IMG/VR virus record: IMGVR_UViG_3300035698_003255
Coordinates: 1 to 33,998 of that record
Direction: 5' to 3' (one strand)
Length of the DNA stretch: 33,998 nucleotides
Source of the DNA: a virus
This document shows positions 1-33,998 of the stretch, piece by piece; the first letter of the stretch is position 1; the number at the start of each line of letters is the position of its first letter. Below the pieces are notes generated by a model that was not told the origin of the DNA, did no database searches, and worked only from the letters and a program-made list of their open reading frames with translations. Made by a program: the position numbers and the translations under genes.

Positions 1-3
1 AAG

Positions 4-92
4 CGGTTGGTGTAGGGGTCGAACCTACAAGGCTTTTTACACTCGCCTGATTTCAAATCAAGTCCCGTCGCCAGCTTTCGGGTTGACCAACC
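4..92 (-). tRNA. tRNA-Ser (UGA)
   Basis: Read on the minus strand it folds as a class II tRNA. The acceptor stem GGTTGGT/ACCAACC is perfect, the T arm is GTAGG/CCTAC around TTCGACC, and the anticodon loop TTTGAAA carries UGA with U33. A long variable arm and G73 agree with serine identity. No CCA is encoded. It is part of the minus-strand tRNA cluster. Confidence 0.93.
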
Positions 93-103
93 AATATTTT
101 AAG

Positions 104-192
104 CGGATAGTGTAGGGGTCGAACCTACAAGGGTGTTTAGCCTCAACTGATTAGCGGTCAGTCTCCGTCGCCAACTATCGGATTGACTATCC
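104..192 (-). tRNA. tRNA-Ser (GCU)
   Basis: Class II fold on the minus strand: acceptor GGATAGT/ACTATCC, T arm identical to the neighbouring Ser tRNA, long variable arm, G73. The anticodon stem ACTGA/TCAGT closes the loop CCGCTAA, giving anticodon GCU. Position 33 is C instead of the nearly invariant U, which is odd. Its close similarity to the tRNA at 4-92 suggests the pair arose by duplication. Confidence 0.9.
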
Positions 193-202
193 ATATTTCA
201 AA

Positions 203-271
203 TAGCGGCGGTTGGAGTCGAACCAACGAAAGCAAGGTTATGAGCCTCGGTGGAATCCCATTCTCACCGCT
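203..271 (-). tRNA. tRNA-Met (CAU), short D arm
   Basis: Acceptor AGCGGTG/CGCCGCT (one G-U), T arm GTTGG/CCAAC around TTCGACT, and anticodon stem CGAGG/CCTTG closing CTCATAA (anticodon CAU, U33). Only about 15 nt lie between the acceptor and anticodon stems, so the D arm is reduced to roughly GAA/TTC. The total length is 69 nt with A73. It could also be an Ile-2 tRNA needing lysidine at C34; the sequence does not decide this. Confidence 0.82.
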
Positions 272-282
272 AGTATGGTTAT

Positions 283-993
283 TTAGTTATTCTCTACCAA
301 GTACTTGAAATCCAGATACTTGATTTTCGTGATGATACGATTTCCACGACGGTCTAGCATCCCGGTCTTCGGCGTTCCAACCAGACCTTCCATTGTCTTG
401 ACCTTGCCGACGCTTGATGCCAACCAAGACACAGGACCGTACTTCACAAAATCAATCGCTTCGGAAACGGTTGCGGTCGCACCGAGTCGGCATCCACCCC
501 AAAGCGGAACCCAAAACAATTCAAGTTTCGCACCAAGATCTTTTACGTTGCTTCGTTCCAACCAGATTCCGTTGATGTTCACATCGAAAAGAATGAAATC
601 CTTGATGTTACTATTTTCAACGTAGTCGCCACCCTTCTGAATCCCGGCTCCGTATCCTTCACCGAAAACCATTGTTTCCTGTGTATCGGTCCCGAAAACT
701 TCTGTCATCTTTTCGACCGTGAACAATTCGTACAATCGCTTCAACAGGTCGGCATGAAGTTGTGCGTTGTCAGTACGCCCACCAATCTTTACGTCTGTCC
801 CGTCCCAACCGACACGGATGTTTGTCCCGTCGATCTTTTCAGTCCAGACCCATTCAGAAAGAAACAATGCTTCAAACTCAGGGGTCGAAAACACACCGGG
901 AATAAAATTTCCGTGTAGGGATTTATCGTCGGTGTTGTCGGGAGTGTACCGCTTGTACAGCCCGTTAATCTTGTGGTATTTATCAAATTTCAT
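283..993 (-). CDS. RNA ligase family protein (Rnl-type nucleotidyltransferase)
   Basis: This is a 236-aa ATP-dependent ligase-type nucleotidyltransferase. Motif I EKIDGTN holds the adenylated lysine (K53). A motif III-like stretch is VFGEGYGAG (residues 109-117), FILFDV follows near 133-138, motif IV EGLVG is at 202-206, and motif V ITKIK is at 221-225. The size fits a bare catalytic core such as the RNA_ligase (Rnl2-like) family, with no obvious C-terminal domain. By homology it seals RNA ends through an enzyme-AMP intermediate. It lies directly downstream of the tRNA cluster in the same direction, which suggests a role in tRNA repair or end-joining (inference). A DNA substrate cannot be ruled out. 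Confidence 0.85.
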   Translation of the reverse strand: MKFDKYHKINGLYKRYTPDNTDDKSLHGNFIPGVFSTPEFEALFLSEWVWTEKIDGTNIRVGWDGTDVKIGGRTDNAQLHADLLKRLYELFTVEKMTEVFGTDTQETMVFGEGYGAGIQKGGDYVENSNIKDFILFDVNINGIWLERSNVKDLGAKLELFWVPLWGGCRLGATATVSEAIDFVKYGPVSWLASSVGKVKTMEGLVGTPKTGMLDRRGNRIITKIKYLDFKYLVENN

Positions 994-996
994 AAT

Positions 997-1170
997 CTAT
1001 TCCTTTACTTTCATTGTACCATCGTAACATGCACACTCAATAGAGCAATACATAGGACCATCATAGTCATCGGGCACTTCGATTGTCTGATGTGGTCTTT
1101 TCACATCAGGCGAACCGAAATGTATCCTACGATCAGAACACTTTTCATAACTACATTTTACAAGTTTCAT
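997..1170 (-). CDS. Small Cys-rich protein, possible zinc-binding
   Basis: A 57-aa ORF whose ATG overlaps the stop of the upstream membrane protein gene (TTATGA), and whose stop lies 3 nt before the ligase start. This tight packing supports it being a real gene. It has two cysteine clusters, CSYEKC near the N terminus and CSIECAC near residues 43-49, which could together bind one zinc ion. I do not recognise the family. Confidence 0.65.
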   Translation of the reverse strand: MKLVKCSYEKCSDRRIHFGSPDVKRPHQTIEVPDDYDGPMYCSIECACYDGTMKVKE

Positions 1171-1382
1171 AATCTATTGCCAATCCACTGAAGGGAATTG
1201 CCAATTTTTTCCATCGTCCAGAACAGAGGACTCAACACTACCATGTAAATCAGGTAGGCGATAAATGTAAATGGACCGTCTTCATTTCCCGACAGAGCAA
1301 CGCCGAACGCCCAAAAGGCGAGAAACAAAAATAAGACTAAGGCAATCAGCCCGGTCCCAAGACCATATAAAAACATTTCCAT
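1167..1382 (-). CDS. Small membrane protein, two predicted TM segments
   Basis: A 71-aa protein with two hydrophobic stretches: about residues 6-30 (VLFLFLAFWAFGVAL) and about 40-56 (FIAYLIYMVVLSPLFW). They are separated by a short polar loop with NEDG. The ATG follows GGAG at an 8-nt spacing, so the start is well supported. It overlaps the next gene by ATGA. No family is recognised. The two-TM layout would fit a holin-like or inner-membrane accessory protein, but no lysis genes are nearby. Confidence 0.7.
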   Translation of the reverse strand: MEMFLYGLGTGLIALVLFLFLAFWAFGVALSGNEDGPFTFIAYLIYMVVLSPLFWTMEKIGNSLQWIGNRL

Positions 1383-1407
1383 ATCAAAGTCTCCATTTTA
1401 AAGTAAG

Positions 1408-1487
1408 CTCCATAGGTAGGATTCGAACCCACATAGGCTTTCGCCGCCGATTAACAGTCGGCTGTATTACCAGTCTACCACTATGGA
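1408..1487 (-). tRNA. tRNA with Asn anticodon (GUU) but class II variable arm
   Basis: Acceptor TCCATAG/CTATGGA is perfect, the D stem is GTA/TAC, the anticodon stem GCCGA/TCGGC closes CTGTTAA (GUU, U33), and the T arm is GTGGG/CCTAC. The variable region is a 13-nt arm, GGC-GAAA-GCC plus TAT, like that of the Tyr tRNA at 1866-1949 and unlike normal tRNA-Asn. It has G73. It may descend from a tRNA-Tyr or tRNA-Ser with a changed anticodon, so the charged amino acid is uncertain. Confidence 0.85.
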
Positions 1488-1491
1488 ATCA

Positions 1492-1573
1492 AAACAGATG
1501 ACAGGATTCGAACCTATCTACGGGAGCAACCCCGTTGTTGGGTAGCTAATCCAACCATACCGACTAATCTGTT
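1492..1573 (-). tRNA. Atypical class II tRNA, anticodon unresolved (Leu UAG possible)
   Basis: Acceptor AACAGAT/ATCTGTT and T arm GATAGG/CCTGTC around TTCGAAT are clear. The best inner fold has stem GTTGG/CCAAC closing a 9-nt loop ATTAGCTAC, then a variable arm ACGGG/CCCGT. This leaves only about 11 nt for the D arm. A rival fold gives a normal D arm (AGTC/GATT) and a stem GCTACCC/GGGTTGC with one mismatch around AACAACG (CAA). The folds are exclusive, so I do not assign an anticodon firmly. Confidence 0.6.
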
Positions 1574-1579
1574 CGCAAA

Positions 1580-1670
1580 AGTGAATGATGGGATTCGAAC
1601 CCATGTCATCAGGTGTGATCTGTGCGATCAACACAACACCCGATATTCTCGACCACTAAAATACATTCAC
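1580..1670 (-). tRNA. Atypical tRNA with extended anticodon arm
   Basis: Acceptor GTGAATG/CATTCAC and T arm ATGGG/CCCAT around TTCGAAT are perfect, and the D arm TTTT/AGAA has a GG loop. The anticodon arm is unusual: nine continuous pairs ATCGGGTGT/ACACCTGAT (one G-U) close 19 nt that can form an inner hairpin (TGATC/GATCA or TGTG/CACA around TTGATCG, anticodon GAU). The remaining variable loop is only GAC. This could be a tRNA carrying an insertion of about 20 nt in the anticodon loop, or a defective gene. Discriminator is U. Confidence 0.6.
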
Positions 1671-1675
1671 ATGAA

Positions 1676-1748
1676 TCAGAGCAACTGGATTCGAACCAAT
1701 TTTCTCAGGGTCACAACCCGAAGTTTTAACCACATAAACTATGCTCTA
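1676..1748 (-). tRNA. tRNA-His (GUG)
   Basis: Acceptor TAGAGCA/TGCTCTG, D stem GTTT/AAAC, anticodon stem TCGGG/CCTGA closing TTGTGAC (GUG), T arm ATTGG/CCAGT. It has A73 and no G at position -1. Most bacterial tRNA-His have G-1:C73; the A73 form without G-1 is known from many alphaproteobacteria, so this is a host hint. Confidence 0.9.
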
Positions 1749-1750
1749 AG

Positions 1751-1823
1751 TATCCTGTACGAGATTTGAACTCGTAATTTCCACATTGAAAGTGTGGCGG
1801 CTTGACCGTTCGCCTAACAGGAC
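1751..1823 (-). tRNA. tRNA-Glu (UUC)
   Basis: Canonical class I fold: acceptor GTCCTGT/ACAGGAT, D stem GGC/GCC, anticodon stem CCACA/TGTGG closing CTTTCAA (UUC), T arm ACGAG/CTCGT around TTCAAAT, A73. Confidence 0.94.
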
Positions 1824-1865
1824 ATAAGTGCAGGTGTTTTATATGGTTCGCCTGCTACCATTAAG

Positions 1866-1949
1866 TCCAGTATCTAGGAATCGAACCTAGTCAGCCTTTC
1901 GACATCGCATTTACAGTGCGATCCGGCTCTCCAACTCCGGCGATACTGG
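1866..1949 (-). tRNA. tRNA-Tyr (GUA)
   Basis: Class II fold: acceptor CCAGTAT/ATACTGG, anticodon stem TCGCA/TGCGA closing CTGTAAA (GUA), variable arm built on GTC-GAAA-GGC, T arm CTAGG/CCTAG, A73. The first pair is C1-G72 rather than the usual bacterial G1-C72. Confidence 0.92.
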
Positions 1950-1962
1950 AAAATATTTACTT

Positions 1963-2172
1963 TTATACAAACTTTCCATAATATGAGTCACCATCAATTT
2001 CGGTTAGATACCAACCCAAAATTACTAATTCTTCATGGTCTTTCTCATCAAATTTGATGTCGTAATTGAACACCATAATTTCATCATGATCATCCCGAAC
2101 ATTATCAGTCTTTTCTGCCAGATACTTTTCGAATATCTGAAAAGACCGCCGCCAGTTTGTAATCGACATCAT
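1963..2172 (-). CDS. Small acidic hypothetical protein
   Basis: A 69-aa ORF (MMSITNWRRSFQIFEKYL...) embedded in the tRNA cluster. I choose this start because GGAG lies 8 nt upstream of the ATG, as at the membrane protein gene (1382). A longer reading to 2202 would run into the neighbouring tRNA. The protein is rich in Asp and Glu and has no recognisable domain. Function unknown. Confidence 0.65.
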   Translation of the reverse strand: MMSITNWRRSFQIFEKYLAEKTDNVRDDHDEIMVFNYDIKFDEKDHEELVILGWYLTEIDGDSYYGKFV

Positions 2173-2197
2173 TATATAGTCTCCATAATTTAGAAAG

Positions 2198-2282
2198 CAC
2201 AAAGGGTGGGAGTCGAACCCACAAGCCCCCTATCAGGGCGACGGATTTGGAATCCGTTCATCTCGCCAGTGAATGCCGATGT
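2198..2282 (-). tRNA. tRNA with Trp anticodon (CCA), long variable arm, mismatched acceptor
   Basis: Anticodon stem ACGGA/TCCGT perfectly closes TTCCAAA (CCA, U33). The T arm is GTGGG/CCCAC, G73, and the D arm is about CATT/GATG with a GG loop. The variable region is 18 nt and can form GCCCT/GGGGC, a class II arm not expected in tRNA-Trp. The acceptor ACATCGG/CCTTTGT has two non-pairs in the middle (positions 4 and 5). Either an odd functional tRNA or a decaying one. Confidence 0.7.
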
Positions 2283-2350
2283 ATAAATGGCGTGTCTTGT
2301 TTTTCTCGCACAATCGCCAAACGAGCCTATAGGACATTCTATAGGGAAAG
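2283..2350. other. Spacer within tRNA cluster with small hairpins
   Basis: No gene seen. It holds a short palindromic element CTATAG-N6-CTATAG at about 2327-2344 and a weak TGGCG/CGCCA pairing. These may be processing sites or remnants of a lost tRNA. Confidence 0.35.
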
Positions 2351-2423
2351 TACATCGGGAAAGATTCGAACTTTCATCAGCCAGATTCGAAGTCTGGAGC
2401 CTTATCCGTTAGACCACCGATGC
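2351..2423 (-). tRNA. tRNA-Arg (UCG)
   Basis: Canonical class I fold: acceptor GCATCGG/CCGATGT, D stem GTCT/AGGC, anticodon stem CCAGA/TCTGG closing CTTCGAA (UCG), variable CTGAT, T arm GAAAG/CTTTC around TTCGAAT, A73. Confidence 0.94.
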
Positions 2424-2430
2424 AATGTAA

Positions 2431-2503
2431 AGTATCCTGCGGGATTTGAACCCGCACCCTGAGATTGGAAATCTCACATGCTGCCGTTGAACACTAAGGA
2501 TAC
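2431..2503 (-). tRNA. tRNA-Gly (UCC)
   Basis: Acceptor GTATCCT/AGGATAC, D stem GTGT/GCAT, anticodon stem TGAGA/TCTCA closing TTTCCAA (UCC), T arm GCGGG/CCCGC around TTCAAAT. U73 is the usual bacterial Gly discriminator. Confidence 0.93.
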
Positions 2504-2515
2504 AGCTTACTACAA

Positions 2516-2589
2516 TAGCGAAAATGGGATTCGAACCCATGATAAACACCTTATGAGGATGCCGCCTTAGACCGCTTGGCTATTTCGCA
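2516..2589 (-). tRNA. tRNA-Met (CAU)
   Basis: Anticodon stem GCATC/GGTGT closes CTCATAA (CAU). D stem GCC/GGC, T arm ATGGG/CCCAT, variable TTATC, A73. The acceptor TGCGAAA/TTTCGCT pairs at six positions with a U1-U72 non-pair. A first-pair mismatch recalls initiator tRNA, but the G-C-rich anticodon stem of initiators is absent. An Ile-2 (lysidine) identity is the alternative. Confidence 0.88.
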
Positions 2590-2596
2590 ATCAAGA

Positions 2597-2678
2597 AAAA
2601 TGTAGTCAGGTTCGATACTGACATTATCAACATCTGCATGGTGACAGCGTGCCAATTCTTAACTTAAATGATACATTT
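2597..2678 (-). tRNA. Divergent tRNA-Asp-like gene (GUC)
   Basis: Acceptor AAATGTA/TACATTT is perfect and the T stem GTCAG/CTGAC is intact. The T loop has 8 nt (TATCGAAC), the D loop lacks the GG pair, the anticodon stem GCACG/CATGC has one C-A mismatch, and the variable region is about 13 nt. The loop CTGTCAC gives GUC with U33. A canonical tRNA-Asp lies next to it, so this may be a decaying copy or a specialised RNA. Confidence 0.6.
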
Positions 2679-2683
2679 TCCAA

Positions 2684-2756
2684 CACCGACGACGAGATTT
2701 GAACTCGCAATCTTCGGCTTGACAAGCCGCTGCATTGACCGTTATGCTACGTCAGT
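2684..2756 (-). tRNA. tRNA-Asp (GUC)
   Basis: Acceptor ACTGACG/CGTCGGT, D stem GCA/TGC, anticodon stem CGGC/GCCG closing TTGTCAA (GUC), T arm GCGAG/CTCGT around TTCAAAT. G73 agrees with Asp identity. Confidence 0.93.
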
Positions 2757-2761
2757 ATATA

Positions 2762-2800
2762 GGACATTCGATTGTTGTCAAAAATGGGTATCCAATGTCC
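2762..2800. repeat. Inverted repeat in tRNA spacer
   Basis: GGACATT (2762-2768) and AATGTCC (2794-2800) are perfect 7-bp inverted repeats separated by 25 nt, between two tRNAs. The arm length matches an acceptor stem, so it could be a deleted tRNA or a processing hairpin. No T arm is visible. Confidence 0.45.
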
Positions 2801-2816
2801 AAGACAACCCATATAA

Positions 2817-2889
2817 ATCTTGCAGGACGATTCGAACACCCGTTTCCGCATTATTTCGTGCGGCGTCCTATCCACTAGACGATACAAGA
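2817..2889 (-). tRNA. tRNA with 8-nt anticodon loop (Phe GAA possible)
   Basis: Acceptor TCTTGTA/TGCAAGA, D stem GTC/GAC, T arm GGGTG/CGTCC around TTCGAAT, discriminator U. The anticodon stem CCGCA/TGCGG is perfect, but the loop CGAAATAA has eight nucleotides and no U33. GAA (Phe) is one candidate anticodon. Enlarged anticodon loops are known from frameshift-suppressor tRNAs, so decoding cannot be assumed to be normal. Confidence 0.75.
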
Positions 2890-2966
2890 TTGTGATTCAT
2901 CCTTTTTACCAGACGAACCCCACGAATCCTTGCCATGCACAGCCGGTCGTTCGTGTCTTCGAAGAA

Positions 2967-3041
2967 TTCCAGTGGTAGGATTCGAACCTACCTCAATTCC
3001 GGTTAACAGCCGGACGCATTCACCTAGAATGCTACACTGGA
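2967..3041 (-). tRNA. tRNA-Asn (GUU)
   Basis: Canonical class I fold: acceptor TCCAGTG/CACTGGA, D stem GCAT/ATGC, anticodon stem TCCGG/CCGGA closing CTGTTAA (GUU), T arm GTAGG/CCTAC around TTCGAAT, A73. This is the normal counterpart of the class II GUU tRNA at 1408-1487. Confidence 0.93.
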
Positions 3042-3083
3042 TTATAACAGCAGTTTTTGTCTGTGGTGTCTGCCAAACCATAA

Positions 3084-3210
3084 TATCGTTGTGCGGGTCC
3101 GAGCCGCACCCGTCCGGTAGTCAAGCCATGTCATGCCATGCGAAGGCTGAAACCATCCACGCTTTTAGACGCTTCGTATGATCGGGGATTGTCCGCGTGT
3201 TGCCAACGAT
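3084..3210 (-). ncRNA. 127-nt tRNA-like RNA
   Basis: The 3' part has a T-arm-like hairpin GTGCGG/CCGCAC around CTCGGAC, followed by CAACGAT. This pairs perfectly with ATCGTTG at the 5' end (3204-3210), closing a 7-bp acceptor-like stem with A at position 73. Inside, CATACGAAG pairs with CTTCGCATG (one A-C mismatch) around a 26-nt loop. There is no normal D arm or anticodon arm. It is too short for tmRNA and too long for a tRNA. Candidates are a stable phage RNA or a tRNA with a large insertion. Confidence 0.5.
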
Positions 3211-3275
3211 CCCCCAACTTGTCTATCGCATCCGAACAGTCTTCCAACTAGAAACGATGACCAGATTTTTGGTAA

Positions 3276-3380
3276 TCCCCGATAGTGGGGAAGACCTGTC
3301 GAACCGAAGATTGCAATCCTCAGTCCGAACACCCGCCGCACTGGCGGGCATGCCCGTTAGGTTGGTTCCCCCCGAGCAAC
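3276..3380 (-). ncRNA. Structured RNA with three-way junction and competing helix
   Basis: At the 5' end of the cluster transcript, GGGGGGAACC (3364-3373) pairs with GGTCTTCCCC (3287-3296), one mismatch. It encloses CCCGCC/GGCGGG (3332-3348, loop AGTGC) and a 10-bp hairpin GGACTGAGGA/TCTTCGGTTC (3301-3326, loop TTGCAA). The palindrome GGGCATGCCC (3346-3355) overlaps the middle helix. TCCCC (3287-3291) can instead pair with GGGGA (3276-3280), so two states are possible. I recognise no named family. Confidence 0.5.
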
Positions 3381-3386
3381 ACATAT

Positions 3387-3415
3387 AGTATCCCATATAT
3401 AGGCGTGAATGTCAA
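3387..3415 (-). promoter_or_regulatory. Sigma70-type promoter for the tRNA/RNA cluster
   Basis: On the minus strand, TTGACA (3410-3415), a 17-nt spacer ending in TATGG, then GATACT (3387-3392). The predicted start is near 3380, just ahead of the structured RNA and the tRNA cluster. The TATGG just before the -10 recurs at the other promoters here. Confidence 0.75.
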
Positions 3416-3515
3416 GCCTTTTGGACTAAATTTGAGAAAAAAGTGAATATTTCTTAAATGCCTGTATTATATAGGCTTATGGAGAAGTATCATTAAGTGC
3501 TGCTTTGCCAACGAT

Positions 3516-4439
3516 TTATGAATCGTGGAGAGTGATCGGACGGATGTTAGGGATTTGTTCAAGATCGTGGATCAATTCATATGTCCCGATCACATTGAAG
3601 ACGATTTCCGGATTGTTCGAAACTATACTTTTCATTTCCTGAGAAAACGAATTTATAAGATACGGATTCTCACACATCCAGCCATAGTAATATCCGTCTG
3701 TGTTTTTGTATACATTGTTTACTTTTCCGAAAGTCTTCATTGCAAGTCTCAGTTTGTCCTGTTCGTCAGAGATAAACTTAGAATCCAGAGTCGCATGTTT
3801 TGACTGACCGGCATGAACCAATTTCTGTTCCAGATGTGCCATGTCTGCCATCGTTGCTTCCAGCTTCCAGTCATCAAACAAGGAATCAAATCCTACCATG
3901 AAAATCTTCAGGTCATCGACGCCCTTGTTCAACTGGATCGCCGCATCGATGGCTGCTGTCCCGGCAAACTGAAGCCGACCTTCTACCGTTCGTGCTTCGG
4001 ACGGGAACATCTCTCCGAAGTCTTTTCCTTTGTCGTGCTTATCGTCGGGGCATCCGATGATGTAGTATACACTTTCCGGAGCAATAGGATTCAGAAGGAA
4101 CGAAGTCTTGCCACACGCAATGAAGTGTGTATCTTCTTTTTCGATATGCTCGATGATGTGTGGATCGTCCGGACCAGCCATGATCGCCATTTGGAGCATC
4201 CCCCTATCTTCAAGGGGAATCTTTTTGTAGTCACGGAAGTAGCATATGTTTTTCATGTTGTACTTGGACCGGATAATCTCGTTCACCATTTCGATGTCGA
4301 GAGCAACAAGGATGTCCGGTGCGAAGTCCCGGTACAGGGCGTTGCAGCCGATGACTAGATCGTAGTCATCCGACATCTTTTCCAAGTCGTATCCCCGTCG
4401 CGACGTTCCGTTTCCGGTAATCAATACTTTCTTAGACAT
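3516..4439 (-). CDS. Hypothetical protein, possible MptE/DUF115-like Rossmann fold
   Basis: A 307-aa protein. It opens with a beta-strand and small-residue loop (VLITGNGTSRRG, residues 5-16), then VIGCNALYRDFAPDILVALD, a pattern I associate with the MptE-like/DUF115 group of phage and prokaryotic proteins; this match is weak. The C-terminal third shows no motif that I know. The start overlaps the gp59 stop by 8 nt, so the two are probably translated together. It occupies the place where gene 32 follows gene 59 in T4, but it does not look like an SSB. Function unknown. Confidence 0.75.
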   Translation of the reverse strand: MSKKVLITGNGTSRRGYDLEKMSDDYDLVIGCNALYRDFAPDILVALDIEMVNEIIRSKYNMKNICYFRDYKKIPLEDRGMLQMAIMAGPDDPHIIEHIEKEDTHFIACGKTSFLLNPIAPESVYYIIGCPDDKHDKGKDFGEMFPSEARTVEGRLQFAGTAAIDAAIQLNKGVDDLKIFMVGFDSLFDDWKLEATMADMAHLEQKLVHAGQSKHATLDSKFISDEQDKLRLAMKTFGKVNNVYKNTDGYYYGWMCENPYLINSFSQEMKSIVSNNPEIVFNVIGTYELIHDLEQIPNIRPITLHDS

Positions 4440-5058
4440 TTTGCTTCTCTCTTTTTATTATAATCTGCACAAGCCCATCTCTCATCCCGACATTTTCCGC
4501 AATGTATTCTTTCATAAACGGAGTAAACTTGATGGTCTTGTAGTTGCCATCTTTCCATATCAAATCGTTCACCACCAGAAGTGACCCCAAGAAATTAGTC
4601 AACACATTCAGCACGACATAGGTTTCAAAGCTGATATATTCAGATCGGAAGTACTTGAATATAGGTTCCCATCCGTTTGGTGGTTGCCGTTCAAACAGAT
4701 CGTTGAACCGATCCACCTTCTCATATAGATTCGTGATCCCTGCCGCGAACGTATAGGTCAGGGATTCATATTCTGCCATCTTCTTTTTTGTCAGATTCAA
4801 TGCTACCCGGCTCGCCAAGGATCGGACGGTCTGTGTACTATTATCATACGCAAGGTTGATCGCAAAGTGCATCTCTACTTCAGCCGGTGTATTGTACTTC
4901 GAACCGATCAACTCAAAGAAAAACCGGTCGGTTCTTTTCTCATACGTCTGTTTGTCCAGACCGCGACACTTCTTTCGGTACTTGAACATGTCATAGCTGT
5001 CCGACATAAAGTGTAGCTGTACAGGACGGTAGATTTTGTATGTTTCGAAACCGTTCAT
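4432..5058 (-). CDS. 59: Helicase loader, T4 gp59-like
   Basis: A 208-aa protein. It matches my memory of T4 gp59 in an N-terminal block (YDMFKYRKKCRGL...YEKRTDRFFFEL, residues ~18-46) and a C-terminal block (FKYFRSEYISFETYVVL, ~133-149, followed by LIWKDGNYKTIKF). In T4, gp59 loads the gp41 helicase on gp32-coated forked DNA. The chosen ATG overlaps the stop of the upstream gp33-like gene (ATGA), as expected for coupling. A longer in-frame reading would run through that gene and is less likely. The order 33 then 59 is as in T4. Confidence 0.85.
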   Translation of the reverse strand: MNGFETYKIYRPVQLHFMSDSYDMFKYRKKCRGLDKQTYEKRTDRFFFELIGSKYNTPAEVEMHFAINLAYDNSTQTVRSLASRVALNLTKKKMAEYESLTYTFAAGITNLYEKVDRFNDLFERQPPNGWEPIFKYFRSEYISFETYVVLNVLTNFLGSLLVVNDLIWKDGNYKTIKFTPFMKEYIAENVGMRDGLVQIIIKREKQNV

Positions 5059-5276
5059 AACGTCTTGACCTTTGGGAAAAACTTCTTGTCGATTGCTTCG
5101 GCTTTGACCTTTTCCTTGATGGGTTGGGTCAGCATGCCACCACAGGCATCGGGCTCTATGTCCCACAACTCACAAACTTCTAGGATGGCTTCCATATAAC
5201 TTCCGTCATCAGAGGCTTCCACCCGTTCCATTACGAGATTACAAAATTCTTCTTTCTTCGTGAACACTAAACTCAT
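5055..5276 (-). CDS. 33: Late transcription coactivator, T4 gp33-like
   Basis: A 73-aa protein shorter than T4 gp33 (112 aa). It aligns by eye across its second half: SYMEAILEVCELWDIEPD, then IKEKVKAEAIDKKFFP, against the T4 pattern SYLEA...EKIQSEAIDENLL. In T4, gp33 bridges RNA polymerase (beta flap) and the sliding clamp to activate late promoters together with the gp55 sigma. Its position next to gp59 supports the call. Start chosen at the ATG that overlaps the upstream stop (CAATGAG). Confidence 0.78.
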   Translation of the reverse strand: MSLVFTKKEEFCNLVMERVEASDDGSYMEAILEVCELWDIEPDACGGMLTQPIKEKVKAEAIDKKFFPKVKTL

Positions 5277-5602
5277 TGTGAATTGACTTTCTTTATTGCC
5301 GAGATTTTGTGTATAATTGTAGCACTGGTCAGAGCGTCTGCCCAATAGAAGGGAGCGTACTTACTTTTCTTTGTCCAACATATACAAGTAACTATGTATA
5401 ATATACCCACACATTCATACTTGAATCGCAACATGTGTTGGTATATCTCTACTCGCGTCCATTTGAATCCCAAGAAACTTTTCTTTATGGGCTTGAATAT
5501 ATTTTCATAGCTAATATATTCAATGTCTTCTTTGTACACTTGTTTTGTAAGTGTGACGATCCAGTTGCCAATGCGGTCGGGGTATGCGGGTTTCTTAGTC
5601 AT
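5273..5602 (-). CDS. Hypothetical protein
   Basis: A 109-aa protein beginning MTKKPAYPDRIGNWIVTLTKQ, with a hydrophobic stretch near residues 66-76 (VGILYIVTCIC) and many aromatic residues. It overlaps the helicase stop by 8 nt and the gp33 start by ATGA, so it belongs to the coupled replication operon. No domain is recognised. Confidence 0.7.
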   Translation of the reverse strand: MTKKPAYPDRIGNWIVTLTKQVYKEDIEYISYENIFKPIKKSFLGFKWTRVEIYQHMLRFKYECVGILYIVTCICWTKKSKYAPFYWADALTSATIIHKISAIKKVNSQ

Positions 5603-6950
5603 TATAGTTACTCTGTGAGATGTTTTTCTGTGCCTTCTCTGCTACGTCGTAGAGCCGCATCTTTGTCTTGTCGATCCCCATGATAAATCGTAGGGGCATG
5701 TTTAGGTCGTTGTATCTATTCTTCAGTTGCTTGCCCATGATCTGATTTGACTTGTCCAAATCTTCATTGGTTATTAGGGCAAACATCAGGTCCATCGTAA
5801 ACGGAAGACCCATCGAGTCGGACGTATTGGTAAGATCGACATCGGACGATCCGTACCCGCCCCTGTTCTGTTGTGTCGCCGTGACGATAGGCACATCCCA
5901 AATCACCGCAAGCCCCCGCAATTCTTCGGAGATGGCTTTGATGATTGAGTAGCTATCCATCCCCGATTGTTCCTTGAACCGGGACGATGTACAGAGATTG
6001 ATATAATCAATGTATATAATCTGTGGGACAAACTTCTTTTTTATCCGCAGGTCTTCGATCAATCGGGAGAAGTGGTTCGCCCCGGCTGACGCTGTTGGGT
6101 ACTGTTTGACAATCAGCTTGCCAAGGCTCTTTGTCTTCATCTTGTCGATCTTTTTCTTGAACACATCAAACGGGATGTCTTGGATGGTATTCATAGGAAT
6201 GTCCATCAGGTTCGCATCGATACGTTCGGCAATCTTTTCTTCTGCCATTTCCAGTGTGATGTACAGGACGTTGTATCCTGCCTGAATGTTCGCCGCAGCA
6301 AAATGACACATAGCGAGAGACTTGCCCGCACCTGTTCCAGCCAGAATACAAGATATACTTTTCCGTGGAAGCCCGCCGCCTGTGATCTTGTTCAGGTACT
6401 TCAGGTCAAACGGGATTCGGTTTTCCTTTTCATGGTAAAACTTGAATCGCATATCCGCGTTATCAAGATAGTCGTGCCCGATGTCTTGATTGAACGAAAC
6501 ACCGATTGCGTCTGACAGGATAGAAGGTAGTGCCTCTTTGCCTAACTTCTTTTCCCGCCCGTCGATGATTTCAATACTCTTTGTGATGCCGAGATAGATG
6601 GCTCGCTCTTGACACCATTCTTCGCACTGGTCCGTCAGGAAATCTACATCTTCATGAACCGGATCGGATTCCGCGATGTCTTCCAACGTTGCAACGATGT
6701 TCTTGAATGTATTGTCTTTCAGATTGTTCAGGTCCGACACGATCAACGAAAGAGCATCCACGTTCGGGAGCTTGTTGTACTTGTCAAGGAAACCATCGAA
6801 CAGCTTGAAGATGATACGCGAAAATTCCTCTGTGAAGTATTTCGACTTCAAGAAGGGAGTGACCTTGCGGGCATACTGCTCATTGTGAAACAATGAATAG
6901 AGTACGGTCTGTTCTTTAGGTGGAATATATGGAGTTGTGTTTTCTGTCAT
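5595..6950 (-). CDS. 41: Replicative DNA helicase, T4 gp41/DnaB-like
   Basis: A hexameric 5'-3' helicase of the DnaB family. With the ATG at 6950 the protein is 451 aa: an N-terminal helical domain (residues ~10-150), then the RecA-like motor with Walker A AGTGAGKS (204-211), H1a ITLEMAEEKIAERID and Walker B IIYIDYINL. The C terminus has arginine-rich residues typical of the family. An alternative start at 7031 (behind AGGG) would add a low-complexity extension of 27 residues and overlap the upstream gene by about 115 nt. I prefer 6950 because family homology begins there. It acts with gp59 and the gp61 primase. Confidence 0.93.
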   Translation of the reverse strand: MTENTTPYIPPKEQTVLYSLFHNEQYARKVTPFLKSKYFTEEFSRIIFKLFDGFLDKYNKLPNVDALSLIVSDLNNLKDNTFKNIVATLEDIAESDPVHEDVDFLTDQCEEWCQERAIYLGITKSIEIIDGREKKLGKEALPSILSDAIGVSFNQDIGHDYLDNADMRFKFYHEKENRIPFDLKYLNKITGGGLPRKSISCILAGTGAGKSLAMCHFAAANIQAGYNVLYITLEMAEEKIAERIDANLMDIPMNTIQDIPFDVFKKKIDKMKTKSLGKLIVKQYPTASAGANHFSRLIEDLRIKKKFVPQIIYIDYINLCTSSRFKEQSGMDSYSIIKAISEELRGLAVIWDVPIVTATQQNRGGYGSSDVDLTNTSDSMGLPFTMDLMFALITNEDLDKSNQIMGKQLKNRYNDLNMPLRFIMGIDKTKMRLYDVAEKAQKNISQSNYND

Positions 6951-7161
6951 AGTATCTGTATAGCCCGTTGGGATTTCTGTGTTCTGTTCTGTTCCGTTGA
7001 TTCCGGTCTTGGTATTTGGGCTTGACATCATCAAGACCCTGTTCTAAAATCTCAAGGCATCGTTCAGCCCGGCTCCCCCAATCATACCAGTGGTTCCCGG
7101 CATACTCCATCGAATCTTCGATGGCTTTCTTCAGGGTTTCATATTTTTGTGTATCATTCAT
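6916..7161 (-). CDS. Small hypothetical protein
   Basis: An 81-aa protein, MNDTQKYETLKKAIEDSMEYAGNHWYDWGSRAERCLEIL..., with a charged helical N-terminal half and an Arg/Asn-rich tail that overlaps the helicase start region. Its ATG overlaps the previous stop in the string TGTAAACGATGAATGA, which also occurs at the next junction upstream (7331). Function unknown. Confidence 0.65.
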   Translation of the reverse strand: MNDTQKYETLKKAIEDSMEYAGNHWYDWGSRAERCLEILEQGLDDVKPKYQDRNQRNRTEHRNPNGLYRYYDRKHNSIYST

Positions 7162-7331
7162 CGTTTACACCATGTCCCCCAAACATATTCCCCGCCGATG
7201 ATTCCAACAGTCAATTCCTCATCGTGTACGGCTTTATGTAGTTGGACCCTTGCAAGATTTGGGTTTCCCTTCTCTAAAAACTTCAATGCCATTTCACACG
7301 TTTCTTTATATTTCTTTTTTTCTTCATTCAT
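7158..7331 (-). CDS. Small hypothetical protein
   Basis: A 57-aa protein starting MNEEKKKYKETCEMALKFLE, predicted helical at the N terminus and ending WGTWCKR. The start (7331) and stop (7158) both fit the ATGA overlap chain of this operon. The helix MALKFLEKGNPNLARVQLHKA resembles a TPR-like helical pair, but it is too short to assign. Confidence 0.6.
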   Translation of the reverse strand: MNEEKKKYKETCEMALKFLEKGNPNLARVQLHKAVHDEELTVGIIGGEYVWGTWCKR

Positions 7332-7453
7332 CGTTTACACACTGTCTCCACTGTAATTTTGATGGTTGTGATGATACGCTCAAGCTCTTGCTTCTCACGC
7401 TTTAGTTGTTCGTTCTCAAATTGTAACTTTTCAATCATTTCTTTGTCGGTCAT
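7328..7453 (-). CDS. Small coiled-coil protein
   Basis: A 41-aa protein, nearly all heptad-like: EKLQFENEQLKREKQELERI, residues 7-26. The start is set by ATGA overlap with the upstream membrane protein gene. The pairing of a one-TM protein with a short coiled coil is notable, but no function can be given. Confidence 0.6.
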   Translation of the reverse strand: MTDKEMIEKLQFENEQLKREKQELERIITTIKITVETVCKR

Positions 7454-7602
7454 TTTTGTTTCCCTAGTTTGATTGCCACATAAGCGGTGATGAGTGTACC
7501 GACAAGCCCGATGCATCCTACGATGATCGGGGTCCAGTTGAATATTTCTTCTGGCTCGGTCGCCTGTATCATCTGTTCCTGCATGGCGAGTATGTACATC
7601 AT
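7450..7602 (-). CDS. Small single-TM protein
   Basis: A 50-aa protein. A polar N terminus (MMYILAMQEQMIQATEPEEIF) is followed by one membrane segment (PIIVGCIGLVGTLITAYVAI, about residues 25-44) and a basic tail LGKQK. It overlaps both neighbours by ATGA (7599-7602 and 7450-7453), which supports a real gene. Confidence 0.65.
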   Translation of the reverse strand: MMYILAMQEQMIQATEPEEIFNWTPIIVGCIGLVGTLITAYVAIKLGKQK

Positions 7603-7961
7603 TCCACTTCTCCAATCTCTATAATGTCTGTGCTGTCATCTTCCAACTCAGCGAACGGATTGCCGATTGGAATCTTATCAAAGTGGTGTTTGATAAAGTC
7701 ATCAAGGATAATACCGAGCCGTTTTTCGAGTCTCGGAAACTTGATCTTCTCCCACGCATCGTCGTTGGGTACACTCATTATATCATAGTTATAGCGAATG
7801 TCAAGTTTTTCATCATCATCTTTAGTTTCTTCCAGCATGTTCCCAAGCTGAATCTTACCAAAAGCAACGACAAATCCCTTGAAAGGTGAGCGTTTCATAC
7901 GGACAACAAGCCGACCATATTCGTCATCTACGACTTCGTATTCTTTATGTTCTTCAGTCAT
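7599..7961 (-). CDS. Hypothetical acidic protein
   Basis: A 120-aa protein, MTEEHKEYEVVDDEYGRLVVRMK..., with beta-strand-rich pattern and an acidic C terminus (ELEDDSTDIIEIGEVE). The start at 7961 overlaps the upstream stop by 8 nt. A sigma70-type promoter (7777-7804) lies inside the coding sequence and could drive the genes down to the helicase. No family recognised. Confidence 0.68.
   Translation of the reverse strand: MTEEHKEYEVVDDEYGRLVVRMKRSPFKGFVVAFGKIQLGNMLEETKDDDEKLDIRYNYDIMSVPNDDAWEKIKFPRLEKRLGIILDDFIKHHFDKIPIGNPFAELEDDSTDIIEIGEVE
7777..7804 (-). promoter_or_regulatory. Internal sigma70-type promoter
   Basis: TTGACA (7799-7804), 16-nt spacer ending CTATGA, then TATAAT (7777-7782), minus strand, inside the 120-aa gene. 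It would start transcription near 7770 and serve the small membrane, coiled-coil and helicase genes. Confidence 0.55.
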
Positions 7962-8301
7962 CTTCGTGTTTTCCTGTTCCCTTACATGCATAACATACGT
8001 CTTTGCCGCTGTGTGTCTTGCCTGTGCCACCACATGTAATACACATCCCCTGAATCTTGCTCTTGAATTGTTTCTGTTCGGCTACCAACTCATCACGCAA
8101 CTTGCGTATCTTAGGCAACACTTCATTCTGAAACTCATCAAGGTCTTCGGGCAGAAATGAATACACACCCTGTTCGATATTCTCGGTATTGAAACATTTG
8201 CTTGTTCCTATAATCATCCGGATAGCACCGCCGGCTGAAATGAGAAACGTCATTTGATTCCATCTTACTTCGGCTTGTCGTACATAATTATATTCATACA
8301 T
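7954..8301 (-). CDS. Protein with DnaJ-type CxxCxGxG zinc repeats
   Basis: A 115-aa protein. The C terminus carries two CxxCxGxG repeats, CITCGGTG and CYACKGTG (about residues 87-110), as in the cysteine-rich zinc domain of DnaJ. The central part (EVLPKIRKLRDELVAEQKQF) is helical. It lacks a J domain. Known roles of such repeats are zinc binding and protein interaction; the partner here is unknown. Confidence 0.75.
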   Translation of the reverse strand: MYEYNYVRQAEVRWNQMTFLISAGGAIRMIIGTSKCFNTENIEQGVYSFLPEDLDEFQNEVLPKIRKLRDELVAEQKQFKSKIQGMCITCGGTGKTHSGKDVCYACKGTGKHEDD

Positions 8302-8593
8302 TCTGTTTTTCCTTGTGTGCTTTCATTGCTGCTAGTGTCCATTCTTGAACCATATCATTCTGCACAATAGATAATTCATCCAGATTCACAATAGAATCTA
8401 CAATCACATGACCACACCCGATACTATCAGAGATATATTCGTATCCCCCTGTCATCGGATTGAGTCGTTTGTAGATAGTATATCCTAGTGCTGTCTTGCC
8501 GACTTCTATCAGGTCTTCTGGATATTGCTGTGTCGCCGCACGTTGTACCGCGATATCATCAATAGTTTCATTCTGTGTGTTTTCATCGGGCAT
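8294..8593 (-). CDS. Hypothetical protein
   Basis: A 99-aa protein, MPDENTQNETIDDIAVQRAATQQ..., with a polar N terminus and a region TALGYTIYKRLNPMTGGYEYISD (residues 34-56) that looks like a beta hairpin. It overlaps uvsX by 11 nt and the zinc-repeat gene by 8 nt. Unknown function. Confidence 0.68.
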   Translation of the reverse strand: MPDENTQNETIDDIAVQRAATQQYPEDLIEVGKTALGYTIYKRLNPMTGGYEYISDSIGCGHVIVDSIVNLDELSIVQNDMVQEWTLAAMKAHKEKQNV

Positions 8594-9671
8594 CTTTTTC
8601 TGGCTCCAAATCTAAAATCTCTCCGTCGTTGTCGCTGCCGTAACAATACACATCACTTGCCTTGGCTTCGATTTGATTTAGCACATCTTCTGTGAACCAC
8701 GCTTCGGGGTCTTCGTAAATATTCGTTTCGGTTTCTGATTCTCCGTTGGGAAACTCGTACTTGGTAGAAATCTTACTGACCACATCCGCAGCCACAGCAA
8801 TATCCAGAAGACCGCGATGGGTCTGAAGACCATCGATAAAGTCAACGCCGATACGGCATGTAGAGTTTTCCTTGGTGAACCGGGATTTGTACATACGACA
8901 TAGGATAGAGATGCCTACCTGTTTCTTCGCCTGTTTTGCTCCCTTTGTTTCTTTGCTCTTGGACAGCATGACGATAGATGATCCGAGATATTGAAGACCG
9001 GACCCGCCCGATGGCATTTTCTTTCCGAATGGTTTCATCTCTGTATATGTATGGTTTGTGATGATGAACGGAACATTCGCCCGAGCCACACGCAGAGCAA
9101 TAACACGGCAGAACCCTTTTACCAGTTGTGCCCTTGTCATATCCTTTGTCTCTGCACCTTTTTCGGTGTCTTCGATTTCCTTGCTGGTGGACAGATTGCC
9201 GAGCGAGTCAAGCACCATCATAATAGGCACGGGGCATCCAGCCTCAATGTGACCGTCGAGAATCTTGATCGCCTGATACCGTACTTCTTCTACAGTAACC
9301 ACAGGGAAAACAGCAACCCGTTTCGGATCAATACCACGTTCCTTGAACATGGCTGATGTAACCGCCGATTCAGAATCGTAATAACAAACAAGACCATCGG
9401 GGTTAGCATCCAAGAATTCCTTTACGGCAGAAAGAGCTAGATAGGTTTTACCTGTCGCAAACTCTCCCGCGAAACATGTGATTTTATTTGATGGGATTCC
9501 ACCATAGATAGAACCGGACAGCAACGCATTCAACGCATACGATCCAGTGTCGCACCAATCCGCTACGTCTGCCCCTTCCAATCCGTCTTCTACAATAGAG
9601 GCATATTCGTTTCCGGTCGCCGCAATCATGTCTTCTAATAGGTTTGTCTTTTTCTTTTGTCTTTTAGCCAT
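8583..9671 (-). CDS. uvsX: UvsX RecA-like recombinase
   Basis: A 362-aa strand-exchange ATPase. Walker A GEFATGKT (residues 69-76), then ALSAVKEF, LVCYYDSESAV, Walker B IMMVLDSLGNL (150-160) and the DNA-binding loop region PSGGSGLQYLGSSIVML. Size and motif order match T4 UvsX. It coats ssDNA and pairs homologous strands in recombination-dependent replication. It overlaps the MazG-like gene (8 nt) and the 99-aa gene. Confidence 0.94.
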   Translation of the reverse strand: MAKRQKKKTNLLEDMIAATGNEYASIVEDGLEGADVADWCDTGSYALNALLSGSIYGGIPSNKITCFAGEFATGKTYLALSAVKEFLDANPDGLVCYYDSESAVTSAMFKERGIDPKRVAVFPVVTVEEVRYQAIKILDGHIEAGCPVPIMMVLDSLGNLSTSKEIEDTEKGAETKDMTRAQLVKGFCRVIALRVARANVPFIITNHTYTEMKPFGKKMPSGGSGLQYLGSSIVMLSKSKETKGAKQAKKQVGISILCRMYKSRFTKENSTCRIGVDFIDGLQTHRGLLDIAVAADVVSKISTKYEFPNGESETETNIYEDPEAWFTEDVLNQIEAKASDVYCYGSDNDGEILDLEPEKDAR

Positions 9672-9990
9672 CTATATTGTTTTCCTTGTATAGTTTGTCA
9701 ATTTTATCTTTCTGTATCTTCTCCGCGAACGCCACAGCGACAGCAGCCGTTTGGATTACTTCCGTGTAGATTTCTTCGGTGCGGTCATCGATCTTCAGCA
9801 CTTCACCGTCACAAACATCTTTGGCAATCTCTCCGACTTCTTCTGCTAGAATGACAAACCATTCCATGATGGATCGCTCTGTCTGGTCGCCATGCTTTTC
9901 AACCTGCCGACGCCTCTCATTGCGGATTGCCTGAAGCACGTTCTCCATCACGGTTTCGTTGAAGGATTCTCTTTGGTTATCGTTCTTCAT
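9664..9990 (-). CDS. MazG-like nucleotide pyrophosphohydrolase
   Basis: A 108-aa all-helical protein. ILAEEVGEIAKD (residues 47-58) gives the E-E-x-x-E signature of MazG-type enzymes, and EEIYTEVIQTAAVAVAF (72-88) supplies the second helix with acidic residues. By family it hydrolyses NTPs or dNTPs to monophosphates and could clean the nucleotide pool. Overlap with uvsX places it in the replication operon. The exact subfamily is uncertain. Confidence 0.75.
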   Translation of the reverse strand: MKNDNQRESFNETVMENVLQAIRNERRRQVEKHGDQTERSIMEWFVILAEEVGEIAKDVCDGEVLKIDDRTEEIYTEVIQTAAVAVAFAEKIQKDKIDKLYKENNIDG

Positions 9991-10262
9991 TTCGGTGGTT
10001 CCTCTCTTTCAGGGATGTTGCTGCCCATCCCATACTTCGTAATCATTTCTTTGTGTAGTCTGAAGTATTCACTTTCCCAATACTTCGCTTGGGCTTCCCA
10101 CCAAACTCTGTATAGTTTATATTGACAACAAGCGGATGATGTATTCTCCCACTTCTTGTACCAATAGTTTCTGAGGTTGCTCACAAATATAATAGCGAGC
10201 AACAATATCAAGATCGCAACACCACACCCCACGATTGCCATTGTAGGTACTTCTATCATCAT
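9987..10262 (-). CDS. Single-TM membrane protein
   Basis: A 91-aa protein beginning MMIEVPTMAIVG. A membrane segment spans about residues 8-27 (AIVGCGVAILILLLAIIFVS), followed by an aromatic, charged cytoplasmic or periplasmic tail with WYKKW and WWEAQAKYWESEY. The start at 10262 overlaps the polymerase stop (GCATGATG). Function unknown. Confidence 0.68.
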   Translation of the reverse strand: MMIEVPTMAIVGCGVAILILLLAIIFVSNLRNYWYKKWENTSSACCQYKLYRVWWEAQAKYWESEYFRLHKEMITKYGMGSNIPEREEPPK

Positions 10263-11776
10263 GCGAAAAATCCTTCTATTGTGTTTACCTTTTTGTGTGT
10301 CCATCCAATATGGTCCGTGATGTTCTTCAACGGTTGGAGGAACGCCTTGTCAAACATAAGATCGTAGTTGACCGCCGGGTGGAGCCCAAATTCCTTGGGG
10401 AGCCGGTTCGGGAACGCGATTACCTTATCTTTTAGTACATTTGGTTCCTTCAAGTATACATACTTCAGTTTTTCACCTGAAGCGATAGGCTGTACGGTTC
10501 CGTGTAGCTCGGGATGCTGGTCTAGCATATGGTTCCAGAGCAACGCACCCTTGACCTGAATCGGTGTACCCTTTGTATAGATACTATTCGGGTCTGCCCA
10601 CTTCTCAAGGTTGTTACACCCTCTAGGAAACGCGATGTCTTCAACATCTTTCTTTCTAAACTTGTTTTCTATCTTCCCGACAAAGGTAATCATCTTCTCA
10701 TTGTCTTTGTTTAGGATGATCCTGATACATCGTTCCAGTGCCTTACGGAAAAACTCCGGTGTAGAGGATCGTGTAGTTTCGATGCCCATGATTTTCACCT
10801 TGGGATTCTTGTACCGGACCCCCTCAGAATCCCATACGTTCATGGCGTATCGTTTTTTCGCTGTCCAGAAAGCCCGGTCGGCAATACATTCACGCGACAT
10901 CTTCAGGGCATCGGGCTCGGTCGCATTGAGATAATACGCTACATCCCTGAATGACTTGTCGATGATCGGCTGAATCTTTTCGTCACACGCCTTGTCGAGA
11001 ATGTCAACGATTTCGGCTTTGCTCTTGTGTGCCCAAAACTTCTGCACCAACGGATCGAGTTTCAGATAGTTAGAGTCCGTATCGATTGCGATTACAAAAT
11101 CTTCATCCTTTGTTTCAAGCACCCGGTTCAGATACGCATACAGGTCATTCGCTACCCAACGGATAGCAAGCTGACCGGTGAGCGTGATCGCTTCGGCTAA
11201 TCGGATGTCGTAGTACCGCCCGTACTGGTTCCCTAGAGAACCGTAGCATGAGTTTAGGGCAATCTTCTTTGCCTTTTGTATAGAATCGTATTGTTTCTTT
11301 TTTGTAGAAAGTGCTTCGATGGCTTTCTTGTTTTTCCTTGGTTGTTTCTTTAGCCGTTCAAGCTCAATCGATGCATCGATCATCAACTTCTTGTACTTCT
11401 TACGCTCGGCGTACATCTTCAGAATGATCTTGGGAAGGAATCCCATCCCGTCGCGCTTGAATACAACACCGTTCGCACCCAACGAATAGTCATCATCGAC
11501 CAATGTATCTATCCTGTTGCTGGACGGGTCCAACATAGATTCGATATCACTGCCATAGTGTTCACCATTCACGATCTTTTCCGGAGAGATGTTCAGGAAA
11601 ATCATCAGGTTCGGATACAGAGAGTTTACGTCGTAGGAAACAACCCAATCGTGTAGACCGGTGATCGGTTCCTTGACATACGCGCCCTCATACTTGCCCG
11701 ACTTGTCAGACCGAGACAGGATCGGGATGACCGTATCTGTCTTCTTGAGATGGTTGTAAATGATAGCGTCCAACAC
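10259..11776 (-). CDS. 43: DNA polymerase family B, palm/thumb part (gp43 C-terminal)
   Basis: C-terminal half of a T4 gp43-type polymerase. From a GTG at 11776 the protein is 505 aa with motif A YDVNSLYPNL, motif B KIALNSCYGSLGN and motif C IAIDTDSNYL, the catalytic palm aspartates. Reading on upstream in this frame gives FSTAVLDAIIYNHL, which continues the exonuclease half that lies in another frame. There is no intervening sequence. A GTG-started independent subunit is possible, but a frameshift within one gene is more natural. Confidence 0.9.
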   Translation of the reverse strand: MLDAIIYNHLKKTDTVIPILSRSDKSGKYEGAYVKEPITGLHDWVVSYDVNSLYPNLMIFLNISPEKIVNGEHYGSDIESMLDPSSNRIDTLVDDDYSLGANGVVFKRDGMGFLPKIILKMYAERKKYKKLMIDASIELERLKKQPRKNKKAIEALSTKKKQYDSIQKAKKIALNSCYGSLGNQYGRYYDIRLAEAITLTGQLAIRWVANDLYAYLNRVLETKDEDFVIAIDTDSNYLKLDPLVQKFWAHKSKAEIVDILDKACDEKIQPIIDKSFRDVAYYLNATEPDALKMSRECIADRAFWTAKKRYAMNVWDSEGVRYKNPKVKIMGIETTRSSTPEFFRKALERCIRIILNKDNEKMITFVGKIENKFRKKDVEDIAFPRGCNNLEKWADPNSIYTKGTPIQVKGALLWNHMLDQHPELHGTVQPIASGEKLKYVYLKEPNVLKDKVIAFPNRLPKEFGLHPAVNYDLMFDKAFLQPLKNITDHIGWTHKKVNTIEGFFA

Positions 11777-12825
11777 CGCAGTTGAGAAAATACATCTTCG
11801 AAGTTTATCAGTGCATCATACGCTACCGTGTAACACAGAGACAGGAACGCGAGTTTTTCATCCAGAGCTACAATAAGCTCTACGTCGCCCATGTTGTATC
11901 CGACAAACTTGTTCCAGTCGTTTTTGTAGAACGTGTGGATGTTGTCGAATTCTTCGTAGCCCAACTTCTTCCGACCCAATTCGATGTACGCGATATAGTC
12001 AAGACGATACGATTCACGCTTGTTGTATGTAAACTTCTGGTACAACTCCATGTAATCCAGAGTCGAGATGCCAGCGATTGTATAGCTGGATCGGTCCTGA
12101 CCCATATAGTTGTTAGACTTCTTCTGTAGATACTTGTACGGGGAAAGACCCTTTGCGGCTTTCTCGCCTAACACCTTACACATACGGTTGTACAGATAAG
12201 GGATGTCGAAAAACTTGATGTTCCATCCAGACACAACATCCATGTCACAGGAAACCCAAAACTTCAGGATTCCCCACAACAGGGCTGTTTCATCTTCGCA
12301 GTGTACATACTTCGCATTCAGGTTCCGCAGCAACTCATTTTCAAGCAACGCCTGATCAAACGGCTTTGTCCCGAAGACATAATAGACGCCGTTGATATAG
12401 AACGTCCCGCACAGGATAGCTTCCGCAGCTTCGTCCGGTTCGGGGAATCCGTTTTCACATTCTGTTTCAAGGTCGAAGATCATCGATGTGATATGATCGT
12501 GGTTCCAATCAAAGTCTACACCTTCATAGTAGTCTGAAAGATATGCGTATTCATACCGTTCCATCCCGTAGATTGCCAAGTTGTCAAGACCCTTGTACTG
12601 GTCAAGAAACTCTTTGGCTTTCTTCATGTTGTCAAACTTCTTTTCCCGCACCGGTTCGCCATGCATGTTCTTGTATGGCGTATCTTCTCCGTCCCTTGCA
12701 GACAGATACAAGGATGGGGAATACGTTTCCTTGAGTTTGACAGGTTGACCATGCAAATCCTTTGCTCGGACCCGTATGGTATTGCCGTATCTTGAGATGT
12801 TTGTGTATTGGTGTAGGCTGTTCAT
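11626..12825 (-). CDS. 43: DNA polymerase family B, exonuclease part (gp43 N-terminal)
   Basis: N-terminal half of gp43: Exo I MIFDLETEC, Exo II SGWNIKFFDIPYLYNRM and Exo III YNMGDVEL, so the 3'-5' proofreading site is intact. Homology stops near 11787 (about residue 346). The next 50 or so codons (LRCWTLSF...) are out of frame with the palm domain. A single missing T in the run TTTT at 11787-11790 would join the halves as VFFSTAVLDAI, giving about 855 aa, close to T4 gp43 (898). Confidence 0.88.
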   Translation of the reverse strand: MNSLHQYTNISRYGNTIRVRAKDLHGQPVKLKETYSPSLYLSARDGEDTPYKNMHGEPVREKKFDNMKKAKEFLDQYKGLDNLAIYGMERYEYAYLSDYYEGVDFDWNHDHITSMIFDLETECENGFPEPDEAAEAILCGTFYINGVYYVFGTKPFDQALLENELLRNLNAKYVHCEDETALLWGILKFWVSCDMDVVSGWNIKFFDIPYLYNRMCKVLGEKAAKGLSPYKYLQKKSNNYMGQDRSSYTIAGISTLDYMELYQKFTYNKRESYRLDYIAYIELGRKKLGYEEFDNIHTFYKNDWNKFVGYNMGDVELIVALDEKLAFLSLCYTVAYDALINFEDVFSQLRCWTLSFTTISRRQIRSSRSCLGLTSRASMRARMSRNRSPVYTIGLFPTT

Positions 12826-12832
12826 GCTCTAT

Positions 12833-13003
12833 TCATCGTTTAGTTTTGGACTTGTCTTCTGGAAGTTTGCTCAACTCCACCTTTATTGTCTTACCGAAAA
12901 TAGCGTCCCAATTCTTTTCGTATGTTTCCCTGTCCGTCAGTGGGCGGGGAGAGTCACCCTTCCCCGACCCACTACGATTTCGCGACTTCGAATCTTTACT
13001 CAT
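12833..13003 (-). CDS. Small conserved T4-like protein (NWDAIFGK motif)
   Basis: A 56-aa basic protein, MSKDSKSRNRSGSGKGDSP..., with RETYEKNWDAIFGK in the middle (residues ~22-35). I recall similar small proteins with an NWD-IFG motif in marine T4-like phages, but I cannot name a function. The start overlaps the upstream stop (AATGAGTAA). Confidence 0.65.
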   Translation of the reverse strand: MSKDSKSRNRSGSGKGDSPRPLTDRETYEKNWDAIFGKTIKVELSKLPEDKSKTKR

Positions 13004-13544
13004 TGTCGCCAGCACCGCTTCCGTCTTCAGCACCTTCGTCTTCCGCATTCTCAAACTCATCATAGATGGTTTGTTCTTCGGTCACGGCTGCGGGGGCTTC
13101 GCCCGGTTTGCCGCCATGATGTTTCTCAAGATCGGCAAGTGCCTGTGTCTGCCCGGTCGCCCGCAGATATTCACGGACAAGCTCTATGGATGGATCGACA
13201 ACAAAGCCGATGATGCCATAATGCAGCTTGACCTGTCGTGCGGCAGAAGTAAACGGCATGTACGGATCGATCCGCAGTTGCGTCTGTCCCTGCCCACCTT
13301 CTTCTGTCGGCGGGGCAAAGTTTGTATGAAGCTCTACCGGACGTTCCATGATAAACCAGATGCGGTATTCCCACACATGACCAATAAGGATTTCGCCGGT
13401 TGTCAACTTGATGACTTTGATTTCAGTCTTCGGGTTCTTTGGTGGAGCCTGAACCTGTGCCGCAAGGTCTACCTGTGTATGACCCGATTGTTCCTGAATG
13501 TTGGTAGGAATCTGCGGGGTCTGTGGTTGTATGTTTTTCTTCAT
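12996..13544 (-). CDS. Sm-like fold protein, paralog of next gene
   Basis: A 182-aa protein. A proline/glutamine-rich N terminus is followed by a small beta domain, KVIKLTTGEILIGHV (residues ~43-57)...LRIDPYMPF, whose layout resembles Sm/Lsm folds. The C terminus is acidic and Gly/Ala-rich (ENAEDEGAEDGSGAGDNE). The adjacent 108-aa protein shares GExxIGxV...MPYMPF. Possibly RNA- or nucleic-acid-binding; this is inference. Confidence 0.65.
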   Translation of the reverse strand: MKKNIQPQTPQIPTNIQEQSGHTQVDLAAQVQAPPKNPKTEIKVIKLTTGEILIGHVWEYRIWFIMERPVELHTNFAPPTEEGGQGQTQLRIDPYMPFTSAARQVKLHYGIIGFVVDPSIELVREYLRATGQTQALADLEKHHGGKPGEAPAAVTEEQTIYDEFENAEDEGAEDGSGAGDNE

Positions 13545-13553
13545 TGTTTATCC

Positions 13554-13880
13554 TTACGGGGTTATGATTGTTTGGTCCGGTGCGACGATAGGTGACGCAC
13601 TCTTGTTGTATTCTGCTACGACTTCGGGGACAGGAATAAGTACGGTCTGAATCGCATTGGTATACAACAAGATTTCCGTTCCCGGTTCCAGTGTATTACA
13701 GAATGGCATGTACGGCATGATCATAAGAGAACCAGCCTGTTGATGCCCGTCCGGGATGATGCCGATCATACGGACATTCTTCAGTGTGTATCCTGTGTCC
13801 ATTACAGACACGCATTCTCCGATGATGTCTTCGCCGCGAGATGTGCATACGACTACGATTTTACCTTTGTGTTCTTTCAT
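13554..13880 (-). CDS. Sm-like fold protein
   Basis: A 108-aa protein: IVVVCTSRGEDIIGECVS, TGYTLKNVRMIGI (residues ~8-42), then SLMIMPYMPF. The strand-turn-strand pattern with G-x-x-I-I-G resembles the Sm1 region of Lsm proteins. It is the evident paralog of the 182-aa gene. An SD-like AAAGGA lies about 11 nt upstream of the ATG. Confidence 0.68.
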   Translation of the reverse strand: MKEHKGKIVVVCTSRGEDIIGECVSVMDTGYTLKNVRMIGIIPDGHQQAGSLMIMPYMPFCNTLEPGTEILLYTNAIQTVLIPVPEVVAEYNKSASPIVAPDQTIITP

Positions 13881-13939
13881 TCCGAATCATTCCTTTCACA
13901 GATGATGTTTTGTATATATGTACACGAAAAGGCATACAT
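13877..13939 (-). CDS. Possible 20-aa leader peptide
   Basis: A short ORF, MYAFSCTYIQNIICERNDSE, with AGAGGA five nucleotides before the ATG. Its TGA overlaps the ATG of the Sm-like gene (ATGA). The strong RBS and coupling suggest it is translated, perhaps to set expression of the next gene. Length gives little support. Confidence 0.35.
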   Translation of the reverse strand: MYAFSCTYIQNIICERNDSE

Positions 13940-13979
13940 AAGATTCCTCTTATATATGCCGTGTCTAATCTCCCCGTCT

Positions 13980-14300
13980 TTAGTTGGGAAGTGGATAGAA
14001 GAATGAATCTTCTTCCAACTGTTTCACTTCAGACGCCGGGACGGACGGAGCCAGCAGAGCAATCCGCTTGATGCTGTACACGGTGTCGCCGTTCCGGTTT
14101 TCCTTTTCCACAAGCCGCCAGTTACCATACTTCTCAACCGTTGTCCGGACAGAGTTGATAATGGAAGTTGTGTTCTTGACCTTGTATCGTTGCGTGATTT
14201 GCTTCGATGTGATTCCCCGTTCGATTCCTTCGACAAGATACTTGATAATCTTTCTGGCAATCGTTGGGTTCTTCTTGGTCAACTTAGTTGCTACAAGCAT
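13980..14300 (-). CDS. Small HTH-like protein
   Basis: A 106-aa protein. GITSKQITQRYKVKNTTSI (about residues 30-48) looks like a helix-turn-helix, followed by a beta-wing-like stretch NWRLVEKENRNGDTVYSI. A winged-helix DNA-binding regulator is plausible. The start is supported by AAAGGA 5 nt upstream, and the gene is first behind the promoter at 14420-14448. Confidence 0.68.
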   Translation of the reverse strand: MLVATKLTKKNPTIARKIIKYLVEGIERGITSKQITQRYKVKNTTSIINSVRTTVEKYGNWRLVEKENRNGDTVYSIKRIALLAPSVPASEVKQLEEDSFFYPLPN

Positions 14301-14419
14301 AATATTCCTTTCACGTTCAATCATTCTTCATGGTTTCATTTACGTCGCATTATATACTGAAGTGGGTTTATTGATGGATCATGGGCGTTCTCCGTAGCAA
14401 TGGGGTGTGAGTATCATAC

Positions 14420-14448
14420 ATTATACCATATTATGCGGTGATTGTCAA
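14420..14448 (-). promoter_or_regulatory. Consensus sigma70-type promoter
   Basis: Minus strand: TTGACA (14443-14448), exactly 17 nt ending TATGG, then TATAAT (14420-14425). Predicted start near 14413, giving a leader of about 110 nt to the HTH-like gene. It is the head of the 14300-to-3516 replication block. Confidence 0.85.
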
Positions 14449-14470
14449 GAGTGGGATTATATGATTGTTT

Positions 14471-14487
14471 AGCGGGAACATCCCGGC
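14471..14487 (-). terminator. Possible weak terminator hairpin
   Basis: CGGGA-TGT-TCCCG (14473-14485) lies just downstream of the 171-aa gene and upstream of the next promoter. There is no U tract, so intrinsic termination would be weak. Confidence 0.3.
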
Positions 14488-14498
14488 GGTATACTTGA

Positions 14499-15014
14499 TT
14501 AGCATCGCCTGTTTCCATCCGTCCCCATCGGCGGGTCCGTGACCCCGTTACGCACATATTGTTTCCATCCACCGGTTCCATCCTTCATCGGTTTTTCATA
14601 TTCTTCAAATAACTTTTCATCTATTTTCTTTCCTACCAACTCTCCAAACGATTTCTTTATATCTTTCTGAAGTTGCTTTGTTCGTTCGGATGCGGTTTTC
14701 TTTGCTGGTGTTGTCGCTGGCATCGGATATCCCTGATCCTGTGCGACCTGAGCAAGCACATCATACAGACCGCCAGCGAGCGTCATAAGCGCCCCGCGTT
14801 TGAACATATACCGGATGTTTTGAAGACAGATTTCCGCAGACTGATCGTTTGTCATGTTTAGAAGAAAAGCGACACCGGATCGAAGCCCCTCTGCCTTCTC
14901 TTTCGTATACCCATGATCAACCCCTTGATTTATAACAATACGGACCAGATGATTTCCCGATCCGACTGATACCCATACGTCGCGGGCTCGAATTATTTCT
15001 GCGTTCAGGCTCAT
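14499..15014 (-). CDS. Hypothetical protein
   Basis: A 171-aa last gene of the 17306-to-14499 operon. The first 100 residues (MSLNAEIIRARDVWVSVGSG...) are mixed; a basic linker TPAKKTASERTKQLQKDIKK follows near 101-120. No domain recognised. It overlaps the upstream gene by TAATG. Confidence 0.62.
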   Translation of the reverse strand: MSLNAEIIRARDVWVSVGSGNHLVRIVINQGVDHGYTKEKAEGLRSGVAFLLNMTNDQSAEICLQNIRYMFKRGALMTLAGGLYDVLAQVAQDQGYPMPATTPAKKTASERTKQLQKDIKKSFGELVGKKIDEKLFEEYEKPMKDGTGGWKQYVRNGVTDPPMGTDGNRRC

Positions 15015-15379
15015 TAGAATGAAATACTTTCTTCGATTGTTGCGACCACTACTTTCAGCATCATATCAAGCTGATAGATATTCAAAACGTAATCGGTCCT
15101 GTCAAGCGTGATCGGGACTACATAAAATTGCGGGGTCATTATGGTATATTTTTTATCAACAACACCGGGAGTCTTCAGTGCCTTGATGGTTTCTACAAGA
15201 GCGTCACGCATCGGAGCGAGCCTTGATGTCTGGATCGGAACCCCCGATGTCTTGGAGATGTACTTGCTGCCCGATGTGTATGCGTCATAGTCGATGTACA
15301 GATAGTACTTATCGTCATTCACTTTCGGGTTGGTCAGTTTTACCTTCCGAATCAAATTGTAGGTTTTGAGTAGTATCAT
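15014..15379 (-). CDS. Hypothetical protein
   Basis: A 121-aa beta-rich protein, MILLKTYNLIRKVKLTNPKVND..., with YYLYIDYDAY near residue 26 and a C terminus VVVATIEESISF. Overlaps its neighbours by ATGA and TAATG. Not recognised. Confidence 0.63.
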   Translation of the reverse strand: MILLKTYNLIRKVKLTNPKVNDDKYYLYIDYDAYTSGSKYISKTSGVPIQTSRLAPMRDALVETIKALKTPGVVDKKYTIMTPQFYVVPITLDRTDYVLNIYQLDMMLKVVVATIEESISF

Positions 15380-15711
15380 ACTTCCAACTTAGAAATATCG
15401 TAATATAACAGCGAACCGGCGCATGATCCCGACCCATCAAACAGGTTTTTGAATCGCTCGATCATCGATGCTTTCACAAAAGAAAACGCAATTTCATATT
15501 CCGTCCCGTCAAGGCAAAGAATAAGAGCCGGGGCATGTTCCATGTCGCATACGCTTCTATACCATTCGGCAATACCACACGCCATTCTCCAATATCGATC
15601 CCATTCAATCATGATGTACTCGCCACTGTTGAATTGATAGCTTCCGGACATGTGTTCGCCCGTCCACCCGAACCACAGACTATTTACTACGATGTTTTTT
15701 TTAATAGGCAT
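15376..15711 (-). CDS. Tandem-family protein (member 1)
   Basis: A 111-aa protein. Its core is YIMIEWDRYWRMACGIAEWY (residues 32-51), then LILCLDGTEYEIAF, then a C-terminal helix (MIERFKNLF). The same order (long helix with aromatic residues, beta hairpin with a G-turn, helix) occurs in the products at 15711-16028, 16271-16615 and 16617-17012. Family unknown. Confidence 0.68.
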   Translation of the reverse strand: MPIKKNIVVNSLWFGWTGEHMSGSYQFNSGEYIMIEWDRYWRMACGIAEWYRSVCDMEHAPALILCLDGTEYEIAFSFVKASMIERFKNLFDGSGSCAGSLLYYDISKLEV

Positions 15712-16028
15712 TATTGAACAGTAGCCTGTTTGAAGCCGCCCGCACTGCGATGGTCACTGGCGAATATATTTGTTAGTGGCACAATGACCCGATCCTGAAC
15801 CATCCTATAGGGAATCTCGTATGTCTTCCCCTGAATGCGTAGCACAAGCGGTGTCTCCATTGGAGTAGTGCGATGCCATTTTGCGATGCCGCGAGCCAGC
15901 GCGAGATACCGATCCCACGGTATCTGAATATATTCGTGACTACCATTAACCATGAATGATCCACAGTTTCCAGTAGATGAATATCCCCACCATGTACTAC
16001 AGACATGAATATTATTTGTATCTGTCAT
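15711..16028 (-). CDS. Tandem-family protein (member 2)
   Basis: A 105-aa protein. YIQIPWDRYLALARGIAKWH aligns with the helix of member 1, and LVLRIQGKTYEIPY with its beta hairpin. The C-terminal part is VIVPLTNIFASDH. The start at 16028 follows the S4 gene stop by one nucleotide. Closest to member 1, so probably a recent duplication. Confidence 0.67.
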   Translation of the reverse strand: MTDTNNIHVCSTWWGYSSTGNCGSFMVNGSHEYIQIPWDRYLALARGIAKWHRTTPMETPLVLRIQGKTYEIPYRMVQDRVIVPLTNIFASDHRSAGGFKQATVQ

Positions 16029-16029
16029 C

Positions 16030-16245
16030 TTATTCCTCAACCGAATCTTTGCTTTCACCCACAACGAAAGTATGGCGTCTACCGACCTGTACGGTATCGC
16101 CATTACACAGATGTTCATTCACATCTTCTATTTTTTCGCCGTTGACGGAAATCCCACCGCCAAAGACAAGTCTCCGACCCTCTGCGAAGGATCGGATTAG
16201 ACCATGAGAATGCATTTCGGACAGTATTGTTTTATTTTCGCTCAT
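16030..16245 (-). CDS. S4-domain RNA-binding protein
   Basis: A 71-aa stand-alone S4 domain: LIRSFAEGRRLVFGGGISVNG (residues ~16-36) followed by GDTVQVGRRHTFVV. The RR-x-x-x-GGGI-x-VNG pattern is that of S4 domains in TyrRS C termini, ribosomal S4 and RNA-modifying enzymes. It probably binds structured RNA. It sits inside the tandem-family operon. Confidence 0.8.
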   Translation of the reverse strand: MSENKTILSEMHSHGLIRSFAEGRRLVFGGGISVNGEKIEDVNEHLCNGDTVQVGRRHTFVVGESKDSVEE

Positions 16246-16270
16246 TTTATTTATTATTCTTTATTTTGGC

Positions 16271-16615
16271 TTAAAGTGTGTGCAAGATTTCATTACAATG
16301 TTCGATGAATCGTCTGGACATATGGCGGGTGGGAAACTCAAAGGTCGTGCCGTCATATACGAGTTTCAATGTCGAAGTATCTTCGGAATACAAATACCAT
16401 TGGGCTAGTCCCTCAATCATCTTTGTAAATCGGGTAACGGCTATATTAGCAGTAATCCATTCAAGTTTTTGAACGCTGCCATTGCCATCCGTCCATTTGT
16501 ACGGCTCAACATCTAGGTCAAACCGGATAAAATCCCGCGACTGAGGAAAACACGACACCTGAGTAAATCCACTCACGATGAAAGTCATTCCTTTGTTATT
16601 CATTGCGACCGGCAT
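16271..16615 (-). CDS. Tandem-family protein (member 3)
   Basis: A 114-aa protein. ITANIAVTRFTKMIEGLAQW is the family helix, LKLVYDGTTFEFP the beta hairpin, and MSRRFIEHCNEIL the end helix. The N terminus (MPVAMNNKGMTFIVSGFTQV) matches the beta start of the others. An internal ATG at 16603 is possible. Function unknown. Confidence 0.65.
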   Translation of the reverse strand: MPVAMNNKGMTFIVSGFTQVSCFPQSRDFIRFDLDVEPYKWTDGNGSVQKLEWITANIAVTRFTKMIEGLAQWYLYSEDTSTLKLVYDGTTFEFPTRHMSRRFIEHCNEILHTL

Positions 16616-16616
16616 T

Positions 16617-17012
16617 TTATAGTACTTTCATCTCATCACAGAATGGGGGATACTTATTAGGATCGACCATCCCGAAGTCAGACCGCCATTTGCGTTTCAT
16701 TTCCCACACAAATTCTTCGAACGTGTCTGCCATGAATCGAAATTCTTTTCCGTCAAGGCAAATCTCAACCGCCTTCTTTCCCTTGAATTTCTTCCGACGT
16801 TCAAGGTAGGCATGAGCCGCTACGAGAAAACGATACGCCCGGTCAATACTCATGTATTGATATTGCGTACCGATCCATCTACCGGCAGGATACAGACAGA
16901 GTTTTAGATTGCCCATTTCGGGTCCGGTACTTACCTTCCACATAGAGAAAGATGATTTCCTCCTGCACTTTCGAATCCGAATCGGTTTTGCTTTTTCTTC
17001 AGCCATCATCAT
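16617..17012 (-). CDS. Tandem-family protein (member 4)
   Basis: About 131 aa and the most divergent member: a basic N terminus (KPIRIRKCRRKSS), MSIDRAYRFLVAAHAYLE as helix, AVEICLDGKEFRFM as hairpin, and FEEFVWEMKRKW as end helix. I place the start at the ATG in TAATG (17012); an ATG at 17021 would add three residues. Confidence 0.65.
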   Translation of the reverse strand: MMMAEEKAKPIRIRKCRRKSSFSMWKVSTGPEMGNLKLCLYPAGRWIGTQYQYMSIDRAYRFLVAAHAYLERRKKFKGKKAVEICLDGKEFRFMADTFEEFVWEMKRKWRSDFGMVDPNKYPPFCDEMKVL

Positions 17013-17197
17013 TATTTCCATTCGTGGAATCGGTCTTCAGACCCCGACGTATCAGCCGCTTTCCAACCGTTACGCCAGTTTTTCCATGCTTCTTTATTCA
17101 TCTTTTTGTTGTACGGATTGTCGGTGAATTTTTCGGCATTGAAAAAAGCGTCATACCCATTAGAGTATGCCGCATATGCCAGTTTTATATCAGTCAT
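17012..17197 (-). CDS. RMF-like small protein
   Basis: A 61-aa protein, MTDIKLAYAAYSNGYDAFFN...NPY...AWKNWRNGWKAA. The pattern (A-x3-G-x-x-A, NPY, W-x3-GW) is that of ribosome modulation factor and its phage relatives. RMF dimerises 70S ribosomes in stationary phase; a phage version could act on host ribosomes, which is inference. An ATG at 17206 would add three residues. Confidence 0.78.
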   Translation of the reverse strand: MTDIKLAYAAYSNGYDAFFNAEKFTDNPYNKKMNKEAWKNWRNGWKAADTSGSEDRFHEWK

Positions 17198-17306
17198 CGT
17201 CTTCATCGCCTTCCAGATCGCGGAAAAAATCGCGGGCAGAAACAGCCTTGTGAACATCTTCTAGATGATCCGCAAGGATTTCGATATCAGGCAGGTTTTC
17301 GAACAC
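17190..17306 (-). CDS. Possible small acidic protein, GTG start
   Basis: A 38-aa ORF (MFENLPDIEILADHLEDVH...) with GTG start behind AAGGA and an end of DLEGDEDDD. It overlaps the RMF-like gene by 8 nt and is first behind the promoter at 17351-17378. Context supports it; length is small. Confidence 0.55.
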   Translation of the reverse strand: MFENLPDIEILADHLEDVHKAVSARDFFRDLEGDEDDD

Positions 17307-17350
17307 GGTGGTTCCTTCAAAGGGTGAGAGAGACAACGACTTACCTATGT

Positions 17351-17378
17351 ATTATGACATATTTTCGCGAAAAGTCAA
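17351..17378 (-). promoter_or_regulatory. Sigma70-type promoter of the tandem-family operon
   Basis: Minus strand: TTGACT (17373-17378), 16-nt spacer ending TATGT, CATAAT (17351-17356). Predicted start near 17343, about 40 nt ahead of the GTG at 17306. It is the left promoter of the divergent intergenic region. Confidence 0.7.
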
Positions 17379-17595
17379 GACCTTTGGGCTCATTTTCCCG
17401 AATTTTGTGAAGATTGTTCTAAGCCTTATGTGGCACAGGACTTATGATATACCCATTCTGGAGCCCCTAGATAGCCCTCTCAGAGCCCACAGAATCGGGC
17501 ATGCTGTACCATTCATATAGATCGCGTATGCGTGTACGCCCGTGTGTGTGCCTCATACGGGACGCTAGGCAAGCGAATATGCTTGCAATTACAGA

Positions 17596-17617
17596 ATGCA
17601 AGTGATTTGACTTGCAT
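17596..17617. repeat. Inverted repeat, candidate operator 1
   Basis: ATGCAAGT-N6-ACTTGCAT is a perfect 8-bp dyad over 22 bp. A related GCTTGCAA half lies just before it (17581-17588). Dyads of this size are typical of dimeric regulators. Confidence 0.55.
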
Positions 17618-17641
17618 CATATAAAGCCTTGATTTATCAGT

Positions 17642-17663
17642 ACTTATAGTCGTTCCTATAAGT
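17642..17663. repeat. Inverted repeat, candidate operator 2
   Basis: ACTTATAG-N6-CTATAAGT is a perfect 8-bp dyad with the same geometry as that at 17596-17617 (starts 46 bp apart) and lies 61 bp upstream of the plus-strand -35. Confidence 0.55.
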
Positions 17664-17724
17664 CCCTGTCTTGACAAGGGTTTATATCAATCGAAAAAAG
17701 ATTCACAAAATGAGCCTGTATCCC

Positions 17725-17753
17725 TTGACACAGACCCCGATGTATGGCATAAT
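17725..17753 (+). promoter_or_regulatory. Sigma70-type promoter, plus strand
   Basis: TTGACA (17725-17730), 17-nt spacer ending TATGG, CATAAT (17748-17753). The expected start falls at about 17760, which is the A of the first ATG, so the mRNA is probably leaderless. Confidence 0.78.
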
Positions 17754-17759
17754 ATACAT

Positions 17760-17999
17760 ATGACCCGTTCCCCTTATTCAAGGAAATCTAGTATGCTGAT
17801 GACTTCTGCCGCGATTGACATTGACTTCGAAATGATTACTCGGATTCATAAGATGTGGGAAAAGAATGTTTCCCGCCTTCCGTTCGGGCAATATGTATGT
17901 AAGCTCTTGAAGCTCGATGATCCCACGATTTTCTACGCGACCGACGAAAACGATGTTTGGACCCTTCTGCTTGAGAATGGTCATATCAACGATGAGTGA
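17760..17999 (+). CDS. Hypothetical protein, leaderless mRNA
   Basis: A 79-aa protein, MTRSPYSRKSSMLMTSAAID..., predicted mainly helical. It has no SD upstream; the ATG coincides with the predicted transcription start. The end overlaps the GNAT gene by 8 nt (GATGAGTGA). It is the first of only two plus-strand genes in the window, so it may be regulated separately from the rest. Internal ATGs at residues 12 and 14 are possible starts. Confidence 0.65.
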   Translation: MTRSPYSRKSSMLMTSAAIDIDFEMITRIHKMWEKNVSRLPFGQYVCKLLKLDDPTIFYATDENDVWTLLLENGHINDE

Positions 18000-18381
18000 T
18001 CGTCGCCGCTTGCGTATGTACACCAAGACGAAGGATCAAATTCGGGAAACCGAATTCCTTCAGATGTCTAAACTACATTCCCGTGGTCTAGGGACCATGT
18101 GGAATCATTACAAAAATCTGAATATTTCAGACCCCCACCGGATTGTTCTCGCCAAATACGGAACAAAGATAGCCGGTTGGGGAATCAGGTATTATTTTGA
18201 TGGTAATGTCAATATTGATGCCCGATATGAGATTCAATTGTTCGTTTCGCATAAATACCGTCGCCGGGGAATCGGGACGCGACTTATCAAGGCTCTGGTG
18301 TATAAGACCAGAACCCTAACAGAAGTCTTCCGACACGATGACCGGGCAAAAGGATTTTTTGATGCCGTATCGCATCACTGA
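17992..18381 (+). CDS. GNAT-family N-acetyltransferase
   Basis: A 129-aa protein. IQLFVSHKYRRRGIGTRLIKAL holds the acetyl-CoA pyrophosphate loop R-R-x-G-x-G (about residues 90-95), and the strand RIVLAKYGTKIAGWGIRYY precedes it, in GNAT order. The C terminus is short (KGFFDAVSHH). It transfers acetyl from acetyl-CoA to an amine; the substrate is unknown. Start chosen at the ATG overlapping the first gene. A host-directed modification is possible. Confidence 0.85.
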   Translation: MSDRRRLRMYTKTKDQIRETEFLQMSKLHSRGLGTMWNHYKNLNISDPHRIVLAKYGTKIAGWGIRYYFDGNVNIDARYEIQLFVSHKYRRRGIGTRLIKALVYKTRTLTEVFRHDDRAKGFFDAVSHH

Positions 18382-18411
18382 GTTATAAAGTTACATTTCT
18401 GTTTGGGTCAA

Positions 18412-18450
18412 GGCTCGGCATTGTATTCTCAATGCCGGGTCTATTTTTTT
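18412..18450 (+). terminator. Rho-independent terminator
   Basis: CGGCATTG-TATTCT-CAATGCCG (18416-18437) is a perfect 8-bp stem followed by GGGTCTATTTTTTT on the plus strand. It ends the two-gene plus-strand unit. On the minus strand there is no U tract after the stem. Confidence 0.88.
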
Positions 18451-18871
18451 ATGGATACTTTACACAGATGATCCCGCACTGCTTGAGGAACGGGATTCCT
18501 GAATTCTCTACCCGATACTCTCCGCGATAATATATCATACTGATCCCGGCTGCGTGAATCAACTTTGCACATTGCTTACACGGATTATGCGTGATGAACA
18601 TGACCGCATCTTTGCTGGACTCTGTAGATTGAGCCAGTTTTCCAATCGCATTTTCTTCGGCGTGAAGCACTTCATCTTTTGTGACCAGACTTCCATCAGC
18701 CATCGTATTTTCACAGCAGTTATCCCATCCGGACGGGGTTCCGTTGTAGCCGATGGAAATAATCTGATCGTTCTTTACAACGATACATCCACACTTCAAT
18801 CTTTTTGCCCATGACAGATCGGCGTATCTCTTGGCTGTGTCAAGGTGGGCATCGATCCATTTATTTTTCAT
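18449..18871 (-). CDS. cd: dCMP deaminase
   Basis: A 140-aa zinc-dependent deaminase: HAEENAI (about residue 81) supplies the histidine ligand and catalytic glutamate, and PCKQC the cysteine ligands. The N-terminal zone CGCIVVKNDQIISIGYNG is typical. It converts dCMP to dUMP, substrate for ThyX nearby. Start at the ATG overlapping the upstream stop (ATGA). Confidence 0.92.
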   Translation of the reverse strand: MKNKWIDAHLDTAKRYADLSWAKRLKCGCIVVKNDQIISIGYNGTPSGWDNCCENTMADGSLVTKDEVLHAEENAIGKLAQSTESSKDAVMFITHNPCKQCAKLIHAAGISMIYYRGEYRVENSGIPFLKQCGIICVKYP

Positions 18872-19458
18872 AGTATACACTTTCCTGTTTGGGCAATCCA
18901 ATAGGCGTCAACCAGATCGGCTACCGGGGAATCTATCTTTGTCTTTTCGTATTCCATAGTTTTTACAAGGTTGATCTTTGTCTTTTTCTTGAACGCATCA
19001 TACATCATACCTTTGTCTGCGTTTCCTTTTCCGGTCGCGTATTGTTTTACGGTCGTGGGTGGAATCTCTATCGGGATGATCGCAAAGTGATGTTGTAGGT
19101 AATGTTTCAGTACGGCGGTGTTCTCCGCGATGTTGAATACTTTTCCTTTAGACCCCATCGAATATCCTTCAATGAATACAAGTGATCCATGGGATTGTGG
19201 ATCACCCAAGCCATGAAGCTCAAAGATGCCTGTGACCCATCGTGCTATTGATTGGTATCGGCGTATATCCTTGTACTCATTTATAAGCTGACTTCCGGAT
19301 ATCTTGTAGTTCTTTGTATCAACATGTACGCCCGCGTACTTCAGTGTCTTGGTGGCAAAGTAGTAAAACGATTTTCCACAGGTTTCAATATACACGCCGG
19401 GGCAGGACATCGAATAATCGATCCCTACTAGCGGAACATTATTCTTCGCGGTGTTCAT
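18868..19458 (-). CDS. RuvC-like Holliday junction nuclease
   Basis: A 196-aa RNase H-fold protein: GIDYSMSCPGV (first Asp, residue ~14), LVFIEGYSMG (Glu), PPTTVKQYATGKGNADK (Lys loop) and SPVADLVDAYWIA (C-terminal Asp pair). This fits the RuvC group of phage and poxvirus junction resolvases. It would resolve branched DNA from recombination-dependent replication, a role filled by gp49 (endonuclease VII) in T4. Confidence 0.84.
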   Translation of the reverse strand: MNTAKNNVPLVGIDYSMSCPGVYIETCGKSFYYFATKTLKYAGVHVDTKNYKISGSQLINEYKDIRRYQSIARWVTGIFELHGLGDPQSHGSLVFIEGYSMGSKGKVFNIAENTAVLKHYLQHHFAIIPIEIPPTTVKQYATGKGNADKGMMYDAFKKKTKINLVKTMEYEKTKIDSPVADLVDAYWIAQTGKCIL

Positions 19459-19639
19459 CTATGTAGTCTCCAACTTCGTCATATTCTATATCAACTTCAT
19501 CCATCGATCCCCCACAGAAGGGGCAGAACATGACATCTTCATCTGTTTCATTATCAGCCAACTTGAAATCATTGCCGCAACGAACACATGAAAAATAATC
19601 TAAGGTTTCGATTTCATGATTCGGTATTGTACTACTCAT
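19439..19639 (-). CDS. Zinc-ribbon protein
   Basis: A 66-aa acidic protein with CVRCG (residues ~18-22) and CPFCGG (~39-44), a two-knuckle zinc ribbon, and an Asp/Glu-rich tail. It overlaps the nuclease gene by 20 nt and NrdJ by ATGA. It may bind nucleic acid or a protein partner. Confidence 0.75.
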   Translation of the reverse strand: MSSTIPNHEIETLDYFSCVRCGNDFKLADNETDEDVMFCPFCGGSMDEVDIEYDEVGDYIDEHREE

Positions 19640-22032
19640 GTTACTTTTGTGCTTTCTAAGAATGGCTTATACTCACACGCTGCTCCGTCGCAGGCTCCCC
19701 CGTAATCTTGTAGATGATCGTTGTCGGCTACTTCCACAACGGAAGACCAATCAATCTCTTGCCATTCTCGTTTCAGGTCGCACCATGTTTTCCATAGGTG
19801 TACTTTCTTGAGAAGGTGGGTGACATGTCGTATCTGCCTGTATTTATCTAATCCGTTTCCGTCTTCTGTTTCGATGGGGCAGTACCGCACACCAAAAACA
19901 TACAATCTTTCAATCCATTTCTGTTTTGCCTGTCTGCGTTTTTCTTTTATACCATCTTCAACACCGGCACATGTGATCCCGCGTATCTTTACAGCAACAG
20001 ACAAGTCTTCACCGATCCCGATGGCATCGGCACACGCAGACCACAATCCTTTATTCCAATGCTTTTCGGCATCGGATATCAGACCGGACGCGAACAGGGT
20101 TGCTTCACCGTATTCTTTCATTATTTCTGCGGGAGATGCGATGTGTGTGAACGGAGCTTGATCAAAGTCAAGATCACCGGAATGAGGCAGAAGCGAAATA
20201 CCAGTAAAGTACTTTTGGTTGTCAAAAATATACTTTTCTACTTCGTCCCATTCGTCGGGCATGACTACAACCGTGTTTGATACATTGTGCTGTAGCCATG
20301 GCTGAGTACACAGGTCTTTGTTTCTTCCGTAGGCAACCCAATTTATCTGTGTCCCTTTTACATGTTCCAAGAAGTCCAACGCCGGGACCATGTTTTTGAT
20401 CTTCGATCCATCGGGGACTTCACACATAAACATGATAGACAGGTCTGTGCCTGACGCACTCCACACAGAATTCTCGACCGCCATAGGATTGACCTTGCGG
20501 AAGTATTGTGCAGGAAACTCGTTTACGTTTGCTTGGACACGACGGATGTATCGTTTAGAATGGTGGGGGTGGATGCCTGATGACGATCCAAGAAGACAGG
20601 ACGCGGAGCCCGATGGCTTCACACAGGTTGTTCGTGCGGCGGGATTGATCCCAAGGATTTCCGCAATCTCTTTGTTTGTGTCTTTGATGAGCTTTGCGGC
20701 TTTGCGTTGATGCTCTGGATTGAATGCGATGTCGGGGCAATCCATCATGCCGGTCATGCTCACGCCGAGCAATGCCTCACGACGGACGATCTTTTCTGAT
20801 GTGAGCCCGAGATACGGGAAGTCGGTATAGCCCGCTTGGATCGTTCCAAGCACCGTGGCTGTATACGAACAACGGTAGAAATCTTCTACCGTCTTGACCC
20901 GCTTCATATTTTCTTCGGACAGGTTACACATCTGTACGCCGGGGAGAAAATTCTTCCCGTCCATGTTCACGACCTTGTAGGCATTCGCGGCTTCGCTCTG
21001 CCATTCATCGGAACCGTCATCTTCCCAATAACCAAAAAACTGGATTTCGCAGCATGGGTTGACAAGTGCTTCGCGGGATTCTGCCCAAACAAAGCCGGGT
21101 TCACCAAAGTCTTTTGTTGATTTGATTAGCTTGTGAAACTGTTCGCGGGTGGTTTCACCCTTGATAAGAAGTGCGGAGTTGTTTGATCGACCACGTTGAG
21201 GATTCTCTACCGTCCAGTTTCCTATCTTCGCAGAATACATCGCGACAGAATCAGGGGAGAACAGTACGAGCAATGCGGATCGACGGACGCCACCGGACAG
21301 GACGGCATCGGAAGCGTGACACACAATATCGTATACATCGACATCGGCTAACTTATCTTTTCCAGAAAGTAATGCTTTTTCGATTACCGATTGTATCTTT
21401 TCCAGTGCGAGCTTGAGCCCTTCAGGACCGGGAGCCTTTCCACCAAATGACAGCGGAGCCCCTTCAGGACGAATCAACGAATAGTCAAACTCGACTTCGT
21501 ATCCACAGAATTCAGGATTGGATGTCCGGAGATGGTTGAAGTATGAAGACATCAGCACACCGAGAGAGTCAGCCCAACCCTCAATTGTGTCTGGAATCAC
21601 ATAGGTCTTTTTGCCTTTGGTCCGTTGCTTGATGTTCGGCAACTGATCGATATGATGCTGTTGAACGGATACGCCTACACCACAGCCACACAACAAAAGC
21701 CATAATACCTGTTGAAACGCTTTGGGATATGACATATACAAGCCACAGCAGTTGTATAGTCTCGCATTTTTATTGAGAATCGGATCGCCACCAAACTGTA
21801 GGGCACGTTGAGAGCCGAGAATCTTTCGATCCAGAACGTCTTTCTTCGCTTCCATCAGGTGATGAAAAAGACCGGATGGTAATTCTCCGGTCTTCGGGTC
21901 TGTGTATTTTATTAGGTGCATGTTGAACATACGTTCAACGGATTCTTCCCATGTTTCTCTGCGGTCTGCTTCTTTGATGTGTTTTGCGTATCTGGCATAT
22001 CGAGTATATTCTTTTAGGGCTGTAATAGACAA
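19636..22032 (-). CDS. nrdJ: Class II (B12-dependent) ribonucleoside-triphosphate reductase
   Basis: A 798-aa monomeric-type class II RNR. Active-site residues are visible: Cys in NCCG (residue ~95), NPCCEI with Cys327 and Glu329, MCNLSE with Cys369, and the C-terminal relay pair CDGAAC (781-786). It reduces NTPs to dNTPs using adenosylcobalamin, so B12 must come from the host. The start is TTG with GGAG 10 nt upstream; an in-frame stop lies just before, so no upstream start exists. It feeds dNTPs to phage replication. Confidence 0.93.
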   Translation of the reverse strand: MSITALKEYTRYARYAKHIKEADRRETWEESVERMFNMHLIKYTDPKTGELPSGLFHHLMEAKKDVLDRKILGSQRALQFGGDPILNKNARLYNCCGLYMSYPKAFQQVLWLLLCGCGVGVSVQQHHIDQLPNIKQRTKGKKTYVIPDTIEGWADSLGVLMSSYFNHLRTSNPEFCGYEVEFDYSLIRPEGAPLSFGGKAPGPEGLKLALEKIQSVIEKALLSGKDKLADVDVYDIVCHASDAVLSGGVRRSALLVLFSPDSVAMYSAKIGNWTVENPQRGRSNNSALLIKGETTREQFHKLIKSTKDFGEPGFVWAESREALVNPCCEIQFFGYWEDDGSDEWQSEAANAYKVVNMDGKNFLPGVQMCNLSEENMKRVKTVEDFYRCSYTATVLGTIQAGYTDFPYLGLTSEKIVRREALLGVSMTGMMDCPDIAFNPEHQRKAAKLIKDTNKEIAEILGINPAARTTCVKPSGSASCLLGSSSGIHPHHSKRYIRRVQANVNEFPAQYFRKVNPMAVENSVWSASGTDLSIMFMCEVPDGSKIKNMVPALDFLEHVKGTQINWVAYGRNKDLCTQPWLQHNVSNTVVVMPDEWDEVEKYIFDNQKYFTGISLLPHSGDLDFDQAPFTHIASPAEIMKEYGEATLFASGLISDAEKHWNKGLWSACADAIGIGEDLSVAVKIRGITCAGVEDGIKEKRRQAKQKWIERLYVFGVRYCPIETEDGNGLDKYRQIRHVTHLLKKVHLWKTWCDLKREWQEIDWSSVVEVADNDHLQDYGGACDGAACEYKPFLESTKVT

Positions 22033-22119
22033 ATTTACTTATCTCCGTCCGACTATTGAAATGTTAGGGTTTTGGTCTTCTCATGTATCTTTACCATCGT
22101 ATTTAGTCATCCCGATGGT
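22033..22119 (-). other. Short spacer with nrdJ ribosome binding site
   Basis: An 87-nt gap after thyX; GGAG sits before the nrdJ TTG start. Only ORFs of fewer than 15 codons are present. No hairpin with a U tract seen. Confidence 0.5.
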
Positions 22120-22818
22120 TCAACATTCTATCAAAAATGCCTTAGAATATTCTGCCCATGCTTCCGTAGAAACAGGGAACAAATCGGCACAAATCTTGAG
22201 GATCGCATCTGCCGCCATGCGGATTTCATGTTGTGCATGGGGATGGCATCGCTGGTCAAGAAACTTGAAAAGGTTGTGCAGAGACACCGTTCCGTAGTAC
22301 TCTGTATAGAGATTACACGGCATGACGCCGCGAGCGATTTCTCTACCAACGCCTTCACGGAGCAAATCATTATACAGATTTTCACAGGTTTCGTGATGAC
22401 GCTCTATCGTAAGTTTCAGAATGTTTTCTTCGATGCCACCGATGCCACTATCGTTTGTGCATTGCTTGTTGCCCTTCGCCTGTGTGCGGAGCGTTTGGGG
22501 AACAAAGAATTGAAGTTTGTCTGATGTGTATCGACGGGAGATTTCATTGTACGCCCATGTCCGGTGACGATGCCACTGAGAACGGACGAACAACGGGACC
22601 ACCATCCGGAATGTCATCGAAGTATGCTCAAACGGCGATGTGTGCCCGTTCGCCAGAAGATACTTTATAAGTTTCGGGTCTTTTTCTTCATCCCATACGT
22701 CCGTGTTGCCCGCATAGGATACCCTCGCTGCGTTCACAACCGATAGGTCCGTACCCATGTGGTTGATGTATTCGACACAGCCGATCCCGTCGCCATAGAT
22801 GTCATAGTGTTTCTGCAT
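22120..22818 (-). CDS. thyX: FAD-dependent thymidylate synthase ThyX
   Basis: A 232-aa protein. The ThyX motif is clear: RHRTWAYNEISRRY (residues ~84-97), with SPFEHTSMTFRM before it. It methylates dUMP to dTMP with methylene-THF and NADPH through FAD. Starts at TAATG overlap with the phosphoesterase. Together with dCMP deaminase and NrdJ it makes dTTP. No folate-dependent ThyA is seen. Confidence 0.95.
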   Translation of the reverse strand: MQKHYDIYGDGIGCVEYINHMGTDLSVVNAARVSYAGNTDVWDEEKDPKLIKYLLANGHTSPFEHTSMTFRMVVPLFVRSQWHRHRTWAYNEISRRYTSDKLQFFVPQTLRTQAKGNKQCTNDSGIGGIEENILKLTIERHHETCENLYNDLLREGVGREIARGVMPCNLYTEYYGTVSLHNLFKFLDQRCHPHAQHEIRMAADAILKICADLFPVSTEAWAEYSKAFLIEC

Positions 22819-23444
22819 TATAATAGGTCTGCTTTCTTTAGTAGTTCTTCGGATTTCATTAGGCTTTCATGGACACGATTTATATACAATTCTTCACCGA
22901 TGAATACATTTTCATCGTAGTGATTTTGAATCCCATTGATCTGAAACGCTACATCATCTTCGCTGTATGGTCGAAAGTGGTTACAATCCACACCGACGTT
23001 CAGCATATTTTTCTGGACTTTCCACAGCCCATGGATATGACCGGTGATAAAGAATCGGGACCGATCTACTCCCGGCTTCAAGAAGTTTGTTGGATAGTGA
23101 TTCATAACGACCGGATAAAGATCACCGATATTATCATGGTTCATTACCGCTTCATCTACTGTATATAAAAATCCTGCACGTTTATATGCTGCGTTAGAAT
23201 ATGTATCGTAGTTTCCTTTGAGTAATACTTTCCTTCCGTTGAATCGTGGGGTCCAATCATATAACCAATCATCTAAATCAGGGAGACACCAATCGCCAAG
23301 CACAACAACTTCATCATTTGGCTGTACAACCGCATTCCATTTTTCCAACATGACCGTCGCACAATGTTCCGCATTTACAAAAGGTCTGCGAAAGATGTCC
23401 ATCCGTTCGTCGCCCAAGTGCTGATCGCTTGTGAAGTATCTCAT
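22818..23444 (-). CDS. Calcineurin-like metallophosphoesterase
   Basis: A 208-aa protein with the metal-binding series DQH (N-terminal), VVLGDWC, GNYD, MNHYP and TGHIHG, followed by NVGVD. This is the standard MPE order. Activity could be on cyclic nucleotides, nucleic acids or signalling nucleotides; subfamily unknown. Start at the ATG in TAATG overlapping the primase stop; a longer in-frame reading would add six residues. Confidence 0.86.
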   Translation of the reverse strand: MRYFTSDQHLGDERMDIFRRPFVNAEHCATVMLEKWNAVVQPNDEVVVLGDWCLPDLDDWLYDWTPRFNGRKVLLKGNYDTYSNAAYKRAGFLYTVDEAVMNHDNIGDLYPVVMNHYPTNFLKPGVDRSRFFITGHIHGLWKVQKNMLNVGVDCNHFRPYSEDDVAFQINGIQNHYDENVFIGEELYINRVHESLMKSEELLKKADLL

Positions 23445-24511
23445 TACTTTACTTTGCTCCATTTTGTAATGGCTAAGTCGCCTTCAAGACCTGTCTTCGT
23501 ATTGTTTTCGATGAACGCCATAATCTCTGCCATCCAATGACCGTTCATCACCATGTCATTGATGTCTTTCCCATTGAACCTGTCATCCCAAAAGACCGCC
23601 GCGATGTTTCTCGCGAGCATCTTACGGACAGACGAAACGATTGCCTTGTTCCTTGGTTCGTTGTCAAGGATCGCCACGATGTCATCCGTCTTGTTTCTCA
23701 AGATGTTCAACTGCTCAAGCGAAATATCAGAACGAGCAAGAGCGAGACAGTTAGGCACGAATAGAGAATCAATCGGACCTTCCACAAGATAGACAGTCTT
23801 TTCATAATCGATCCTCTCAAGCCCGTACAGGGGCATAGAATCGCTCCCTACGGGCATCGTGCAGTACCGGAGCCCATCGTCCCCTGTCAGTGCCCGAGCC
23901 TGTAAGCCGGTCACACAGCCCTCTGTGTCGAAGAATGGGATGATGAGCTTGTCGTATTCGTTTACCTTACCCTCACGCTCCGGAGCCACTTCCATAGTCA
24001 GGTCACGGAAGTTTTCTGTGTAGTACAGCAATCCCCGCATGTCTTCGGGAATCTGTCTGTTGTGTACATAGATGAATGCTTTGTGGTCGGACGGTAGATC
24101 GGTGATGCATGTACAGTGATCATAGAACCCGTCTTCGTTTACTTCCAGCTTCGGGGAAACAAACTTTTCCATCTTCTTAGGAATCTTGACATGGACATCG
24201 TGCTTCTTACTGTTTCCGGATAGAAGCTCGATGATGTATTCAGAGTACAGCCGTGGGTCCAACTCTTTCAGGAAGTTTCGGAATGACTTTCCTCTGTTGC
24301 AGTTGTGACAGAAGAAAGCATAGTTTCCCTTCTTGTTGAAGATGTAGCCGCGAGCCTTGGTTTTGTCTTTTTGTGAATCGCCACAGATAGGACAGCTAAA
24401 CTCATAAAGATTCGCAGACTTCCGTTTGAAGTTGCGGAGTCGAGATGATAGTAGATTTATGTAGCGTTGATCTACGACGTATTGACCGACTGGATTCATC
24501 ATGGCATTCAT
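23444..24511 (-). CDS. 61: DNA primase, T4 gp61-like
   Basis: A 355-aa primase. An N-terminal zinc finger CPICGDS and FCHNCNRG (residues ~40-73) is followed by a Toprim-like domain: VYLVEGPIDSLFV gives the catalytic Glu, and AILDNEP the acidic strand. It makes RNA primers with the gp41 helicase. The promoter at 24519-24547 puts the transcription start at or next to the ATG, so the mRNA may be leaderless; an in-frame MM at residue 4 is an alternative start. Confidence 0.88.
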   Translation of the reverse strand: MNAMMNPVGQYVVDQRYINLLSSRLRNFKRKSANLYEFSCPICGDSQKDKTKARGYIFNKKGNYAFFCHNCNRGKSFRNFLKELDPRLYSEYIIELLSGNSKKHDVHVKIPKKMEKFVSPKLEVNEDGFYDHCTCITDLPSDHKAFIYVHNRQIPEDMRGLLYYTENFRDLTMEVAPEREGKVNEYDKLIIPFFDTEGCVTGLQARALTGDDGLRYCTMPVGSDSMPLYGLERIDYEKTVYLVEGPIDSLFVPNCLALARSDISLEQLNILRNKTDDIVAILDNEPRNKAIVSSVRKMLARNIAAVFWDDRFNGKDINDMVMNGHWMAEIMAFIENNTKTGLEGDLAITKWSKVK

Positions 24512-24518
24512 AAAGTAT

Positions 24519-24547
24519 ATTATACCATATAATCATGGCAAAGTCAA
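24519..24547 (-). promoter_or_regulatory. Sigma70-type promoter for primase operon
   Basis: Minus strand: TTGACT (24542-24547), 17-nt spacer ending TATGG, TATAAT (24519-24524). Predicted start near 24512, next to the primase ATG at 24511. Confidence 0.82.
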
Positions 24548-24580
24548 GGGCTATTATATAAGAATGTTGAAAAGTTTTAT

Positions 24581-25549
24581 TTACGGCATATGATACTTGA
24601 TGCCCATTTTCAGGGCTTTATAGATATCATCTTCGATTTTCTTGAAGGATTTTTCAGCAGACTTCGCCAAGGATTCCGGTTCAAGGAATTTAATTTCTCG
24701 CTTCACCTTACCGATTAGATCGTGCATTGTTCGGGCTAGTGACGAAAATTCACTTCGGGCTGGTTTCTTAGAAAAGAATCCAGCCTTCGATGCTTTCTTG
24801 ATCAACTCTTTGTATTGAATGAACGCACCTTCCAGAGCATCAAGGTTTGCGGTGCTTCCCTTTACGGCTTCGCGAAGTGATGTGGTTTCATTCATGGCAA
24901 TCTTTTCTGCTTCTTTGATAGTTTCTTCTGGCATCTGGTTCGGTGAGGCATACGGAACCTTGAGATAGGTCATCGCTCCGGTAGACTGGTCACGCACAAT
25001 CACATGACGGTTCTTCAGAGCAAACTGTTTGATGATATTGTGTTCGGGGTTTTCGGGGTCGAGATACTTTTTGTATCGGTCGTAGCGACCTTTACAGTCT
25101 TTACACCCGGCAAAGGTTTCGGACGATACATCGAAGACTCGGTTGCCCGCGAATGTTCCGTCTGTGTCTACTGCGGATTCACGGATTGCCACTTGATATA
25201 CCTTTTGCATGACTTCACGCTGTTTGTTGTCGTTCTTGTCTGGACGGGTGAGCATCAACATTGATACATCCTTCCGCATCTTCTTCAGCCGGTCTACAGA
25301 ATATGTCTTCCGTAGCTGTTGAGCATATTTTTCAATCTGTTCAGGGGTCGCCTTGGTCATGTCGCCGGGAAGATCGATCTTCAGTGCTTCGTCCGTTCGT
25401 TTCAATACAGACGTAGAATCCTTCTGCTTCTTTTGGACTTTCTTGGGAACACCGGGATCGGGATTACCGTCCGTGTCTTTATCGCCAAGCGGTGTATTGC
25501 CTACAGCGTTGGTAGGGATTTCTTCAAGCAGGTCTTTGAAAGTCTTCAT
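24581..25549 (-). CDS. Conserved T4-like protein, possible virion/assembly role
   Basis: A 322-aa protein, MKTFKDLLEEIPTN..., followed by a proline/lysine-rich zone. It has a CKDCKGRYDRYKKYLDP segment (C-x2-C) and a helical C-terminal third. The MKTFKxLL opening is common among structural-region proteins of marine T4-like phages. Start at 25549 because the upstream gene occupies the extension. Function unknown. Confidence 0.7.
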   Translation of the reverse strand: MKTFKDLLEEIPTNAVGNTPLGDKDTDGNPDPGVPKKVQKKQKDSTSVLKRTDEALKIDLPGDMTKATPEQIEKYAQQLRKTYSVDRLKKMRKDVSMLMLTRPDKNDNKQREVMQKVYQVAIRESAVDTDGTFAGNRVFDVSSETFAGCKDCKGRYDRYKKYLDPENPEHNIIKQFALKNRHVIVRDQSTGAMTYLKVPYASPNQMPEETIKEAEKIAMNETTSLREAVKGSTANLDALEGAFIQYKELIKKASKAGFFSKKPARSEFSSLARTMHDLIGKVKREIKFLEPESLAKSAEKSFKKIEDDIYKALKMGIKYHMP

Positions 25550-26075
25550 AGGACACAATCTCTCTTTGGTTGTCAAAGTATAGTTCGTAAAGGGAAACAC
25601 CAAGGCACTGCCCGATGGAAGGGCATGCGTCGATGAGCGTAAAGTCTTCGCCCAATACATTATATTTCCCGCGTTGTGGAACCTTGAAGTCTCCGGTTTC
25701 GCAGCGGTCCATCAGATCGATGCCATGCTTTTCTGTCATGTATTCGACAAATGCTTCTTCCAGCATGTCCGGATTCTTCATGGTCTGAGATACGTTTTCT
25801 TTGATGAGCCACAGAGCCGCAGCATAGGACGCGACCGTAGACTTACCGCCGGGGACTTTGCCCAAAAGTCTTTTCAACTTCCAGACAAGTCTATCGAATA
25901 GGGTGTATGCGTTTCGTTCTTCTGTAGAGGAAAGGTCTTTCCTCTTTTTTAGAACAGTGCCTTCGTCATCGATAATGCCCAATTCATATGCCTTCATGCT
26001 TGTCCAGTCTCTTGTGAGAGTCCGGAGAAAACGATAGGTCATAAAAACGTCGATGGCAGTGTTGATTGCAGGCAT
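25524..26075 (-). CDS. Conserved T4-like phage protein
   Basis: A 183-aa protein: FMTYRFLRTLTRDWTSMKAYELGIID (residues ~11-36), then VPGGKSTVASYAAALWLI. I recall similar proteins (YKLGIID, GGKSxxASYAAALF) in cyanophages and related marine T4-like phages, always of unknown role. It overlaps the 322-aa gene by 26 nt. Confidence 0.72.
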   Translation of the reverse strand: MPAINTAIDVFMTYRFLRTLTRDWTSMKAYELGIIDDEGTVLKKRKDLSSTEERNAYTLFDRLVWKLKRLLGKVPGGKSTVASYAAALWLIKENVSQTMKNPDMLEEAFVEYMTEKHGIDLMDRCETGDFKVPQRGKYNVLGEDFTLIDACPSIGQCLGVSLYELYFDNQREIVSYEDFQRPA

Positions 26076-26084
26076 GATTTATTC

Positions 26085-26477
26085 TTATAGGTTTCCCAAT
26101 GTCGCTACTACCTTGTGATCTAAATCTACCGGTCCCAACTCATCCCAAAACTTTTGCCCATTATAGAAACTCAAGTAAATCAAAAACGTCTTCAGCGTCG
26201 AATAGTGTTTCGTATCAATCTTGTACAACAAGATTCGTGTAGCAGCTTCGATTCCAAAGACGTTGAAGAATATTATAATGTGGTTCAATATCAACTGATG
26301 ATTGATTGTACTCTTTGTTGTTGAATGTCTACTCAGCCATCGTTTTATATACTTGACTCTGTTCAGGTCTTCGTAAAACTCATCGAGCCCTGTGCATGTC
26401 GGGTTATCGTAATGTTGTCCTGCGTACAGGGGAAGGGATTCTTCCGTCAACGGTAAAAATTCATTGTGTAATGTCAT
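26085..26477 (-). CDS. Conserved T4-like phage protein
   Basis: A 130-aa protein: LPLTEESLPLYAGQHYDNP..., then RVKYIKRWLSRH and LILNHIIIFFNVFGIEAATRIL. I recall a similar protein (HYDNP, NVFGVEAATRML) in marine T4-like phages. Predicted helical. Position beside the 183-aa gene is consistent with a shared packaging or head role. Confidence 0.7.
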   Translation of the reverse strand: MTLHNEFLPLTEESLPLYAGQHYDNPTCTGLDEFYEDLNRVKYIKRWLSRHSTTKSTINHQLILNHIIIFFNVFGIEAATRILLYKIDTKHYSTLKTFLIYLSFYNGQKFWDELGPVDLDHKVVATLGNL

Positions 26478-26501
26478 AGTAATATTATGTAGGGTTAATT
26501 T

Positions 26502-27281
26502 TTAGTCTTTGTCAGCAGGAGCGATAGCAAGCAAGCCTTGTTTGCTCTTAGGCACTTTCAGTTGTTTGATTGCTTCCGTTTTAGCCGCAAGTAAAGAAGC
26601 CGCATATATTTCTATACGGTTTTTGTTGTAAATCGCCACAAAACCGCGTTGACCTTTATCATTATATGCTTTTTCTTCACCGAGCCCTACTTCAGAATCC
26701 ATCATTTCTTCCCGGTCATCACGTTTCAGACAGGCATTGACGGTCCAGCGTTGACGCGAACCGAGATACTTTCTAAACTTGAATTCGATGACAAGGTTGT
26801 GCCCGTCCGAAAGGTTTTTGCCTACATACGGATCGAACGTCCCACCGTGTTGTTCTACCCGCACATGCGTAACATATTCGGGCTGTGGTTCTGGTTCACC
26901 GACCTGCATGGGCTGTGTCGGATTAGCCTGTGATGAAGCAATCCGTTCAGCCTGATCTTCTGCCCGTCTTTCTTCGGCTGCGAGCGACGGAATTGACAAT
27001 GAGAAAACATCCTTGGGAATTTTCACATTGGGGAAGTAGATGCCGACAGTGATCAACTTATTTCTAAGATGATTTACGGCTGTGTGAGGATTGACGTAAT
27101 CTCGTTCGTTGATCGTAGAGATGTAGCTACTCAACAGGTCCAATGCTTCAGGATCACTTAGATCGTGAATCTGTACGGCATCAAGTGATCCCGCATCCAG
27201 CCCCGTATCCGGAGCCAGAGGCGAAATACCTGCGGTGTCTTCTGTCAATATATCCATGCAAAGGTCTTTTGCAGTTTTCAT
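26502..27281 (-). CDS. Hypothetical protein, probable structural region
   Basis: A 259-aa protein, MKTAKDLCMDILTE..., then a Pro/Gln-rich linker (PTQPMQVGEPEPQPEYV) and a beta-rich second half (NLVIEFKFRKYLGSRQRWTV, RIEIYAASLLAAKTEAI). No known domain. Confidence 0.68.
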   Translation of the reverse strand: MKTAKDLCMDILTEDTAGISPLAPDTGLDAGSLDAVQIHDLSDPEALDLLSSYISTINERDYVNPHTAVNHLRNKLITVGIYFPNVKIPKDVFSLSIPSLAAEERRAEDQAERIASSQANPTQPMQVGEPEPQPEYVTHVRVEQHGGTFDPYVGKNLSDGHNLVIEFKFRKYLGSRQRWTVNACLKRDDREEMMDSEVGLGEEKAYNDKGQRGFVAIYNKNRIEIYAASLLAAKTEAIKQLKVPKSKQGLLAIAPADKD

Positions 27282-27323
27282 ATGATGTAATCCTTCTTAT
27301 GTACGTCTTGACGCACCGTATTT

Positions 27324-27620
27324 TTAGGCGTCGGGGAATGTTGAATCGTCTGTAGTTGAGTCATCAGATGCTTCAACCGGACCACCACCGGCTACGAGAG
27401 TTTCATAGTAGTATCTGCCGTCGCCTTTGTCGTGTCGCATCTGCCATCCTGTATGTGAAACATAATCAGCGGGAATGGTAGCGGTGCTGTCAACAGCAAT
27501 TTCATCTTCGTCTACACCGAAGCAGCTATCTTTTACATTGCCGGGGTTGACCGTAGAATCGCCCAACCATTTAGGCTTTCCGCTACCGGCTGAATCGTCT
27601 GTGTTTGTCCATAGTACCAT
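27324..27620 (-). CDS. Small acidic protein, possible virion component
   Basis: A 98-aa protein, MVLWTNTDDSAGSGKPKWLG..., rich in Asp, Gly and Thr, ending STTDDSTFPDA. WTNTDDxxGxPKW is reminiscent of small proteins near structural genes in marine T4-like phages. Beta-rich, no cysteine motif. Confidence 0.65.
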   Translation of the reverse strand: MVLWTNTDDSAGSGKPKWLGDSTVNPGNVKDSCFGVDEDEIAVDSTATIPADYVSHTGWQMRHDKGDGRYYYETLVAGGGPVEASDDSTTDDSTFPDA

Positions 27621-27672
27621 ATCTATTTACTCCGTTGAGTGTGTTTTTGTTGAGTGTGTTCTGTGTGTAGTT

Positions 27673-28248
27673 TTAGTCTTCGTCTTTTTTGACGGGCTTT
27701 TCATCATCGTCTTCATCATCGTCATCTTCTTTCTTGTCGCCCTTTTTCTTTAGGAAGTCAGGCTTCTTATCATCGTCACCCTCATCAGAGGATTCCTTGA
27801 TGTCATCGTCTTTTTCTTTCTTCTTATCATCGTCTTCATCATCGTCAGAATCATCAGAATCTTTCTTCTTCAAGAAGTCAGGCTTCTTATCTTCTTTGTC
27901 ATCTTCTTCGGCTTCGCCCATCATCACACGCGAACACGCTGCCATCAACTGTGCTGTGATTTCAGCTTCGTCTACCGGCTCTTTCTTGGTGTCATCGTCA
28001 GAGTCTTTCTTGACAGGTTCTTTCTTGTCATCTTTCTTTTCATCTTTTTCTTTATCATCCTTTTCAGAAACTTTATCATCGGTAGAAGTATCCTTCTTAT
28101 CCATGGAATCGTCAGCGTCATCATCCTTCTTTTTCAAGAAATCTGGCTTCTCACCTTCGTTCATTACAGACGAACATGCGTCAAGTAATTCTTGGGAGAT
28201 GCCTGCTTCGGTGGCGAATTGATTTGTTTCGGCGTTTTGGTGTGTCAT
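27673..28248 (-). CDS. Acidic repeat protein (KPDFLKKK repeats)
   Basis: A 191-aa low-complexity protein dominated by Asp, Lys and Glu. KPDFLKKK occurs at residues 34-41, 122-129 and 162-169; a helical unit ISQELLDACSSVM (17-29) recurs as ITAQLMAACSRVM (97-109). The layout (helix, acidic linker, KPDFLKKK) looks like an internal duplication. An acidic prohead-core role, as for T4 gp67, is a guess. Confidence 0.75.
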   Translation of the reverse strand: MTHQNAETNQFATEAGISQELLDACSSVMNEGEKPDFLKKKDDDADDSMDKKDTSTDDKVSEKDDKEKDEKKDDKKEPVKKDSDDDTKKEPVDEAEITAQLMAACSRVMMGEAEEDDKEDKKPDFLKKKDSDDSDDDEDDDKKKEKDDDIKESSDEGDDDKKPDFLKKKGDKKEDDDDEDDDEKPVKKDED

Positions 28249-28283
28249 GGTGTTTATTTCCTTAGCTTCTATTCTATTTATAC

Positions 28284-29363
28284 TTATATTTTATTCAGGT
28301 TTTCGGACGATCCGACAAGAACCCTTCCATCGAACAGCTTGATTTCAGGGGAAACGGTCCCCGCGAGCCTGTGTACAAACTTATTTTTTGCCAATGTCTC
28401 TGCTTTTTCTACAATATGCTCCCGTGTGATGTCGCTTTTGAAGATGTCCAGATAGGAATCTGAGATGACAACCTTCTTTTCGTAGGGGAAGTATACTATT
28501 GGAACAGCAGAAGTTAGCTTCATTTTTTCCAGAAGCTCTCGGTGAGTAATACCATCGAAATTTTCCAGCATCCAGACAGAACCGGTCCCTTCATATGACA
28601 CATATCCTCTGATGCCATACAGCGTAGGATCGTGCCATCTACAGTTTTCGTTGATCATCGTCATACATTCTTTACGGGAGAAGTTTTCGTGAAGCACAGG
28701 AACATCGTTACACATATCTTCGTCTACCTTCCAAGTTTCATTAGGAATGTCGAGCGTTTCGGTCACAAATCTCTTGAATGTCAGGGATTCTTCTTTGATC
28801 CCCAATCCCTTCCGTACAGCATTATATATCTGTTTCTTTATCGGGGTAGATTTGCCCGCGATTCCCTTGGCAAATGCTTCGAAGTCACCCGCCACAGCCG
28901 CTTTTCGGATATTTGTTCCCGACACAGACGCTACATTAGCAGGGTCAAATGTCGTGGCGTCCATCCGTGGCTTGCCGACAGACACTACTTCGAACGAATC
29001 AAATGTATAGTTTCCCTTGTCGATCTGCTTTTGTACATTTGTTTTGAATTCTTCTGCCCTGTCAGAGCCTACAAGCATGACGACATTTTTGTATCCCTTG
29101 TCCATGATCTTCTCAATCGCGACAAACGGATTCTTTATGGAAGCGTCATCAGAGATGTTCAGCTTGGGGAACAGCTTCTTGAGAAAGCGAACCTTGTCTT
29201 TGAATGCGATAGGATTCTTTTTTCTGTCGTGAGATGAGAACGTAAACAACCAAGGATCGAATCCTTTTTTGGATGCGACCCAAGCTACTTCATCAGCCAA
29301 CATCGCGTGACCTATCGTGGGTGGTTGAAACCGACCGACCGTGATTACTGCTCCGTTCTTCAT
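28284..29363 (-). CDS. Nucleotidyltransferase (NMNAT-like) with C-terminal extension
   Basis: A 359-aa protein. The N-terminal ~160 residues form a HIGH-type nucleotidyltransferase: GRFQPPTIGH (10-19), VVMLVGSDR (94-102) and SGTNIRK (148-154), as in NMN adenylyl- or cytidylyltransferases. The last 200 residues have no known motif. The substrate cannot be read from sequence. It overlaps the kinase gene by ATGA. Confidence 0.84.
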   Translation of the reverse strand: MKNGAVITVGRFQPPTIGHAMLADEVAWVASKKGFDPWLFTFSSHDRKKNPIAFKDKVRFLKKLFPKLNISDDASIKNPFVAIEKIMDKGYKNVVMLVGSDRAEEFKTNVQKQIDKGNYTFDSFEVVSVGKPRMDATTFDPANVASVSGTNIRKAAVAGDFEAFAKGIAGKSTPIKKQIYNAVRKGLGIKEESLTFKRFVTETLDIPNETWKVDEDMCNDVPVLHENFSRKECMTMINENCRWHDPTLYGIRGYVSYEGTGSVWMLENFDGITHRELLEKMKLTSAVPIVYFPYEKKVVISDSYLDIFKSDITREHIVEKAETLAKNKFVHRLAGTVSPEIKLFDGRVLVGSSENLNKI

Positions 29364-30226
29364 TCGTCTTCTTTTTGTTTGAGTGTGGGCACTGCATTAC
29401 CGATCCGTCGCGACGGTGGGGCAAACTTTTCAATCCAACGATATACTTTCGTGAGCATAGCCGACCGAGAATCTACTTTCTTTCCCGGTTCCTTGACCGT
29501 CACATACTTGAAGTCTTTCACGACAATCTGATCTTTGTTTTTGCCTGTCTTGATAGGCTTGCCGTTCTTGTCTGTATAGAGTACGGTGTTCTTTGCACCG
29601 CCTAGAACAACGTGTACGGAGCCGTTGAGCCCGGCTGGTATGCCGCCGCTGATGATGTGGTGCATCGTGTCTACAGCCCCTTCATGTGTCTTGGTGAGGA
29701 TGTCAGCGGGCACTATCCTATCTCGCTCTTGGTTCTGCTTGATCGCCACAAAGTAATCCGTGAGTACCCATACGAGATGGATATTTTTTGAATCGTATCC
29801 ACTCTTTTCAAGTATGGGGAGAGTCTTTGTCAAATCCCGCATCTCTTTTAGTGTGATGTCGAACATCATGTTTGGAAGCTCGTACCGGGACGGTGCAGCC
29901 TTGGTGAATAGGGCGTCCATGATCTTGTCTTGGATGCCGATCCCTTTGATGAACATGTGGAGCTTGAATACGTCGGAAGGGTTCTTCAGGTCCAAAGAGG
30001 CAAGCTCTTTGTATTGGTCTTTGACCTTTGCCATCTTCAGGAAAGAGGCTTTCCATGCATCGACATCGATGACCTTGAATTTGTTGCCTTCCATGAAGTT
30101 GTTGATGACAAACCCTTTACCGGAGCCCGTCCCACCAGCCACGAACACAACCTGCCCCGACCGCTTCCCCTTGTTGATGATGAGAAGACGTTCGTTGATT
30201 AGGAATTTGTTGAATGTGTCGATCAT
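29360..30226 (-). CDS. P-loop kinase-like (zeta-toxin type) protein
   Basis: A 288-aa protein. VVFVAGGTGSGKGF has a Walker A motif GGTGSGKG (31-38), then VIDVDAWKASFL, and HLVWVLTDYFVAIKQNQER. This fits the zeta-toxin/polynucleotide-kinase-like P-loop group. It phosphorylates a small molecule or nucleic-acid end; target unknown. It overlaps both neighbours by ATGA. Confidence 0.78.
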   Translation of the reverse strand: MIDTFNKFLINERLLIINKGKRSGQVVFVAGGTGSGKGFVINNFMEGNKFKVIDVDAWKASFLKMAKVKDQYKELASLDLKNPSDVFKLHMFIKGIGIQDKIMDALFTKAAPSRYELPNMMFDITLKEMRDLTKTLPILEKSGYDSKNIHLVWVLTDYFVAIKQNQERDRIVPADILTKTHEGAVDTMHHIISGGIPAGLNGSVHVVLGGAKNTVLYTDKNGKPIKTGKNKDQIVVKDFKYVTVKEPGKKVDSRSAMLTKVYRWIEKFAPPSRRIGNAVPTLKQKEDE

Positions 30227-31461
30227 TTATATGTCCGTTTCGGTACGCTAAAGTTATTTCGCGAAAACGTTAGGCGGTCTATCAGCTTTACGGCGTTGTC
30301 GTTGATGTCTATCGCCACGAATCCTTCGGGTCCGACCACTTCATATCCGTCAGGTTTCTTGATGAATGACTTGATCGCATCGAGCCGTTCCAGCTTGCGA
30401 AGAATGAGAATCTTTAGCTCATTCGTTGTCGCTGTATACTTCATTACCGTGTTGAGCCCGGTACTGTTGTCTCTCATGTACTGAAGCGTGTCTGTTCGCT
30501 TTGTTTCCTGTGTGTTCTTCCCCTTGTCGGACTTCCGCTTGTCCCGTTCTTTACTGATCCTGTCGGATATGAACGTGAAGAATCCTGCTGTGTAACTACC
30601 TATATTTATACCACCTTTTATGAAGTCGCCAGCCTTGACTTTGCTGTTGTGGTATATCTGCATGAACGAAGATATTTTGTTTTTGTCGGCTGCGATGTCT
30701 TTCAGCAACGAGCCGGGGATGCTGTTCTTCTGTTTCTCCATCGCCCCGAGCAACCCGTATGCGGTCTTCTGTTCAGCCTTGGAAAGCATGATGCTGTTCG
30801 TCTTCTTCACATATGCGTCGGTAAACCAAACGGATTTAGTGTCTTTGAGTCCGGAGATGTTGATCCGGAAAGAGGCTTTGGAGGATTGAATGGTTTTTCC
30901 GGAATAGCCGGTGTGGAAGACGATCCCAATCTTTGCTTTCGAAATCTTTCTTCCCAATCCTGAAGACGTTGGGACAGCGTATGTAATTGTGTTTGGGGCA
31001 AAAGCATAGTATTCTTCTCCGTTGATAGTCTTTTTTACTATCGTTTCTGGAATGAACATGACATCGCCTTGTAGAATCCCTTTGATCCCTAGCTTTGGGA
31101 ATTCCGATAGTGCGATATGTAATACATCTCCGAGCGTGTTGGGGTGGTTGCGGTTGATATCATCGTGAGTGTAGTTGACTATTGGAGTTACTTTGTTGAA
31201 CACACTCTTTGATCCAACAAAAAACTTTCCGCTTTCGGGGTCCGTCCCGGCAAAGATGGACACCCGCCCATCGTACTTCATTGTAACGTCCGTATTGGAT
31301 GAAGATTCTGTAGACGAAAGTGTGTCTACCAGACCCTTCATAAATCGGAACGTATCATCCACACCCTTTTTTCCATGGGCGAGTACCAGTTCTTCCACAT
31401 GATCCATGTGGGTATTCTTTGATGCCTCATTCAATTGTACATAATGTTTGAAACTATACAT
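30223..31461 (-). CDS. Ligase-like nucleotidyltransferase (DUF6267 type)
   Basis: A 412-aa protein. VTMKYDGRVSIF has the K-x-D-G motif (Lys62) of nucleic-acid ligases and capping enzymes; FFVGSKS, ILQGDVMF, GIVFHTGYS and EGFVAIDI...VKLIDR fall in the places of motifs III to V. The family appears in marine T4-like phages as DUF6267. It is larger than the small ligase at 283-993. Possible end-joining partner of the kinase. Confidence 0.76.
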   Translation of the reverse strand: MYSFKHYVQLNEASKNTHMDHVEELVLAHGKKGVDDTFRFMKGLVDTLSSTESSSNTDVTMKYDGRVSIFAGTDPESGKFFVGSKSVFNKVTPIVNYTHDDINRNHPNTLGDVLHIALSEFPKLGIKGILQGDVMFIPETIVKKTINGEEYYAFAPNTITYAVPTSSGLGRKISKAKIGIVFHTGYSGKTIQSSKASFRINISGLKDTKSVWFTDAYVKKTNSIMLSKAEQKTAYGLLGAMEKQKNSIPGSLLKDIAADKNKISSFMQIYHNSKVKAGDFIKGGINIGSYTAGFFTFISDRISKERDKRKSDKGKNTQETKRTDTLQYMRDNSTGLNTVMKYTATTNELKILILRKLERLDAIKSFIKKPDGYEVVGPEGFVAIDINDNAVKLIDRLTFSRNNFSVPKRTYK

Positions 31462-33552
31462 TTATTTTGTTCCAACGACAATCGTGGTTTTTCCGGACGA
31501 TGCGGTTTCTTTCTTCAGATTTACTCTTACCTTACATGCAGGCAGAACATATTGGCGGTTTTTGTTTGTTGCTGTTGTGATATTCTCAAGTGTTGACCAG
31601 TTACGACCATCGTTCAACGAATATTGAATCCGTAGATTGTTGATGTCAATTTCATGTTGGGTCTGGACATTCAGTGTCCTGCCCTTGAAGTTGAATGTCT
31701 GACCACCACCCGTAGAGATAGAGTCAAAGGAAATTGTATTGTTTCTGACTTGAGTTTCACCAGAATCATCAATCCGTGGGTCTACATAACTTCGATTTAT
31801 CCATGAACCGTGACGTAGAACAGATGTCCCGGCTTGGTTTACTCCAACCGCTTGCTGAACAGAGTCCCATGTCTTCCCATCATCAAGAGTTTCCATATAG
31901 TTTCCACGACCGCGAGCCGAGTTGATGCAATCAAAGTAGAACCGCCACGCCCCCGGTTTTCCGAGAGACATACGATACGGACCTTCGCAGTTTGCGGAGT
32001 CAGCCGCATTGGTTGTTGGATGTGCCCCGACATTCCCGGCAGAGTCTTCCCATCCGTGATGATACCCGGCGACAGAATCCCACGGACCTATAGCAGAATC
32101 CGCAATAAGTTTTCTGCTGCTCCATGAAATTCTTGATCCTGCCGGGGCTCCAGACCTTGCGGTATATATCATGTGATACTTACCACTTTCTTTCCACACC
32201 ATAGCGTCTACATGGTCGCTCGGAACAGCACCCGCCGAAAACAATACAGAATCCGGTGTTGTCCATTCAGACAAATCAGCATTCGTAGGTTGTGTATGAT
32301 AAAGAAAGAAATCTGCTTGGTTGTCGAATGATAATCCTACGAACACATGAATAGAATCATTGTCATCTATAAACATTTCAGGGGCAAATGCTCTTTCTAA
32401 TCCAGTGCCGTATCCCGCTTTCGGTGTAGCACCGCCGCACTCAACATTGACATGGTGATCCCAATGGTATGCATCTTTGGAGCGTAAAAGACCAAAAGAT
32501 TCTAAGCCATTGATAGACCAGTGTTGTTGTGTGTATGCGAGATACCATATCGAATCGGCGGGATTGAAGATTGGTGACGGGTCACGGACAACGGTTTCGT
32601 GTTGTGCCCGGCACGATGAAAGATATGAATCCCATATCCGACCATCGTTTGATCGACCCTGATACATAGACTGGTCTGTACTAAGTGGGTCTGACGGTCC
32701 ACCCGCATCACCTTCCCATGTAAAGTTGATACACGGAGAGTCAAGGAAACCAGCCCCGCCGAACCATCGTTGTAGATAGGTGTTTGTTGCCTGTAACTCC
32801 GCGTCGGATAGTCTTCGATTGTATGTAATGACTTCATAGACATAGATGTGCTGTGCCCGATCTACAAGACCTCCATTATAAAACCCCGCACCAATAGCAA
32901 TACCCTTTGCAGGAATCATTGTGCTACCGGCAGTATCAGTATCGGACCATTTACAAAATCCTTGGAATCCCCAATCCAAAATAGAATCATCGTGCCGAGC
33001 CTGAACAATAAACGGACGTTCCCTTGCCGGTATATCGGCGTGTGGAATATCGGCAATAAGTCGCCGGGTCGCTGCCGAGCCTGCTCTGTTGTCAAGTTTT
33101 ACAACGAAGTACGATGGTGGATTTCCACCGGAAAAACGTCTGCTGTGTAGATACCAAACGTCGTTTCCGCCACCGGGAGCATCAGCCGCACGACCGCCCG
33201 CCCAAGTTTCAATTTTGCTGGTGTCTACACTATCCTGACGCATCAACATGATAATAGTTTTTACAGAATCAGTAAACCCTATAGGGATAGTTAGGTTATC
33301 GTTTTCGAAAAGGATGCCCGGCATTCCATTCAGATTGGCGGTTTCGAATACAGGACGCTGACCTTCGGCGGCGGCATCGACAGCAGAGGACATAGCGACG
33401 TTCCATGCCTGAGCAACATGCCCGTTGCCTGATTGGTCGATCCATTTAGCCACATTCGTTCCGTTGGTACATGAGTCATCCGAAGCATCGAGTGTGCCTG
33501 CGTCTGCTCGTAACCAAAGTGTCGCTCCCGCAACTGGTAATTCTAATGCCAT
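31462..33552 (-). CDS. Large adhesin/tail protein with LamG-like and beta-propeller domains
   Basis: A 696-aa protein. Residues ~1-265 (GATLWLRADAGTLDASDDS..., ending YNRRLSDAELQATNTYLQRW) form a concanavalin A/LamG-like domain. Residues ~300-590 with WYLAYTQQHW, MFIDDNDSIHVFVG, KYHMIYTARSG, AWRFYFDCIN resemble a five-bladed beta propeller of GH43/GH32 type. The end (LRIQYSLNDGRNWSTLENI) resembles the small 103-aa protein upstream. Probably a host-glycan binding or cleaving virion protein. Confidence 0.78.
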   Translation of the reverse strand: MALELPVAGATLWLRADAGTLDASDDSCTNGTNVAKWIDQSGNGHVAQAWNVAMSSAVDAAAEGQRPVFETANLNGMPGILFENDNLTIPIGFTDSVKTIIMLMRQDSVDTSKIETWAGGRAADAPGGGNDVWYLHSRRFSGGNPPSYFVVKLDNRAGSAATRRLIADIPHADIPARERPFIVQARHDDSILDWGFQGFCKWSDTDTAGSTMIPAKGIAIGAGFYNGGLVDRAQHIYVYEVITYNRRLSDAELQATNTYLQRWFGGAGFLDSPCINFTWEGDAGGPSDPLSTDQSMYQGRSNDGRIWDSYLSSCRAQHETVVRDPSPIFNPADSIWYLAYTQQHWSINGLESFGLLRSKDAYHWDHHVNVECGGATPKAGYGTGLERAFAPEMFIDDNDSIHVFVGLSFDNQADFFLYHTQPTNADLSEWTTPDSVLFSAGAVPSDHVDAMVWKESGKYHMIYTARSGAPAGSRISWSSRKLIADSAIGPWDSVAGYHHGWEDSAGNVGAHPTTNAADSANCEGPYRMSLGKPGAWRFYFDCINSARGRGNYMETLDDGKTWDSVQQAVGVNQAGTSVLRHGSWINRSYVDPRIDDSGETQVRNNTISFDSISTGGGQTFNFKGRTLNVQTQHEIDINNLRIQYSLNDGRNWSTLENITTATNKNRQYVLPACKVRVNLKKETASSGKTTIVVGTK

Positions 33553-33564
33553 TTTCTTCTTTCC

Positions 33565-33876
33565 TTATACCGGGTCACATACAACAATAACAGTTCCACT
33601 ACCGGTATCAATACCAGAAGTAAGATATTGGATTTTACATGCTGTCATCACGACAGAAGTAGCCCCATCAACATTAGAAAATAATGCTGTAGCGGTTCCA
33701 TCTGTTACCGTGTCCCATGATACCCCGTTGTCCAGAGAGTATTGAAAGGTTACGGTTGTGTATGTTCCTGCGATTTTCTGAACAGCAAATGCGATTGTCC
33801 CGCCTTTGTGGTCGCCCACTTCGACGGTTGAATCTGCACTACTGATGAATGTTCGTTTATGATATCTGATTGCCAT
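33565..33876 (-). CDS. Small beta-sandwich structural protein
   Basis: A 103-aa protein with repeated beta strands: TTVTFQYSLDNGVSWDTVTDG, residues ~40-60, and TACKIQYLTSGIDTGSGTV. The same strand pattern (QYSLxDGxxWxTL, ACKxR/Q) ends the large 696-aa protein, so the two share a domain. Possibly a decoration or fibre subunit. Confidence 0.7.
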   Translation of the reverse strand: MAIRYHKRTFISSADSTVEVGDHKGGTIAFAVQKIAGTYTTVTFQYSLDNGVSWDTVTDGTATALFSNVDGATSVVMTACKIQYLTSGIDTGSGTVIVVCDPV

Positions 33877-33890
33877 TTTTGTGTTTCCTT

Positions 33891-33998
33891 TTATGAAACG
33901 GGGTCTAATACTATAGTGGCTGTTCCTACATCCATAGCAACATCAAATCTAAGTATAATCCCGGCTGGTAAAATCCATTCGTATTTCGCACCACCGTC
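33891..33998 (-). CDS. Partial structural protein (3' end only)
   Basis: The last 35 codons of a gene that runs off the window. WILPAGIILRFDVAMDVG and the ending TIVLDPVS resemble the end of the neighbouring 103-aa protein (TVIVVCDPV), suggesting a third member of this beta-sandwich set. Confidence 0.7.
   Translation of the reverse strand, partial: DGGAKYEWILPAGIILRFDVAMDVGTATIVLDPVS

Follow-up and report, generated by a model that had tools for sequence, protein, structure and literature searches.

The window, the whole stretch of DNA analysed here, is a 34 kb (33,998 nucleotides) viral fragment with T4-type replication genes, and three adjacent genes on its minus strand raise the question of what a ligase-like protein, a P-loop kinase and a nucleotidyltransferase do together for the phage, and where they act. 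The genes encode a DUF6267 protein of 412 aa (30223..31461), a kinase of 288 aa (29360..30226) and a HIGH-superfamily nucleotidyltransferase of 359 aa (28284..29363). Four-base ATGA overlaps were found at both junctions (30223-30226 and 29360-29363), confirming the layout given in a preliminary description of this DNA. The stop codon of the upstream minus-strand gene (31462..33552), whose product is virion-structural-like (phrog_10356, E=1.3e-8), abuts the DUF6267 start codon. The findings below suggest that the trio are probably enzymes that are loaded into the phage head and ejected into the host with the DNA.

The preliminary description had placed the three genes in a structural region. 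A T4 structural-gene cluster was rejected as the setting, since the trio lies among replication genes (polymerase, RecA-like, DnaB-like and primase); the claim fits better in cyanophage S-SCSM1, where the counterpart island holds mostly virion proteins. Between 33552 and 24581, the island of the window shows synteny with that of Kyanoviridae. In S-SZBM1, gp41 helicase is followed by MazG, two hypothetical genes, DUF6267 and nucleotidyltransferase; then come several hypothetical genes with a virion protein, a phrog_407 homologue, a further two genes and finally primase. The phrog_407 protein of the window (26085..26477, minus strand), a homologue of S-SZBM1_135, serves as a marker of this synteny. 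In S-SCSM1, genes 89, 90, 91 (NMNAT-like), 92, 93, 95 and 97 at the island position are annotated as virion proteins; S-SCSM1_90, the virion protein beside the NMNAT-like gene, was checked and is not DUF6267. A PADLOC search gave no defence match, and PDB sequence searches with all three proteins of the trio or their profiles returned nothing convincing.

The 412-aa protein matched the DUF6267 family in Pfam (PF19782, E=1e-94), a family of which no mention was found in the literature searched. With its AF2 model (mean pLDDT 89.5), all 50 matches listed by a VIA search were polynucleotide ligases, the best being a Naegleria RNA ligase (Z 9.1, rmsd 3.6, 183 residues aligned), TbREL1 (8.4), T4 Rnl2 (7.9) and T4 Rnl1 (7.7). 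Foldseek with the same model gave no significant match (E of at least 0.2). Across 56 aligned DUF6267 proteins, K62 of the KYDG motif (codon 31276-31278), D64, G65, E379, G380, V382 and K392 were invariant, and the ligase-superfamily motifs I (KxDG), IV (EGxV) and V (Lys) occurred in order. The protein resembles Rnl1, Rnl2, TbREL1 and the Naegleria ligase in its KxDG, EGxV and K motifs and in a predicted ligase-like fold, and differs from them in a helical insert between the motifs, before motif IV, and in a sequence similarity to Rnl2 that was undetectable by hhalign against an alignment of only three Rnl2-type sequences. The VIA matches and the invariant KxDG, EGxV and later Lys support the reading of DUF6267 as a predicted adenylating ligase-like enzyme, and the earlier guess of a K-x-D-G ligase-like enzyme appears to hold. 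Elsewhere in the window (283-993) lies the gene of another RNA ligase, Rnl2-like, which has no leader of the kind described below.

The second protein was assigned, by family model as well as by fold, as a member of the zeta toxin/polynucleotide kinase P-loop family, in line with the domain first proposed for it. It scored 24.9 bits with Zeta_toxin (PF06414; cut-off 22.3) and matched phrog_5268, and its model (mean pLDDT 74.7) matched AvrRxo1 (VIA Z 12.0), zeta toxin (11.8), Clostridium thermocellum Pnk (11.1) and T4 Pnk (10.1). The fold and the Walker A, DxD and RxR residues are shared with zeta toxins, AvrRxo1 and bacterial polynucleotide kinases, and G31, G32, S35, G36, K37, D54, D56, R168 and R170 were invariant; in contrast to those proteins, the window kinase has a capsid-type leader and sits in a phage operon with DUF6267. 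Since AvrRxo1, zeta toxins and polynucleotide kinases match about equally well, the fold does not separate the putative substrates (UNAG, NAD or a 5'-OH polynucleotide). No close relatives were found in bacterial genomes with peptide seeds.

The third protein carries GRFQPPTIGH and VSGTNIR, scored 25.7 with CTP_transf_like (PF01467; cut-off 21) and matched phrog_3041, phrog_395 and phrog_455; its C-terminal part has no assignment. It had been described as NMNAT-like, and of this the HIGH nucleotidyltransferase stands but the NMNAT as such does not: with the NMNAT model TIGR00482 it reached 15.6 bits against a cut-off of 112.45. The protein is thus predicted as a HIGH/CTP_transf_like nucleotidyltransferase only, for which NMN specificity has no support in curated models. 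A canonical NMNAT was rejected on this score, and NadR, a single-chain kinase plus NMNAT, was rejected as having no model support. Peptide seeds found no close relatives of this protein in IMG/VR.

In a search of 50,697 phage records, 467 contained DUF6267 and 518 the nucleotidyltransferase, and the two sets divided almost identically among organism names: Synechococcus (368 and 374, respectively), Cyanophage (61 and 61), Prochlorococcus (24 and 24), Methylophilales (4 and 4) and Pelagibacter (2 and 2). A same-strand nucleotidyltransferase was present in 42 of 80 IMG/VR DUF6267 loci, many of whose contigs end soon after DUF6267. The kinase family of the window occurred in 206 records, mainly of enterobacterial phages; none of 80 kinase loci held DUF6267, and a kinase of the window profile was present in four of the 80 DUF6267 loci. 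These distributions indicate that DUF6267 and the nucleotidyltransferase form a set, to which the kinase is an optional addition. The two may even appear as one protein in some phages, because a single PHROG family, phrog_455, covers DUF6267 at profile 17-338 and the nucleotidyltransferase at 422-694. The three-enzyme pathway proposed at first is thus more weakly supported than the domains: the pair co-occurs in marine T4-like phages, but the kinase family usually occurs without either.

A different chemistry for the trio is a NAD or nucleotide cargo, in which the nucleotidyltransferase would make a NAD-like dinucleotide, the kinase would supply or modify it, DUF6267 would use the product, and NAD or ATP pools would be restored or rerouted at entry. 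This possibility is tentative. It draws on the GRFQP and SGTxIR signatures of the HIGH nucleotidyltransferase, which is named NMNAT in a cyanophage paper, on a tagged adenylate kinase in the operons of two relatives, and on AvrRxo1, the best fold match of the kinase, which is known as a NAD kinase. NAD salvage by a HIGH nucleotidyltransferase and a kinase is also on record in jumbo phages (PMC7824862). Against it stand the NMNAT scores far under the cut-offs, the resemblance of DUF6267 to polynucleotide ligases, and a kinase that is mostly found without the nucleotidyltransferase.

The reading of the trio as head-loaded enzymes begins at the N-termini. The DUF6267 protein starts with the T4-CTS-like leader MYSFKHYVQLNE (31426..31461, minus strand), with a predicted cut after E12 and before A, and the kinase starts with MIDTFNKFLINE (30191..30226, minus strand), followed by R. 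Both resemble the T4 capsid targeting sequence MKTYQEFIAE↓A (the arrow marks the cut), in which, according to mutational data, residues 4 and 7 serve targeting and residues 8 and 10 serve processing (PMC9026906). A strict pattern, P1, was defined as aromatic or Leu, two residues, hydrophobic, ILVM, any residue and Glu, and a relaxed one, P2, that allows P1 as many as two additional residues. The pattern took its final form with the sequences already in view, and the homologues share descent, so that p-values are descriptive. The window leaders of DUF6267 and the kinase exceed the strict T4 register by two residues, match P2 only, and fit the T4 pattern only with inserted residues or a shifted register. 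P1 or P2 was found in three of the 53 non-overlapping ORFs of the window: DUF6267, the kinase, and a neighbour of unassigned function (24581..25549, minus strand) with the strict leader MKTFKDLLEE at its N-terminus. Another neighbour (26502..27281, minus strand), with weak homologues in the islands of relatives, starts with the imperfect leader MKTAKDLCMDILTED.

The nucleotidyltransferase of the window has no leader at its N-terminus, so its own packaging could go either way. A leader-like LTFKRFVTE at residues 194-202 (28758..28784, minus strand), directly after the nucleotidyltransferase domain, is a possible internal cleavage site, although the background of this type of motif is 0.1-0.3 per 1000 aa, which gives a chance of roughly 0.1.

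Among homologues, P1 was found in 58 of 77 DUF6267 proteins (75%), 19 of 79 kinases and 10 of 29 nucleotidyltransferases. For the remaining genes the figures were 48 of 557 around DUF6267 and 1 of 671 in kinase loci (0.1-9%). The nearest isolate found with a leader-bearing DUF6267 is Melnitz-3. RecA-like starts, MSDFLKDIIKE, that match P1 were taken as chance, and show the false-positive level in DUF6267 loci. The pattern was kept in 10 of 14 DUF6267 clusters formed at 50% identity. In 45 distinct DUF6267 leaders, the residues relative to E were F at -6 in 39, F or Y at -3 in 41 and L or I at -2 in 44, positions that agree with the T4 mutational data. In the T4 control, P1 was found in 4 of 252 ORFs, including IPII and IPIII; control leaders were MKTYQEFIAE↓A (IPII and IPIII), MELITELFDE↓D (Alt) and MAKINELLRE↓S (gp24). 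In S-SZBM1, four of 211 annotated proteins had P1, one of them the virion-detected nucleotidyltransferase.

In the models, pLDDT was below 50 over the first 15 residues of DUF6267 and the first 12 of the kinase, and the rest was folded. The leaderless DUF6267 of S-SZBM1 starts with MAKNTHLEHLED, which is what remains after the leader is cut from a tagged homologue (L057, MYSFKQYLNE↓AKNTHLEHLED). The low pLDDT, the leaderless start at the cut point and the tagged virion nucleotidyltransferases favour a cleaved leader rather than a structural start.

Published mass spectrometry has found nucleotidyltransferases in purified virions of S-SM1 (T4-GC190), S-SCSM1 (ORF91), S-SZBM1 (S-SZBM1_140) and S-CREM2 (ORF154). 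These cytidylyltransferase/NMNAT-like proteins are of the same family as that of the window by profile, and lie in a syntenic helicase-to-primase island in S-SM1, S-SZBM1 and S-SCSM1. All four have P1 (Fisher p about 4e-7 against the S-SZBM1 background, a descriptive value), in the leaders MKKFSAFLNE↓A, MKSFLQFLKE↓A, MRFRQFIIE↓A and MKNFSSFLTE↓A, respectively; they thus bear at the N-terminus what the window member has only as an internal leader-like motif. The papers reporting these proteins give no targeting mechanism for them. Among the phages where its start could be read, DUF6267 was leaderless in S-SM1, S-SZBM1 and S-CREM2, and it was absent from the virion tables of S-SZBM1 and S-CREM2, as the packaging idea predicts. 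The first 60 residues of the major capsid proteins of S-SCSM1, S-CREM2 and S-SZBM1 include LAE↓A or LTE↓A as a site, and a gp21-type protease (PF03420) was found in seven of eight relative contigs of at least 50 kb; the 34 kb window ends short of the head genes. The early suggestion that the trio may act in or on the virion thus gains strong support from the T4-type leaders and from mass spectrometry of the nucleotidyltransferase homologues.

It is unlikely that the trio are ordinary cytoplasmic genes, with an N-terminal motif that arose by chance or as an amphipathic start and virion detections in relatives that reflect contamination. Their place among replication genes and the absence of DUF6267 from two virion tables would suit such an origin, and the contamination risk in CsCl preparations was raised by the S-CREM2 authors themselves. 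However, chance does not account well for a motif enriched to 75% against 0.1-9%, present on all four virion-detected nucleotidyltransferases, and carried by unrelated families in which it stops where leaderless homologues begin. Least probable are structural internal proteins, folds recruited for the head core or DNA packing with catalytic power irrelevant, which several S-SCSM1 island virion proteins of no known activity might recall, but against which stand the invariant catalytic residues K62, D64, G65, E379 and K392 of DUF6267 and the nine of the kinase.

For head-loaded enzymes, the N-terminal leaders of DUF6267 and the kinase, of T4 internal-protein type, would bind the assembling prohead core; cleavage behind the LxE/IxE glutamate by a protease of gp21 type would free the enzyme beside the DNA; and the mature enzymes would remain with the DNA until they are ejected into the host. 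We infer targeting, cleavage and ejection in the phage of the window by analogy. The counterparts in T4 would be IPI, IPII, IPIII and Alt, which are processed by gp21. The likeness lies in a short leader with aromatics three apart and then L/I-x-E, in its rarity in the genome, in diverse mature parts behind a common leader, and in a gp21-type protease encoded in the relatives of the window. The differences lie in the leader length (10 residues in IPIII, 12 in the window) and in the cargo, which is here ligase-, kinase- and nucleotidyltransferase-like.

Other cargo appears to bear the same tag. Two relatives (L057 and L031) have an operon of DUF6267, an adenylate kinase (PF00406, E 1.9e-37 in L031), a zeta/PNK kinase and a long gene with a nucleotidyltransferase domain, to which L031 adds a weak pol-beta-like domain; in both relatives, strict leaders were found on DUF6267 and the adenylate kinase, and recognisable ones on the kinase or the last gene. 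In a third relative (L030), DUF6267, a kinase and a 5'-nucleotidase-like protein are all tagged. The virion-detected gp156 of S-CREM2 has the motif SDIDLHLV, which was read as pol-beta-like.

From fold and conserved residues, DUF6267 would be an adenylating ligase-like enzyme, the second protein a kinase of polynucleotides or nucleotides, and the third a nucleotidyltransferase. The first guess at their use, still tentative, is that RNA ends broken by host defences are healed and sealed in the first minutes of infection. Such repair is consistent with what the relatives carry (ligase, kinase, phosphatase-like protein and nucleotidyltransferase) and with the ways in which phages are known to respond to tRNA cleavage (PMC7824862). 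A role in NAD or nucleotide metabolism has almost the same likelihood. T4 Pnkp and Rnl1, a repair pair with PNK/zeta kinase and ligase-like folds, have no such leader at their starts. A broader and more doubtful idea is that marine and other T4-like phages package an exchangeable nucleic-acid repair kit by the T4 tag (ligase-like DUF6267, polynucleotide kinases, nucleotidase, pol-beta and HIGH nucleotidyltransferases, and adenylate kinase), which would be injected with the genome and undo RNA-cleaving host defences before phage gene expression.

NMNAT-like proteins in virions are already known, and so, separately, are the targeting sequences of T4; one tag joining the virion NMNAT-like proteins, DUF6267 and the kinases was not found in the literature searched, mostly papers readable without subscription. 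The cyanophage virion papers leave a choice between cargo and contamination for the NMNAT/cytidylyltransferase-like proteins, which a shared T4-type tag would settle. If true, such a tag would provide a sequence rule by which the proteins that abundant marine T4-like phages inject could be predicted, and DUF6267 would become a testable injected enzyme.

The KxDG motif was found in two proteins of the window, the DUF6267 protein and an Rnl2-like RNA ligase without a leader (283-993, minus strand; PF09414, E=1.9e-12). DNA polymerase B appeared on the minus strand as two ORFs of 399 and 505 aa, overlapping in different frames (10259-12825), which may reflect a frameshift, a sequencing error or a genuine split. 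The protein at 27673-28248 (minus strand) was strongly acidic, rich in Asp and Lys, and contained a repeated PDFLKKK and a further repeat element, ATEAGISQELLDACSSVM or DEAEITAQLMAACSRVM. A role for this protein in the core or scaffold is possible.

Among the relatives, two similar leader-bearing proteins (MKTFKHYLTE and MKTFKGYLTE) were found nearly in tandem adjoining DUF6267 in locus L084 (6439-7323 and 7908-8810), and Pfam gave nothing convincing for either. Cyanophage S-SZBM1 encodes two small adjacent proteins, 191 and 192 (L177, 22311-22628 and 22628-23125), with the strict leaders MKSFKSFLSE and MKTFKQYITE, respectively. A virion protein adjoins this pair, which is absent from the mass spectrometry table and is predicted to consist of internal proteins. 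Leader-like starts followed by a second, internal leader-like motif (LLTFKQFNE and LLTFGQFTKE, respectively) were observed in syn9 gp186 (L012, 9644-10372) and S-SM1 192 (L187, 8343-8831), and the internal motif resembles that of the window nucleotidyltransferase.

The kinase homologue RB43ORF241 of coliphage RB43 (L009, 5995-6828) begins with the leader MKSFKDFVSLDE, cut before Ala by prediction, indicating that the tagged kinase extends to well-studied enterobacterial phages.
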